From the NCBI RefSeq assembly GCF_003818135.1, contig NZ_RPOH01000009.1, positions 1 through 64,000 of the forward strand: a stretch of DNA of 64,000 bases. Direction: 5' to 3'. Origin of the DNA: Buttiauxella warmboldiae (GTDB lineage Bacteria > Pseudomonadota > Gammaproteobacteria > Enterobacterales > Enterobacteriaceae). Below, piece by piece: positions 1 to 64,000 of the stretch. The notes below the pieces were generated by a model. It was not told the DNA's origin. It saw only the letters and a list, made by a program, of their open reading frames with translations, and searched no databases. A program made the translations under genes and the position numbers. Every line of letters starts with the position of its first letter. The first letter of the stretch is position 1.

Positions 1-133
1 AGGAAAATCAATTTATTGATTTTCGGTTGATAACCACAACCGTTCTTCACAGGGATGTGAATGCTTCAATTGATGGTAAATGTGGTTCAGGATAGGGATA
101 ATTAAGGATTCAGTTAACCTGTCCGGAGCGCCT

Positions 134-1114
134 GTGACTAAAACTAATTTGATTACCGGTTTTCTCGGTAGTGGAAAAACCACCACTATTTTGCATCTGC
201 TGGCCAACAAACCCGAGCATGAAAAATGGGCGGTGCTGGTCAACGAGTTTGGTGAGGTGGGTATCGATGGCGCGCTGTTAGCCGACAGCGGCGCATTATT
301 GAAGGAAATCCCCGGCGGCTGCATGTGTTGTGTCAATGGCTTGCCGATGCAGGTTGGCCTGAATACTTTGCTGCGTCAGGGCAAGCCTGACCGCCTGCTT
401 ATCGAGCCAACCGGCCTGGGTCATCCAAAACAAATTCTCGATATGCTCACCGCGGAAGTTTACCAGCCGTGGATTGAACTCAACGCGACGCTTTGCTTGC
501 TGGACCCGCGCCAGCTGCTTGATGAGCGGGCCATCGCTAATGACAACTTCCGCGATCAGCTGGCCGCTGCCGATATTATCATTGCCAATAAAGCAGACCG
601 CGCCGGTGACGAGAGCCGTAACGCTTTGCGTGAATGGCAACAGCGTGAAGGTGACGGGCGCGCCGTGATCGCTGCGCAAAATGGCGATATTGACCTCAGT
701 CTGCTCGACAGGCCTCGTCAAAACCTGCGCGAGCTGCCATCCAGCCCCGAGCACCATCATAGCCATGCCGCCACCCGCGGTCTTGCCGCTTTAAGCCTGC
801 CCGAGCACCAGAACTGGAGACGCAGCATTAATAGCGGCCAGGGCTATGTGGGCTGCGGCTGGATTTTTGCTGCTGAGACGCAATTTGATACCGTTGGCCT
901 TCTCGAGTGGGCCAGGCTGGCACCGGTGGATCGCGTTAAAGGCGTGCTGCGTATCGCGGAAGGTCTGGTGCGAATTAACCGCCAGGGCCATGATTTCCAT
1001 ATCGAAACGCAGAATGTCGCCCCGCCAGACAGCCGCATCGAACTCATTCACAGCGGTGACGTTGACTGGAACGCATTGCAAACCTCACTGTTGAAGCTAC
1101 GTTTAAGTCTGTAG
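134..1114 (+). CDS. yeiR: YeiR, COG0523 zinc-binding GTPase
   Basis: G3E-family P-loop GTPase of the COG0523 metallochaperone group; E. coli YeiR binds zinc and is thought to help deliver it under zinc limitation. The Walker A motif (GFLGSGKTT) lies at the N-terminus, followed by the family-defining metal-binding CMCC motif (PGGCMCCVNG), the LIEPTGLGHP switch region and an NKAD guanine-specificity motif. A short His-rich stretch (EHHHSH) separates the GTPase domain from the C-terminal domain. I start it at the GTG at 134, which has GGAG upstream and gives a 326-residue protein beginning like E. coli YeiR; the ATG at 80 would add 18 residues without homology. No Zur operator is obvious upstream. 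The first 30 bases contain an A/T-rich hairpin that may end the preceding gene. Confidence 0.93.
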   Translation: MTKTNLITGFLGSGKTTTILHLLANKPEHEKWAVLVNEFGEVGIDGALLADSGALLKEIPGGCMCCVNGLPMQVGLNTLLRQGKPDRLLIEPTGLGHPKQILDMLTAEVYQPWIELNATLCLLDPRQLLDERAIANDNFRDQLAAADIIIANKADRAGDESRNALREWQQREGDGRAVIAAQNGDIDLSLLDRPRQNLRELPSSPEHHHSHAATRGLAALSLPEHQNWRRSINSGQGYVGCGWIFAAETQFDTVGLLEWARLAPVDRVKGVLRIAEGLVRINRQGHDFHIETQNVAPPDSRIELIHSGDVDWNALQTSLLKLRLSL

Positions 1115-1155
1115 GTCTACCCTTTCCCTTTTGTTAAAATACCTGATGAATTTGT

Positions 1156-1863
1156 ATGAATAATATCCGCTGGCCTTTTATCCTGATGCTGAACGCGCTG
1201 GGATTTGCACTGTTTTTTAGTTGGTACCTGCCCGAGGGGCATGGTTTCTGGTTTACCCTTGATGCCAGCATCTTCTATTTTTTCAACCAGGCACTGATTA
1301 AAAGCCATACCTTTCTGGTGCTGGTTGCCGTAACCAATAATCGGGTGTTCGACGGCATTTCGCTATTAGCGATGGGCTCGCTGTTTTTCTGGTATTGGCG
1401 CAAAGAGTCAGCTACCGGGCGTCGTCACAGGGTTATCATGGGAATTGTGATGCTATTTTGCGCAATTATCATTAATCAGCTCGGCCATTTAATTCCGGAA
1501 TCTCACGTCAGCCCTACGCTTTATTTCAGCGATATTTATCGCGTCAGTGAATTGCTGCATTTCCCGACCAAGGATGCCTCAACTGACAGTTTTCCTGGCG
1601 ACCATGGGTTAATGCTGCTGATTTTCACCGGCTTCATGTTGCGCTATTGCGGCAAAAAAGCCTTCTTTATTGCCATGATTATTTTCCTGGTCTTCATCAT
1701 GCCGCGCATGATGATTGGCGCACATTGGTTCACGGATATCTTTGTGGGGTCGTTATCTATTGCGCTTGTTTGCCTGCCCTGGGCGCTATTAACCCCGGTA
1801 AGCGATGGGTTAATTAACCTGCTGGATCGCTATTTACCCGGCAAAAACCAAGCCATTAATTAA
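1156..1863 (+). CDS. lpxT: LpxT, Kdo2-lipid A phosphotransferase
   Basis: Inner-membrane PAP2-superfamily enzyme that transfers a phosphate from undecaprenyl pyrophosphate to the 1-position of lipid A on the periplasmic face. The 235 residues show several hydrophobic segments and the PAP2 signature: KDASTDSFPGDHG (about residues 138-150) and, later, the MIGAHWFTDI motif with its catalytic His. Length matches the roughly 237 residues of E. coli LpxT (YeiU). It follows yeiR by about 40 nt and is closed by a strong terminator, so the two may be co-transcribed. No clear Shine-Dalgarno precedes the ATG. Confidence 0.93.
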   Translation: MNNIRWPFILMLNALGFALFFSWYLPEGHGFWFTLDASIFYFFNQALIKSHTFLVLVAVTNNRVFDGISLLAMGSLFFWYWRKESATGRRHRVIMGIVMLFCAIIINQLGHLIPESHVSPTLYFSDIYRVSELLHFPTKDASTDSFPGDHGLMLLIFTGFMLRYCGKKAFFIAMIIFLVFIMPRMMIGAHWFTDIFVGSLSIALVCLPWALLTPVSDGLINLLDRYLPGKNQAIN

Positions 1864-1891
1864 CATCAAATAAACATCACTTACCGCCAAT

Positions 1892-1927
1892 CATCAGGGT
1901 TTGGAAACGATCCCTGATGTTTTTTTA
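1892..1927 (+). terminator. Rho-independent terminator of lpxT
   Basis: An 8-bp perfect stem, CATCAGGG (1892-1899) with CCCTGATG (1912-1919), is followed by seven T residues. Confidence 0.85.
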
Positions 1928-2285
1928 TCTCCCCTTCCGGGCAACCACAGCGATAACTTTTCACCTTCTCCAGGTAAATGAATCACCTGCACATAAAAAC
2001 ACCACTTGTGATTAACCATCGCGCAATATTTATTGTTGTCATTTAACATCACAATTTCTTATAAAAAAACCACCAAAACCACTCGCCACACCTGTGTTGA
2101 TAAGGTAATCTCGAAGACGTTTTGTGCTTTAAGCCAGTTGCTTAGCAATGTGCATAAATTTGTGCGTCATGCCACAGTTTTGCTCATAAGCCATTGTTTC
2201 ATTGCGCTCAGGTAATTAGTCTCGCCACGTTGGTATTTTGTATAACGATATTTATCGTTAAGGACATCAAGGGATAACAAACATA
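1928..2285 (+). promoter_or_regulatory. mepS upstream region with 18-bp palindrome
   Basis: This 358-nt A/T-rich gap holds no convincing gene; the 60-codon ORF at 2033-2215 has no ribosome site or homology. A perfect inverted repeat, TAACGATA-tt-TATCGTTA, lies at 2243-2260, about 25 nt before the mepS ATG, and overlaps a TATAAC that could be a -10 element. It could be an operator or a 5'-UTR hairpin; the protein that might bind it is not identifiable from sequence. Confidence 0.5.
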
Positions 2286-2852
2286 ATGGTCAAATCTCAG
2301 CCTATTTTGAGATATATCTTGCGGGCCATTCCCGCCGTTGCTGTGGCAGTAATGCTGTCAGCCTGTAGTTCGACAAACACCGCAAATATGCATTCTGAGA
2401 CGCATGCAGTCGGCAATAAAGATAGTTTTTTACTGCAAGCTTCTCAGGATGAATTCGAAGAGATGGTCCGTAATGTAGATGTGAAATCACGTCTCATGGA
2501 TCAATATGCAAGCTGGAAAGGCGTGCGTTATCGCCTTGGCGGCAGCAATAAAAGCGGCATTGATTGTTCTGCCTTCGTGCAGCGTACGTTCCGCGAACAA
2601 TTTGGTTTAGAATTACCGCGTTCAACTTCTGAACAGCAGGGTTCCGGTAAATCCATTTCGCGTAATAAATTACGTACGGGCGATTTGGTTCTGTTCCGCG
2701 CGGGTTCAACGGGACGACACGTTGGTATTTACATCGGTAATAACCAGTTTGTCCACGCCTCCACCAGCAGCGGCGTGACTATTTCGAGCATGGACGAGCC
2801 GTACTGGAAAAAGCGCTATAACGAAGCGCGCCGCGTGTTGAGCCGCAGCTAA
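2286..2852 (+). CDS. mepS: MepS (Spr), murein DD-endopeptidase lipoprotein
   Basis: Outer-membrane lipoprotein of the NlpC/P60 family that cleaves D-Ala-mDAP crosslinks and opens peptidoglycan during cell elongation. The signal peptide ends in the lipobox LSAC with the lipidated Cys at residue 27. Catalytic residues are visible as Cys94 (GIDCSAF), His145 (GRHVGIY) and His157 (FVHAS), equal to Cys68/His119/His131 of the mature E. coli enzyme. The 188-residue length is identical to E. coli. In E. coli the protein is controlled by NlpI-Prc proteolysis rather than mainly by transcription. It is a monocistronic unit with its own terminator. Confidence 0.96.
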
Positions 2853-2917
2853 TGCGCTTATTTGCAGACGGCGACTCCCTTGGCTGTACTGCAAAGCAAG
2901 TATCAACGATGGTTACC

Positions 2918-2946
2918 AAAAAACGCTGCCCAGGCAGCGTTTTTTA
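2918..2946 (+). terminator. Terminator after mepS
   Basis: Near-perfect inverted repeat: the arm at 2918-2930 (A-run plus CGCTGCC) pairs with the arm at 2933-2945 (GGCAGCG plus T-run), separated by a 2-nt centre. The flanking A and T runs make it potentially bidirectional. Confidence 0.85.
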
Positions 2947-3096
2947 TTGGCTTAAATTCACCTTAGCCAGCATCCGCCGCTTCATTTTAACGAAATTTAT
3001 AATTTACATCTGAAACCTTATAACACTGCTGCAACTTTTGCGTTATAGTCGGAAAAAACGCATATAAACAATAAATCTCTTGCTAGTACAGGCACC

Positions 3097-4698
3097 ATGC
3101 CCATGTTTTCAAAAACACTTTTTTCACAGCACGTCACCTCGGTCCGACAAATTGTCACCTTTAGCATTGTGGCAGGCATACTTACCGCACTGCTGATGGG
3201 TGGCATCACCAGCCTGACGCTCCACAGCAAGCGTGAGGCAAGCTATGACGTGCTGTCTGAAAACATCCTCGCTTACATTAGTGATTTTTTTCACGAGCTT
3301 CAGTCCACGACCAACACGGTTCAGCCCTTAACTCTTGCTGATTGCCACCAGGTTTCTGGCGAACTGACAGCTAGCGCCGCCTTTAATGCCAATGTGCGCG
3401 CGTTTATATTAGTTCAGGACGGTTTTGCCTACTGCTCTTCTGCAACGGGCAGCATGATGCTTGATATGCATCAGCTTGTTGCGGATATCGACATCCATTC
3501 CAGCATTGATATTAATATTCTGCATGGCACCTCGATGATGCCGGGCAAGCCAACGATTGCCGCTTGGTTTAAAAATCCGCAAAACCCGGACAAAGGGGTT
3601 TTCGCTACGCTGAATGTTAACCTCACGCCTTATTTGCTTTTTTCCACCCGCCAAAGCGATGTGGCCTCAATGGCGATAATCGCCGGCGATAAGGCGCTCA
3701 CCACCCTTTCCAGCAACGTGATGAATGTATCTGAGTTGCCGCAGCATCCCACGCGCATCGTCTCAATTCAGGGTTATCCGATTAAGATAGCCCTGTACGG
3801 CAAAACCTGGCCTGCGGTCGATATTCAAATCGCTATTCTGACAGGCCTTATCTTTGGCATTCTCGGCGGAGCGCTATGTGCCTGGTTCCTGGTGGTACGC
3901 CTGCGCTCCGGGAAAGAGATCCTGACCGGTATTAAACGCGGCCAGTTTTACGTGGTCTATCAGCCAATTATCGATGCCAAAAGCTTAAAAATTTCGGGCG
4001 TAGAAGTCTTGATGCGCTGGAACCACCCGAGCGCGGGCTCTATCCCTCCAGACGCCTTTATCGCCTTCGCCGAAGCGCAGCAGCTCATCGTTCCTCTCAC
4101 CCGTCATTTGTTTGAGCTCATCGCACGCGATGCCAGAAGGCTGCAGCAAATTTTACCCGCAGGCGCGCGGCTTGGCGTCAATCTGGCCCCCAGCCATCTG
4201 CACGCGCCTGGATTTAAAGAAGATATTCAGGCTTTTGTCGCCTCATTGCCCGCTCGCTATTTCCAGCTGATGTTTGAAATTACCGAGCGCGATATGGTCA
4301 AGGCAAACGAAGCCAGCTCCCTGTTTAACTGGATGCATGAGCAAGGCTTTGAAATTGCGGTTGATGATTTTGGCACCGGACATAGCGCACTGATTTATCT
4401 TGAACGCTTCAGGCTTGACTATCTCAAGATAGACAGGGGCTTTGTGAACTCCATTGGTCTGGAAACGGTCACCTCCCCGGTGCTTGATGCGGTGTTAACG
4501 CTTGCCCGAAAACTGAGTATGACCACCGTTGCAGAAGGCGTAGAAACACCAGAGCAGGCCAGATGGCTGATTGACCAGGGCGTCAATTACCTGCAGGGTT
4601 TTTACTTCGCGCGCCCGCTCACCTTTGAGCAACTCAGACAATGGAAAGAACAGCCGAAAGCATACGAAGAGCTTAGAAGCCCGGTGGTTGCGGACTAA
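3097..4698 (+). CDS. pdeN: PdeN (Rtn), CSS-domain cyclic-di-GMP phosphodiesterase
   Basis: Membrane EAL-type phosphodiesterase expected to hydrolyse c-di-GMP to pGpG. Domain order: an N-terminal transmembrane helix (about residues 18-42), a periplasmic CSS-motif sensor region (CSS within FAYCSSATGS), a second transmembrane helix (about 245-270), then the EAL domain. The signature reads EVL in place of EAL but keeps the metal-binding Glu. Other EAL landmarks are present: GVNLAPS, FEITERD, DDFGTGHS, KIDRGFV, VAEGVET and QGFYFARPL, so it is probably catalytically competent. At 533 residues it is slightly longer than E. coli PdeN (518). In the E. coli protein the redox state of the periplasmic cysteines controls processing and activity. 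An ATG at 3103 is an alternative start. Confidence 0.93.
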   Translation: MPMFSKTLFSQHVTSVRQIVTFSIVAGILTALLMGGITSLTLHSKREASYDVLSENILAYISDFFHELQSTTNTVQPLTLADCHQVSGELTASAAFNANVRAFILVQDGFAYCSSATGSMMLDMHQLVADIDIHSSIDINILHGTSMMPGKPTIAAWFKNPQNPDKGVFATLNVNLTPYLLFSTRQSDVASMAIIAGDKALTTLSSNVMNVSELPQHPTRIVSIQGYPIKIALYGKTWPAVDIQIAILTGLIFGILGGALCAWFLVVRLRSGKEILTGIKRGQFYVVYQPIIDAKSLKISGVEVLMRWNHPSAGSIPPDAFIAFAEAQQLIVPLTRHLFELIARDARRLQQILPAGARLGVNLAPSHLHAPGFKEDIQAFVASLPARYFQLMFEITERDMVKANEASSLFNWMHEQGFEIAVDDFGTGHSALIYLERFRLDYLKIDRGFVNSIGLETVTSPVLDAVLTLARKLSMTTVAEGVETPEQARWLIDQGVNYLQGFYFARPLTFEQLRQWKEQPKAYEELRSPVVAD

Positions 4699-4787
4699 CC
4701 CGGCCTGCCCCACACAGGTAGCGCTTGAAGTATCATGAGGATAACTTATGATTTATCATCACGACGTTATAAGGATTGGCCCAAACG

Positions 4788-6596
4788 ATGTTAGCCCGCG
4801 CCTTCGCTCTGCTCAGCCTGTGCCTGGTGGCCTTCCAGAGCCTGGCCGAAAACATCAGGGAAAGTTATTCATTTGCCGTTTTAGGTGAACCGAAATACGC
4901 CATCAGCTTCACCCATTTCGACTACGTCAATCCCGCGGCCCCAAAGGGGGGGAACATCACCCTCTCAGCCATTGGCACCTTTGATAATTTCAACCGCTAT
5001 GCCCTGCGTGGCAACCCGGGCGTGCGTACAGAAGCCCTTTATGACAGGCTGTTTACCACCTCTGATGATGAACCCGGTAGCTACTACCCGCTGATTGCTG
5101 AAATGGCCCGCTATCCGGAAAATTTTGCCTGGGCCGAAATCGAAATTAACCCGCGCGCACGTTTTCATGATGGAACCCCGATCAAAGCCCGCGACGTTGC
5201 CTTCACCTTTAATAAATTCATGGCCGAGGGCGTGCCGCAGTTTCGCCAGATTTATAAAGGTGCAAAGGTAAAGGCTATCGCACCTTTAACGCTACGTATT
5301 GAGCTGGCTGAACCGAGTAAAGAACGTATGCTGGGGCTGTTCTCGCTGCCGGTGTTTCCTGAAACATTCTGGAAAGATCATAAACTCAGCGATCCTCTCT
5401 CCGCGCCACCGCCGGCCAGCGGTCCCTATAAAATAACCGCATGGCGTATGGGGCAGTACATTACCTACTCGCGCGTCAGGGATTATTGGGCTGCCAACCT
5501 GCCGGTAAACCGTGGCAGCTGGAACTTTGACACCATCCGCTACGACTATTACCTTGATGACAATGTCGCTTTTGAAGCCTTTAAAGCCGGGGCGTTCGAT
5601 TTTCGCCACGAAGCATCCGCCAAAAACTGGGCCACGCGTTATATCGGCAAAAACTTTGCCAACCATCACATCGTAAAAGAAGAACAGCCCAACGATGCGG
5701 CACAGGACGCGCGCTGGCTGGCGTTTAACGTTCAGCGCCCCCTCTTTGCCGACCGAAAAGTTCGCGAGGCCATCGGCCTGGCCTTTGATTTTGAATGGAT
5801 GAACAAGGCGCTGTTTTATGGCTCTTATAAACGGGCCAACAGCTATTTCCAGAATACCGAGTATGCGGCGCGAAATTATCCGGATGCCGATGAGCTGACG
5901 CTGCTGGCGCCGATGAAAAAGGATTTACCGCCGGAAGTCTTCACCACTATCTACACCCCGCCGACAACCAGCGGCAATGGCTTTGACCGGGAGAACCTGC
6001 TCAAAGCGCTGGCGCTACTTAAAGAAGCGGGCTGGGAGATTAAAGACCGGAAACTCACCAATGTGAAAACGGGAAAGCCCTTCATCTTTGAAGTGCTGAC
6101 AGGTAGCACCGGGAATACCCAATGGGTTTTACCCTTCAGGCACAATCTACAACGCCTGGGGGTGACGATGGAGATCCGCCAGGTCGATAACTCACAGCTC
6201 ACTAACCGTTTGCGTAACCGTGATTATGACATGATGCCAACCCTTTACAGCGCCATGCCTTATCCCAGCGCCGATGTGCAAATCAGCTGGGCTTCAGAAT
6301 ATGTCGACTCCAGCTATAATGCCCCGGGTGTGAAAAGCCCGGTTATCGATAAACTGGTTTCTCAGATTGTGGCTAATCAGGGTGATAAACAAAAACTGCT
6401 GCCATTAGGCCGCGCGCTGGACCGTGTGTTGACCTGGAATTATTACATGATCCCAATGTGGTACATGGCCGCAGACCGCTTCGCCTGGTGGAACAAATTC
6501 TCAAAACCGGTGGTTCATCCGCTATATGCCACCGGGTTTGACACCTGGTGGTATGACGTAAACAAAGCCGCTCAACTACCAGAAAATAGACGTTAG
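4788..6596 (+). CDS. yejA: YejA, peptide ABC transporter substrate-binding protein
   Basis: Periplasmic SBP_bac_5-family oligopeptide-binding protein and first gene of yejABEF, the uptake system used by microcin C-type peptide-nucleotides. A Sec signal peptide (hydrophobic core [10 protein letters not shown], cleavage near SLA-EN) precedes a roughly 580-residue mature protein, 602 residues in all compared with 604 in E. coli. I start at the ATG at 4788, 12 nt after AAGGA (4771-4775); the TTG at 4776 lies directly on that Shine-Dalgarno and is rejected. yejB begins 8 nt downstream, so the genes form one operon. Confidence 0.95.
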
Positions 6597-6604
6597 GGGC
6601 ACAG

Positions 6605-7702
6605 ATGGGAAGCTATCTGTTACGCCGTTTGCTGCTCATCATCCCCACCTTATGGGCGATTATCACCCTCAATTTTTTCATCGTGCAGATTGCGCCCGGC
6701 GGGCCCGTCGATCAGGCCATCGCTGCTATTCAGTTTGGGCATGGTGCAGGCATTCCGGGAATGGCTACAGACACCATGGGGAGCGGACACGCCCGTGTTG
6801 GCGTCGGCAACGCAACGGACAGCCAGTACCGCGGCGCGCGTGGCCTCGACCCGGAAGTGATTGCTGAAATCACCCACCGCTACGGCTTTGATAAACCGAT
6901 TCATGAGCGCTATTTCAATATGCTCGGCGACTATCTGCGCTTTGATTTTGGCGACAGCCTGTTTCGCAGCTCTTCGGTTTTAAATCTTATTAAGGAAAGC
7001 CTGCCCGTTTCTGTCTCGATTGGCCTGTGGAGCACCTTAATTATCTACATGGTGTCCATTCCGCTCGGCATACGCAAAGCCGTCAACAACGGCAGCAGTT
7101 TTGATATCTGGAGCAGCACCTTTATTATCATTGGCTACGCCATCCCGGCATTTTTATTCGCCATCCTGCTGATTGTGGTGTTTGCCGGCGGCAGCTATCT
7201 GGACTGGTTCCCGCTACGCGGCCTGGTATCGACGCATTTCGACACCCTGCCCTGGTACGGCAAAATAGTGGATTACCTGTGGCATATCACCTTGCCGGTG
7301 CTGGCAACCGTGGTCGGCGGCTTTGCGACTTTAACGATGCTGACAAAAAACTCGTTTCTTGATGAGGTTCGTAAGCAGTACGTGGTCACCGCGCGCGCCA
7401 AGGGGCTGAGTGAAAAGAAAATTCTCTATCACCACGTGTTCCGCAACGCCATGCTTCTGGTGATTGCCGGTTTTCCTGCCACCTTCATCAGCATGTTTTT
7501 TACCGGCTCGCTGCTCATTGAAGTGATGTTTTCACTTAACGGGCTAGGATTACTCGGCTATGAGTCGACGATTTCACGCGACTATCCGGTGATGTTTGGT
7601 ACGCTTTACATTTTCACCCTGATAGGCCTGCTGCTTAATATTCTGAGCGATATAACCTACACGCTGGTCGATCCGCGTATTGATTTCGAGGGGCGAGGAT
7701 GA
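6605..7702 (+). CDS. yejB: YejB, peptide ABC transporter permease
   Basis: Inner-membrane BPD_transp_1 permease of the OppB/DppB class. An N-terminal helix ([15 protein letters not shown]...) starts the protein, and the cytoplasmic EAA loop that docks on the ATPase is visible as [20 protein letters not shown]. Length is 365 residues against 364 in E. coli. The stop overlaps the yejE start by 4 nt (ATGA), indicating translational coupling. Confidence 0.95.
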
Positions 7703-8724
7703 GCCAGTTAAGTCCGGTCAATCAGGCCCGCTGGGCGCGTTTTCGCCACCATAAACGCGGCTACTGGTCATTGTGGATTTTCGCCGTCCTGTTTTTACTA
7801 ACGCTCGGATCTGAGCTTATCGCCAACGATCGGCCGCTGATCGTCCACTATCAGGATCGCCTCTACTTCCCGTTTATCACCGCTTACAGCGAAAGCGATT
7901 TTGGCGGGCCGCTGGCGACTGCGGCAGATTACCAGGACCCCTGGCTTGCCCAGCGCCTGAGCCAAAAAGGCTGGGTCCTTTGGGCGCCGATTCGCTTTGG
8001 GGCGAATGCTATTAACTTTGCCGCATCTCACCCCTTCCCTTCCCCCCCAAGCCGTCAGAACTGGCTGGGAACCGACGCTAACGGCGGTGATGTGCTGGCG
8101 CGCATCCTCTACGGTACGCGTATTTCAATTCTGTTCGGCCTGATGTTGACCCTCCTTTCCAGCATGATTGGCATTGTTGCGGGTGCGGTACAGGGTTACT
8201 ACGGCGGGCGCATCGATTTATGGGGGCAACGCCTGATCGAAGTATGGTCAGGGATGCCAACGTTATTCCTGATAATCCTGCTTTCAAGCGTTATCCAGCC
8301 GAACTTCTGGTGGCTGCTCGGCATTACGGTGCTGTTTGGCTGGATGAGTCTGGTCGGCGTGGTGCGCGCAGAGTTTCTGCGCACCCGGAATTTCGACTAT
8401 ATTCGCGCCGCTCAGGCAATGGGAGTGAGTGACCGGTCGATTATTCTGCGTCATATGCTGCCAAACGCGATGGTCGCCACGCTCACATTTTTACCGTTTA
8501 TACTTTGCGGCTCCATAACCACCCTCACCTCGCTGGATTTCTTAGGCTTTGGTTTACCGCTGGGCTCCCCTTCCCTCGGGGAATTGCTGCTACAGGGCAA
8601 AAATAACCTCCAGGCACCGTGGCTTGGGATTACCGCATTTTTCTCGCTGGCCATTTTGCTGACGTTACTTATTTTTATCGGCGAAGCAGTGCGCGACGCC
8701 TTCGACCCGAGCAAGGCGCTCTGA
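7699..8724 (+). CDS. yejE: YejE, peptide ABC transporter permease
   Basis: Second permease, of the OppC/DppC class, with an N-terminal helix, a periplasmic insertion and a C-terminal five-helix permease core. The EAA loop appears as [20 protein letters not shown]. Its 341 residues match E. coli YejE. It overlaps yejB by 4 nt and is followed after 1 nt by yejF. Together with YejB it forms the translocation pore. Confidence 0.95.
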
Positions 8725-8725
8725 T

Positions 8726-10315
8726 ATGACAACCTCTCTGCTTTCGATTAAGAATTTATCCGTGGCCTTTCGCAGCGGCGATACCGTCCGGCAAGTGGTG
8801 GATGACTTATCACTTGAGGTAAACGCGGGTGAAACGCTGGCGCTGGTGGGCGAGTCTGGCTCAGGGAAAAGCGTCACGGCGCTGTCCGTTTTGCGTTTGC
8901 TTCCAGCGCCGCCGGTGGTTTACCCCTCAGGCGAAATTTTCTTTAAAGGCGAGGAATTATTACATGCGCCCGAACGCACGCTTCGCACGGTGCGCGGCAA
9001 TAAAATCGCCATGATTTTCCAGGAGCCGATGGTTTCGCTCAACCCGTTGCACAATATCGAAAAACAGCTTTATGAAGTGCTATCGCTGCACCGTGGCATG
9101 CGCCGTGAAGCAGCGCGTGCTGAAATGCTCACCTGCCTTGACAGAGTCGGGATCCGCAACGCAATAAACCGTTTAAATGACTTTCCGCATCAGCTTTCTG
9201 GCGGCGAACGTCAGCGCGTAATGATTGCGATGGCGCTGCTCACGCGCCCGGAACTGCTAATTGCCGACGAGCCTACCACCGCGCTGGATGTCACCGTTCA
9301 GGCGCAAATTCTGCAGCTGCTCAAAGAGCTCAGGCAAGAGCTGAATATGGGGCTGCTGTTCATCACTCATAACCTGGGTATCGTGCAAAAGCTGGCGGAT
9401 AATGTGGCGGTGATGCGCAACGGAAAATGCGTTGAGCAAAATTCGGCGGCAAAATTATTATCGGCGCCACAACACTCCTATACTCAGCAATTGCTGGCCG
9501 CAGAACCCGCGGGCCGCCCACGCCCGGTTGACGAATCTCGCGCCCCGCTGCTTACGGTTCGTGATTTACAGGTCGCCTTCCCTGTTCGTCGGGGTTTCCT
9601 AAAGAAAACCATCGGCTACCGCTATGGAATTAAAGATCTGAGCTTTACGCTACGCGCGGGTGAAAGTATCGGCCTGGTTGGCGAGTCAGGATCGGGCAAA
9701 AGCACCACCGGGCTTGCGCTATTACGCTTGATTCACTCCAGCGGGGAGATTTGGTTCGCTGGCAAACCGCTGCATGAGCTTAACCGCAAACAGCTGTTGC
9801 CGCTGCGTAGCCGCATACAGGTTGTTTTCCAGGACCCGAATTCCTCGCTCAATCCGCGACTTGATGTTTTACAGATAATTGAAGAAGGTTTGCGCGTCCA
9901 TCAGCCCGCGTTAAGTGCGGCGCAACGCGAACAAAAAGCGATCGTCGCAATGCAGGAAGTGGGGTTAGATCCGCAGACAAGGCATCGTTATCCGGCTGAG
10001 TTTTCCGGCGGACAACGTCAGCGTATCGCCATTGCCAGAGCGCTTATCTTACAGCCTGAATTAATTATTCTGGATGAGCCGACCTCTTCGCTCGACCGTT
10101 CAGTACAGGCGCAGATTCTTGCGCTGCTGAAGTCTCTCCAGCAAAAGCATCAGCTGGCCTATATTTTTATCAGCCATGATTTGCGGGTGGTGAAGTCTTT
10201 ATGCCATCAGGTGGTGGTGCTGCGGCAGGGGGAAGTGGTGGAACAAGGGGCATGCCAGCAAATTTTTGCCGCGCCTCAGGCGGAATACACACGCCAGTTA
10301 CTTGCGCTTGCCTGA
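8726..10315 (+). CDS. yejF: YejF, peptide ABC transporter ATPase (two fused NBDs)
   Basis: ATPase subunit with two nucleotide-binding domains in one chain, 529 residues as in E. coli. NBD1: Walker A GESGSGKS (42-49), signature LSGGERQR, Walker B LLIADEPTTALD. NBD2: Walker A GESGSGKST (about 320), signature FSGGQRQR, Walker B LIILDEPTSSLD. Each half is followed by an oligopeptide-type C-terminal extension. It closes the yejABEF operon and runs almost into the convergent yejG. No strong terminator is visible in the 16-nt gap. Confidence 0.95.
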   Translation: MTTSLLSIKNLSVAFRSGDTVRQVVDDLSLEVNAGETLALVGESGSGKSVTALSVLRLLPAPPVVYPSGEIFFKGEELLHAPERTLRTVRGNKIAMIFQEPMVSLNPLHNIEKQLYEVLSLHRGMRREAARAEMLTCLDRVGIRNAINRLNDFPHQLSGGERQRVMIAMALLTRPELLIADEPTTALDVTVQAQILQLLKELRQELNMGLLFITHNLGIVQKLADNVAVMRNGKCVEQNSAAKLLSAPQHSYTQQLLAAEPAGRPRPVDESRAPLLTVRDLQVAFPVRRGFLKKTIGYRYGIKDLSFTLRAGESIGLVGESGSGKSTTGLALLRLIHSSGEIWFAGKPLHELNRKQLLPLRSRIQVVFQDPNSSLNPRLDVLQIIEEGLRVHQPALSAAQREQKAIVAMQEVGLDPQTRHRYPAEFSGGQRQRIAIARALILQPELIILDEPTSSLDRSVQAQILALLKSLQQKHQLAYIFISHDLRVVKSLCHQVVVLRQGEVVEQGACQQIFAAPQAEYTRQLLALA

Positions 10316-10331
10316 ACGGCAAACCTCAGCA

Positions 10332-10679
10332 TCAAAAAGGGTTAGTGCTGGAGAAGGATTCAGCAATAGCGACGCCGAAATTCTTCAGGCGACAGGTTGC
10401 CGTTTGTTCATCCTGGCGATTCACAAACAGGCACGGCTGCCCTTCACACTCAACGATCGCCGAATCCACCTCAATATCTCTTAGCGCGAGGCTTAACTTT
10501 TGCATCGTCGGCCAGGCGGAATCGCTGTTGCTGTCGCTCAGTAATTTCAGGCCAATCAGGCAATTTTCAGCGCTCTGCCCGTTTTGCGGAATCGGTTCAA
10601 CTCTGGAGCCTGCAAAACCCGCCAGCCAGCGATAGCGATGCGGTAAACGATGGACGATAGAAAGCTGTAAGGTATTCAC
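10332..10679 (-). CDS. yejG: YejG, conserved small protein
   Basis: A 115-residue soluble protein closely matching E. coli YejG (114 residues), recognised by its N-terminus ([19 protein letters not shown]) and its position between yejF and bcr. There is no signal peptide or transmembrane segment. E. coli YejG has been linked to aminoglycoside binding and tolerance, but its molecular function is not settled and the sequence shows no catalytic motif. It faces yejF and has a long A/T-rich upstream region with repeated TTACAT motifs. Confidence 0.88.
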
Positions 10680-10986
10680 TGTGGTATCCCCAAAAAAAAG
10701 CCAAAATTATTTCACAAATGATTTACATCAAAAGGTTAACACAATGTTGATGATTTGTGTGTAAACAACCTCGAAACCGCTTACATCCAATGTAAATGTT
10801 TGTCTACCATTTCATATTTAAAGGTTTATTTTTGTGCTGCCGCACACATTTCGGCGCTATATGTAACGCTTTATGCGATGTAACTCAACCTTTTTAACCA
10901 CAAGAGCATGACTTTTTATTGTTGTTAAATTTACATTTGAGAAACAAATTGTAGGCGCTGGCGGGAAATTTTCGTTGATTTGGATT
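10680..10986 (-). promoter_or_regulatory. yejG upstream region with clustered TTACAT/ATGTAA motifs
   Basis: About 300 nt of A/T-rich non-coding DNA between the yejG start and the bcr terminator. The hexamer TTACAT, or its complement ATGTAA, occurs six times (10723, 10781, 10790, 10861, 10878, 10931). Two copies form the 15-bp palindrome TTACAT-cca-ATGTAA at 10781-10795. By chance about 0.2 copies would be expected in this length. This looks like a multi-site operator region for yejG, regulator unknown. Confidence 0.45.
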
Positions 10987-11013
10987 AAAAAAACGGGCAG
11001 CTGGCGCTACCCG
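10987..11013 (-). terminator. Terminator of bcr
   Basis: On the minus strand, CGGGTAGC (11013-11006) pairs with GCTGCCCG (11001-10994) with one G-T pair and a 4-nt loop, followed by seven T residues (10993-10987). Confidence 0.8.
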
Positions 11014-11023
11014 TTTCACAACT

Positions 11024-12226
11024 TCAGGATTTTTTAGCGGCTAAGCGCGGACGGCTGGCGTAGAGATAAAAAACGATTGAGCAGGTTGCACATACCGCAA
11101 TCGAGCAAATCATTGGCCACGCAGAGGTGAAGGTGGCAAACGAGAGCAGCGCTCCGGTTAATGCACCGATACCGAAACGGAAGGTCCCCGCCAGCGAAGA
11201 AGCCGTCCCCGCCATATGCGGAAACTCATCGAGAATAACCGCCATTGCGTTAGACGACACCATCGACACGCAGCCCACAAACGCCGCAACCCCCAGCACC
11301 ATCGACCAGAAACCTAAGCCCAGAGCGGTGCTGAGCACCAGCCAGATGGCCATCGCAAACTGCACGAACAGTCCGCAGCGGAACATCGCCAGCGGGCCAA
11401 AACGGCGCACAAAGCGGCTGTTGATAAGCGTCATCACGATCAAAAACAGAATATTTAGCGCGAAGTAGTAACCAAAATGCTGCGGCGCCACGTGGTTCAG
11501 CTCAATGTACACAAACGGGCCAGCGCTCAAGAATGAGAACATCGCCGCAAAACTAAAACCGCTCGCCAGCATATAGCTCAACACACGTTTATGGCGGAAC
11601 AGCGTCGCAAAGTTACCGATGGTGGTGCGCAAATGAAACTTCTGCCGACGCTCAACGGGTAAGGTTTCATGGATCAGGAAGAAAATCATCGCCGATGCCA
11701 GCAGCGCCGCCAGGGCGAGGATCCAGAAGATGGCGTGCCAGCTAAACCACACCAGTACCGCGCCGCCGACCATTGGCGCAACCAGCGGCGCAATGGTGGT
11801 TATCAGCATCACAAAGGACATCATGCGCGAAAACTCTTCTTTCGGATAAATATCGCGCATCAGGGCGTTAATCACCACGCTTGCCGCCGCTGCCGAAAGA
11901 CCGTGCAGGAAGCGCATGGCAATCAGGTGGTCGATGGTTTGTGACAGCGCACAGGCTATCGCCGCCGCCGCAAAGATTAGCGTCCCGCCCAGCACCACCG
12001 GCTTGCGGCCAATACTGTCCGCCATTGGGCCATAAAAGAGCTGACCGATAGCAAAGCCAAGAATGTAGGTACTTAACGTCATTTGCGCGCTGCCGGCCGG
12101 CACGCCAAATTCGGAGGCAATAACCGGCAGTGCCGGCAGGTACATATCAATGGATAACGGCATTAACATGGCCAGCAGGCCAAGTATCACCACAATGCCA
12201 ACAGACGAATTTTGCTTACTGCTCAA
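11024..12226 (-). CDS. bcr: Bcr, MFS drug efflux pump
   Basis: Twelve-helix DHA1-family proton antiporter of the Bcr/CflA group; E. coli Bcr gives resistance to bicyclomycin and exports sulfonamides and L-cysteine. Family signatures include [14 protein letters not shown] in helix 1 and the motif A-like [16 protein letters not shown] loop. The protein has 400 residues against 396 in E. coli. The start is a TTG at 12226, supported by GGGAGG 7 nt upstream and by alignment with the E. coli N-terminus. It lies 15 nt after rsuA in the same direction, so they may share a transcript. Confidence 0.93.
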
Positions 12227-12241
12227 CGCTTCCTCCCGAAA

Positions 12242-12949
12242 TTAACGTGGTGGCATGCCAACGCTGGCCACTTCTTCTGCGGTTAATGGGCGGTATTCAC
12301 CCGGCGCGAGATCCGCATCCATAGCAATGGCACCAATGCGTTCGCGATGTAAACCAACCACATGGTTACCCACTGCGGCAAACATGCGTTTTACCTGGTG
12401 GTAGCGCCCTTCGCTGATGGTCAGACGCACTTCCAGCGGCGTGATGACTTCCATTACCGCCGGTAACGTCAGATCTTTTTCATTATGCAATTGAACGCCT
12501 GCGGCGAATTGCTCTGCTGTGTCATCGGACACCGGGTTTTCCAGCGTAACCAGATAGGTTTTTTCGCAGTGGTGGCGCGGTGAGGTAATACGATGCGACC
12601 ACTGGCCATCATCGGTCATCAGCACCAGACCGGTGGTGTCGATATCCAGGCGCCCGGCAGCATGGAGTTTGTGCGCCATCGGCTCATCCAGAAAATAGAG
12701 TACCGTTGGATGATCCGGGTCTTCAGTCGAGCAAACATAACCCTGAGGCTTATTCAGCATAAAATAGCGAGGGCCGTTCTGCTGGGTCAGTGAGCGGCCA
12801 TCAAACTCAACCTGGTGTTCCGGATGCAGTTTAAAGGAGGCATCACGCACCATTTCGCCATCAATAGTGACGCGCTGCGCGCGGATTTCACGGCCAGCGA
12901 TAGCGCGGCTCACGCCAAGCTGCTGAGAGATAAATTTATCGAGTCGCAT
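12242..12949 (-). CDS. rsuA: RsuA, 16S rRNA pseudouridine-516 synthase
   Basis: Isomerises U516 of 16S rRNA to pseudouridine. An N-terminal S4 RNA-binding domain ([19 protein letters not shown], about residues 1-60) precedes the catalytic domain, where the motif [17 protein letters not shown] carries the catalytic Asp (about 104). Length is 235 residues against 231 in E. coli. It is divergent from radD across a 174-nt gap that should hold both promoters. Confidence 0.94.
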
Positions 12950-13123
12950 TAAAAAATTGCCTGTATCTAAGAAGTGCCAGCAGCAAACGGCTGGCCGGGC
13001 ATCGGCCCGTGGTATGTATGAAGGTATAAATCTTTTGCCAGTATAGCGTTAACAAAAACTCTCTCAAGGTAAAACGTTTCCCATGGCATAATTGAGCGCG
13101 TTATTTCTCTGATATGAGCAGCG

Positions 13124-14884
13124 ATGTCTTTTACTTTACGCCCCTACCAACAAGAAGCGGTGGACGCCACGCTCGCCTATTTTCGCAAACACATCACTCC
13201 GGCGGTGATAGTGTTACCGACGGGCGCAGGCAAAAGCCTGGCGATCGCCGAACTCGCACGCGTGGCGCGAGGAAGAGTGTTAGTGCTCGCACACGTCAAG
13301 GAGCTGGTCGCGCAGAACCATGCTAAATATTGCGCGCTTGGCCTGGAAGCCGACATTTTCGCCGCGGGCCTGCAACGCAAAGAGAGCCATGGCAAAGTGG
13401 TTTTCGGTAGCGTGCAGTCCGTTGCGCGTAACCTTGAACAGTTCCGGGGCGAGTTTTCATTATTGATCGTCGATGAATGCCACCGTATTGGCGATGCCGA
13501 CGACAGCCAGTATCAGCAAATTCTCAGCCACTTACGCGCGGCCAATCCTGAACTGCGCCTGCTGGGGCTGACCGCCACTCCTTATCGGCTGGGAAAAGGC
13601 TGGATTTACCATTTTCACTATCACGGCATGGTGCGCGGCAACGAAAACGCCCTGTTCCGCGACTGTATTTACGAATTGCCGCTGCGCTATATGATTAAGC
13701 ACGGCTATTTAACGCCGCCCGAGCGCCTGGATATGCCGGTGGTGCAGTACGATTTTAGCCGCTTGCAGGCGCAAGCGAACGGTCTGTTCAGCGAGGCGGA
13801 TCTTAACCGTGAGTTAAAACAGCAACAGCGTATTACCCCACATATTATCAGCCAGATCGTGGAGTTTGCCGCCGACAGGCGCGGCGTGATGATTTTTGCG
13901 GCCACCGTAGAACACGCCAAAGAGGTGACCGCGCTACTTCCTGCGAACGATGCAGCACTGATTACCGCTGATACCCCAGGCCCCGCGCGCGATACATTAA
14001 TAGCAGCCTTCAAAAAGCAGCAGTTCCGCTTTCTGGTCAACGTTTCGGTGCTGACCACGGGGTTTGATGCGCCACACGTCGATTTAATCGCTATTTTGCG
14101 CCCGACGGAATCCGTTAGCCTCTATCAGCAAATTGTTGGCCGTGGTTTGCGCCTCGCACCGGATAAGAAAGACTGCCTGATTCTGGACTACGCCGGAAAC
14201 CCTCATGATCTGTTTACGCCAGAAGTCGGGGCAGCAAAAGGCAACAGCGACAATGTGCCTGTTCAGGTATTTTGCCCTGCATGCGGTTTTGCCAACACCT
14301 TCTGGGGCAAAACCACCAGCGATGGCACCCTGATTGAACACTTTGGCCGCCGCTGCCAGGGCTGGTTTGAAGATGACGACGGCACGCGCGAGCAGTGCGA
14401 TTTCCGCTTTCGCTTTAAGCACTGCCCACAGTGCAACGCAGAGAACGATATCGCCGCGCGTCGCTGCCATCAGTGCGATCGCATTCTGGTCGACCCCGAT
14501 GATATGTTGAAAGCCGCGCTGAAATTAAAAGATGCGCTGGTGCTGCGTTGTGGCGGTATGACGCTGCAAAACGGCAGCGACGAGAAAGGTGACTGGCTAA
14601 AAATCACCTATTTTGATGAAGATGGTGCAGATGTCAGCGAACGCTTTCGCCTGCAAACGCCTGCCCAGCGCATGGCGTTTGAGCAACTATTTATTCGGCC
14701 CCATAGCCGTACCCCAGGCGTGCCGCTGCGCTGGATAAACGCGGCTGATGTCGTGGCGCAGCAATCGGCGCTCCGTCACCCGGATTTTGTCGTCGCCCGC
14801 AAGAACGGCAACTTCTGGAACGTGCGGGAAAAGGTATTTGATTACCAGGGACGCTTCCGCCGCGCGAATGAATTGCGCGGTTAA
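13124..14884 (+). CDS. radD: RadD (YejH), DEAD/DEAH-type repair helicase
   Basis: Superfamily 2 ATPase that cooperates with RecA in double-strand break repair. Walker A is PTGAGKS (residues 32-38), Walker B is DECH (117-120), motif III is LTATPYR, and the C-terminal helicase lobe carries [11 protein letters not shown] and QIVGRGLR. Beyond the helicase core is a Cys-rich region with paired CxxC units (CPAC, CPQC, CHQC) likely to bind zinc, as in the E. coli structure. It has 586 residues, the same as E. coli. It lies alone between rsuA and the rplY promoter. Confidence 0.94.
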
Positions 14885-14896
14885 CGGTTCTTTTCA

Positions 14897-14925
14897 TTGA
14901 AGCGCAAGTCAGATATGGCTATAAT
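14897..14925 (+). promoter_or_regulatory. sigma-70 promoter of rplY
   Basis: TTGAAG (14897-14902), a 17-nt spacer and a perfect TATAAT (14920-14925), followed by a GC-rich start region (CCCGCCCGC). The roughly 75-nt leader to 15010 lacks a canonical Shine-Dalgarno. From published work as I recall it, E. coli L25 represses its own translation through such a leader. Confidence 0.8.
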
Positions 14926-15010
14926 CCCGCCCGCTTTTGCATCCGCAAAGCAGGAAATTTACCTGTTGCTGGGTCGCCTGTAACAGGATTATTTAAGAGA
15001 GAAACAGTTA

Positions 15011-15295
15011 ATGTTTACTATCAATGCAGTAGAACGCAAAGAGCAGGGCAAGGGTGCGAGCCGCCGCCTGCGTGCAGCTAACAAATTCCCGGCAATCATC
15101 TATGGTGGTTCCGAAGCTGCGATCGCAATCGAACTGGATCACGACAACGTAATGAACCTGCAAGCTAAACCAGGTTTCTACGAAGAAGTTCTGACTCTGG
15201 TTGTAGACGGTAAAGAAGTTAAGGTTAAAGTTCAGGCTGTTCAGCGTCACCCGTTCAAGCCAAAACTGACTCACATCGACTTCGTTCGCGCTTAA
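15011..15295 (+). CDS. rplY: 50S ribosomal protein L25
   Basis: Short-form L25 (94 residues, as in E. coli) that binds 5S rRNA in the large subunit; it lacks the C-terminal CTC/TL5 extension. The N-terminus, with the basic stretch [20 protein letters not shown], is characteristic. Codon use is strongly biased to highly expressed gene codons. It has its own promoter and a terminator shared with the convergent yejK. Confidence 0.97.
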
Positions 15296-15311
15296 TCGCG
15301 AATTTAGCTCG

Positions 15312-15340
15312 AAAAAAAACCCGCTGCGGCGGGTTTTTTT
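15312..15340. terminator. Bidirectional terminator between rplY and yejK
   Basis: CCCGC (15320-15324), loop TGCG, GCGGG (15329-15333), with A8 on the left and T7 on the right, so it works for either strand. Confidence 0.88.
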
Positions 15341-15344
15341 ATCG

Positions 15345-16352
15345 CTATTTGCCAGAGCTTCGGCGCTGGAGCTGATCGCGCAGATTCGGTGGCGTGCCTT
15401 TAATGGTCAACGTATCGGTCGCCGGGTCCCAGAAAATACGCTCGCCCAACAGCATGGCATCAAAGCTAATCGTCAACCCACCGCCGCTACCGGAAAATTT
15501 GGTTAACTGGCGCAGCGTGCTGCGATCGGCCGGGAAGCTCTCTTCGAGCTGATAACCTTTCTCCGCGGTGAACTGCTGGAAGTTTTTATCATCAACCGCC
15601 CACGGCAGCTCCTCTGCAAGGGACGAAAGCTCAATCTCTTCGCCCGCCTGAAGCTGTTCGTTGCAGTAGGCGTAAACCTGCTGACGCGCCGCCTGGCGCT
15701 CGTTTTTATCCAGCTGCGCTTCGCTGGTGAAGTCATCCAGCGCCTGCAGCAGACCTTTGTTTTGCGCTTTGGCGTTTAAGCCTTCGCTGGCACCCAAAAA
15801 ATCCATAAAGAAATCGGCAACTTTGCGCCCGACGCGCCCTTTGAGGAAAGTCAGGTAACGCGTGGACTCCGGGTTGGTTTCCCACTCGGTCAAATCAATA
15901 CGCGCCACGATATCCGCATGGTTAATATCCAGGTGATGCGTGGAACTGATATCCAGCTCTTCATTAACGCGCATGCTGCTTAAATTATTCAGTACCGCCA
16001 CCAGCAGATACTCCACCGCCAGATAACGATACTGGCAGAACAGTACGATACCGCCGTCTGCAAACGGATATTTCGCCAGCTCATCACGTAAGCGCCCTGT
16101 CGCCGCGCGGCTAAAGGCGAGGAAATCCTCGTTCCCCTTACGCTGCGAACGCAGCGCGTCTGCCAGTTCGCTCTCTTCGCTAAACAGACCATATGCTTTA
16201 TTTTTTGCACTATAAACGCGGTGCAATTCGGCCATCATTTCTTCTACGGCACCGTTGGTTGCCAACAGAGAATCACGCAGCACGACCTCAAGTGTCTGTT
16301 CGCCGCGCTTGATCAACTGGTGTAAGGCAATCTGGTTGATATCCAGACTCAT
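15345..16352 (-). CDS. yejK: YejK (NdpA), nucleoid-associated protein
   Basis: Nucleoid-associated protein of the NdpA family, found on the spermidine nucleoid and reported to interact with topoisomerase IV and gyrase. The 335 residues are the same length as in E. coli, with the characteristic start [18 protein letters not shown]. It is soluble, with no membrane segments. It is divergent from yejL across about 136 nt. Confidence 0.94.
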
Positions 16353-16488
16353 GATAAACTCTCCTTTTAGACTTGGCGGTATTCAACCATTGCCGGAAGC
16401 CTTGTGCAACCGAAGATAAAAAAGCAGAAAAACAGCGGCTTCTACGGTAAGATATCGCCCTTTCCCGAATCTAATTGACTGTTAATTT

Positions 16489-16716
16489 ATGCCACAAATA
16501 TCCCGTTATAGTGACGAACGCGTCGAAGAACTGTTGAGTGAACTGGCGGCCGTGCTGGAAAAGCACCAGACGCCTACCGATCTTTCCCTGATGGTGCTGG
16601 GAAATATGGTCACCAACCTGATTAATACCAGCGTAGCTTCTGCTCAACGCCAGTCGCTGGCTCGCTCATTTGCGCAGGCGCTGCAGGCCTCCGTGAGCGA
16701 AGACAAAGCTCATTAA
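16489..16716 (+). CDS. yejL: YejL, conserved DUF1414 protein
   Basis: A 75-residue protein matching E. coli YejL end to end ([10 protein letters not shown] start, EDKAH end). The fold is a small helical dimer; function is not established. It precedes yejM by only 19 nt, so the two are probably co-transcribed. Confidence 0.92.
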
Positions 16717-16735
16717 GGGATTGTAGCAACACGTT

Positions 16736-18499
16736 ATGGTGACTAACCGTCAGCGCTACCGCGAAAAAGTTTCCCAGATGGTCAGCTGGGGACACTGGTT
16801 CGCCCTGTTCAATATCCTGCTGGCAACGCTGCTGGGTAGCCGCTATCTGTTTGTCGCTGACTGGCCGGCAACGCTCACGGGCCGTCTCTACTCCTGGTTG
16901 AGCGTCATCGGCCATTTCAGCTTTGTGGTGTTCGCCGCCTATCTGCTGATCCTCTTCCCGCTGACCTTCGTTGTGATGTCGCAACGTCTGATGCGCTTTG
17001 TCTCGGCGGCCCTTGCTACCGCCGGCATGACGCTGCTGCTTATCGACAGCGAAGTCTTTACTCGCTTCCATCTCCATCTTAATCCGATCGTCTGGGAACT
17101 GGTGATCAACCCCGACCAGAGCGAAATGGCGCGAGACTGGCAGCTGATGTTTATCAGCGTGCCGGTCATTTTCCTGCTTGAAATGCTGTTTGCCACCTGG
17201 AGCTGGCAGAAACTACGCAGTCTCGGACGGCGCAAGCACTATGCCCGACCCGTCGTGGTGCTGTTCTTCGTGGCGTTTTTCAGCAGCCATATTATGTATA
17301 TCTGGGCAGATGCAAACTTCTATCGCCCGATTACCATGCAGCGCGCCAACCTGCCCCTGTCTTATCCAATGACGGCCCGCCGCTTCCTCGAAAAACACGG
17401 TTTGCTGGATGCAAAAGAGTACCAGCGTCGTCTTGTGGAACAGGGAAATCCTGAGGCGGTATCGGTGCAGTATCCGCTCAGCGAACTGCAGTTCCGCGAC
17501 ATGGGTACCGGTCACAATGTGCTGTTGATTACCGTGGATGGCCTGAATGCTGAACACGTGCAGAAAGATCTGCCCAACCTCAGCCAGTTTGCCACCAGCA
17601 ACATTAACTTCACGCAGCATATGAGCGCCGGTAACGCTACTGATAACGGCATTTTTGGTCTGTTCTATGGCATTTCGCCAGCCTATATGGATGGCGTGTT
17701 ATCCGCCAGGATCCCAGCAGCCCTGATTACCGCCCTTAATCAGCAAGGCTATCAGCTGGGGCTGTTCGCCTCCGATGGCTTTGACTCATCAATGTACCGC
17801 CAGGCCCTGCTGTCTGACTTCTCTTTGCCTTCCGCACGCAGCCAGTCTGACGGGCAAACGGCTTCGCAGTGGATTAACTGGTTGACGCAGTACGCATCAG
17901 AAGATAATCGCTGGTTCTCGTGGGTGGCCTTTAACGGCACCACTATTACCGCAGACAGCAATCAGCAAGCCTTTACTCGTCGCTATGCTCGAGCCGCCAG
18001 CAATGTTGATGAACAAATCAAACGCGTGCTTGAGGCGCTGGAAGCCTCAGGGAAACTCCAGAACACGGTGGTCATTATTACCGCCGGACACGGTGTGCCT
18101 CCTGGCAAAGCGCAGAACACTTTCGCCTGGTCGCGCTCGCGCATTCAGGTCCCGCTGGTTATCCACTGGCCAGGGACTCCGGCGCAAACCATCTCGAAGC
18201 TTACCGACCATCAGGATGTTATGACCACGCTGATGCAGCGCCTGCTGCACGTTAAAAATCCGGCAAACGAGTATTCACAAGGTGAAGATCTGTTCGCGGC
18301 GACGCGTCGTAATAATTGGGTAGTGGGTGCGGATAATAATAGTCTGGCGATTACCCTACCGACGATGACGCTGGTGCTCGATAACAACGGCAATTATCGG
18401 ATGTATGATTTACAGGGTGAAGGCATCAAAGAAACCCGGCCACAGCTTGGGCTGTTGCTACAGGTGCTGACCGACGAGAAGCGTTTTATCGCCAACTGA
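16736..18499 (+). CDS. pbgA: PbgA/YejM, lipid A sensor controlling LpxC turnover
   Basis: Essential inner-membrane protein with five N-terminal transmembrane helices (about residues 15-190) and a periplasmic alkaline-phosphatase-superfamily (sulfatase-like) domain. It senses periplasmic-leaflet lipid A/LPS and acts with LapB to set FtsH-dependent degradation of LpxC. The domain carries NVLLITVDGLNAEHV, where the usual catalytic Thr position is not preserved, consistent with a sensor. It has 587 residues against 586 in E. coli and ends in the same VLTDEKRFIAN. The start ATG-GTG matches E. coli. Confidence 0.95.
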   Translation: MVTNRQRYREKVSQMVSWGHWFALFNILLATLLGSRYLFVADWPATLTGRLYSWLSVIGHFSFVVFAAYLLILFPLTFVVMSQRLMRFVSAALATAGMTLLLIDSEVFTRFHLHLNPIVWELVINPDQSEMARDWQLMFISVPVIFLLEMLFATWSWQKLRSLGRRKHYARPVVVLFFVAFFSSHIMYIWADANFYRPITMQRANLPLSYPMTARRFLEKHGLLDAKEYQRRLVEQGNPEAVSVQYPLSELQFRDMGTGHNVLLITVDGLNAEHVQKDLPNLSQFATSNINFTQHMSAGNATDNGIFGLFYGISPAYMDGVLSARIPAALITALNQQGYQLGLFASDGFDSSMYRQALLSDFSLPSARSQSDGQTASQWINWLTQYASEDNRWFSWVAFNGTTITADSNQQAFTRRYARAASNVDEQIKRVLEALEASGKLQNTVVIITAGHGVPPGKAQNTFAWSRSRIQVPLVIHWPGTPAQTISKLTDHQDVMTTLMQRLLHVKNPANEYSQGEDLFAATRRNNWVVGADNNSLAITLPTMTLVLDNNGNYRMYDLQGEGIKETRPQLGLLLQVLTDEKRFIAN

Positions 18500-18572
18500 T
18501 TGTTTATTTATGAATCAGTTAGCAGTAACCCATCTTGCAAACGATGGTAAAAAAGGTAGTATTATTTTCATT

Positions 18573-18649
18573 CGGCGCGTAGCGCAGCCTGGTAGCGCAT
18601 CGTCATGGGGTGGCGAGGGTCGAGAGTTCGAATCTCTCCGTGCCGACCA
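18573..18649 (+). tRNA. proL: tRNA-Pro(GGG)
   Basis: A 77-nt cloverleaf with an encoded CCA. The acceptor arm CGGCGCG pairs with CGTGCCG with one G-U; the anticodon GGG lies within CATGGGGTG and the T-loop is TTCGAAT. The position after yejM is that of E. coli proL. A strong terminator follows. Confidence 0.96.
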
Positions 18650-18658
18650 ATTCTACAG

Positions 18659-18690
18659 CGGGTTAGAGCTTAAAAGCTCTAACCCGTTTT
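18659..18690 (+). terminator. Terminator of tRNA-Pro
   Basis: Perfect 13-bp hairpin: the arm 18659-18671 (CGGGTTAGAGCTT) pairs with the complementary arm ending at 18686, followed by TTTT. Confidence 0.85.
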
Positions 18691-18805
18691 GCATCCGCTG
18701 CGACTTAATCCCTCTTTAAACGCGGCTTCGCCCCAAATCTACAAATTTCCTGACTATTGCTAGCCAATCGTCAACCAGCGTTTCAATTCATTACGTCATT
18801 TTCAC

Positions 18806-18877
18806 CCTACGCCTACGCCTACGCCTACGCCTACGCCTACGCCTACGCCTACGCCTACGCCTACGCCTACGCCTACG
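18806..18877. repeat. CCTACG hexamer tandem array, 12 copies
   Basis: Exactly twelve perfect head-to-tail copies of CCTACG (72 nt) without a single variant, in non-coding DNA 157 nt past the tRNA-Pro gene. Perfect copies imply recent expansion or frequent length change by slippage. Confidence 0.97.
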
Positions 18878-18976
18878 CATGGTCACCGTAAAACTGTAAT
18901 CCACTGATTATCAAATAAAAATAAACACACTTTGCGATCTCTCGCACATAAAATAAATTAGCCACTTTACTTAAAT

Positions 18977-19046
18977 ATGAAATATATATTTCATTTCAGG
19001 ACCTGATTATCCTGCTATTAACGCTCTTTTCGGGGAAAGCGTTTCC
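18977..19046 (+). promoter_or_regulatory. Putative operators upstream of the sugar-porter gene
   Basis: Two perfect palindromes lie 80-150 nt before the transporter ATG. One is the 18-bp ATGAAATATATATTTCAT (18977-18994). The other, GGAAA-GCG-TTTCC (19034-19046), resembles LacI-family half-sites. No regulator gene lies next to the transporter, so any repressor would be encoded elsewhere. Confidence 0.4.
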
Positions 19047-19126
19047 TCACTGAGCATTGACCTCAGACCGATGAGTTATCGATTCTTTAAATAAATGAGT
19101 CAGTTATTAAAGAAGGAGTTAACACC

Positions 19127-20569
19127 ATGGCCGTTTCTGTCCCTCACTGTTCACCCGAAGAAGGAACTTACGATCCGCGCAAGGTCCACCATGATATCTG
19201 GTATGTATTACGCATCTGCTTTGTTGCCGCGCTCGGCGGCTTTCTGTTTGGCTTTGACACCGCGGTAATCTCCGGGTCCATTGATGCCCTGAACACGTTG
19301 TTTGCGCTCACCCCGGCACAGACCGGATGGGCAGTATCCAACGTCGTGATAGGCTGTGTTATCGGTGCGCTGCTGGCGGGTAAAATAGCCGGTTCGTTGG
19401 GGCGCAAAAAAGCGCTTTGCATTGCCGCTATCCTGTTTATTGTTTCTATTGTGGGCGTCGCGCTCAGCTACTCGTTCAGCGCTTTCGTTAGCTACCGGAT
19501 GATTGGCGGCGTGGCGGTAGGCCTGGCATCGGTTGTCTCACCTATGTATATGTCTGAAGTGGCGCCAAAAGATATGCGCGGTCGCGCCGTTGGCATGCAG
19601 CAGTTTGCCATCGTTTTAGGCCAGAGCGTGGTGTTTTTCACCAACTATCTGATTGCCCGCGGCATGCCCCAGGAGTGGATTGTCAACACCGGCTGGCGCT
19701 GGATGTTCTGTGTCGGCATCATTCCCTGCATCGCCTTTCTCATCACGGTATTTTTGATCCCGGAATCCCCACGCTGGAATGTAATGAAAGGCTTTGATAA
19801 TCGTGCTTTTAAAACCTTTGAGCGCATTTCAGACGCCTCGCACGCCAGCCACCTGGTCAACGATATCAAGCGCACCCTGGCGGTTGAGCAACAGACTGGC
19901 GGGAAGAAAATTAATTTTCGCTCACCGGATCTCTTTTTTATCCTGATGGTGGGCTGCACGATCGCCGTTTTTAACCAGCTTACCGGCATCAACGCCATTA
20001 TGTACTACGCGCCGGAAATACTGAAAAATGTGATGGGTTCCATGGAAAGCGCGCTGCTGCAAACCTCGTTGTTGGGCGCGGTGTTCGTTGCCGGAAATGC
20101 GCTGGGGCTGTGGCTGATTGATAAAACCGGGCGCGTAAAGCTGATGTATACCAGTTCTTCAGGCTGCGCACTGGGTCTGCTGATCGCCTCTTTCAGCCTC
20201 TACACCGAAACGCATGGTTACCTTGCGGTGGCGGGGATGATGCTGTTTTTGGTGGCGTTTTCTGTCGGCTGGGGCGTTGCCTCCTGGGCACTGGTTGCAG
20301 AAATTTTCCCTAACCGTATGCGCTCTGCCGGGATGGGGATCGCCATAGGCTGCCAGTGGATTGCCGCCTTCATTGTCGCCCAGCTCTTCCCGATGATTAG
20401 CGAAAACGTCTGGTTGAAAGAGACATTCCACGGCGCATTCCCACTGTGGATTTTCGTGGGCTTTATGCTGCTCGCTTTATGGTTAATCCACCGTTTCATC
20501 CCTGAAACTAAAGGCGTTTCGCTGGAAAGAATCGAGCAGGTGGTGCTCTCCCGGCGGCGCACTCATTAG
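19127..20569 (+). CDS. Sugar porter family MFS transporter (XylE-like)
   Basis: A 480-residue proton-sugar symporter of the MFS sugar-porter family, predicted to take up a pentose, hexose or polyol in the inner membrane. Twelve hydrophobic helices are visible. Family motifs: GFLFGFDTAVISG in helix 1, GRKK in the loop 2-3, RMIGGVAVGLASVVSPMYMSEVAP, PESPRW at the end of the N-half, and PETKGVSLERIE at the C-terminus. It carries NQLTGINAIMYYAPEIL in helix 7, the sugar-binding QLTGIN motif. It looks closest to XylE/IolT types, but the substrate cannot be read from sequence. AAGGAG lies 7 nt before the ATG. No catabolic genes are adjacent, so it is an orphan, probably acquired. Confidence 0.88.
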   Translation: MAVSVPHCSPEEGTYDPRKVHHDIWYVLRICFVAALGGFLFGFDTAVISGSIDALNTLFALTPAQTGWAVSNVVIGCVIGALLAGKIAGSLGRKKALCIAAILFIVSIVGVALSYSFSAFVSYRMIGGVAVGLASVVSPMYMSEVAPKDMRGRAVGMQQFAIVLGQSVVFFTNYLIARGMPQEWIVNTGWRWMFCVGIIPCIAFLITVFLIPESPRWNVMKGFDNRAFKTFERISDASHASHLVNDIKRTLAVEQQTGGKKINFRSPDLFFILMVGCTIAVFNQLTGINAIMYYAPEILKNVMGSMESALLQTSLLGAVFVAGNALGLWLIDKTGRVKLMYTSSSGCALGLLIASFSLYTETHGYLAVAGMMLFLVAFSVGWGVASWALVAEIFPNRMRSAGMGIAIGCQWIAAFIVAQLFPMISENVWLKETFHGAFPLWIFVGFMLLALWLIHRFIPETKGVSLERIEQVVLSRRRTH

Positions 20570-20604
20570 CCTGTATACAGAAGCTGGTATGAAAACCGAA
20601 AAAG

Positions 20605-20888
20605 TCAGCGGTTGTGCCGAACAAAACAAGAGTATTCAGACTGATGACAAACCTCATGAGGTTCGCAAACGCGGGTGGTGTAGCACGGGGATAACATAGC
20701 CCTCTTCATCTGACATGGTTGTTCAATCCCTTGCTCTGCAAAGTAGAGCGTTCCTCTGCTCTTCTTATTAATGCTATCTATCGCCTGCATCAACGCTTCG
20801 CTGTTAATCTTTGGGGGTCTCATCAAAGATGATTGAGTTGCCCCCTCCCGCGGCTAAAAAAGTCGCCCAGCATAATCCCGTAATGCCA
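20605..20888 (-). pseudogene. umuC: umuC 3' remnant (DNA polymerase V subunit)
   Basis: Only the C-terminal part of a Y-family polymerase UmuC remains. Reading on the minus strand from 20888, one frame gives WHYGIMLGDFFSRGRGQLN. After a frame change near 20825 another gives INSEALMQAIDSINKKS and then RGTLYFAEQGIEQ...QMKRAMLSPCYTTR. These match the typical UmuC tail (KAGIMLGDF, QLNLFDE, NSEQLM, GTLYFAGQG, WQMKRAMLSPRYTTR) as I remember it. The polymerase core is absent. Frameshifts and a missing Trp before QMKR show decay. It lies tail to tail with the sugar-porter gene. Confidence 0.82.
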
Positions 20889-21007
20889 ATCAGATAAGCA
20901 TTTTTGTGAATTAATATTCATACTTTTGCTTAGACGGATAACGAAGGAATCAGGGTTGTAGCCCTGTTTACCTTCATCGGAGCCCACTAAATTAGGGCCT
21001 CGATTCC
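20889..21007 (-). other. Scrambled segment between umuD and umuC remnants
   Basis: This stretch is open in one frame but resembles no protein I know. It contains a short inverted repeat (CAGGG/CCCTG around 20951-20966). It is flanked by two copies of a 15-nt umuC-derived sequence (20866-20880 and 21025-21039). Confidence 0.5.
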
Positions 21008-21214
21008 TTAACTGACTGGCATTACCCAGCATAATCCCGGCTTTTTGATAGTGGTGTCGACCACTAGCAAATCGCCAGTGCCGATCCCTCCCTCTTGCAT
21101 CGAATCATCCGCTGCACGCACAAAGTATGTAGCAGCAGGATATTTAACCAGCAGTTCATGAAGGTCGATGCTCTTTTCAGCATAATCCTGTGCCGGTGAT
21201 GGAAAGGCTGCCAT
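21008..21214 (-). pseudogene. umuD: umuD remnant, truncated after the catalytic Ser region
   Basis: The reading frame begins MAAFPSPAQDYAEKSIDLHE and continues through YPAATYFVRAADDSM, which contains the UmuD catalytic Ser, to GDLLVVDTTIK. Homology then stops abruptly and the frame runs into umuC-like sequence. The part bearing the catalytic Lys is missing, so the product cannot self-cleave or function. The best start is the ATG at 21214, 7 nt after GGAG, so the protein lacks the roughly 24-residue N-terminal arm removed in UmuD to UmuD' processing. An ATG at 21220 and a TTG at 21244 are alternatives. A LexA box lies 75 nt upstream. Confidence 0.85.
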
Positions 21215-21288
21215 AGTCATGCTCCATACGTGGTTGATTGGCAAAAAATAAAATAGGTTAGCGATATTGTGAATCTCTTACAAAAAAA

Positions 21289-21304
21289 CTGTATGAATAC
21301 ACAG
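21289..21304 (-). promoter_or_regulatory. LexA (SOS) box of the collapsed umuDC operon
   Basis: CTGTATGAATACACAG fits the LexA consensus CTGT-N8-ACAG exactly. It lies upstream of the umuD remnant at the position expected for umuDC, so the promoter may still be DNA-damage inducible although the genes are broken. Confidence 0.88.
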
Positions 21305-21458
21305 CATTGCTAAACAAAGATGCCAATCAAGCTGCCGACAGAAAGATTTTTATAACAATTTGAAGCACAGGAGAATTTAGCTGGCGCAGACCGAGCGGGT
21401 TTTATCGCTGTTCAAATTTGCCCTACCGCTTCACGACCCGGCGTTCTATGCTTAGCGG

Positions 21459-22739
21459 ATGGAGAAAATAGCTGAATTAAAACGCGCCAAGCGCCTTGCG
21501 CTGTCCTTACTGCTGATTGCCGCTGTAACCTTTGTGATAACCCTCTTGTTGCCCCCGGGATTCTGGGTGAGTGGCTTAAAAGCTATCGCCGAAGCCGCGA
21601 TGGTGGGAGCGCTCGCTGACTGGTTTGCCGTGGCGGCGTTGTTTCATCGCCTGCCAATCCCCTTTATCTCTCGCCATACGGCGATAATCCCGCGTAATAA
21701 AGACAGAATTGGCGAAAATCTTGGCATTTTTGTGCAAGAGAAGTTTCTCGACGCCCAATCGCTGATCTCCCTGATTCGCCGCCATGAACCGGCAAACCTT
21801 ATTGGCCAGTGGTTCAGCAAACCTGACAATGCCCGGCGCGTTGGGCAACATCTGTTGCAGGTGATGAGCGCATTTTTAGACTTAACCGACGATGCGCGCA
21901 TTCAGCGCTTAATCCGCAAGGCCGTTCATAAGGCTATCGATAAAGTCGATTTGACCCATTCAAGCGCCCTGCTGCTGGAAAGCCTGACTAAAAATAACCG
22001 CCATCAGGAGCTGCTCGACTCGGTTATTGCACAGATGCTGATGCTATTAAAACGTGAAAGCACACGGGCGTTAATTGCCCGTCAGATAGTGCGTTGGCTG
22101 GAAACCGAACACCCACGCAAAGCAAAAATCCTGCCAATAGAATGGCTCGGGGAACACAGCGCCGACATGGTTTCTAATGCGGTAAACTCATTTCTTGATG
22201 ACGTCAGCCACGATCGAGGGCACCAGATCCGCCAGGCTTTCGATCGTGCCACGCTAAAGCTCATTGAAAATCTCAAACGCTCGCCGCAAATGGCTGAAAA
22301 GGCCGACGGTATTAAACGTTATCTGCAAGAGGATGAGGCCTTTAACCGCTATCTGGGCGAACTGTGGGGCGATTTGCGCGAATGGTTGAAAGTGGATGTT
22401 AATTCTGAAGATTCGCTCATGAAAAAACGCATCGCAGAAGCCGGGCAGTGGCTGGGGGAGACGCTGGTTGCCGATAGCGCGCTGCGCGCTTCGTTGAATG
22501 AGCATCTGGAGCAGGCGGTACAAAAAGTGGCCCCCGACTTCGCCACGTTTCTGACACGCCATATTAGCGATACGGTTAAAAGCTGGGATGCGCAGGATAT
22601 GTCGCGGCAAATTGAGCTGAATATCGGCAAAGATTTACAGTTTATCCGCATTAACGGCACGCTGGTTGGCGGCACTATCGGGTTGCTGCTGTATCTGCTG
22701 TCACAGCTACCCGCGGCGCTGCCGTTGCTGAACTGGTGA
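21459..22739 (+). CDS. yjiN: YjiN, DUF445 inner-membrane protein
   Basis: A 426-residue DUF445 protein of the same length as E. coli YjiN, starting [20 protein letters not shown] transmembrane helix (about residues 14-34) and a second hydrophobic stretch near [20 protein letters not shown] open the protein. A long helical, coiled-coil-like middle follows, and a C-terminal hydrophobic helix ([23 protein letters not shown]) closes it. Function is not established. In E. coli yjiN lies near 98 map minutes, so its place here next to acrZ is unusual. A perfect hairpin separates it from convergent acrZ. Confidence 0.9.
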
Positions 22740-22773
22740 AGAAGAGATGAATGAGGCGAGTAGCATAAAGCAA

Positions 22774-22791
22774 CGCCCGCATTTGCGGGCG
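22774..22791. terminator. Hairpin between yjiN and acrZ
   Basis: CGCCCGCA-TT-TGCGGGCG, a perfect 8-bp inverted repeat between convergent genes. No T-run follows on either strand, so it may be a weak terminator or an mRNA-stabilising hairpin. Confidence 0.5.
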
Positions 22792-22799
22792 CCAGGGAA

Positions 22800-22949
22800 T
22801 CAATGGTTTTGTTTTGGCTGGTCGTTATGACCGACTTTTGAGAAGACGTTAAAGACTTCACCCAATCCATAGATAAGGCCGAGGATCAGCGCCATAACGA
22901 TTGGCACCATGATCACGGCAAACACCAAGCTTTTCAATAACTCTAACAT
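22800..22949 (-). CDS. acrZ: AcrZ (YbhT), AcrB-associated small membrane protein
   Basis: A 49-residue single-pass membrane protein that binds AcrB and tunes export of some drugs by the AcrAB-TolC pump. The translation begins [20 protein letters not shown] and ends [10 protein letters not shown], nearly identical to E. coli AcrZ over its helix (about residues 8-30). It is divergent from modE as in E. coli, but the modABC operon that normally follows acrZ is missing here. Confidence 0.95.
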
Positions 22950-23077
22950 GGATGCCTCCAACAAAAGTGAGAACGGCTATTCTAACGAGCTGACAGAAAA
23001 ACGCACTCTCCTTTTGTGCGATTTGCCCAACCCCGCGCAATAGAGGAAAATGGCGTTTTCTTTCTCGCGGAGCGGTT

Positions 23078-23869
23078 ATGCAAGCTGAAATTCTACTGAC
23101 GCTGAAACTCCAGCAGCGGCTGTTCGCCGATCCACGTCGTATCGCGCTACTTAAACAAATACAGCATACCGGCTCAATTAGCCAGGGAGCAAAGCTCGCT
23201 GGCATCAGCTACAAAAGTGCCTGGGATGCCATCAATGAGATGAATCAGCTCAGCGATGAGACATTAGTTGAACGCGCAACCGGCGGCAAAGGCGGAGGGG
23301 GTGCGCTCATTACCCCCTATGGTGAACGCCTGATCCAGCTGTATGAATTGCTCGCGCAAATCCAGCAAAAAGCCTTTGATGTGCTGCGTGACGATGCCCT
23401 GCCACTCGACAGCCTGCTCGCCGCAATCTCACGTTTTTCCCTGCAAACCAGCGCCCGCAACCAGCTTTTCGGCACGGTTGTGCATCGCGATGGTGAGCAG
23501 GTGCAGCAGCATATTGATATTTTACTGGCGGATGGCTGCACACGCCTGCAGGCCGCCATTACCCGCCAGAGCGCCGAGCGTTTGGGGCTAGGTGAAGGTA
23601 AAGAAGTCCTGGTACTGATTAAAGCACCATGGGTGGAAATCACCACCGAGGCGAAACGTGCCAGCCGTGCCGACAACCAACTTTGCGGCACCCTCTGCAA
23701 TATTGAGCAAGACGCTGAGCAAAGCGAAGTTCTGGTGCAATTACCCGATGGGCAAACGCTGTGCGCCACCGTGCCTAATAGCGTAGTAGAAGAGCAAAAA
23801 CTGGTAGAAGGTGCTGAAGTCATAGCATTTTTTAATGCCGATCGCGTGATTGTCGCCACGCTGTGCTAA
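23078..23869 (+). CDS. modE: ModE, molybdate-responsive transcriptional regulator
   Basis: Molybdate sensor that represses modABC and activates molybdoenzyme genes. An N-terminal LysR-like winged helix-turn-helix (about residues 20-120; GSISQGAKLAGISYKSAWDAINEM) is followed by two MOP domains that bind molybdate (TSARNQLFGTVVHRD... and ASRADNQLCGTLCNIE...). Its 263 residues compare with 262 in E. coli. It is followed by modF in the same direction. Its main target operon modABC is not next door in this genome. Confidence 0.95.
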   Translation: MQAEILLTLKLQQRLFADPRRIALLKQIQHTGSISQGAKLAGISYKSAWDAINEMNQLSDETLVERATGGKGGGGALITPYGERLIQLYELLAQIQQKAFDVLRDDALPLDSLLAAISRFSLQTSARNQLFGTVVHRDGEQVQQHIDILLADGCTRLQAAITRQSAERLGLGEGKEVLVLIKAPWVEITTEAKRASRADNQLCGTLCNIEQDAEQSEVLVQLPDGQTLCATVPNSVVEEQKLVEGAEVIAFFNADRVIVATLC

Positions 23870-23944
23870 AACCGCGCGGCGGATTGACAAGCGGCAGACA
23901 ATCCTTAAATCTGGCGTTAACCACGGCAAAAAATGGGATGTTCT

Positions 23945-25426
23945 ATGTCTGTGTTGCAAATTTCGCAAGGGATATTCCGTCTGAGCGATACCCGACCTCT
24001 TACCCTCAATAATTTAACCATTCACGCCGGTGAAAGCTGGGCGTTTGTGGGGGCCAACGGCAGCGGTAAATCCGCGCTTGCCCGCGCGCTCGCAGGCTAC
24101 CTGGCGCTGCAACAAGGCACGCGCCAGTGCACATTTTCCCGCATCGCACACCTCTCATTTGAACAACTGCAAAAATTAGTCAGCGATGAGTGGCAGCGCA
24201 ATAACACCGATTTATTAAGTCCTGATGAAGACGATACCGGCCGCACCACCGCGGAAATGATTCAGGATGAAATCAAAGATGAAGCCCGCTGCCGGCAGCT
24301 GGCGGAACTTTTCGGCATCGCGCCGCTGTTAAATCGCCGTTTTAAATACCTTTCCACCGGCGAAACGCGCAAGACGCTGCTGTGCCAGGCACTGATGCCA
24401 CAGCCTGATTTGCTTATTTTTGATGAGCCGTTTGACGGCTTAGATGTGAAATCCCGCGAGCAGCTAGCCGCACTATTAGGTGAACTGAGCACGCAGGGCT
24501 ACACCGTGGTGTTGGTGCTTAACCGCTTTGATGAGATCCCTGATTTTATCCAGCACGCTGGCGTACTGGCCGATTGCGCGCTGATTGAAGTCGGTGAAAA
24601 ACAAAAGCTGCTTGAGCAGGCGCTGATTGCCCAACTGGCTCACAGCGAAAAACTGGCAGGCGTCGCGCTGCCGGAGGCAGACGATCCGAGTGCACGCTAT
24701 ACGCTCCCTGAAAATGAACCGCGTATTGTGCTGCGCGATGGCGTGGTGGAGTACAACGATCGCCCTATCCTGCACAAACTTTCCTGGACGGTAAACCCTG
24801 GGGAACACTGGCAAATCGTCGGCCCGAACGGTGCAGGGAAATCGACGTTATTAAGCCTGGTGACGGGCGATCACCCGCAAGGGTACAGCAACGATCTGAC
24901 GCTGTTTGGCCGTCGGCGCGGCAGCGGCGAAACCATCTGGGATATCAAAAAGCATATCGGCTACGTCAGCAGCAATTTGCATCTCGATTATCGCGTCAGC
25001 ACCACGGTGCGAAACGTGGTGCTCTCAGGCTACTTTGATTCAATTGGCATTTACCAGGCCGTTTCCGATCGCCAGCAGAAACTCGCCCGGGAATGGCTGA
25101 ATATGCTCGGCATGGATAACGCTATCGCTGATGCGCCCTTCCACAGCCTCTCCTGGGGTCAGCAACGCCTGGCGCTGATTGCCCGCGCGCTGGTTAAACA
25201 CCCGACGCTGCTGATTCTTGACGAACCGCTGCAGGGGCTGGACCCGCTAAATCGCCAGCTAGTACGCCGTTTCATTGATATTTTGATCGGTGAAGGGGAA
25301 ACGCAGCTGCTGTTCGTCTCCCACCATGCGGAAGACGCGCCGAAGTGCATTACTAAACGGCTGAGCTTTGTGGCCGATGGCGATATTTACCGTTACGACT
25401 GTGAAGACCTGGCGGCTGCGCGCTAA
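23945..25426 (+). CDS. modF: ModF, tandem ABC ATPase of the mod locus
   Basis: Soluble ABC-family protein with two ATPase domains: NBD1 has Walker A GANGSGKSA and signature YLSTGETRK, NBD2 has Walker A GPNGAGKST and signature SLSWGQQRL with LLILDEPLQGLD. No permease is associated and its role is uncertain. I start at the ATG at 23945, giving 493 residues and an N-terminus (MSVLQISQGIFRL) like E. coli ModF; the ATG at 23933 adds four residues. Only 75 nt separate it from modE, so the pair is probably an operon. Confidence 0.92.
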   Translation: MSVLQISQGIFRLSDTRPLTLNNLTIHAGESWAFVGANGSGKSALARALAGYLALQQGTRQCTFSRIAHLSFEQLQKLVSDEWQRNNTDLLSPDEDDTGRTTAEMIQDEIKDEARCRQLAELFGIAPLLNRRFKYLSTGETRKTLLCQALMPQPDLLIFDEPFDGLDVKSREQLAALLGELSTQGYTVVLVLNRFDEIPDFIQHAGVLADCALIEVGEKQKLLEQALIAQLAHSEKLAGVALPEADDPSARYTLPENEPRIVLRDGVVEYNDRPILHKLSWTVNPGEHWQIVGPNGAGKSTLLSLVTGDHPQGYSNDLTLFGRRRGSGETIWDIKKHIGYVSSNLHLDYRVSTTVRNVVLSGYFDSIGIYQAVSDRQQKLAREWLNMLGMDNAIADAPFHSLSWGQQRLALIARALVKHPTLLILDEPLQGLDPLNRQLVRRFIDILIGEGETQLLFVSHHAEDAPKCITKRLSFVADGDIYRYDCEDLAAAR

Positions 25427-25440
25427 AAACTTTCTATCCG

Positions 25441-25462
25441 GCGGTGAGGCTAACCTCACCGC
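25441..25462 (+). terminator. Hairpin after modF
   Basis: Perfect 9-bp stem GCGGTGAGG (25441-25449) with CCTCACCGC (25454-25462) around CTAA, 15 nt past modF. The following T content is weak. Confidence 0.6.
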
Positions 25463-25549
25463 AAGACTTTCAGACAACCCGCAGCATCGACACCGCTATC
25501 ATTTGTTTTATAATCATTTTCCCCACTGTTCGCCGTGCCTGAAACGTCA

Positions 25550-25565
25550 GTGTAAACGATTCCAC
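25550..25565 (+). promoter_or_regulatory. gal external operator OE (GalR/GalS)
   Basis: GTGTAAACGATTCCAC is identical to the E. coli gal OE operator as I remember it. It lies exactly 113 bp before the internal operator, the E. coli spacing that allows GalR-HU looping. Confidence 0.92.
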
Positions 25566-25576
25566 TAATTTAGCCC

Positions 25577-25611
25577 ATGTCACACTTTTGCCATCTCTGT
25601 TATGCTATGTT
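25577..25611 (+). promoter_or_regulatory. gal operon CRP site and overlapping promoters
   Basis: ATGTCACA (25577-25584) is the conserved half of the gal CRP site. Downstream are the overlapping -10 elements TATGCT (25601-25606) and TATGTT (25606-25611), matching the P2 and P1 arrangement of E. coli gal. Confidence 0.8.
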
Positions 25612-25643
25612 TAACACATACCATACGCCTAATGGAGAGCAAA

Positions 25644-26660
25644 ATGAGAGTATTGGTTACAGGTGGTAGCGGTTACATTGGTAGTCATACCTGCGTCCAG
25701 CTGCTGCAAAACGGTCACGATGTCGTCATTCTGGATAACCTCTGCAACAGTAAACGCAGCGTGCTGCCGGTGATTGAACGCCTTGGTGGAAAACACCCGC
25801 TGTTTATTGACGGCGATATTCGTGATGAAGCCTTACTGGCTGAAATTTTCCACGACCATCAAATTGATGCTGTTATCCATTTTGCCGGGCTGAAAGCCGT
25901 AGGCGAATCAGTCAGCAAGCCACTGGAATATTACGACAACAACGTCACCGGTACTTTGCGCCTGATTTCTGCGATGCGCGCCGCCAACGTCACCAACTTT
26001 ATCTTCAGCTCTTCCGCCACGGTCTATGGCGATCAGCCACAAATCCCTTACGTTGAAAGCTTCCCGACCGGCACGCCTGCAAGCCCATATGGCCGCAGCA
26101 AGCTGATGGTTGAACAGATCCTCGCTGATTTACAAAAAGCCCAGCCGGACTGGAGCGTGGCGCTGCTGCGTTACTTCAACCCGGTTGGCGCCCATCCGTC
26201 AGGAGATATGGGCGAAGATCCGCAAGGTATTCCAAACAATCTAATGCCGTACATCGCGCAGGTTGCGGTTGGGCGTCGTGATTCACTGGCGGTCTTTGGC
26301 AACGATTATCCAACCGCAGATGGCACAGGTGTCCGCGACTATATTCATGTGATGGATTTAGCCGATGGTCATGTTGCAGCCATGCAAACGCTACAGGGCA
26401 AACCCGGCGTCCACATCTATAACCTCGGCGCCGGTATTGGCAGCAGCGTGCTGGATGTGATTAACGCTTTCAGCGCCGCCTGCGGAAAGCCGGTGAATTA
26501 CCACTTCGCTCCGCGTCGTGACGGCGATCTCCCCGCTTATTGGGCAGATGCCAGCAAAGCCGATAAAGAACTTAACTGGCGTGTCAGCCGCACGCTGCAA
26601 GAAATGGCAGATGATACCTGGCGCTGGCAGTCCCGCCATCCTCAAGGTTATCCAGACTAA
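25644..26660 (+). CDS. galE: UDP-glucose 4-epimerase
   Basis: Interconverts UDP-galactose and UDP-glucose in the Leloir pathway and for surface polysaccharides. NAD-binding GGSGYIG lies at the N-terminus, and the catalytic Tyr149-x3-Lys153 (PYGRSKLM) and Ser124 region (FSSSATVYG) are intact. I start at the ATG at 25644 with GGAG 6 nt upstream, giving 338 residues as in E. coli; the upstream TTG is rejected. First gene of galETKM. Confidence 0.97.
   Translation: MRVLVTGGSGYIGSHTCVQLLQNGHDVVILDNLCNSKRSVLPVIERLGGKHPLFIDGDIRDEALLAEIFHDHQIDAVIHFAGLKAVGESVSKPLEYYDNNVTGTLRLISAMRAANVTNFIFSSSATVYGDQPQIPYVESFPTGTPASPYGRSKLMVEQILADLQKAQPDWSVALLRYFNPVGAHPSGDMGEDPQGIPNNLMPYIAQVAVGRRDSLAVFGNDYPTADGTGVRDYIHVMDLADGHVAAMQTLQGKPGVHIYNLGAGIGSSVLDVINAFSAACGKPVNYHFAPRRDGDLPAYWADASKADKELNWRVSRTLQEMADDTWRWQSRHPQGYPD
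25663..25678 (+). promoter_or_regulatory. gal internal operator OI inside galE
   Basis: GTGGTAGCGGTTACAT, within galE codons 7-12, is identical to the E. coli internal operator as I remember it. Confidence 0.92.
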
Positions 26661-26669
26661 GGAAATGTA

Positions 26670-27716
26670 ATGGAGCAGTTTAACCCGGTGGATCATCCAC
26701 ATCGTCGTTACAACCCGCTGACCGGACAATGGATCCTGGTCTCTCCGCATCGGGCTAAGCGCCCGTGGCAAGGGGCGCAGGAAACACCGGCGCAAGAAAC
26801 TTTACCGCCGCACGATGCGGATTGTTTCTTGTGCCCGGGCAATACGCGCGTTACCGGTGATAAAAATCCGCACTATACCGGCACTTTTGTTTTTACTAAT
26901 GACTTTGCCGCCCTGATGACGGACACCCCGGACGCCCCACAAAGCAGCGACCCGCTAATGCGTTGTGAAAGCGCACGCGGTACCAGCCGGGTTATCTGTT
27001 TCTCTCCTGACCACAGCAAAACGCTACCGCAGCTTTCCGTCACCGCCCTGGAAGAAGTGGTGAAAACCTGGCAAGAACAAACGGCGGAGTTGGGTAAAAG
27101 CTACCCGTGGGTGCAGGTTTTTGAAAATAAAGGCGCGGCGATGGGTTGCTCCAACCCGCATCCGCACGGTCAGGTCTGGGCAAACAGCTTCCTGCCCAAT
27201 GAAGTGGCGCGTGAAGATCTATTGCAGCGCGAATACTTTGCTGAAAATGGCTCGCCAATGCTGGTCGATTACGCACGGCGTGAGCTTAAAGACGGCAGCC
27301 GCACGGTGGTTGAAACCGAACACTGGATTGCGGTGGTGCCTTACTGGGCGGCCTGGCCGTTCGAAACGCTGCTGTTGCCAAAAACGCCTGTCCTGCGCAT
27401 CACCGATTTAACGCCAGAACAGAGCCGTGATTTAGCCGTAGCGCTGAAAAAACTGACCAGCCGTTATGACAATCTGTTCCAGTGCTCCTTCCCCTATTCC
27501 ATGGGCTGGCACGGCGCACCGTTTAACGGCGAGGAAAATGACCACTGGCAGTTACATGCCCACTTCTATCCGCCGCTGCTGCGCAGCGCGACGGTGCGTA
27601 AATTTATGGTCGGCTATGAAATGCTGGCTGAAACCCAACGTGATTTAACCGCAGAGCAGGCCGCAGAACGCTTGCGTGCAGTATCCGATATCCACTTTCG
27701 CCAATCAGGAGTTTAA
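26670..27716 (+). CDS. galT: Galactose-1-phosphate uridylyltransferase
   Basis: Transfers UMP from UDP-glucose to galactose-1-phosphate through a uridylyl-His intermediate. The active-site motif NPHPHGQVW places the nucleophile at His166, as in E. coli, and the zinc ligands of CFLCPGN are present. It has 348 residues and begins 9 nt after galE. Confidence 0.97.
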
Positions 27717-27718
27717 AA

Positions 27719-28867
27719 ATGAGTCTGAAAGATAATACCCAACACCTCTTTGCCGAGAAATTTGGCTATCCGGCGACCCATACCCTTCAGGCTCCGGGGC
27801 GCGTAAACCTGATTGGCGAACATACCGATTACAACGACGGCTTCGTGCTGCCTTGCGCGATCGACTACCAGACGGTCATCAGCTGTGCAAAACGTGGCGA
27901 CCGCATGGTGCGCGTTATTGCGGCGGATTATGACAACCAGGTTGATGAGTTCTCGCTGGATAAACCTATCCTGAGCCACGATACCCAACAGTGGTCTAAC
28001 TACGTTCGCGGCGTGGTGAAGCATCTGCAAAAGCGTGATAAGAATTTTGGTGGTGCGGATTTGGTGATTAGCGGCAACGTACCCCAGGGCGCGGGCTTGA
28101 GTTCATCAGCCTCTCTGGAAGTGGCGGTCGGCACGGTATTTCAGCAGCTTTATCATCTGTCCCTTGATGGTTCGCAAATTGCGTTGAATGGCCAGGAAGC
28201 AGAGAACCAGTTCGTCGGCTGTAACTGTGGAATTATGGATCAGCTGATTTCAGCGTTAGGCAAAAAAGATCACGCATTACTGATCGACTGCCGCACGCTG
28301 GGCACCAAAGCCGTTTCGATGCCAAAAGGCGTGGCAGTTGTCATCATCAACAGCAATTTCAAACGCACGCTGGTCGGTAGTGAATACAACACCCGCCGCC
28401 AACAATGTGAAACTGGAGCACGTTTCTTCAGCCAGAAAGCGCTGCGCGACGTTGAGCTGGCCAAATTCAATGAAGTGGCTCATGAGCTTGACCCGGTTGT
28501 GGCTAAACGCGTGCGCCACGTTCTGACGGAAAACATCCGTACCGTTGAAGCGGCTGACGCGCTGGCAAAAGGCGATTTGCAACGTATGGGCGAATTGATG
28601 GCTGAATCTCACGCTTCAATGCGCGACGATTTTGAAATTACCGTGCCGCAAATCGATACGCTGGTTGAAATCGTGAAAGCAACTATCGGCGATAAAGGCG
28701 GTGTACGTATGACAGGTGGCGGCTTCGGCGGCTGCATCGTGGCGCTTATCCCGGAAGATTTGGTTCCAGCGGTTAAACAAGCGGTCGAAAAACAGTACGA
28801 AGCGAAAACCGGTATCAAAGAAACCTTCTACGTTTGCAAACCTTCGGAGGGCGCTGGCCAATGCTAA
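27719..28867 (+). CDS. galK: Galactokinase
   Basis: GHMP-family kinase that phosphorylates galactose at C1. The galactokinase signature [15 protein letters not shown] is near the N-terminus, the ATP-binding [15 protein letters not shown] motif follows, and the third motif [12 protein letters not shown] is near the C-terminus. It has 382 residues as in E. coli, starts 2 nt after galT, and its TAA overlaps the galM start by 7 nt. Confidence 0.97.
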
Positions 28868-29901
28868 AAGAGACTCCACAGCTCGCACCAGACGGGCAAC
28901 CTTTCCGCCTCTCCACCCTGCGCAATAGCGCGGGGCTGGTGGTCACCGTGATGGACTGGGGCGCAACTTTGCTGTCGTGCCGCGTGCCGATGAAAGACGG
29001 CAGCGTGCGCGAAACGCTGCTCGGCTGCGAAACGCCGGAAGATTATCTCAATCAGTCGGCTTATCTGGGCGCAACGGTTGGGCGTTATGCCAACCGCATT
29101 GCCAATAGCCAGTTTGAACGCGATGGCGTCACCGTCAAGGTTAGCGCAAACCAGGGGGCGCACCAGTTGCACGGCGGCCCGGACGGCTTTGATAAACGCC
29201 GCTGGCGTATTGTGCGCCAGAACGAGCAGGAGGTGCTGTATACGCTTGATTCGCCTGACGGTGACCAGGGCTTCCCGGGTGAGTTATGCGCCACCGCGCG
29301 TTATGCGCTCACCGAAGATAACTGCATCACCGTTGAGTTTCGCGCCAGAACCAGCAGGCCGTGCCCGGTGAACCTGACCAATCACGCTTATTTCAACCTC
29401 GACGGCCAGCAGAACGATATTCGCCAGCATCGCCTGCAATTGCTGGCAGATAGCTATTTGCCGGTAGACAGCAGCGGCATCCCCAGGACCGGGCTTAAAG
29501 CGGTGGATGGCACCAGCTTTGATTTCCGCAGGCCAAAAACTATCGCCGATGATTTTCTGAGCGATGCCGACCAGCAGCTGGTAAAAGGCTACGATCATGC
29601 TTTTCTGCTCCAGGCGCAGGGCGATGCCAGCCTGCCTGCGGCTCACGTCTGGTCGAGCGACAACAGGCTGCAAATGACGGTCTACACTACGGCACCCGCG
29701 TTGCAGTTTTATAGCGGAAACTATCTCGACGGAACGCCTGCCAGGGAACAAGGGTGCTACAGCGCGTACCAGGGGCTGGCGCTTGAGAGCGAGTTTCTGC
29801 CCGACAGCCCAAATCACCCGGAATGGCCACAGCCCGATTGCTGGCTACAGCCGGACGATGAGTATCTGAGCATTACGCAATACGAATTTATTGCGCTTTA
29901 A
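28861..29901 (+). CDS. galM: Aldose 1-epimerase (galactose mutarotase)
   Basis: Converts beta-D-galactose to the alpha anomer used by GalK. Typical motifs are [22 protein letters not shown] (catalytic His), [11 protein letters not shown] (second His) and [17 protein letters not shown] with the catalytic Glu. The ATG at 28861 overlapping galK gives 346 residues, equal to E. coli; the upstream ATG at 28834 inside galK is rejected. Last gene of galETKM. Confidence 0.95.
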
Positions 29902-29905
29902 GTTT

Positions 29906-29934
29906 TCGCCCTTCTTTGCGAAGGGCGATTATTA
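29906..29934 (+). terminator. Terminator of the gal operon
   Basis: Perfect 9-bp stem TCGCCCTTC (29906-29914) with GAAGGGCGA (29920-29928), 4 nt after galM, followed by a T-rich stretch. Confidence 0.7.
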
Positions 29935-30063
29935 TGCAAACCGCTGGATTTCCCGCCATTTATCGACAAAAATATAACAACCATTCACATCCACCTTACA
30001 CTTCTCCCTCTTTTTCGCTATGTTAAACGTTTGGCATTGCCGCGGGCCCCGCTGCGGCAATAT

Positions 30064-30082
30064 AATGATAATCGTTATCATT
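30064..30082 (+). promoter_or_regulatory. Fur box upstream of gpmA
   Basis: AATGATAA-tcg-TTATCATT, a perfect 19-bp inverted repeat with the Fur GATAAT hexamer pattern. E. coli gpmA is reported to be Fur-regulated, so iron control of this phosphoglycerate mutase appears conserved. Confidence 0.85.
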
Positions 30083-30109
30083 AACCATGAGCTTATTGAG
30101 GAGTAAACT

Positions 30110-30862
30110 ATGGCTGTTACTAAGCTGGTTCTGGTTCGTCACGGTGAAAGCCAGTGGAACAACGAAAACCGCTTTACCGGTTGGTATGATGTTGACCTGT
30201 CTGAAAAAGGTAAAACTGAGGCAAAAGCGGCGGGTAAGCTGCTGAAAGACGAAGGCTACGCCTTCGATTTTGCTTACACTTCAGTGCTGAAACGTGCCAT
30301 CCATACCCTGTGGAACATCCTTGATGAGCTGGATCAGGCCTGGCTGCCGGTTGAGAAATCCTGGAAGCTCAATGAGCGTCACTACGGTGCGCTGCAGGGT
30401 CTGAACAAAGCTGAAACCGCAGAGAAATACGGTGACGAACAGGTTAAACAATGGCGTCGTGGTTTTGCTGTGACGCCACCAGAATTAACCCGTGATGATG
30501 AGCGTTTCCCGGGGCATGACCCGCGTTATGCAAGCCTGAGCGACAAAGAGCTGCCGACGACTGAAAGCCTGGCGCTGACTATTGACCGCGTGATCCCTTA
30601 CTGGAACGAAACCATTCTGCCACGCATGAAAAGCGGCGAGCGCGTGATTGTTGCCGCTCATGGTAACTCCCTGCGTGCCCTGGTTAAATTCCTCGATAAC
30701 CTGAGCGAAGAAGAAATTCTTGAGCTGAATATCCCAACCGGCGTGCCGCTGGTCTACGAGTTCGACGAGAACTTCAAACCGCTGAAACGCTACTATCTGG
30801 GTAATGCGGATGAAATCGCGGCAAAAGCCGCAGCCGTTGCCAACCAGGGTAAAGCGAAGTAA
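30110..30862 (+). CDS. gpmA: 2,3-bisphosphoglycerate-dependent phosphoglycerate mutase
   Basis: Glycolytic interconversion of 3- and 2-phosphoglycerate. The histidine phosphatase motif [10 protein letters not shown] gives the phospho-His11; the second catalytic His lies in [11 protein letters not shown]. It has 250 residues as in E. coli. GAGGAG precedes the ATG, and codon bias is high. It is monocistronic with a Fur box and a strong shared terminator. Confidence 0.97.
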
Positions 30863-30878
30863 AGCGCCGCTAGCAGTG

Positions 30879-30909
30879 AAAAAGGCGCGGTTTTCACCAC
30901 GCCTTTTTT
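30879..30909. terminator. Bidirectional terminator between gpmA and aroG
   Basis: AAAAAGGCG...CGCCTTTTT stem, extended by GG-CC pairs around a TTTTCA loop, between convergent genes; T-runs occur on both strands. Confidence 0.85.
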
Positions 30910-30927
30910 ATACTGCTGATTCGAGAT

Positions 30928-31980
30928 TTAGCCGCGGCGGACTTTTACCGCGTCGGCCAACTGGCGCAGCACAGCTTCAGTATCTTCCCAGCCAATACAG
31001 GCATCGGTTACGCTTTTGCCGTACACCAGCGGTTCGCCGCTCTCCAGGTTTTGATTTCCTTCCACCAGGTGACTTTCGATCATCACGCCGGTAATCGCTT
31101 TATCGCCGCCTGAAATTTGCTGGCAAACATCGGCACACACCTCAATTTGCTTTTTAAATTGCTTGCTGCTGTTCGCATGGCTGAAATCGATCATCACCTG
31201 CGCCGGCAGACCCGCTTTCTGTAAGTCAGTCTTCACCTGGGCTACGTGAGCGGCGCTGTAGTTTGGCTCTTTACCGCCACGCAGAATGATGTGGCAGTCG
31301 CCATTGCCGCTGGTAGTGACGATGGCGGAGTGGCCCCATTTGGTCACGGACAGGAAGCTATGAGGCGCGCCAGCCGCGTTAATCGCATCAATCGCGACTT
31401 TCATGGTGCCATCGGTACCATTCTTGAAACCGACCGGACAAGACAGGCCAGAGGCCAGTTCACGGTGAACCTGGGATTCGGTAGTACGTGCGCCGATAGC
31501 CCCCCAGCTCATCAAATCCGCCAGGTACTGCGGGGTGATCATATCCAGGAACTCACCCGCTGCAGGCAGGCCGGAGTCGTTGATATCTAACAACAGCTTA
31601 CGGGCAATGCGCAGGCCATCGTTGATTTTAAAACTGTTATCCATCTCAGGATCGTTGATCAGGCCTTTCCAGCCCACCGTGGTACGCGGTTTTTCAAAGT
31701 AAACACGCATCACGATTTCCAGCTCGCCATGCAGCTCTTCACGCAGTTTGAGTAAACGAGCGCCATATTCTTTCGCCGCTTTCACGTCGTGAATGGAGCA
31801 AGGACCAATCACCACCAGCAGACGATCGTCATTGCCTTTCAGGATTTTGTGAATCGCTTTGCGCGCGCCAGAAACGGTGGCGGCGGCTTTTTCAGTGGCT
31901 GGGAATTTTTCAAGCAGCGCTACTGGCGGTAAAAGTTCGTTGATTTCTTTGATGCGTAAGTCGTCGTTCTGATAATTCAT
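30928..31980 (-). CDS. aroG: DAHP synthase, Phe-sensitive isozyme
   Basis: First step of the shikimate pathway: condenses phosphoenolpyruvate and erythrose-4-phosphate. The class I signature GPCSIHD and the metal/substrate motifs KGLINDP, GARTTESQVHRE, KNGTDG and IDFSHANSSKQ are intact. It is 350 residues and aligns with E. coli AroG from MNYQNDDLRIKEI onward, which supports the Phe-feedback isozyme over AroF or AroH. A perfect TyrR box lies upstream. Confidence 0.96.
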   Translation of the reverse strand: MNYQNDDLRIKEINELLPPVALLEKFPATEKAAATVSGARKAIHKILKGNDDRLLVVIGPCSIHDVKAAKEYGARLLKLREELHGELEIVMRVYFEKPRTTVGWKGLINDPEMDNSFKINDGLRIARKLLLDINDSGLPAAGEFLDMITPQYLADLMSWGAIGARTTESQVHRELASGLSCPVGFKNGTDGTMKVAIDAINAAGAPHSFLSVTKWGHSAIVTTSGNGDCHIILRGGKEPNYSAAHVAQVKTDLQKAGLPAQVMIDFSHANSSKQFKKQIEVCADVCQQISGGDKAITGVMIESHLVEGNQNLESGEPLVYGKSVTDACIGWEDTEAVLRQLADAVKVRRG

Positions 31981-32044
31981 GATATTTCCGGGAATGGCCT
32001 TGAGATTTAACCGAGTTGCAATCTCTTCAATCTATCTCTTCAGG

Positions 32045-32076
32045 CCGGAAGTGTAAACGGGCTTTTACACTTCCGG
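32045..32076 (-). promoter_or_regulatory. TyrR box in the aroG promoter
   Basis: TGTAAA-CGGGCT-TTTACA (32052-32069) matches the strong TyrR box TGTAAA-N6-TTTACA exactly. It is the core of a longer perfect inverted repeat with 13-bp arms spanning 32045-32076. Confidence 0.9.
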
Positions 32077-32306
32077 CGGAATATTCCTGGAAATGGCCTA
32101 AAAAGCGTCAAAAAATGGTAAAACCACCCTTTTCGGCTACAATTTTTAACTGTTAACCCTAAAAAATAGCCATTTTGCAAAATTGTATTCTGACAGGGCT
32201 TTCATTGGTGAGATATTTAACCGATAAAGGCCTGCAACTCAGAATAAGCCAGTGCAACTGTTGGAAGAAGTTATCCAGCAATAACCGCCAGAACAGGAGC
32301 ATGATG

Positions 32307-32678
32307 ATGAAAAAATTAACCGCGCTTTTCCTGACAGCAACCCTTTCCGTCGCCAGCGGCATGGCAATGGCTGCAGATACGGCTGCAGACAATAATGGCC
32401 AGGCTAATGCTGCAGCATCAGCAGGCCAGGTCGCGCCGGATGCGAATCAGAACCTTGCGCCTAAAGGCGTTGATAACAGCAATATCAATAATGGCGGCAC
32501 TATGCTTCATCCAAATGGCTCAACCAGCAGTAGCGGTATCACCAGCGACGGGATGAGCAAAGATGAAATCCATAAAAATTCGATGTGTAAAGACGGTAAA
32601 TGCCCGGATACCAACCAAAAGGTTGAAACCGGTAGCGGTGATGACGTCAATACAAAAGTGGACGGCACTTCGCAGTAA
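32307..32678 (+). CDS. ybgS: YbgS, homeobox-like secreted small protein
   Basis: Small periplasmic protein of unknown function with a Sec signal peptide ([22 protein letters not shown]) and a polar Asn/Gly/Ser-rich mature part ending in a two-Cys motif ([10 protein letters not shown]). It matches E. coli YbgS (126 residues) throughout. Three consecutive ATGs occur at 32301, 32304 and 32307; GGAG (32296-32299) is best spaced for 32307, whereas alignment with E. coli would favour 32301. The earlier in-frame start at 32175 has no support. Confidence 0.88.
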
Positions 32679-32696
32679 AAGAAATACCGCTAAACA

Positions 32697-32720
32697 GGGG
32701 AGCTAAGGCTCCCCTTTTTT
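32697..32720 (+). terminator. Terminator of ybgS
   Basis: GGGGAGC (32697-32703), loop TAAG, GCTCCCC (32708-32714), then six T residues. Confidence 0.9.
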
Positions 32721-32797
32721 ATGAGTTTTATTCAATAAGTTAATCAGCATTAGTGGTTATAATTAGCGCATCGTTGTTTCAGAAAACAGAAGAAACC

Positions 32798-33730
32798 ATG
32801 GCGCATACACATCAACACGCTTCAGCTGATTCCAATGCCAGACGCCTGTTCTGGGCTTTTGCCGTCACCGCCCTCTTTATGGTGGCTGAAGTCATCGGCG
32901 GTGTGCTGTCAGGCTCGCTCGCCCTACTGGCTGATGCAGGGCATATGCTGACGGATGCCGCAGCGCTGTTAGTGGCCTTGCTGGCCGTGCATTTTGCCCG
33001 CCGCCCGCCGAATGCTCGCCATACGTTCGGATGGCTAAGGCTAACGACCCTTGCCGCATTTGTGAATGCCATTGCTCTGGTAGTGATTACGGTACTGATT
33101 GTCTGGGAAGCGATAATCCGTTTTTATCACCCGCAGCCTGTCGCGGGCTGGACAATGCTGATGATCGCCTTTGCAGGACTGCTGGCGAATCTGTTTTCGT
33201 TCTGGATTTTGCATCGCGGCAATGAAGAAAAGAATATTAACGTGCGTGCCGCAGCCCTGCATGTTCTGGGTGATTTATTAGGTTCGGTGGGGGCGATTGC
33301 CGCGGCGCTGATTATTTTGTCGACCGGCTGGACGCCCATTGACCCCATCCTTTCGATTCTGGTTTCGTGCCTGGTACTGCGTAGCGCGTGGCATTTGCTC
33401 AAAGAGAGCGTGAATGAGCTGCTCGAAGGGGCACCCCACAGCATTGATATCGCGCTGCTGAAGCGAAAACTAGCCAGAACCATTCCGGAAGTGCGTAACG
33501 TCCATCATGTGCATATCTGGCTGGTGGGCGAAAAGCCGCTCATGACGTTACACGCGCAGGTTGTGCCGCCACACGATCATGATGCCCTGCTGGATCGCAT
33601 TCACCGTTTTCTCCACGATGAGTATCAGATTGAACATGCGACGGTGCAGATGGAGTATCAGCTTTGCCACGGGCAGGACTGCGATTTAAATGAGCATGGT
33701 CAGCACGACCATGCTCATCATCATCACTGA
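32798..33730 (+). CDS. zitB: ZitB, cation diffusion facilitator zinc exporter
   Basis: Zinc/proton antiporter of the CDF family in the inner membrane. Six helices are visible; the metal site motif [11 protein letters not shown] (helix 2) and the partner HVLGDLLGS (helix 5) are intact. His-rich tails occur at the N-terminus (AHTHQH) and the C-terminus ([11 protein letters not shown]). I start at the ATG at 32798, giving 310 residues against 313 in E. coli. Its stop codon abuts the stop of the convergent pnuC with no gap. Confidence 0.94.
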
Positions 33731-34447
33731 TTAAGATAAGGCGCGTGAACCCCGTTGGTGCGCACTTTTAATCCACATACGGCTGCCGTTGAGCGCAATA
33801 AACGTCAGAATCAGATACTCAAGCGACATCGCATAGACGCCCTGCAAGGCAAAAATCACCACGCTAATCACATTAATGATCGCCCACAGCAGCCAGTTTT
33901 CCACATATTTACGGGTCATCAGGATCATTGCCGCAATCGACAGCACCATCATGCAAGAGTCCCAGAATGGGAAAGCATCAGGCTGAAGCTCAGGCATGGC
34001 CACATTTATCCCCAGCCCCTGCATCACGGAAACCGCAATGCGGGTCAGGAAAGCAAAAACCGGGTCGATGAATACCGTCATCAAACCAATCGCACCGATA
34101 CAAACCGCAATCCAGGCAATCGCTTTAGGCAATGGCAGCCAGCGAATCTGAAGAGCCGTTTGATTGTCGCTTGTTTGTCGGGACCAGGCATACCATCCGT
34201 AAATATTGGCCACAAAGAAGAACAATTGGAGCAGCAAGCTGGCGTACAGTTGAATCTGAAAGAAAATAATCGCAAAGAGCGTAACGTTAATTAAACCGAA
34301 CGCGTAATTGCTGATCTTTTCAAGACTCGCTAACCAGATGCACAGCAAGCCCGCCACGGTTCCGATAGCTTCAATCCACGATAAATCGTACCCGCCCGCC
34401 CCGATTGGGATGTGGACTAAAATGTTCTGCGTGCTAAAAAAATCCAT
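33731..34447 (-). CDS. pnuC: PnuC, nicotinamide riboside transporter
   Basis: Facilitated transporter for nicotinamide riboside, with seven hydrophobic helices in 238 residues (239 in E. coli). The substrate-site motif around IYGWYAWSRQ is present. It follows nadA by 23 nt and forms the nadA-pnuC operon, expected to be repressed by NadR. Confidence 0.93.
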   Translation of the reverse strand: MDFFSTQNILVHIPIGAGGYDLSWIEAIGTVAGLLCIWLASLEKISNYAFGLINVTLFAIIFFQIQLYASLLLQLFFFVANIYGWYAWSRQTSDNQTALQIRWLPLPKAIAWIAVCIGAIGLMTVFIDPVFAFLTRIAVSVMQGLGINVAMPELQPDAFPFWDSCMMVLSIAAMILMTRKYVENWLLWAIINVISVVIFALQGVYAMSLEYLILTFIALNGSRMWIKSAHQRGSRALS

Positions 34448-34470
34448 ATTCGCTCCTGAGCATAATTTCC

Positions 34471-35532
34471 TTATGCATTACCTTTAATATTGCGTCGCAA
34501 CTCGGCGGCAAAATCTAACATTCGATTTAAAGGAACCAGAGCGCCCTCACGCAGCGCAGCATCAACATGAATCTCATGAGCCGCTCCGCCGTTCTCAAGT
34601 CCCTCAGCGATAGCTTTAAGGCCGTTCATCGCCATCCACGGGCAATGTGCGCAGGTACGGCATGTTGCGCCCTCGCCTGCTGTCGGCGCTTCGAACAATT
34701 CTTTGTCCGGGCACGCCTGCTGCATTTTGTAGAAAATGCCGCGGTCGGTCGCGACGATCAACTGCTTGTTCGGCAGTGTTTGCGCCGCGGCAATCAACTG
34801 GCTGGTAGAACCGACTGCATCGGCTAAATCCACAATCGCTTGTGGTGACTCAGGATGAACCAGTACCGCAGCATCCGGGTAAAGCGCCTTCATGCGGGTC
34901 AGGGCTTGAGTTTTAAACTCGTCATGCACGATACACGCGCCCTGCCAGCACAATACATCAGCACCCGTTTGCTTCTGGACGTAGTTCCCCAAATGGCGGT
35001 CCGGCGCCCAGATGATTTTCTCGCCCAGACTGTCCAGATGTTCAATTAATTCAACTGCAATACTGGAAGTCACAACCCAATCCGCACGCGCTTTTACCGC
35101 TGCGGAAGTATTAGCATAGACCACCACTGTGCGATCGGGGTGTTGATCGCAGAAGGCGTTGAACTCTTCGATTGGGCAGCCGAGATCCAAAGAGCACTCC
35201 GCATTCAGCGTTGGCATCAGAACGGTCTTTTCCGGGCTCAGAATTTTCGAGGTTTCGCCCATAAAACGCACGCCTGCCACCAGGAGCGTGGTTGCGGGAT
35301 GATTTGCCCCAAAACGCGCCATCTCGAGAGAATCAGAAATACAGCCGCCAGTCTCCTCCGCCAGAGCCTGAATTTCAGGGTCGGTGTAGTAGTGAGCCAC
35401 CATGACAGCATTCCGCTCTTTCAGCAGACGCTTGATTTTCTCGCGGTAAAATTGCTTTTCGTCCGCGCTCAAAGGCTGTGGCTTAGGTGGGAAGGGATAA
35501 ATCGCGGCTTCTGGATCGAACATTACGCTCAT
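34471..35532 (-). CDS. nadA: Quinolinate synthase NadA
   Basis: 4Fe-4S enzyme that condenses iminoaspartate with dihydroxyacetone phosphate to make quinolinate for NAD. Conserved cysteines are in [23 protein letters not shown] and [14 protein letters not shown]; the last holds the E. coli C291-x2-C294-x2-C297 cluster. I start at the ATG at 35532 ([18 protein letters not shown]), as in E. coli, giving 353 residues; the longer frame adds 10 unsupported residues. Confidence 0.95.
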
Positions 35533-35605
35533 AGTGCTTTCTCGTTTGACTGACTTAACCAAATTAGCGCTTTTCTGCTAAAGACCGACCAGAAATGGCT
35601 AAGGT

Positions 35606-35623
35606 TGTTTTGTATGCTAAACA
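35606..35623 (-). promoter_or_regulatory. NadR box upstream of nadA
   Basis: TGTTTT-GTATGC-TAAACA matches the NadR operator TGTTTA-N6-TAAACA at 11 of 12 positions and lies about 75 nt before the nadA start. Confidence 0.8.
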
Positions 35624-35670
35624 AGATAGCGAATTATGGCGGGATTGTCGTGAGGAATTTGAATCTTCAG

Positions 35671-35701
35671 AAACAACTAAGGCGCCGTAAAGGCGCCTTA
35701 G
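35671..35701 (-). terminator. Terminator of the Lys/Val tRNA operon
   Basis: On the minus strand, the 10-bp stem CTAAGGCGCC/GGCGCCTTAG (35701-35692 and 35686-35677) closes a 5-nt loop and is followed by TTGTTTC, just after the last tRNA. Confidence 0.8.
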
Positions 35702-35709
35702 TCTAAATT

Positions 35710-35785
35710 TGGTGGGGCGTGCAGGATTCGAACCTGCGACCAATTGATTAAAAGTCAACTGCTCTACCAACTGAGCTAACGCCCC
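35710..35785 (-). tRNA. tRNA-Lys(TTT)
   Basis: A 76-nt cloverleaf with encoded CCA, acceptor GGGGCGT/ACGCCCC and anticodon TTT in GACTTTTAATC. It is the last gene of the minus-strand tRNA operon and identical to the other intact Lys copies. Confidence 0.97.
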
Positions 35786-35829
35786 GCTATGCGGTTTACT
35801 GCTTCTTCACATACTTACTACATCGAAAT

Positions 35830-35905
35830 TGGTGGGGCGTGCAGGATTCGAACCTGCGACCAATTGATTAAAAGTCAACTGCTCTACCAACTGAGCTAAC
35901 GCCCC
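35830..35905 (-). tRNA. tRNA-Lys(TTT)
   Basis: Identical 76-nt copy. The spacer on its downstream side (TTTCGATGTAGTA... on the minus strand) recurs after other copies in the cluster, showing that tRNA plus spacer was duplicated as a unit. Confidence 0.97.
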
Positions 35906-35908
35906 GAA

Positions 35909-35984
35909 TGGTGGGTGATGACGGGCTCGAACCGCCGACCCCCTCCGTGTAAAGGAGGTGCTCTACCAACTGAGCTAATCACCC
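35909..35984 (-). tRNA. tRNA-Val(TAC)
   Basis: 76 nt with encoded CCA; acceptor GGGTGAT/ATCACCC, anticodon loop TTTACAC with TAC at its centre. Three nt separate it from the next tRNA-Lys, as in the E. coli valT-lysW arrangement. Confidence 0.96.
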
Positions 35985-36037
35985 AAACTTCGGTACTGCT
36001 ATAAACACGACTCACTTACTTCGCACTACATCATAAT

Positions 36038-36113
36038 TGGTGGGGCGTGCAGGATTCGAACCTGCGACCAATTGATTAAAAGTCAACTGCTCTACCAACT
36101 GAGCTAACGCCCC
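36038..36113 (-). tRNA. tRNA-Lys(TTT)
   Basis: Identical 76-nt tRNA-Lys copy, directly downstream in transcription of the split tRNA-Lys remnant. Confidence 0.97.
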
Positions 36114-36157
36114 GCAATGCGGTTTACTGCTTCTTCAAACACGTACTACATCGAAAT

Positions 36158-36260
36158 TGGTGGGGCGTGCAGGATAATGACTCGTCTCATCCTGAGACTC
36201 GCCCTCCGGGCCGCCACAAATGGCGTTCAAAATCGTTCCCGACGATTTTGTCGAACCTGC
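36158..36260 (-). pseudogene. tRNA-Lys remnant split by a hairpin-rich insertion
   Basis: The last 18 nt of tRNA-Lys (36158-36175) and the adjoining 10 nt of its T-arm (36251-36260) are both present and would be contiguous in an intact gene. They are separated by 75 nt (36176-36250) inserted in the T-loop. The 5' two thirds of the tRNA are missing. The insert folds into four successive perfect hairpins, and a fifth uses the T-arm sequence. It cannot yield a tRNA but may be part of the operon transcript. Confidence 0.75.
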
Positions 36261-36308
36261 TACAGGTTCAAACCCTACACGTTCACTTTCTTCGTACTAC
36301 ATCGAAAT

Positions 36309-36384
36309 TGGTGGGGCGTGCAGGATTCGAACCTGCGACCAATTGATTAAAAGTCAACTGCTCTACCAACTGAGCTAACGCCCC
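36309..36384 (-). tRNA. tRNA-Lys(TTT), first gene of the operon
   Basis: Identical 76-nt copy, promoter-proximal. The spacer between this copy and the remnant is about 48 nt. Confidence 0.97.
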
Positions 36385-36434
36385 AATTTCGCGTCACTTT
36401 GGGTTTGTTTGATATCCCCTGGCAACGGCGGCAT

Positions 36435-36462
36435 ATATTACTGATTTAAGATTTTGACGCAA
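36435..36462 (-). promoter_or_regulatory. Putative promoter of the Lys/Val tRNA operon
   Basis: On the minus strand TTGCGT (36462-36457), 16-nt spacer, TAATAT (36440-36435), followed by a GC-rich discriminator (GCCGCCG) of the type linked to stringent control of stable RNA. Confidence 0.6.
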
Positions 36463-36548
36463 CAAGAATTTCGATCAAGATCACCTAATGGCTTGCATTT
36501 CGTTCGACCCGGCCAGAAAAGCAGCAATATCTGGTCAGGCCGCACTCA

Positions 36549-37340
36549 TTACATGGCATTCAGACGTTTTTGCGCCTGCTTTGCGCCATCGGTATTCGGG
36601 AATTGTTTGATCACCTGTTGATACACGGCTTTCGCTTTTGCGCTATCGCCTTTGTCCTGCATGATCACACCGACTTTAAACATAGCATCCGGGGCTTTAG
36701 GTGATTTTGGGTAGTTTTTCACCACCGAGGCAAAATAAAATGCCGCATCATCCTTTTTCCCCTTGTTGTAATTCAACTGACCCAGCCAGTAATTGGCATT
36801 TGGCTGATAGGTTGAATCCGGGTACTTCTTAACAAAGCTCTGAAATGCAGCGATGGCTTCGTCCTGACGGGACTTATCCTGCACCATAGCAATAGCAGCA
36901 TTGTAGTCGCTGTTGGCATCGCCTCCCTGCACTGGGGCCGCCGGAGTGCTGGCTGACGCACCAGCATCAGGTGCTGCTGTCGCAGCAGCACCCTGATCGG
37001 TTACACCCGCAGCTTGCCCTGCAGCAGCGCCGCTACCGAGGCTGTCTATCTGCAATAAAACTTGCTTCTGGCGCTCAACAACCTGATTCAGTTGATATTG
37101 GTTTTCCTGAATCTGGCCGCGCAGGGAATCAATATCACGTTGGTTATCAGCGAGTTGTTGTTGGAGTTGGGTTAAGAGTTGACTGTGAGCGTTGGAAATA
37201 CGCTCGAGTTGGGTGACACGGTCTTCGACCGAGCCTGAGCCGACACTACTGATTGGCGCCTGAGCAGTAGCGGCCCAGGGGGCCGCTATGCCAACCAGTA
37301 ACGACAGACTCAACAAGTGATGTCTGAGGTTACTGTTCAT
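36549..37340 (-). CDS. cpoB: CpoB (YbgF), cell division coordinator
   Basis: Periplasmic protein that couples PBP1B and Tol energy state during septation. A signal peptide (hydrophobic LLSLSLLVGIAAPWA, cleavage near ATAQA) is followed by a trimerising coiled coil (about residues 35-100), an Ala/Gly/Pro linker and a C-terminal TPR domain with repeats such as YNKGKKDDAAFYFASVVKNYP. It has 263 residues as in E. coli. It begins 9 nt after pal at the end of the tol-pal operon. Confidence 0.95.
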   Translation of the reverse strand: MNSNLRHHLLSLSLLVGIAAPWAATAQAPISSVGSGSVEDRVTQLERISNAHSQLLTQLQQQLADNQRDIDSLRGQIQENQYQLNQVVERQKQVLLQIDSLGSGAAAGQAAGVTDQGAAATAAPDAGASASTPAAPVQGGDANSDYNAAIAMVQDKSRQDEAIAAFQSFVKKYPDSTYQPNANYWLGQLNYNKGKKDDAAFYFASVVKNYPKSPKAPDAMFKVGVIMQDKGDSAKAKAVYQQVIKQFPNTDGAKQAQKRLNAM

Positions 37341-37349
37341 ACTGTTCTC

Positions 37350-37883
<534 letters not shown>

Positions 37884-37896
37884 TTAGATTTTATTA

Positions 37897-39189
37897 TCAC
37901 AGATACGGCGACCAGGCAGGGAATTTAACCTGACCATCGGTTGCCGGAAGACGCGCTTTGAAACGCCCATCTGTTGAGACCAGATTCAGCACAGATCCCA
38001 TCCCCTGAGAAGAGCTGTAGATTACCATCGTGCCGTTAGGTGCCAGACTTGGCGTTTCATCCAGGAACGTTGACGATAAAGTTTGTACGCCACCCGCTAC
38101 CAGATCCTGTTTGGCGATATGCTGTTGCCCACCGTTGGAGCTCACCATCACCATAAACTTGCCGTCGGTACTCACATCCGCATCCTGGTTCTGAGAACCT
38201 TCCCAGGAGATACGTTGCGGAGCGCCGCCATTGACATTCACTTTATAAATCTGTGGACGACCGGCCTGATCGGAAGTGTAAGCCAGGTTCTGGCTATCCG
38301 GGAACCAGGTAGGTTCAGTATTGTTGCTACGACCATCAGTCACCTGACGAATCTGACCCGAGCCAATGTCCATCACATACAGGTTCAGGCTACCGGTTTT
38401 CGACAATGCGAAGGCCAGCTTGCTGCCGTCTGGAGAGAAGGTCGGCGCACCGTTATGACGTGGGAAAGAAGCAACCTGACGCACCGCGCCATTCGCCAGC
38501 GTCTGGATAACCAGCGCTGAACGACCGCTTTCAAACGTCACATAAGCCACTTTGCTACCGTCTGGAGACCAGGCCGGTGACATCAACGGCTGCGGAGAAC
38601 GGTGAACCACAAACTGGTTGTAGCCATCATAATCGGACACGCGCAGCTCATACGGGAACTGGCCGCCGTTGGTCTGCACCACGTAGGCGATACGAGTACG
38701 GAACGCGCCTTTGATACCTGTCAGCTTTTCAAACACTTCGTCGCTGGCGGTATGACCGGCATAGCGCAGCCACTGTTTGTTCACTTTGTAGGAATTTTGC
38801 GCCAGCACAGTACCTGGGGCGCCAGAAGTATCCACCAGTTGGTAAGCCACGGTATAGCTGCCGTCACCATTTGGTGTGACCTGGCCTACAACAACGGCAT
38901 CAATACCCAATGCGGTCCACGCGGCCGGCTGCACTTCCTGAGCGGAGCCAGGCTGCTGCGGTAAACGCGAACGATCCAATGGATTGAATTTGCCACTGTT
39001 CCGTAAATCAGCGGCAACGATGCCACCAATATCTTCCGGTGCTGCACCCGGGCCTGCCCATTTGAACGGCGCCACACCAATCGGACGTGCTGAATCCACC
39101 CCTTGGGTGATTTCAATACGAACTTCTGCGTGCAGCACGGCTGCCCACAGCATCAAGAAACTTAATGCAACTCGAAATGCCTGCTTCAT
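37897..39189 (-). CDS. tolB: TolB, Tol-Pal periplasmic beta-propeller
   Basis: Signal peptide (hydrophobic [15 protein letters not shown]) followed by an N-terminal alpha/beta domain, whose first residues form the TolA-binding epitope, and a six-bladed WD/Kelch-type propeller with repeated SPDGS blades ([26 protein letters not shown]). I start at the ATG at 39189, giving 430 residues as in E. coli; upstream in-frame ATG and other starts add up to 8 residues. Confidence 0.96.
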
Positions 39190-39319
39190 CATATCTCCCT
39201 TATCTGGACCCAAAGCCCACGATAATTTAGCAGAATGTTAACAAACTCAAATACACAAAACTACCAAAACCCTGTGACTCAGCCTGGTTAGTTTTCCCCA
39301 CTTTCGCGAGGAAATTTCA

Positions 39320-40501
39320 CTATGGCTTAAAGTCGATAGGCGCGTTTTTGAAAACTTCATAAACGTCCTGGCTTGGCGGCTTCGGAATCTTCGCCAGACG
39401 CGCTGCCGCGATGGCAGCCTGACACAGAGCCGGGTCGCCACCTTCTGATTTGATATCAAGCAGTAAACCGTCAGGAGCCAGTTTTATGCGCAATGTGCAG
39501 GTCTTGCCACTAAAGGCAGGGTCCTGATAAAACTTACTTTCAATTGCGGCTTTTATCTGACCTGCGTAACCACTGATTTCGGCACCAGAAGCGCCATTAT
39601 TTTTATTATTCCCTTTCCCTGCCGCAGCTGCGCTATTACCTTTCGCCCCTGCGCCAGTTTTCGGTGCATTCTTACCGTCGCTCAGGTCGCCAAACAGATC
39701 GTCAACGCCCTGGGCTGCGGCTTTATCAGCTGCCGCTTTTTCTGCAGCAGCCTTTTTCTTCGCATCCGCAGCCGCTTTTTTATCAGCGGCTGCTTTTGCC
39801 GCAGCAGCCTTATCGGCAGCCGCTTTTTCAGAGGCTGCTTTTTCTGCGGCTACAGCTTGCGCAGCGGCTTTTTTCTCTGCCTCTGCAGCCTTTTTGGCCG
39901 CTTCAGCCGCAGCTTTCTTCTCAGCTTCCTGCTGCGCTTTTTTAGCCGCTACGGCAGCTTCTTCCACAGCTTTTTTCTGTGCGTCAGCCGCCGCTTTCTT
40001 CGCAGCTTCTTCCGCAGCCTTCGCCTGCGCATCAGCTTGTGCTTTAGCCTCCGCTTTGGCTTTCGCCGCTGCCGCTTCGGCCTGCTTCTGCTGCTCTTGC
40101 GCTTCTTTAGCCGCTTGCTGCGCCTGTTTTTGCTGTTCTGCCTGCTGCTTCACTTGTTCCTGCGCTTCCAGGCGTTCTTTCTCCAGCTGTTTCAGGCGCT
40201 GTTGTTCAGCCGCCTGTTTTTCCTGAAGCTCTTCCGCCTGTTGTTGCGCTTGTTTCTCGCGAAGCTCAGCCGCACGTTTACTGCTCGCCTGCTGTTGTTG
40301 CTGGCGATTGTACTGCTGCACAACCGCACCTGGGTCGACCATGACCGCGTCAATAGCCGAACCCCCACCGCCACCAGCACTGGCGTCGATGTGCTCGTCA
40401 AACGAACTCCAAATCAGGACTGCAATCAAAATGATATGCAGGATCACTGAGACGATTATCGCACGCTTGAGCTTATCGTTTTCTATGGTTGCCTTTGACA
40501 C
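39320..40501 (-). CDS. tolA: TolA, energy-transducing Tol protein
   Basis: Inner-membrane-anchored periplasmic rod linking TolQR to TolB/Pal. One transmembrane helix (about residues 14-34), then a long Ala/Lys/Glu/Gln-rich helix (about 62-290) and a globular C-terminal domain (NNGASGAEISGYAGQIKAAIESKF... to DFKP) with a conserved Cys pair. The start is GTG at 40501, as in E. coli. At 393 residues it is about 28 shorter than E. coli TolA (421); the difference lies in the repetitive helix, which commonly varies. Confidence 0.95.
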   Translation of the reverse strand: MSKATIENDKLKRAIIVSVILHIILIAVLIWSSFDEHIDASAGGGGGSAIDAVMVDPGAVVQQYNRQQQQQASSKRAAELREKQAQQQAEELQEKQAAEQQRLKQLEKERLEAQEQVKQQAEQQKQAQQAAKEAQEQQKQAEAAAAKAKAEAKAQADAQAKAAEEAAKKAAADAQKKAVEEAAVAAKKAQQEAEKKAAAEAAKKAAEAEKKAAAQAVAAEKAASEKAAADKAAAAKAAADKKAAADAKKKAAAEKAAADKAAAQGVDDLFGDLSDGKNAPKTGAGAKGNSAAAAGKGNNKNNGASGAEISGYAGQIKAAIESKFYQDPAFSGKTCTLRIKLAPDGLLLDIKSEGGDPALCQAAIAAARLAKIPKPPSQDVYEVFKNAPIDFKP

Positions 40502-40535
40502 TATCGGTTCCCAAATATAGCTATCACGAGGTAGA

Positions 40536-40961
40536 TCAGATTGGCTGCGTCATCAGACCGACGGATTTCACACCTGCGCTATGCAGCAGGTTAAGTGCTT
40601 TGATAATCTCCTCATAAGGAACATCTTTAGCACCACCGATCAAAAAGACCGTTTTCGGATTTGCCTGCAAACGACGCTGCGCTTCCGCAACAACTTGTTC
40701 AGACGGCAACTGCTCCAGACGGTCCTTCTCAACCACCACGCTGTATTGCCCTACCCCGGACACTTCAATAATGACCGGCGGTTCATCGTTATTGCTTACG
40801 GTTTGCGAATCGGTCGCATCCGGCAAATCAACCTCAACGCTCTGCGTGATGATCGGCGCGGTTGCCATAAAAATAAGCAACAGCACCAACAGCACGTCCA
40901 GTAGAGGAACGATGTTAATTTCTGATTTTAATTCCCGACGACCACGTCCACGTCTGGCCAT
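40536..40961 (-). CDS. tolR: TolR, Tol-Pal stator subunit
   Basis: ExbD/TolR-family protein with a single transmembrane helix carrying the proton-path Asp (INIVPLLDVLLVLLLIFM, Asp23) and a periplasmic peptidoglycan-binding domain. It has 141 residues against 142 in E. coli. It lies 10 nt after tolQ. Confidence 0.96.
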   Translation of the reverse strand: MARRGRGRRELKSEINIVPLLDVLLVLLLIFMATAPIITQSVEVDLPDATDSQTVSNNDEPPVIIEVSGVGQYSVVVEKDRLEQLPSEQVVAEAQRRLQANPKTVFLIGGAKDVPYEEIIKALNLLHSAGVKSVGLMTQPI

Positions 40962-40971
40962 GACTTACCCC

Positions 40972-42059
<1,088 letters not shown>

Positions 42060-42147
42060 AGGACATCCCGGTAATGCAATTAAACGTTGCTACTATACGC
42101 AAGAGGATGGGGGTTGGGAATGGGTTGCATTAAACGTTAGGTAAATA

Positions 42148-42173
42148 TTTATGGGCTTGTTAAAGCCCATAAA
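42148..42173 (-). terminator. Hairpin between ybgE and ybgC
   Basis: Perfect 11-bp stem TTTATGGGCTT (42148-42158) with AAGCCCATAAA (42163-42173), 34 nt after ybgE in transcription direction. The A/T tail is only partly T-rich, so read-through into tol-pal is possible. Confidence 0.55.
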
Positions 42174-42206
42174 ATCTGTGTAAAAAACTTCGCGGTTAAA
42201 GAAGCA

Positions 42207-42500
42207 TCAGAAGAAAAAAATAGCCAGTCCTGCCAGCAGGACTAATAGCGCAGGCAACGGACTAAAAACGCCCTGCCACAGCACTTTACGTGGACGAAAG
42301 CCCACGCCGTGTATCACACCGGTACACACAGCCCACATCAACAAAAAACCATGCCATATTGCCAGCTCACTGGTTTTTGCCGCAAAGCGGGACGGGTCCC
42401 AAAAGATACACCCGGCAAGTATTAGTGCCATGATCAAGGAAAGAGCCCTTAAAGGGCTCTTATCCATTACCGCATACAGCTTTGCGATAATTGCTTCCAT
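42207..42500 (-). CDS. ybgE: YbgE, cyd operon membrane protein
   Basis: Small membrane protein of 97 residues (the E. coli length) encoded in the cytochrome bd operon, with about three hydrophobic segments. No catalytic role is established. Its ATG overlaps the cydX stop by one base (TAATG). Confidence 0.92.
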   Translation of the reverse strand: MEAIIAKLYAVMDKSPLRALSLIMALILAGCIFWDPSRFAAKTSELAIWHGFLLMWAVCTGVIHGVGFRPRKVLWQGVFSPLPALLVLLAGLAIFFF

Positions 42501-42613
42501 TAAATATCTTCTTTACCGGCTTTGGCAGCTTCTACGTGCTCAAGTGCCAGGGCGGTAATGATGCCAAATGCACAGGCAAGAAGCGTCCCCAGAATCCATG
42601 CAAAGTACCACAT
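42500..42613 (-). CDS. cydX: CydX, cytochrome bd-I small subunit
   Basis: A 37-residue single-helix subunit required for full cytochrome bd-I stability and activity. The translation starts MWYFAWILGTLLACAFGIIT and ends KAGKEDI, nearly identical to E. coli CydX. It lies between cydB and ybgE and is translationally coupled to ybgE. Confidence 0.95.
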   Translation of the reverse strand: MWYFAWILGTLLACAFGIITALALEHVEAAKAGKEDI

Positions 42614-42627
42614 AATCAGCTCCTTAC

Positions 42628-43767
42628 TTAGTACAGAGAGTGGGTGTTGCTTTCAATGTGTTCTTTAGTGATTCGACCGAACATCTTCCAGTAACACCAG
42701 GTGGTGTAGATAAGAATAATCGGTACGAACACCGCAGCTACATAGGTCATCACGTTCAGCGTCAGCTGGCTGGATGTCGCATCCCACATGGTCAGGCTCG
42801 CGTTCAGCATGGTGCTGGAAGGCATCACGAACGGGAACAGCGCCACACCGGCAGTCAGAATCACACAGGCCAGCGTCAGTGAGGAGAAGACAAATGCCAT
42901 GGCCCCTTTTTCCAGACGTGACATCAGCACCGTCAGCAGCGGCAGCACCACACCCAGCGCCGGGATAAGCCACAGAATTGGCATCGCGTTGAAGTTCACC
43001 ATCCAGGCGCCTGCCTGACGAGCCACTTCTTTGGTCAGCGGGTTAGAAGCTGCATGGTGATTCAATTCTGAAGTCACAACGTAGCCATCGATACCGTAAA
43101 TCACCCAAACGCCAGCCAGCGCGAAGCACACCATCATCACCAGCGCTGCAATTTGTGCCGCAGCTTTGGCGCGCAGATGCAGTTCACCCACCGTACGCAT
43201 TTGCAGGTAAGTTGCCCCCTGAGCGAGGATCATAGAAACGCTCACGATACCCGCCAACAGGCCAAACGGATTGAGCAACTGGAAGAAGTTACCGGTGTAG
43301 TACAGACGCAGATACTCATCAACGTGGAACGGTACACCCTGCAGCAGGTTGCCAAACGCCACACCAATAACCAACGGCGGCACAAAGCTGCCGATGAAAA
43401 TGCCCCAGTCCCACATGTTACGCCAGCGCATGTCTTCAATCTTCGAACGGTAGTCGAAACCTACCGGACGGAAGAACAAGGAAGCCAGCACCAGGATCAT
43501 CGCCACATAGAAGCCGGAGAACGCAGCGGCATAAACCATCGGCCAGGCAGCAAACAACGCGCCGCCCGCCGTGATAAGCCATACCTGGTTACCATCCCAG
43601 TGCGGGGCGATGGAGTTCACCATAATGCGGCGTTCAACGTCAGACTTGCCAATGATGCGTGACAGCATGCCCACGCCCATATCAAAGCCATCGGTAACGG
43701 CAAAACCAATCAGCAGAATGCCAACCAGCAGCCACCAGATAAAACGCAATACTTCATAATCGATCAT
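42628..43767 (-). CDS. cydB: Cytochrome bd-I ubiquinol oxidase subunit II
   Basis: Nine-helix membrane subunit pairing with CydA; 379 residues as in E. coli, starting MIDYEVLRFIWWLLVGILLIGFAVTDGFDMG with the conserved Asp residues of the N-terminal helix. It begins 15 nt after cydA. Confidence 0.96.
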   Translation of the reverse strand: MIDYEVLRFIWWLLVGILLIGFAVTDGFDMGVGMLSRIIGKSDVERRIMVNSIAPHWDGNQVWLITAGGALFAAWPMVYAAAFSGFYVAMILVLASLFFRPVGFDYRSKIEDMRWRNMWDWGIFIGSFVPPLVIGVAFGNLLQGVPFHVDEYLRLYYTGNFFQLLNPFGLLAGIVSVSMILAQGATYLQMRTVGELHLRAKAAAQIAALVMMVCFALAGVWVIYGIDGYVVTSELNHHAASNPLTKEVARQAGAWMVNFNAMPILWLIPALGVVLPLLTVLMSRLEKGAMAFVFSSLTLACVILTAGVALFPFVMPSSTMLNASLTMWDATSSQLTLNVMTYVAAVFVPIILIYTTWCYWKMFGRITKEHIESNTHSLY

Positions 43768-43782
43768 TTGACGACTCCTGTC

Positions 43783-45351
43783 TTAGCGTGCCGGCTGAGA
43801 GGTCACATTGGACTGCTCAAAGTGATAGCGACCTGTTTTCAGACTGCTCGGCCCAAGGCGAGCAAATTTGAACATCAGGAACAGTTCCGCCACCATAAAC
43901 AGCGTGTAAAGGCCGCAAATCAGCACCATGGAGAAGATCAGATCGCCCACGGTCAGCGAGGAGTTAGCCACCGCAGTTGGCAATACCTCGCCAACGGCCC
44001 ATGGCTGACGACCGTATTCGGCAACAAACCAGCCGGATTCAATCGCAATCCACGGCAGCGGGATACCATAGAGCGCCGCACGCAACAGCCATTTTTTCGA
44101 GCCGATGGCATTACGCGTCACGGTCCAGAACGAAACCGCAATGATAAACAGCATCAGGAAGCCACAGCCCACCATGATACGGAAAGCAAAGTACAGCGGA
44201 GCTACGCGTGGAATAGAATCTTTGGTTGCTTGCTGAATTTGCGCTTCCGTAGCGTCAGCGACGTTCGGGGTATAGCGTTTAAGCAACAAACCGTAACCCA
44301 GGTCTTTCTTGATGGCGTTAAAGTCATCGCGAACCGCCTGGTCGTTAGAACCTGCGCGTAGCTGTTCCAGCAGGCTGTAGGCCTTCATCCCGTTACGAAT
44401 ACGTTCTTCATGCTGCACCATCAGATCTTTCAGACCGATAACGGGCGTATCTACCGAACGGGTAGCAATGATGCCCAGCGCATACGGAATTTGAATCGCA
44501 AAATGATTCTCTTGCTTGTCCTGATCCGGGATACCAAACAGCGTAAACGAGGCCGGAGCCGGTTGGGTTTCCCACTCGGCTTCAATGGCGGCCAGCTTGG
44601 TTTTCTGCACGTCACCCATTTCGTAGCCGGACTCATCGCCCAGCACGATAACAGACAGGATTGCCGCCATACCAAAGCTCGCTGCGATGGCGAATGAACG
44701 TTTGGCAAATGCGACGTCACGGCCTTTAAGCAGATAGTAAGAGCTCACACCGAGGATAAACATCGCGCCACACACATAGCCAGAAGCCACTGTGTGAACG
44801 AATTTCACCTGCGCAACCGGGTTCAGCACCAGCTCGGAGAAGCTGACCATCTCCATACGCATGGTTTCGAAGTTAAAGTCGGAAGCAATCGGGTTCTGCA
44901 TCCAGCCGTTCGCCACCAGAATCCACAGCGCGGAAAGGTTGGAGCCAAGCGCCACCAGCCAGGTTACCGCCATGTGTTGGACTTTGCCGAGGCGATCCCA
45001 ACCGAAGAAGAACAGACCCACGAAGGTGGATTCAAGGAAGAATGCCATCAGGCCTTCAATGGCCAGAGGGGCACCAAAAATATCACCCACGTAGTGCGAG
45101 TAATAAGACCAGTTTGTGCCGAACTGGAACTCCATAGTTAAACCGGTGGCCACGCCCAAAGCAAAGTTGATACCAAACAACTTGCCCCAGAACTTGGTCA
45201 TATCTTTATAAATTTGCTTACCTGACAGCACGTACACCGTTTCCATAATAGCCAACAGGAACGCCATACCGAGCGTTAGTGGCACAAACAGAAAGTGGTA
45301 CATCGCGGTCAAGGCAAACTGTAAGCGCGACAGTTCGACAATATCAAACAT
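43783..45351 (-). CDS. cydA: Cytochrome bd-I ubiquinol oxidase subunit I
   Basis: Carries hemes b558, b595 and d and the quinol site; reduces O2 to water with high affinity. The N-terminal heme ligand is His19 ([15 protein letters not shown]), and the second axial His lies in [11 protein letters not shown]. The long Q-loop ([14 protein letters not shown]...) is present. I start at the ATG at 45351, giving 522 residues as in E. coli; the longer frame adds 22 residues with no similarity. Confidence 0.96.
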
Positions 45352-45929
45352 CTTGACTCCTTGCTCTTCGCATGAAGACTCCGACCATGGTTCACCCACG
45401 GGTAAACCACAACGCATGCCTTAATACAAAAACATTCGCTTCCAGACTTCATCCCTTCGTCATTTCATTTACATGTAACGAAGAAAGGTGAAAGGTTACA
45501 AACACGTTAAAAAAACCAAAAAATAATCCGCAAATATATTACCCTGCAATTTCCCCACAATAAACAGGTAATTGCTTAGAGATATTTACGTTTCTCGACA
45601 GTGATCAATTTATAGCGAAAATACCGCTTTACCGCCATCTTGATCTGCAACAATTTACGCAATTAAGCACACTGCTTGCTAATTTTAAATATTGATCTAG
45701 CGCAATTTATTCGCTTGCTGTTAATTTAGTTTATCGTTACGGATAAAAGTGAATGGATTGTTATCAATCATGACTCCAGGTAAAGATTGCGTTAATAAAA
45801 ACATTACCTGGAGAAAAAACTATCTTCTGGCGATAAATAAAAAAATAAACGCCCGTCCAGTAGTGACCGCAGCTTTTAAATAAATCCTTATTTTTTGCAT
45901 GGTAATTGACACTATATGCCTGACTAAAA
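45352..45929 (-). promoter_or_regulatory. cydABX control region
   Basis: About 580 nt of A/T-rich non-coding DNA before cydA. E. coli cydA has several promoters controlled by ArcA and FNR. Here TTGAT-CTAG-CGCAA (45692-45705) resembles an FNR site with one good half. A perfect TTACATGTAA palindrome (45469-45478) within a wider CTTCGT...ACGAAG repeat lies about 120 nt before the gene. No coding sequence was found. Confidence 0.5.
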
Positions 45930-45957
45930 AACAGAAGGGCCACGTTTTACGTGGCCC
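45930..45957 (-). terminator. Terminator of the mngAB operon
   Basis: On the minus strand GGGCCACGT (45957-45949), loop AAA, ACGTGGCCC (45945-45937), then TTCTGTTTTTT, starting 27 nt after mngB. Confidence 0.85.
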
Positions 45958-45983
45958 TGAAGTAGAGGATTAAAACAATAACG

Positions 45984-48626
45984 TTATTTTGAACGATCTA
46001 TTGCCAGGTTAAAAGTGCGTGACTGGCAAGGTTTTAGCTGAGCAAACTGCCCTGTACTTGCTGAGGGCTGTAACAGCGATTGTTCATCCATTCCCGTCTC
46101 ATGCCAGTCAACCACAGGCAGCGAACAAACCACGGCTCCTTCGCTGGACTGCTGCTCATCAGGGTTAAAGAGGCGAATAATTAATGCATCGCGGTCTTCC
46201 GCTTTTTTAAGCACGCTGAGCGCACATCCCGTTGCAGGCAGCGTAAGCAAACTAAATGTGCCCGGCGTTATAAAATCAGCTCTGTTCAGCTTCATCGCAT
46301 CAAACGGAATTTTATTGTAACACTGAACCGGCGTTAGCCATGCGCGCGCATGTTGAGCAATATTCGCCGTAGTGGGTGAGCCGCTAAATGCCATCAGGCT
46401 AAAACGGCAGCTCAGCTTTCCGCGGAGCTGGGAATCAGGAGTAGGTAATTTGATGCCGGATGGGCGCCCCGGGCGTAACACCAGCTCTTCTTTGCCCAGA
46501 ACCCCCACCGAACGGAATAGCGTCAACGCGAAGGTGTCTTTTTTCTCACCGATGATTTCAAACTCGCGCAGCCCTTCGGTAAACAGCGCCATGCCTTTCT
46601 TACCATCATGTAACGCGGCGTAGTTCAGTAGATTCCATACCGGGATCGGCGCTTCTTTCCAACCCTCTTCCTGCCAGTTTTCCATCGCCGTGTCATCAAC
46701 CGGGCGTGTAATAGTGCCGAACTGGTTATCAGCCAAAACGGTTTTAGACGCGAACGGAGTAGGAATCAGCACGCGCACCCGGTGGTCGTCGGCCTGGTTG
46801 TCGAGTTGCATTTCGATATCAATGCGGCGGCTATGGTGGGCAAGCGTGATATGGCATGCTACGTCCAGATACCCGCCAGTCTGGCGCTCCGCGCGCTGTT
46901 GCAAATTTTCCGGTAATGCCATACGCAGTTTCAGCAAAGCCGTACTTTGCCAGGCTTCGCGTTTCACTTCACAAACATGCGCGCTGGCGGTCGAGTAAAT
47001 CAGCCATTCGGCTTTGGCAGGTGAATAGTCATATTCATCGCCATCATCCGACCCATCTTCCAGTTGCAGAACCTGGTCGTAGGTCAGGCCGCTTTGCTTA
47101 TCAGTGATATGCAGCGTGCCATTCTGGTTCAGCGCGATACGGTAGAAATTGTTTTCCAATAAAGCTTCTGTGCTTTCCGCTGCGCTGCGCTGAACCCCTG
47201 GTTTTTTCCCTTCCACATACAGCGTGCAATAACCCATCGCTGGCAGTACCTGGCTGAGCTGAATATCATATTCCATAAACGGATCGTAATTGCCGTAATG
47301 CACAATTTGCCTGTCGATCAGCCCCGGATCGATTTCACGTGCTTCACGAATGAAATATTCCACTTCATTGCCCTGCTCATCTTTAAGCGAAAACTGGCCG
47401 GCACGAATACGTATAGTGGTGTTGATGACCTCTTCACGCGGGTAAGGCATCATGTTGAAAAAGGTCAGCTTATCCGCGGTGGTAGAGGGCATATTGTCGA
47501 CAATTTTGCGCATGTAGAATCGAATCAGGTTTTCCGCCATGTCGTCTGCCAGCACAAAACGGGTCATGATTTCCTGGTGAACCTTATCGCTACAGCAGCA
47601 GCCGATACTGTCGTGTGCATGATTTTTCAGGATCTCTTTCCACATTTTTTCCAGCAAGCCGTGGTGATATTCAAAGCCTAGCGACCACGCGATAGAGGCC
47701 AGCGGCTCGAGAATATTGACGATTTTGTTCTCAATCTGCGCGTGAGCAATTTTAATGTCCATGCGCGTCGAGCTGATGGTGCGGTGCACACGCATGTACT
47801 TGCCATCGACAAACTCGCCTTTTAGCGTGGCAAGTTTGTCGCGTAATGCTTCAATCTTCTCGAACACTTCTTCGTAGCGGCTCATGACAAACTCACGCTG
47901 CGGGTATATTTCACGCAGCTTGTCGATGACCGCAAAGATATTTTGCTGCAGCGGCATCTGGTCATGGCCGTTTGGCAGTAAGATTTCCTGCGTTGCGGAG
48001 GCCTTTTCCAGCACCTCAAAATAGCTGTCGAGGCGCTTACGTAAGCCCGCTTCGTCTGCTGGCAAATATTTACCAATCGCATAACCCAGCGGCAGCACCT
48101 GGGCTGTCACTTCGCTGCCATCGTTGCTTTGCCATAAAAATTCCGTTCGGTCAGTGCCGTGGCGTTCGGAACAACCCCGCCAGAACATTGCGCGCTTGAT
48201 TCCAAAACCGTTAAAGATATGCGGCAATTGCGCAGACATTCCAAACGAGTCCGGCAGATAGCCGATTTTCATCGGCTCGCCAAACGCCAGGCAGTCGCGC
48301 ATTCCGTACATCAGGTTACGAACGATGGATTCGCCAGAAACAATAGTGGTGTCGGTTTGCGTATACCACGGGCCGATAATCAGCTTGCCCGCTGCCACCA
48401 GCGCTTTTACTCGCGGCTTATTTTCCGGCTTAATCGCAAAGTAATCTTCCAGCACTGCGGTTTGCCCATCAAGCACATAATATTGATATTCAGCATCACA
48501 CTCAAGGCGTGTCAGAATCTCCTCCATGTTATTAATCAACAGGATGCGTGATTCTTCAGTCGTGAAATACCATTCACGGTCCCAATGCATATGGGGAGTT
48601 ATATGAACACGAGATACAGCTTTCAT
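45984..48626 (-). CDS. mngB: MngB, alpha-mannosidase (GH38)
   Basis: Cytoplasmic glycoside hydrolase family 38 enzyme that splits 2-O-(6-phospho-alpha-mannosyl)-D-glycerate, imported by MngA, to mannose-6-phosphate and glycerate. The N-terminal GH38 motif [13 protein letters not shown] carries metal ligands and [14 protein letters not shown] carries the catalytic Asp nucleophile; [12 protein letters not shown] contributes further ligands. It has 880 residues against 877 in E. coli. It lies 26 nt after mngA. Confidence 0.95.
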
Positions 48627-48652
48627 TCTTGTCTGCCTTAACGTCTGAGTGA

Positions 48653-50572
48653 TTACGATAAAACGCTGTCAGGGGAGTATTTGCCCTGCTTAACCGCATG
48701 CCTACGCCACAAAATCAGCACCAGGGTTGAAATAGCGGTGCCAATCAACGCCGCCCCAAACCAGGCCGCCGCCGCCGTCATGCCGCTATGGTCGCCAGGA
48801 TGCAGCAAGAACAGAGAGAAAATGCCTGCGCCCGGCGTTGATAACCCAATATTCATTGCCCCAACCATCGCACCAGTCACCACCGATCCCACCAGGAAAG
48901 AGCCAATCACACGGATCGGATCTTCAATCGCCATTGGGATCGCCCCTTCGGTGATCCCCGCAAGTCCGAGTAGCCAGGTCGATTTTCCCGTTTCAATTTC
49001 GAAGTCTTTAAACAAACGAGGCGCCATCAGCGTCGAAGCCGTTACGGTAAAAGCGGAAACCATTTTAACGGAAGCAAAAATGGCATAAGGCCCGTATACG
49101 CCGTTTGCCATCGCCCCCAGGCAAAATGCGTAGGAGGCTTTATTCACCGGTCCGCCGAGATCGAAGGAACACATAAAGCCGAGAATGGCGCCCAGCAGCA
49201 ATGCATTGCTACCGGATAACCCATTAAGCCAGTGGGTTAATGAGGTATTGAGCCACGCAACAGGTTCGCCGACCACGAACAGCATCAGGCTGCCTGCGAC
49301 CAGCGTACCAATCACCGGATAAAGATAGAACGTCAGGAAACCATTGAAGTTTGCACTCAGGCGGATGTGCTGTTTTACCCAGCGCATCAGGTAACCCGCA
49401 ATTAATCCTCCGACCACGCCGCCCAGAAAACCCGAACCGATCATGTTGGCGGCAAGCCCTGCGGCGAACCCCGGGCCGAGAGCGGGTTTATCCGCCAGAG
49501 AATAAGCGGTATAGGCTGCAAGGACCGGCACCATCAATGTGCCCAGCATGCCTCCACCAAGTTTGCGGTACATCCACAGCCAGGAGTTTTCGAGATCAAA
49601 CAAATGCTGCAGGCCGAAAATCTGCGCCAGCAAAACGGCTACGGCTAACACGGTACCGCCCGCGACAATCAACGGAACGGCGAAGGAAATCCCACTCAGC
49701 AGTGCCTGCTTTAATTCTGTTTTAACACTGGGTTTAGCCGCAGGCGCGTCCTGTTGCTGCACCCGCTCTTCCGTCAGAGGTTTCAGAGCCAGAGCCTGCT
49801 GCAAAATACGCTCGGCGTGTTTGATGGGTTCAGCAACCGGCGTAGTGATGGACGGGATGCCTTTGAATCTTTCGATTTCTTTAATCGCGACTTCTGCCGC
49901 AAAAATACAGGCGTGCGCCTGGTTAATCTGAGCGGCGGTCAAACGCCCTTCAACCCCGTTTGCCCCCTGCTTTTCAACGTAAACATTAATACCGAGTTTG
50001 CGTCCGGCTTTTTCCAGATACTCAGCGGCCATATAGGTATGCGCAATGCCAGCCGGACAGGCCGTTACGCAAACGATAGTAGGACGCGTGAGATCTTCCT
50101 GGGCGGCAACACTTTCCGGCTCGCGATTCAGCAGCGACATAAATTCGTCAACAGTTCTGGCCCGCATCACTTTTTCACGCACTTCATCATCCACCAGAGC
50201 CGTGGTTAGCGAAGTCAGGAGCTGCATATGCGTAGAGCCGGCTTCCCCTTCAGGGATTGCCAGCAAGAAAATCATCTGTACTGCCTCCGGCCCGTCGACC
50301 CCTTCCCAGTCAATCGGAGTGGTAAGCGTTGCGGCTGCGAATGCCGCTTCTTTTACGGCGTTGGTTTTGCCGTGTGGTACGGCCAGCCCTTCGCCCAGCG
50401 CGGTTGGTCCCTGTGCTTCACGAGCAAAAACCTCCGCCAGAAATTGTTCCAGATTATGTAATTTTCCAAGAGCCGCAAGTTGCTGCGCCATCGCGTTTAT
50501 TGCTTCATCACGACTAACGAACGTCGTTTGTAGCGTTAGCAAATCAGGATGCGTTAAAGCCGTCAGGTTCAT
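48653..50572 (-). CDS. mngA: MngA, PTS EIIABC for mannosyl-glycerate
   Basis: Fructose-family phosphotransferase permease that imports and phosphorylates 2-O-alpha-mannosyl-D-glycerate. Domain order A-B-C: EIIA with phospho-His in [13 protein letters not shown] with phospho-Cys in [18 protein letters not shown], and EIIC with about eight to ten helices ([21 protein letters not shown] onward). I start at the second of two ATGs (50572), 5 nt after GAGG; the frame extends upstream to a TTG at 50626, and the E. coli annotation is also longer, so the start is uncertain. Confidence 0.93.
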
Positions 50573-50575
50573 CAT

Positions 50576-50757
50576 TCCCTCGTCAGGAGTCGGTGCTGGT
50601 TGCCGGAAGTTTACACAGTAAAACAATACCTTTATGTGATCAATTTCACCTTAATCCATATTTGTATTTAATTTGTATTAATACTTATCTGTTAACAGCG
50701 ATGATGAATAGCGCTATTATCTGCCCATGATGACTAACGTTCTCAGAGGAGTGCGTG
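50576..50757. promoter_or_regulatory. mngA-mngR divergent control region
   Basis: A/T-rich gap between divergent mngA and mngR. The perfect palindrome GTATTAATAC (50675-50684), preceded by a repeated ATTTGTATT, is a candidate MngR operator. The regulator and both genes are adjacent, as in E. coli. Confidence 0.5.
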
Positions 50758-51474
50758 GTGGGGAAAAAACCAATGTATCGCCAGATAGCCGATGCTATCC
50801 GTCAACAGATTGAAAGCGGCGAGCTGAAACCGGGTGACGCACTACCGACCGAATCTACGCTTCAGGCTCAGTTTTCCGTAAGTCGGGTCACGGTTCGCCA
50901 GGCGCTAAAGCAGCTGACTGAACAGCAAATCATTGAGAGCATTCAAGGCAGCGGTTCTTACGTCAAAGAAGAAAAGGTTAACTACGATATTTATCAGCTC
51001 ACCAGCTTGTATGAAAAACTGGCCGATCGTAACGTTGAAACCCATAGCGAAGTACAAGTGTTTGAAGTGACAAAAGCCGATGCGTTGTTGGCAGCCCGGC
51101 TGCAGCTCACCATTGATGACAAAGTCTGGCATGTAAAACGCGTGCGTTTTATCAAGCAAAAGCCGGTCACGCTGGAAGAAACCTGGATGCCGCTCACGCT
51201 ATTTCCCGATCTCACCTGGGAAGTGATGGAAAACTCCAAATATCACTTTATTGAGAAGGTGAAAAAGATGGTTATCGACCGCAGCGAACAAGAAATCATC
51301 CCCGTGATGCCGTCAGAAGAGGTAGCGAAAGCGTTGGGAATCGACGCCAGTAAACCCATTCTGGAGAAGGTTTCCTGTGGCTATTTGAAGGATGGACGAG
51401 TGTTTGAATTTAGCCGCAATATCTTTAAAAGTGACGATTACAAATTTACGCTGGTGGCGCGGCGTAAGCATTAG
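50758..51474 (+). CDS. mngR: MngR, GntR-family repressor of mngAB
   Basis: GntR/HutC-type repressor. The N-terminal winged helix-turn-helix (MYRQIADAIRQQIESGELKPGDALPTES... VSRVTVRQALKQL) precedes a UTRA ligand domain (about residues 80-235) expected to sense the mannosyl-glycerate phosphate or a related ligand. Tandem GTG codons occur at 50755 and 50758; AGGAG ends 6 nt before the second, which gives 238 residues and aligns with E. coli MngR. Confidence 0.94.
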   Translation: MGKKPMYRQIADAIRQQIESGELKPGDALPTESTLQAQFSVSRVTVRQALKQLTEQQIIESIQGSGSYVKEEKVNYDIYQLTSLYEKLADRNVETHSEVQVFEVTKADALLAARLQLTIDDKVWHVKRVRFIKQKPVTLEETWMPLTLFPDLTWEVMENSKYHFIEKVKKMVIDRSEQEIIPVMPSEEVAKALGIDASKPILEKVSCGYLKDGRVFEFSRNIFKSDDYKFTLVARRKH

Positions 51475-51477
51475 CCA

Positions 51478-51504
51478 TAAAAAAGGCCGCTCAAAAGAGC
51501 GGCC
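51478..51504 (-). terminator. Terminator of the suc operon
   Basis: On the minus strand GGCCGCTC, loop TTTT, GAGCGGCC followed by a T-run (51484-51478), about 30 nt after sucD. It also separates the convergent mngR. Confidence 0.88.
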
Positions 51505-51535
51505 AACCATGTCGAACAATTATTATTAGTTCTGC

Positions 51536-52408
51536 TTACTGAGGCAAAATAGCTTTCAGTGCATCACCGATATCAGCCAGGCTGCGAACGGTTTTCACGC
51601 CTGCGGCTTCCAGCGCTGCGAATTTCTCATCCGCAGTGCCTTTACCGCCCGCGATGATAGCGCCCGCGTGGCCCATACGCTTGCCTTTCGGCGCGGTCAC
51701 ACCTGCGATGTAGCCCACAACAGGCTTGGTGACGTGGTCTTTGATGTAGGCTGCGGCTTCTTCTTCCGCGCTACCACCGATCTCACCGATCATCACAATA
51801 GCTTCAGTTTTCGGATCTTCTTCGAACAGCTTCAGGATATCGATAAAGTTAGATCCCGGGATCGGATCGCCGCCGATGCCTACACAAGTCGACTGGCCCA
51901 GACCGATATCTGTGGTCTGCTTAACCGCTTCATAGGTCAGCGTACCAGAACGGGAAACGATGCCCACTTTGCCCGGCAGGTGAATATGGCCCGGCATAAT
52001 GCCGATTTTGCACTCGCCCGGAGTGATAACGCCCGGGCAGTTTGGCCCAATCATGCGCACGCCGGCTTCGTCCAGTTTCACTTTCACCGTCAGCATATCC
52101 AGCGTCGGGATGCCTTCGGTGATGGTGATAATCAGCTTAATGCCTGCATCGATGGCTTCCAGAATGGAATCTTTGCAGAACGGTGCCGGAACGTAGATAA
52201 CAGATGCGGTAGCGCCCGTTGCTTCTACCGCTTCACGCACGGTATTAAATACTGGCAGGCCGAGATGCTCGGTGCCGCCTTTGCCTGGCGTCACGCCGCC
52301 AACCATTTGCGTACCGTAGGCAATCGCCTGCTCGGAGTGGAAAGTCCCCTGGCTGCCGGTAAAGCCCTGGCAAATCACCCTGGTGTTTTTATCGATCAAA
52401 ATGGACAT
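51536..52408 (-). CDS. sucD: Succinyl-CoA synthetase alpha subunit
   Basis: Makes succinate, CoA and ATP from succinyl-CoA with SucC. The CoA-binding Rossmann domain starts at the N-terminus ([14 protein letters not shown]), and the phospho-His lies in [10 protein letters not shown]. It has 290 residues against 289 in E. coli. Its ATG overlaps the sucC stop by one base (TAATG). Confidence 0.96.
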
Positions 52409-53574
52409 TATTTCCCCTCCACGGCAGCAACTACCTGCTGTGCTGCATCCGTCAAACTAGTCGCAGCAATAATATTCAGGCCGCTATCAGCCAGTTTCTT
52501 CGCACCCAGTTCCGCGTTGTTACCTTCCAGACGGACAACCACCGGAACGTTAACACCGACTTCTGCCACCGCACCGATGATGCCGTCTGCGATCAGGTCG
52601 CAGCGCACGATGCCGCCGAAGATGTTAACCAGAACGGCCTTCACTTTGTCGTCGGACAGAATGATTTTGAATGCTTCGGTTACGCGTTCTTTGGTGGCAC
52701 CGCCGCCCACGTCCAGGAAGTTTGCTGGTTCGCCGCCGTGCAGTTTCACGATGTCCATGGTGCCCATTGCCAGGCCCGCACCGTTTACCATGCAGCCGAT
52801 GTTGCCATCAAGCGCAACGTAGTTCAGTTCCCACTGAGCAGCCTGAGATTCACGCGCATCTTCCTGGCTTGGGTCACGCATTTCGCGCAGCTCCGGCTGG
52901 CGGAACAGCGCGTTGCCGTCAGCGCCCAGTTTGCCGTCGAGGCAGACCAGATCCCCCTGCTTTGTGATCACCAGCGGGTTGATTTCGATCAGCGCCAGGT
53001 CGCGCTCAAGGAAGATGTTCGCCAGACCCATAAAGATTTTGGTGAACTGCTGAACCTGCTTACCTTCCAGGCCCAGTTTGAACGCCAGTTCACGGCCCTG
53101 ATAAGGCATTGGGCCTGACAGCGGATCCAGCGCCACTTTATGGATCAGGTGCGGGGTTTCTTCCGCCACTTTCTCAATTTCTACGCCACCTTCGGTGGAC
53201 GCCATAAACACGACGCGACGGGAGCTGCGATCGACTACCGCGCCGAGATACAGTTCTTTATCAATGTCCGTCGCCGCTTCCACCAGAATCTGGTGAACCG
53301 GCTGGCCATTGGCATCTGTTTGATAGGTGACCAGGCGTTTGCCCAGCCAGTGTTCAGCAAAAGCACGAATATCTTCTTTGCTGTTGACCACTTTCACGCC
53401 GCCCGCTTTACCGCGGCCACCGGCATGAACCTGACATTTTACCACCCACGGACCTGCGCCAATTTTAGAGGCTGCTTCTTCCGCTTCACGTGGCGTGGTG
53501 CAGGCGTAACCGACGGGAGCCGGTAGGCCATATCGAGCAAACAACTGTTTCGCCTGATACTCGTGTAAGTTCAT
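52408..53574 (-). CDS. sucC: Succinyl-CoA synthetase beta subunit
   Basis: ATP-grasp subunit that holds the nucleotide site; 388 residues as in E. coli. It starts [20 protein letters not shown], and the glycine-rich [13 protein letters not shown] and ligand motif [10 protein letters not shown] are intact. It lies after a 108-nt gap from sucB that contains a REP-like hairpin. Confidence 0.97.
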
Positions 53575-53610
53575 GAGTTCTATCCATCCTTCAGGGTAAT
53601 CGTTATAAAC

Positions 53611-53663
53611 CTGTAGGCCGGTGCGCTATTCATGCCAGATGGCGCGCAGCTTTCGGCCTACAG
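53611..53663. repeat. REP-like inverted repeat between sucB and sucC
   Basis: CTGTAGGCCG (53611-53620) and CGGCCTACAG (53654-53663) form a perfect 10-bp outer stem with a GC-rich interior, resembling enterobacterial REP/PU elements. Within a polycistronic transcript it may stabilise the upstream sucA-sucB message. Confidence 0.65.
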
Positions 53664-53682
53664 TGCAGGTGAAACCTTACGA

Positions 53683-54909
53683 CTAAACGTCCAGCAGCAG
53701 ACGAGTAGGATCTTCGAGCAATTCTTTGATTGCTACCAGATAACCGACGGACTCGCGACCATCGATCAGACGGTGATCGTAAGAGAGCGCCAGATACATC
53801 ATCGGCAGGATCTCAACTTTACCGTCCACCGCCATCGGGCGGTCTTTGATGGCGTGCATACCGAGGATCGCGCTCTGCGGCGGGTTGATGATCGGCGTCG
53901 ACATCAGGGAGCCAAACACGCCACCGTTAGTGATGGTGAAGTTACCGCCCGTCAGATCTTCAACGGTCAGCTTGCCGTCACGGCCTTTCACGGCCAGTTC
54001 TTTAATGCGTTTTTCGATGTCAGCCATACCCAGGGTATCCACATCACGCAGCACTGGCGTCACCAGGCCACGCGGGGTAGAAACCGCGATGCTCACATCG
54101 AAATAATTATGGTAAACCACATCTTCGCCATCGATAGAAGCATTCACTTCCGGATAGCGCTTCAGCGCTTCTACTACCGCTTTAATGTAGAAAGACATGA
54201 AGCCCAGACGCACGCCGTGGCGTTTCTCGAAAGATTCGCCGTACTGCTTACGCAGTTCCATGATTGGCTTCATGTTCACTTCGTTAAACGTGGTGAGCAT
54301 GGCGGTGGAGTTTTTCGCTTCCAGCAGACGCTCGGCAACGCGTTTGCGCAGGCGCGTCATCGGCACGCGTTTTTCGCTGCGGCCAGCCAGTGGCGCAACC
54401 GCTGCTTTAGTTTCTTCCGGCGCTTTAGCCTGAGCAGGCTGAGCCGCCTTCGCCTGCGTCAGATGCTTATCCACATCTTCACGGGTGATACGGCCACCAA
54501 CGCCGCTGCCTTTAATGGCGTTGGCATCCAGAGAGTGCTCGGCAATCAGGCGGCGGATCGCCGGGCTGAGCGCGTCATTGCTCTGCTCTTCCAGAGAAGC
54601 CTGCTGGCGCTGTGCAGGCGTTGACTCTTTGCTGTCCGCTTTCGCCGTGGTTTCTTTACCGGAGCTGTTGCCTTCACGCAGGCGGCCCAGGATTTGACGA
54701 GACGTGACGGTGGTCCCTTCATCTTCCAGCACGGCATCCAGAATGCCATCAGCCGACGCCGGTACTTCCAGTACCACTTTGTCAGTTTCGATTTCCACCA
54801 GCACTTCATCACGGGTCACGGTGTCGCCCGGTTTTTTATGCCAGGTGGCAACGGTCGCATCGGCAACGGACTCAGGCAGGTCAGGAACTAGAATATCTAC
54901 GCTACTCAT
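53683..54909 (-). CDS. sucB: Dihydrolipoyl succinyltransferase (E2 of 2-oxoglutarate dehydrogenase)
   Basis: E2 core of the 2-oxoglutarate dehydrogenase complex. The N-terminal lipoyl domain carries the modified Lys44 in [12 protein letters not shown] linker leads to the E3-binding domain ([32 protein letters not shown]), followed by the catalytic domain with [12 protein letters not shown] near the C-terminus. It has 408 residues against 405 in E. coli. Confidence 0.97.
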
Positions 54910-54923
54910 TTTTTATCCTTTAA

Positions 54924-57731
54924 TTAATCGACGTTCAGCGCGTCATTAACCAGATCTTGCTGCTGTTTCTGGTGAACGGACAAGTACCCTACCGCAGGTG
55001 ATGCGGAGGCTGGACGACCTGCGTAACGCAGACCCGATCCAAATGGAACTACTTCACGGAAATGGTGCTGGCTGCAATACCATGCGCCCTGGTTAAGCGG
55101 CTCTTCCTGGCACCAGACAAAATCATGTACGTGAGCAAAAGGTTTCAACGCTTCCTGCACCGCCTGGTGCGGGAACGGATACAGCTGTTCGATGCGCACA
55201 ATCGCCACATCTTTTTGATCGTTCTTACGACGCTGTTCCAGCAAATCGTAATAAACCTTACCCGAACACATTACCACGCGTTTCACGCCAGCCGGATCCA
55301 GCTCGTCAACTTCGCCAATCGCCGGCAGGAAGGTGCCGTTTGCCAGCTCTTCCATAGTGGAAACCGCCAGCGGATGGCGCAGCAGAGATTTCGGCGACAT
55401 CACCACCAGCGGACGACGCATACCGCGCAGCGCCTGGCGACGCAGCATGTGGTAAACCTGCGCAGGCGTGGAAGGTACGCAAACCTGCATGTTCTGTTCG
55501 GCACACAGCTGGAGGTAACGCTCCAGACGCGCGGAGGAGTGCTCCGGACCCTGGCCTTCGTAACCGTGCGGCAGCAGCATCACCAGGCCACACATACGGC
55601 CCCATTTCTGCTCGCCGGAGCTGATGAACTGGTCGATAACCACCTGAGCGCCGTTGGCGAAGTCGCCAAACTGCGCTTCCCAGATAGTCAGGGTGCGAGG
55701 CTCCGCAGTGGCATAGCCGTATTCGAATGCCAGTACCGCTTCTTCAGACAGCACCGAGTCCCAGACTTTGAACTCGCCCTGGCTGTTGTGCACGTGTTGC
55801 AGCGGCGTGTAAGTCGAACCGTTGGTCTGGTTGTGGATCACAGCGTGACGGTGGAAGAAGGTGCCACGGCCCACGTCTTCACCGGACAGACGCACGGAAA
55901 CGCCTTCATCCACCAGAGTGGCGTACGCCAGGTTTTCAGCCGCGCCCCAGTCGAATTTCTTCGCGCCGTTCGCCATTTCCTGACGGTCGCTGTAGATTTT
56001 CGCCACGCGGGACTGCATTTCAACGCTTTCAGGCGCGCTGCTGATACGTTTAGCCAGCTCCTGCAAACGCTTCACTTCGACCTTATTCGGGTAGCTCTCA
56101 TCCCACTCGTGGTTGAGGTACGGCGACCAGGTGAAGGAGTGCATGTTCATTGGGCGGTACTCTTTCACCACGCATTCACCGGCATCAAGCGCGTCACGGT
56201 AGAGGTTCACCATTTCGGTGGCATCTTCGAGGGTGGCGATTTTTTCCTGCTCCAGACGGTCTGCATAAATCTTACGCGGCGTCGGGTGCTTTTTGATTTT
56301 CTGGTACATCACGGGCTGGGTGGCGCTTGGCTCGTCAGCTTCATTATGACCGTGGCGACGGTAGCAAACCAGGTCGATAAATACGTCGCGCTTAAAGGTG
56401 TTACGGAAATCCAGCGCCAGGCGAGTGACAAACGCCACCGCTTCCGGGTCATCGGCATTGACGTGGAAAATCGGTGCCATCACCATCTTACCGATATCGG
56501 TACAGTACGGCGTGGAACGCGCATCCAGCGGGTTAGAGGTGGTGAAACCAATCTGGTTGTTGATAACGATGCGAACGGTGCCACCCACTTCGTAACCACG
56601 CGCTTTAGACATATTCAGGGTTTCCTGAACTACGCCCTGGCCCGCTACCGCGGCGTCACCGTGAATGGTGATTGGCAGAACCTGGTTGCTGCCGGGTTTA
56701 TCTAAACGATCCAGACGCGCACGCACAGAACCGATAACCACCGGGCTTACGATTTCGAGGTGCGACGGGTTAAACGCCAGCGCCAGGTGAACCAGGCCGC
56801 CTTCGGTTTCCACGTCTGATGAGAAGCCCATGTGGTACTTCACATCGCCGGTGCCGAGATGTTCTTTATGCTTACCGGCGAATTCGTCGAACAGTTCCTG
56901 CGGTTTCTTGCCGAGTACGTTGATCAACACGTTCAGGCGGCCGCGGTGTGCCATGCCCAGCACCACTTCGCGCGTGCCGCTCTTGCCCGCATGGCGGATC
57001 ATCTCTTTGAGCATCGGCACCAGTGCATCACCGCCTTCCAGCGAGAAGCGTTTCGCGCCCGGGAATTTCGCCCCCAGGTAACGCTCAAGGCCTTCTGCTG
57101 CGGTCAGTTCGCTGAGGAAGCGTTTTTTCTCATCAACGGTAAACGTTGAGTGGCCCACCACCGATTCGATGCGCTGCTGGATCCAGCGTTTTTCTTCGGT
57201 GTTGGTGATGTGCATATATTCCGCACCGATTGAACCGCCGTAAGTCTGCTTCAGCGCATCGATCAGGTCAGCAAGCTTCATGGTCTCTTTGCCGCTGGCA
57301 AAAGAACCGACGTTGAAGGTTTCCTGAAGATCGGCGTCCGTCAGATTATGGAAGGCTGGATCAAGATCGGGAACCGCGTCCTGCTTCCACAAGCCAAGCG
57401 GATCGAGGTTTGCGGCCTGATGGCCACGGAAACGCCAGGCGTTGATCAGCTGCAACACTTTGACTTGCTTAACGTCAGTGTCAGGGTCGGTAATTGCGGT
57501 GGAGTAACGTGAGGCATCCTTCGCCAGACGACGGAAATAATCACGTGTTTTGGAATGGAATTGATCCGGTCTGGCCCCGGTTCCAGGTAATTGCTGGAAC
57601 ATTGAGCGCCAGTGCGCATCAACAGAGTCAGGATCGGTTAAGAAGTCTTCATAGAGCTGCTCTATCCAGGACTGGTTTGCACCCGCCAGGTAAGAGGAAT
57701 CCAGCCAGGCTTTCATTTCGCCGTTCTGCAT
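54924..57731 (-). CDS. sucA: 2-Oxoglutarate dehydrogenase E1
   Basis: Thiamine-diphosphate-dependent decarboxylase of the 2-oxoglutarate dehydrogenase complex, 935 residues against 933 in E. coli. N-terminal SYLAGANQSWIEQLYEDFL, the active-site MAHRGRLNVL and HGDAAVAGQGVVQET regions and the C-terminal Transket_pyr domain (SGEDVGRGTFFHRH) are intact. It begins 14 nt before sucB and follows sdhB after about 205 nt. Confidence 0.97.
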   Translation of the reverse strand: MQNGEMKAWLDSSYLAGANQSWIEQLYEDFLTDPDSVDAHWRSMFQQLPGTGARPDQFHSKTRDYFRRLAKDASRYSTAITDPDTDVKQVKVLQLINAWRFRGHQAANLDPLGLWKQDAVPDLDPAFHNLTDADLQETFNVGSFASGKETMKLADLIDALKQTYGGSIGAEYMHITNTEEKRWIQQRIESVVGHSTFTVDEKKRFLSELTAAEGLERYLGAKFPGAKRFSLEGGDALVPMLKEMIRHAGKSGTREVVLGMAHRGRLNVLINVLGKKPQELFDEFAGKHKEHLGTGDVKYHMGFSSDVETEGGLVHLALAFNPSHLEIVSPVVIGSVRARLDRLDKPGSNQVLPITIHGDAAVAGQGVVQETLNMSKARGYEVGGTVRIVINNQIGFTTSNPLDARSTPYCTDIGKMVMAPIFHVNADDPEAVAFVTRLALDFRNTFKRDVFIDLVCYRRHGHNEADEPSATQPVMYQKIKKHPTPRKIYADRLEQEKIATLEDATEMVNLYRDALDAGECVVKEYRPMNMHSFTWSPYLNHEWDESYPNKVEVKRLQELAKRISSAPESVEMQSRVAKIYSDRQEMANGAKKFDWGAAENLAYATLVDEGVSVRLSGEDVGRGTFFHRHAVIHNQTNGSTYTPLQHVHNSQGEFKVWDSVLSEEAVLAFEYGYATAEPRTLTIWEAQFGDFANGAQVVIDQFISSGEQKWGRMCGLVMLLPHGYEGQGPEHSSARLERYLQLCAEQNMQVCVPSTPAQVYHMLRRQALRGMRRPLVVMSPKSLLRHPLAVSTMEELANGTFLPAIGEVDELDPAGVKRVVMCSGKVYYDLLEQRRKNDQKDVAIVRIEQLYPFPHQAVQEALKPFAHVHDFVWCQEEPLNQGAWYCSQHHFREVVPFGSGLRYAGRPASASPAVGYLSVHQKQQQDLVNDALNVD

Positions 57732-57859
57732 CGTGATCCCTTAAGCATTTATATGCTTATTTCGCCGTGAATAACTATTGCGTACACAGGTGGTACACAT
57801 TACCGGGGTTCACAACTACGAGCCTTTTTCCTTTCCAGGCGGCTCGAGAAGGAACCTTT

Positions 57860-57936
57860 AAAAACTGTCGCAACAGGGCAGTTTTTAAAGGTTTCCTGCA
57901 AATTTTCCCCTCTCCCGAAGGAGAGGGAACGAAAAG
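57860..57936 (-). ncRNA. sdhX: Probable SdhX (RybD) 3'-UTR small RNA with terminator
   Basis: Directly after the sdhB stop the minus strand has a hairpin with a CTTCGG-type loop (CCCTCTCC/GGAGAGGG). It is followed by a perfect 13-bp inverted repeat (57891-57879 with 57867-57855) whose descending arm contains a run of five T. In E. coli the sRNA SdhX is released from this position of the sdh-suc transcript. The 5' end is not defined by sequence, and identity rests on position and structure. Confidence 0.55.
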
Positions 57937-58653
57937 CTAGGCACTCTTTTGCAGCAGCATCGACTTAATGTGGCCGATGGCTTTCGTCGGGTTCAATCCC
58001 TTAGGACAAACACTGACGCAATTCATGATGCTATGGCAGCGGAATACGCTGAAAGCGTCGCTGATCCCGTCAAGACGGCTGGCGGTTTCAGTATCACGGC
58101 TGTCAATCAGGAAGCGGTACGCTGCCAGTAAACCTGCCGGGCCGATGAACTTATCCGGGTTCCACCAGAACGACGGGCAGGAGGTCGAGCAGCAGGCGCA
58201 AAGGATGCACTCGTACAGACCATCCAGTTTTTCACGTTGCTCAGGTGATTGTAAATGCTCACGAGCAGGTGGATTTTGCCCATTATTCAACAGGTAAGGC
58301 TTAATCTTCTCATATTGGGCATAGAATTGTCCCATGTCTACCACCAGATCGCGCACCACCGGCAATCCAGGCAGAGGACGGACGACTATCTTTTGCTTGC
58401 CATTCCCCAGGGCGGAGATTGGCGTAATACAGGCCAGACCATTCTTGCCGTTCATGTTCACGCCGTCGGAGCCGCAAACTCCTTCACGGCAGGAGCGACG
58501 GAAAGAGAGGGTCGGATCTTTTTCTTTCAGCTGCATCAGCGCGTCAAGCAGCATCATATCGCGCCCTTCTTCCCCTTCCAGGGTGTACTCCTGCATACGC
58601 GGAGCATCGTCAACATCCGGGTTGTAGCGATAAATAGAGAATTCGAGTTTCAT
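57937..58653 (-). CDS. sdhB: Succinate dehydrogenase iron-sulfur subunit
   Basis: Carries the [2Fe-2S], [4Fe-4S] and [3Fe-4S] clusters between FAD and ubiquinone. Cysteine motifs: CREGVCGSDGVNMNGKNGLAC, CILCACCSTSCPS and CHSIMNCVSVCPKGLNP. The ATG at 58653 has GGAG 7 nt upstream and gives 238 residues as in E. coli; a GTG one codon earlier is less likely. Confidence 0.97.
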   Translation of the reverse strand: MKLEFSIYRYNPDVDDAPRMQEYTLEGEEGRDMMLLDALMQLKEKDPTLSFRRSCREGVCGSDGVNMNGKNGLACITPISALGNGKQKIVVRPLPGLPVVRDLVVDMGQFYAQYEKIKPYLLNNGQNPPAREHLQSPEQREKLDGLYECILCACCSTSCPSFWWNPDKFIGPAGLLAAYRFLIDSRDTETASRLDGISDAFSVFRCHSIMNCVSVCPKGLNPTKAIGHIKSMLLQKSA

Positions 58654-58668
58654 CACTTTGCTCCGCTA

Positions 58669-60435
58669 TTAATAAGTACGCACTTTCGGTGGGAATGCCG
58701 GACGCAGCTTCGGCTGCATGTTCACCTCACGGCGCGTCATGCTTTCCGACTCAGGCAGATACAGGCTGTGGCACAGCCAGTTGGCATCGTCACGGTCCGG
58801 ATAGTCGAAGCGGCTATGGGCGCCACGGCTTTCGGTGCGGAAGTTAGCGGAAACAGCGGTCGCATAAGCGGTTTCCATCAGGTTATCCAGCTCCAGGCAC
58901 TCAACGCGCTGGGTGTTGAACTCGCTGGAAGTATCATCCAGGCGGGCGTTTTTCAGGCGTTCGCGGATCTGTTTCAGCTGCTCAAGGCCTTTTGCCATCG
59001 CGTCACCTTCACGGAATACCGAGAAGTTGTGCTGCATACATTCCTGAAGTGCTTTACGGATTTGCACCGGATCTTCGCCGTTGCGGTTGCCGTTCCAGCG
59101 ATTCAGGCGCTCCAGCGCGACATTAATTTCATCTTCGGTCGCGTCACGCAGCTCGCCCTGCTCTGCGATAGACTCCAGCAGATGCAGGCCCGCCGCACGG
59201 CCAAACACCACCAGATCCAGCAGCGAGTTGCCGCCCAGGCGGTTAGCGCCGTGAACGGAGACGCAGGCAATTTCCCCCACCGCGAACAGGCCAGGAATCA
59301 GCACATCTTCGCCCTGCTCGTTCACCGTTAATGCCTGGCCGGTAACTTTGGTCGGAATACCGCCCATCATATAGTGGCAGGTAGGGATAACCGGAATCGG
59401 CTCTTTAACCGGGTCAACGTGTGCAAAGGTACGAGACAGCTCCAGAATGCCCGGCAGACGGGATTCGAGAACTTCTTTACCCAGGTGATCAAGTTTCAGT
59501 TTGGCATGTGGACCCCACGGGCCATCGCAGCCGCGGCCTTCGCGGATTTCAATCATGATAGAACGCGCAACCACGTCACGGCCTGCCAGATCTTTCGCGT
59601 TTGGCGCATAGCGCTCCATAAAGCGCTCACCGTGCTTGTTCAGCAGATAACCGCCTTCGCCACGGCAACCTTCGGTGACCAGCACACCCGCACCGGCGAT
59701 ACCGGTTGGGTGGAACTGCCACATTTCCATATCTTGTACAGGCACGCCTGCACGCAGCGCCATACCAACACCGTCGCCGGTATTGATATGGGCGTTAGTG
59801 GTGGACTGATAAATACGGCCCGCGCCGCCCGTTGCCAGAATGGTCGCTTTCGCTTTGAAGTAAACCACTTCGCCAGTTTCGATGCACAGCGCGGTGGTAC
59901 CGACCACGGCACCATCGGCATTTTTCACCAGATCCAGCGCGTACCATTCGGAGAAAATGGTAGTTTTGTTTTTCAGGTTTTGTTGGTACAGCGTGTGCAA
60001 CAATGCGTGACCGGTACGGTCCGCTGCCGCAGCAGTTCGCGCCGCCTGCTCGCCGCCGAAGTTCTTCGACTGGCCGCCAAACGGACGCTGATAAATAGTG
60101 CCATCATCAAGGCGGGAGAACGGCAGACCCATGTGCTCCAGCTCAAGAATCGCTTCCGGGCCGGTTTTACACATATATTCAATGGCATCCTGGTCGCCGA
60201 TGTAATCGGAACCTTTTACCGTGTCATACATATGCCATTCCCAGTTGTCTTCATGGGTATTGCCGAGAGCCACGGTAATGCCACCCTGCGCAGACACGGT
60301 ATGGGAACGGGTTGGGAAAACTTTCGACAGCAAGGCACAGGTCTGGCCGCTTTGTGAAATCTGCAGTGCGGCGCGCATACCTGCGCCACCTGCACCAATG
60401 ACGACTGCATCAAATTCTCTGACTGGTAAACTCAT
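58669..60435 (-). CDS. sdhA: Succinate dehydrogenase flavoprotein subunit
   Basis: Oxidises succinate to fumarate; FAD is covalently bound at His45 ([12 protein letters not shown]). The Rossmann motif [10 protein letters not shown] and the substrate-site HPTGIAGAG and [21 protein letters not shown] regions are intact. The ATG at 60435 overlaps the sdhD stop (TAATG) and gives 588 residues as in E. coli. Confidence 0.97.
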
Positions 60436-60782
60436 TACACACCCCACACCACAACGAATCCATAAATGACGTAAACCAGCAGTGCCACCACAATCACGAG
60501 CTGTAGCCCAAGACGCATCGCCACTGGTTTAACGTAGTCGGTCAACACCTGCCACATGCCAATCCAGGCATGGATCAAAATTGAGAACAATGTCAGCAGG
60601 GTGAACACTTTGGTGAAGGCGGAGCCGAAGAAACCACTCCAGACCTCGTAGGTTAAATCGCCGGTAACAGCGAAGAACCCAATCATATAGAGGATATACA
60701 GGGTAATAACAATGGCGGAGGCACGAACCAGAATATAGTCATGCACACCATTGCGACCTAATGCGGAGGCATTGCTTACCAT
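60435..60782 (-). CDS. sdhD: Succinate dehydrogenase membrane anchor SdhD
   Basis: Three-helix membrane anchor contributing a heme b ligand and the quinone site (115 residues as in E. coli). The helix containing [19 protein letters not shown] includes the conserved His and Tyr. It overlaps sdhC by 7 nt. Confidence 0.96.
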
Positions 60783-61165
60783 ACGAGGACTCCTGCGAGA
60801 AGTGAAAGCACGAAAGTCAATACAAAGGAAATCATCGCGGATCGTTTGCCCGCTATCAGGGTTTCATCCAGCAAACCGGTGTCCATCAGCATATGGCGAA
60901 TGCCCACCACCACGTGATAAGCCAGCGCGGTGAGGATGCCCCACAGAATGAATTTGGCCAACAAGCCGCTCATGATTGCATGAGCAACGAGGAAGCCTTC
61001 CGGAGAGGAGAGTGACTGGCCTAATAACCACAGGAGAATGCCAACAGCCACAAAGGTGATCACGCCGGATACACGGTGGAGGATGGAAGCAATGGCAGTG
61101 ACGGGGAACCTGATCGTTGAGAGATCAAGATTTACAGGTCTTTGTTTTTTTGCATTTTTTATCAT
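60776..61165 (-). CDS. sdhC: Succinate dehydrogenase cytochrome b556 subunit SdhC
   Basis: Three-helix anchor; [12 protein letters not shown] at the first helix carries quinone-site residues, and [15 protein letters not shown] carries the heme His. The ATG at 61165 ([15 protein letters not shown]) gives 129 residues as in E. coli; an upstream in-frame start adds five. First gene of sdhCDAB-sucABCD. Confidence 0.95.
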
Positions 61166-61820
61166 GAATAGCGCCCACATGCTGTTCTTATAGTTTCCTT
61201 CCTCCGGGTCTGCAGGCGGGGTCAGACAGCGTGAACTTTCTATAACTGTGCGTCATGCAAAAACAGCTACATCCAGATGCCAAAAAGCTGGCTACAACGC
61301 TGGGTGGCGCCCGGTGGCAGGGTATTCCGGAGACCTGGCGGCAGTATAGGCGCTTCACAAATTCATTACAATTAACCTACATATAGTTTGAAGGGTTTTG
61401 CTCGGAACAGTGAGCAGGATCACGATAACAACATTATTTTAATTTTTAATCATCTGATTTGACAAAACTTAAACATTATTGTTACAAACGAGGCCGAAAA
61501 AGCCGTATAATTCGCAAAAGTTATAGGGTGAACCTTTCACCTGAGAATAAGTTATGTAACAGTGTGATGGTATTGACCCAGTCGATAAGGCCAGTTATTA
61601 GTGATACACAGGTTTGAATGATATGGACTGCAAAGGGTCTGATTTGCTGAATTTTCGCCTACGTGGCACCAGTTACCTGCAAGCGCCCATCGCTCTGTAC
61701 CCTGGCTACACAATCAAAACAGAGCCACGAGCAAATTAAAACGGGTAACGGACACGGTTGTGTTTGAATGCAAATCACGGACCCGCAGTCTGATGAAATA
61801 AGGCGCTAAGGAGACCGTAA
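61166..61820. promoter_or_regulatory. Divergent sdhC/gltA control region
   Basis: About 655 nt of mostly A/T-rich DNA with no gene. A perfect TATAAT (61506-61511) lies on the gltA strand, with TTACAA 18 nt upstream as a possible -35. The E. coli counterpart is controlled by ArcA, CRP and, after transcription, by small RNAs such as RyhB and Spot 42; I cannot assign individual sites confidently here. Confidence 0.6.
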
Positions 61821-63107
61821 ATGGCTGATAAAAAAGCAACGCTTACCTACAATGGTGATGATGCTCTGGAACTGAATGTGCTAAAAGGCACCCTTGGTCA
61901 GGATGTCATTGATATTCGTAGTCTTGGTTCTAAAGGTGTGTTTACTTTTGACCCGGGTTTTACCTCTACCGCATCATGTGAATCAAAAATCACCTTTATC
62001 GACGGTGATGAAGGTATCTTACTGCACCGTGGTTTCCCTATCGATCAGCTGGCAACCCACTCCAATTACCTTGAAGTTTGCTACATCCTGCTAAACGGTG
62101 AAAAACCGACCCAACAGCAGTACGAAGAGTTCAAAACCATTGTCACCCGCCACACCATGATCCACGAACAAATCACCCGTTTGTTCCACGGTTTCCGTCG
62201 TGACTCGCACCCGATGGCGGTGATGTGCGGCGTGACCGGCGCGCTGGCGGCGTTTTATCATGACTCCATGGATGTGAATAACCCGCGCCATCGTGAAATC
62301 GCCGCGTTCCGCCTGCTGTCCAAAATGCCGACCATGGCAGCCATGTGTTATAAATATTCCATTGGCCAGCCGTTCGTTTACCCACGTAACGACCTCTCCT
62401 ACGCCGGTAATTTCCTGAATATGATGTTCTCCACGCCGTGTGAGAAATACGAAGTTAACCCTATTCTGGAACGTGCCATGGACCGTATTTTGATCCTGCA
62501 CGCCGACCACGAACAAAATGCGTCTACCTCTACGGTGCGTACCGCCGGTTCTTCTGGCGCTAACCCGTTCGCCTGTATCGCCGCGGGCATTGCCTCTTTG
62601 TGGGGGCCTGCTCACGGTGGCGCTAACGAAGCCGCACTGAAAATGCTCGAAGAGATCAGCAGCGTTGAGCACATCCCGGAATTCGTGCGTCGTGCGAAAG
62701 ACAAGAATGACTCTTTCCGCCTGATGGGCTTTGGCCATCGCGTGTACAAAAACTACGACCCGCGCGCCACGGTGATGCGTGAAACCTGCCATGAAGTGCT
62801 CAAAGAGCTGAATCTGAAAGATAATAATCTGCTGGAAGTGGCCATGGAGCTTGAGCATATTGCGCTTAACGACCCGTACTTCATCGAGAAGAAACTCTAC
62901 CCGAACGTGGACTTCTACTCCGGTATCATCCTGAAAGCGATGGGAATTCCATCTTCCATGTTTACCGTTATCTTCGCGATGGCGCGTACCGTGGGCTGGA
63001 TTGCGCACTGGAACGAAATGCACGACGACGGCATTAAAATTGCCCGTCCACGCCAGCTGTATACCGGCTACGAACAGCGTGATTTCCAGTCTGATTTGAA
63101 AAAATAA
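61821..63107 (+). CDS. gltA: Citrate synthase (type II, hexameric)
   Basis: Condenses oxaloacetate and acetyl-CoA. It has 428 residues against 427 in E. coli, with catalytic motifs [12 protein letters not shown], the citrate synthase signature [14 protein letters not shown] and the later Asp region ([11 protein letters not shown]). It has the N-terminal domain of the NADH-inhibited Gram-negative type. TAAGGAG precedes the ATG. Confidence 0.97.
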
Positions 63108-63130
63108 GTTCGCTTCTGGAAAAAACAAAA

Positions 63131-63154
63131 ACGCGCTGGCTGGCGCGTTTTTTT
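63131..63154 (+). terminator. Terminator of gltA
   Basis: ACGCGC (63131-63136), loop TGGCTG, GCGCGT, then seven T residues. Confidence 0.88.
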
Positions 63155-63182
63155 ATGCTTAAAAGTGCTGATTTCCCCGAGA

Positions 63183-63812
63183 TTATGCCTGCGGGGCAGC
63201 CGTCAGATTCGTGATATTCACGCCCTGCGGCGTCGAGGTTTGCGTTTCAGCCTGCGGCTGAGCCGTTGGCGCCAGCTCGGTGATTTCCGGCATCTGTATT
63301 TCCGGTACCGCTACTGGCTCGGCAGGCGTGGCAGGCGGCATCTGTTCGACCGTCGCGGGAGCTTCAATTTGCTCAGGTATCACCGGAACGGGTTCTGCCG
63401 GAATCGATTCTGCCTTCGGTTGCGGAACCGGAGTGGACGCGCGGACGACAAATGTCGGTTTATGGTTGGTCACAGAATAGGTCACGTGGCTGATAACGTC
63501 GCGCGCTGTCGATATTTCAACAGGCGAAATGGTGACGCGACCAATCAGCGTACGGGCATAGCCGCCGACTTTATGCTTGCCTTCTGGCAGCTGGACCTCA
63601 ATCTTCTCACCGGTCCCCAGCATACCGGCGTCCTTACCATCAATGGTGACGTATATTTCGGTGCCATCGTCGGTTTTCGTCGGGATATGCGTCACGGCCA
63701 CCCGCGAGGAGCCGAAATCGAAAGCCGGTGCCGGGTCGGCAGTTTTCGATGCTGCGCATCCTGTCAGGGCTAAAACGGCTGTGACGGCGGTCAGGGTGAA
63801 ACGATAACTCAT
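63183..63812 (-). CDS. Putative lipoprotein of unknown function
   Basis: I do not recognise this 209-residue protein. The start chosen (63812, MSYRFTLTAVTAVLALTGCAASK) gives a clear lipoprotein signal with lipobox LTGC (Cys near 18); the frame extends upstream but without a signal. After it come about 115 residues of predicted beta structure (VAVTHIPTKTDDGTEIYVTID... EGKHKVGGYARTL), followed by a Pro/Glu/Ala/Val-rich low-complexity tail from about residue 130. The beta part has a PEGA-like feel (short repeats ending in a KHKV-type strand), which is only a suggestion. It lies convergent to gltA and downstream of nei. Confidence 0.7.
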   Translation of the reverse strand: MSYRFTLTAVTAVLALTGCAASKTADPAPAFDFGSSRVAVTHIPTKTDDGTEIYVTIDGKDAGMLGTGEKIEVQLPEGKHKVGGYARTLIGRVTISPVEISTARDVISHVTYSVTNHKPTFVVRASTPVPQPKAESIPAEPVPVIPEQIEAPATVEQMPPATPAEPVAVPEIQMPEITELAPTAQPQAETQTSTPQGVNITNLTAAPQA

Positions 63813-63904
63813 AGTACGAGGTCTTCCTTTAAGGTTTTTTTGTGATCGGCATCCCAATATACCCCATCTCCGGCCTGTGAGATAAACGCAATCTTCAGGA
63901 TTGT

Positions 63905-64000
63905 TTAATGCTGACAGCCCGGGCACCAATAAAACGGCCGGGATGAAAGCATTGTTTTCTCGATTACCCCGCCGCAGCGTTCGCACTTCTGCCCTGCGCG
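63905..64000 (-). CDS. nei: Endonuclease VIII, 3' end (partial)
   Basis: Only the last 31 codons lie in the window, running off its right edge. They encode the C-terminal zinc finger of the Fpg/Nei family ([11 protein letters not shown]...[11 protein letters not shown]), which binds DNA in this oxidised-base glycosylase/AP lyase. The ending matches E. coli Nei as I remember it. Confidence 0.88.

Follow-up and report, generated by a model that had tools for sequence, protein, structure and literature searches.

The tRNA operon for lysine and valine in Buttiauxella warmboldiae raises the question of what a hairpin-rich stretch that includes part of a tRNA-Lys sequence is doing between two of its genes. 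We analysed the first 64,000 nucleotides of contig NZ_RPOH01000009.1 (assembly GCF_003818135.1), referred to here as the window. As the initial annotation of this DNA had proposed, the operon contains five genes; ARAGORN identifies four for tRNA-Lys and one for tRNA-Val, on the - strand in the order Lys-Lys-Val-Lys-Lys. It is preceded by cpoB, an assignment supported by an RF02782 match, and followed by what is presumably nadA. The match to RF02782, the CpoB_ybgF thermometer family, is strong (145.5 bits; 37311-37449, - strand). The spacer between the first and second tRNA-Lys genes measures 195 nt. The first spacer of the operon in the other genomes compared is 185 nt long in two cases, 168 nt in one (before Val), 63 nt in one, 44 nt in four and 25 nt in one. 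The 151 nt by which the window spacer exceeds the 44-nt form are the element reported here.

The stretch 36158-36269 had been described as a tRNA-Lys remnant that had lost its 5' part and been split in its T-loop by 75 nt. Its structure is real, and the tRNA-Lys 3' end and the next stretch of the T-arm are both retained on the - strand, separated by 75 nt (Table 1). What the account of a missing 5' part overlooks is an inverted near-copy of the tRNA-Lys T-arm and acceptor strand, which lies beyond the T-arm stretch and pairs with the copied 3' end, and the element is a composite rather than a truncated tRNA gene. Read in the RNA sense, the start of the spacer is followed by the inverted near-copy, a short loop, the direct T-arm copy, the 75-nt module, the remainder of the tRNA-Lys 3' end and then the start of the spacer again. 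The RNA of the composite folds into a single outer stem that closes five hairpins. The element is an RtT-like composite on a copied tRNA-Lys 3' end that has at its core a copy of a separate mobile module.

Table 1. Features of the composite element and its surroundings in the window.
Feature	Positions	Strand	Basis
tRNA-Lys gene transcribed immediately before the composite	36309..36384	-	ARAGORN
Direct repeat, copy 1: tRNA-Lys 3' end and 16 nt of spacer	36293..36326	-	100% identity over 34 nt with 36142-36175
Direct repeat, copy 2: copied tRNA-Lys 3' end and 16 nt of spacer	36142..36175	-	100% identity with 36293-36326
5' arm: inverted near-copy of the tRNA-Lys T-arm/acceptor strand	36263..36281	-	Sequence; fold pairs it with the copied 3' end
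T-arm 5' half, direct copy reaching to the T-loop (CAGGTTCGA, RNA sense)	36251..36259	-	Sequence; hairpin with the 5' arm
Mobile module of 75 nt; insertion point GA^AT in the T-loop	36176..36250	-	R1 match 36177-36251, 100.3 bits
Module hairpin 1, 9 bp, loop CGGGA	36228..36250	-	Fold and R1
Module hairpin 2, 5 bp	36212..36225	-	Fold and R1
Module hairpin 3, 4 bp, loop GGA in the window copy	36201..36211	-	Fold and R1
Module hairpin 4, 6 bp, CAGGAUG at the loop	36184..36198	-	Fold and R1
Copied tRNA-Lys 3' end, terminating in CCA	36158..36175	-	Sequence; 3' end of the RtT match

The five hairpins named at the outset are all present in both the MFE and the centroid fold of 36150-36300. The folding energy of this stretch is -60.2 kcal/mol, compared with -40.9 +/- 4.2 kcal/mol for 200 dinucleotide shuffles (z -4.6), none of which folded as well; the 75-nt module alone gives -28.7 kcal/mol (z -2.9), a value matched by 2 of 200 shuffles. 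A stretch of 121 nt recurs with 95% identity at another Lys operon of the same genome. The variation of operon spacers among relatives could suggest that the element is decayed spacer or a product of chance folding. We find this scarcely credible and have ruled it out, since it is contradicted by the z score, by the second Lys-operon copy and by the compensatory changes described below.

The likeness to the rtT repeats of the E. coli tyrT operon that had been suggested for this locus was borne out. The RtT family model RF00391 aligns over its full length (1-130 of 130) with 36158-36294, the alignment ending in the copied tRNA 3' end, at 40.7 bits (E 7e-7); this score is under the gathering cut-off of 45, and we make no claim of formal RtT membership. 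The composite shares with RtT/rttR the outer stem and the sense position after a tRNA gene, from which it is separated by 58 nt on the same strand. It is unlike RtT/rttR in being attached to tRNA-Lys and not tRNA-Tyr, in having a hairpin 1 of the 9-bp module type, and in bearing GGA in loops where the E. coli copies have none. An RtT-type element beside tRNA-Lys is not new in itself, because cases are known from Actinobacillus pleuropneumoniae, where Northern blots gave signals for RtT RNAs located next to Asn and Lys tRNA genes (from the accessible part of PMC4986893), and from the E. coli lysT operon. The K-12 lysT operon has five RtT matches above the cut-off (60.0, 58.8, 54.9, 54.4 and 46.7 bits), and all but one of the alignments have their start within the tRNA-Lys gene upstream. 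In MG1655 these five matches carry no annotated RefSeq feature, and among the four K-12 stretches fetched, RefSeq annotates rttR only. The rttR annotation spans 171 nt, and its end coincides with the CCA of a tRNA-Tyr 3' end copy. Elsewhere in the window genome, RtT-type matches occur after Pro, Ser and Tyr (two) and at the second Lys operon, one match is cut by a contig end, and two weak matches follow 5S rRNA (E 1.5 and 2.2; one was judged by eye at a contig end).

To describe the core in isolation we used a covariance model, R1, built from nine cores and having 75 positions and 24 pairs. Four of the cores came from tRNA-Lys spacers, four were of a tRNA-Phe type, and one came from a 23S-5S spacer; three of the tRNA-Phe type lie beside a tRNA-Phe gene and the fourth beside a copied tRNA-Phe 3' end, in a retrieved stretch where no tRNA was found. 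The window copy, which belonged to this training set, is the sole R1 match in the window at E <= 10. A copy outside the training set, in the E. coli rrnB spacer between what we take to be terminators T1 and T2, has the same four hairpins and scores 60.6 bits (E 1.7e-15); its flanks are copies of the 5S rRNA 3' end, whereas those of the window copy are copies of tRNA-Lys. Three further untrained copies, intergenic and all inside ERICs, score 43.6-51.7 bits, the E. coli lysT and tyrT copies 21.8-30.1 bits, and the copy after Pro only 9.1 bits (E 0.31).

The module, at about 70-85 nt with four covarying hairpins, occurs in many unrelated contexts, which by R1 include the rrnB T1-T2 spacer, four internal sites in ERICs, other repeats, and the region after tmRNA, where two modules were found. 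ERICs (IRU, RU-1), especially long ones, host it near position 83, at 36-48, near 102 and at 51-55 in the coordinates of the E. coli ERIC consensus printed in PMC2759123; one ERIC (L103) contains two modules. The ERIC itself is a 127-bp host element and differs from the module, which is absent from that printed consensus. At nine loci, modules are within another palindromic repeat (gagcgatcgtcgg, module, cgaatcgcgaacgacc, with variants) that by eye is unrelated to ERIC. Near-identical modules occupy two further repeat families, at ten loci in genome G501 and six in genome G377, and most of the G501 repeats have ends resembling TTAACGTGAAAG...GAGAGTTAA. G501 has 15 R1 matches, 11 of them equal in score, and at least 10 among the matches listed fall within one repeat family. 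At six loci modules adjoin a terminator-like sequence (agccctgtac...), which in one of them (L107) stands on both sides of the module. Two modules appear by eye to be inside a coding sequence of the Rhs-family type.

At E <= 0.001, R1 matched 96 of 247 genomes from the order, spread over 13 families, and 125 of 321 from the class. In a sample of the phylum 54 of 249 genomes matched at the same threshold, 34 of them from outside the class; one family supplied 33 of these and a second family the other. These scans scored 15-19 candidates per genome, so the module copy numbers they give are lower bounds; in four genomes of the genus for which 150 candidates were scored, there were 12, 21, 28 and 34 matches at E <= 1. 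Scanning named genomes with a 34-nt pattern returned 24 stretches, from Alishewanella, Cedecea, Budvicia, Enterobacter, Buttiauxella, Rahnella, Proteus, Dryocola, Serratia, Hafnia, Aliiglaciecola and one member of the Enterobacteriaceae. Among E. coli genomes, 3911 of 5426 have a place that covers at least 80% of a 136-nt query around the rrnB copy, and an ERIC-type module was matched in 603 of the 5426; BLAST of the window module itself against E. coli gave no match. Carriage by phages or plasmids was rejected, as the window module matched 2 of 50,697 phage records at E <= 0.01 and, at E <= 0.001, a single plasmid record among 72,556.

Among the small RNA families in our Rfam scans, RtT, AaHKsRNA22 and, once, rsmX alone overlapped modules. 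AaHKsRNA22 (RF02902), a small RNA of Aggregatibacter, matches relatives of the module at 33-41 bits, one of them above the cut-off of 39.8, whereas the window copy reaches only 20.2 bits. In genome G738, two loci (L226 and L227) have modules arranged head to tail with a period of about 74-77 nt. The first of these also has a P14 small RNA match, which does not overlap the modules there.

The initial annotation had raised the possibility of a mobile element associated with tRNA genes, with other occurrences at tRNA loci. Many further copies beside tRNA genes were found. ERIC sites that are filled in one genome and empty in another bear out the mobility of the 75-nt module. The case for the composite as a whole is less clear, because the 34-bp direct repeats would also allow gain or loss by recombination. 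Sister spacers at the window site contain the whole composite, another type of core or none, and clean filled and empty pairs were seen at ERICs only. Two ERICs of the window genome carry a module (L091 and L083), and each was aligned with 11 sister genomes. At the first site, eight of the 11 sisters have the ERIC without the module, one has a remnant and two have none. At the second, eight again have an ERIC lacking the module at this site, one of them (L182) having a module at another site of the same ERIC, and three have none or a fragment. The clearest pairs contrast an empty CACCCGA^ATCACTTAC, found in three sisters, with CACCCGA, module and ATCACTTAC in the filled form. Either gain or loss may lie behind these pairs, which were compared among sister genomes.

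Sister genomes can thus differ in whether a given site holds the module, which sits at GA^A(T) and duplicates 0-1 nt of the target. In 189 distinct copies, the letters before the module's first A are G in 137 and A in 175, a profile that the window junction in the T-loop (TTCGA and ATCC) fits. In E. coli EEC_W5 a module-bearing ERIC lies between panC and rpnC; MG1655 has neither ERIC nor module there, which implies that the two came or went as a unit. A second place, in KE47, has other neighbours in MG1655 and was left out of the comparison. Insertion inside hairpin loops was rejected, since the joined flanks (88 clusters) pair across the site no more than 377 random GAA sites do (7.5 and 8.8 pairs). 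The flanks are more stable than those random sites, at -15.4 compared with -12.5 kcal/mol (p 2e-6).

Beside tRNA and tmRNA genes the module is nearly always downstream and in the sense orientation. Within 300 nt of such genes there are 59 distinct copies, drawn from strong R1 matches rather than from a random sample, of which 52 are in sense and 54 downstream. The downstream copies comprise 47 in sense and 7 antisense, and the five upstream copies are all in sense. tRNA-Phe accounts for six of the seven antisense copies; the remaining one (L200) is also preceded, about 115 nt upstream, by a tRNA on the copy's own strand. At five loci the module is opposite to tRNA-Phe and adjoins a copied tRNA-Phe 3' end.

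Compensatory changes, whose absence among relatives would have pointed to decay, proved frequent among module copies. In 94 copies (88 distinct), 97.4% of cells are paired and 20 of the 24 pairs have changes on both sides. As measured in this alignment, which was fitted to the model, 451 cells are double-changed compared with 125.6 after shuffling, and the covariation score is 0.589 compared with 0.172 after shuffling and at most 0.063 with the partners slid. A MAFFT alignment of nine sequences that preceded the model gave 19 double-changed cells compared with 8.1, and a covariation of 0.277 compared with 0.123; two of its five measures, double-changed pairs (6 and 5.0) and further pair types (10 and 10.5), were not above the shuffles.

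While the stems change, the loops of hairpins 1 and 4 keep GGA, which is present in hairpin 1 in 74 of 88 copies and in hairpin 4 in 66, compared with 10 each for hairpins 2 and 3. Among 180 distinct copies, both hairpins 1 and 4 have GGA in 42 of the 58 linked to tRNA and in 88 of the 122 others. The CsrA-type consensus CANGGANG, often located at hairpin 4, occurs in 67 of the 180 copies, compared with 6.1 after shuffling, and in none on the opposite strand; CAGGAHG occurs in 124. Plain enrichment of GGA was rejected, bare GGA being found in 160 of the 180 copies and in 166.7 after shuffling. These loop counts come from copies that share descent and were found with a model trained on GGA-bearing cores. 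We think the resulting bias is probably small, because most copies score above 40 bits and six loop letters, at the model's mean of 0.75 bits per position, would cost about 4-5 bits.

Taken together, the loop motif, the copy of a processing end and the bias towards sense favour a role as RNA. We give roughly an even chance to the following reading: that this is a mobile RNA module whose RNA would be co-transcribed with the tRNAs and released on trimming of the copied tRNA 3' end, and in which hairpins 1 and 4, whose stems change while their GGA loops are conserved, may form a paired protein site, most probably for CsrA/RsmA. The RNA would then be a small decoy, supplied in step with the transcription of stable RNAs. 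That the annotated E. coli rttR RNA ends at a CCA of this kind suggests release by tRNA 3' trimming. CsrA motifs are hairpins with GGA and are generally paired, according to the accessible part of PMC4383904, and the SELEX consensus given in that of PMC5694010 is ruACArGGAugu, with GGA in a hairpin loop. The window copy contains GGA in three loop regions (hairpins 1, 3 and 4) and so, judged by its letters and predicted fold, has the paired GGA loops of a putative CsrA/RsmA ligand. In the phylum sample, csrA is found in 50 of 54 genomes with the module and in 108 of 195 without it (Fisher p 6e-8, confounded by phylogeny). Counting against CsrA, four module-bearing genomes have no csrA match, one of them (G268) being 100% complete, and the E. 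coli rtT and lysT copies by eye have no GGA in the loops of hairpins 1 and 4. CsrB and RsmX-type RNAs resemble the module in their GGA-loop hairpins, and one module relative scores 44 bits with rsmX; this is under the rsmX cut-off of 56, and the module, unlike those RNAs, has one or two predicted sites per copy and not many. CsrA is the best candidate partner of the module RNA.

The same observations could be accounted for by selfish DNA, a serious rival and a real possibility, though one that we do not favour. The module would be a non-autonomous mobile element whose hairpins some enzyme recognises as folded DNA, the covarying stems and conserved loops would reflect that enzyme, and the transcripts would have no use. 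The mobility and dispersal of the copies agree with this, as do their presence in both orientations inside ERICs and, by eye, in Rhs-like coding sequence, and the greater stability of the insertion flanks; the sense bias beside tRNA and tmRNA genes and the failure of pairing across the junction to exceed controls do not. A role in RNA processing or stability appears improbable. According to this explanation the hairpins would protect ends or guide ribonucleases in tRNA and rRNA maturation, with no protein decoy, and rtT RNA would act in the stringent response as reported. It is consistent with the position after stable RNA genes, with the E. coli copies that by eye retain the hairpins without GGA, and with the rtT literature cited in the accessible part of PMC4986893; it is opposed by the many copies that are not near stable RNA genes but in ERICs or other repeats, and it leaves the loop conservation of hairpins 1 and 4 unexplained.

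The larger result is that the core of the window composite is a widespread mobile module common to rrn spacers and ERICs. We consider it rather unlikely to hold in full, as a more general proposal, that an old and still mobile RNA module of the Gammaproteobacteria and at least two families outside them repeatedly places paired putative CsrA-binding hairpins after tRNA, tmRNA and rRNA genes and inside mobile repeats, where they would act as CsrA decoys, and that RtT RNA, Aggregatibacter sRNA 22, the rrnB T1-T2 spacer and long ERICs are all copies of this module. If true, it would join RtT RNA, the spacer of the much-cloned rrnB terminator cassette, long ERICs and an Aggregatibacter sRNA as one mobile RNA module, with a function as a paired GGA-loop protein site tied to stable-RNA transcription. 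The filled and empty sites may also reveal how a small element moves that lacks obvious terminal repeats and duplicates little or none of its target. Small mobile hairpin elements and RtT are already known individually. So are insertions in ERICs, and Wilson and Sharp reportedly described ones of about 70 bp in 2006. In the open literature, which leaves key ERIC and rtT papers uncovered, we found no publication joining RtT, ERIC inserts and rrn spacers; an earlier description is possible.

One further element invites comparison. YPAL/RU-2 of Yersinia is described in the accessible part of PMC2229807 as a small element of 168 bp tied to dyad symmetry, with target duplications of 3-26 bp. It is like the module in its small size and dyad symmetry and in holding CAAGGATG and CATGGATG in its printed sequence; its length and its target duplications are unlike those of the module. 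In Table 1b of PMC2759123, as printed, CAAGGATG and CATGGATG lie within YPAL/RU-2 and have inverted repeats at their flanks; they are the same CsrA-like loop words in a different element.
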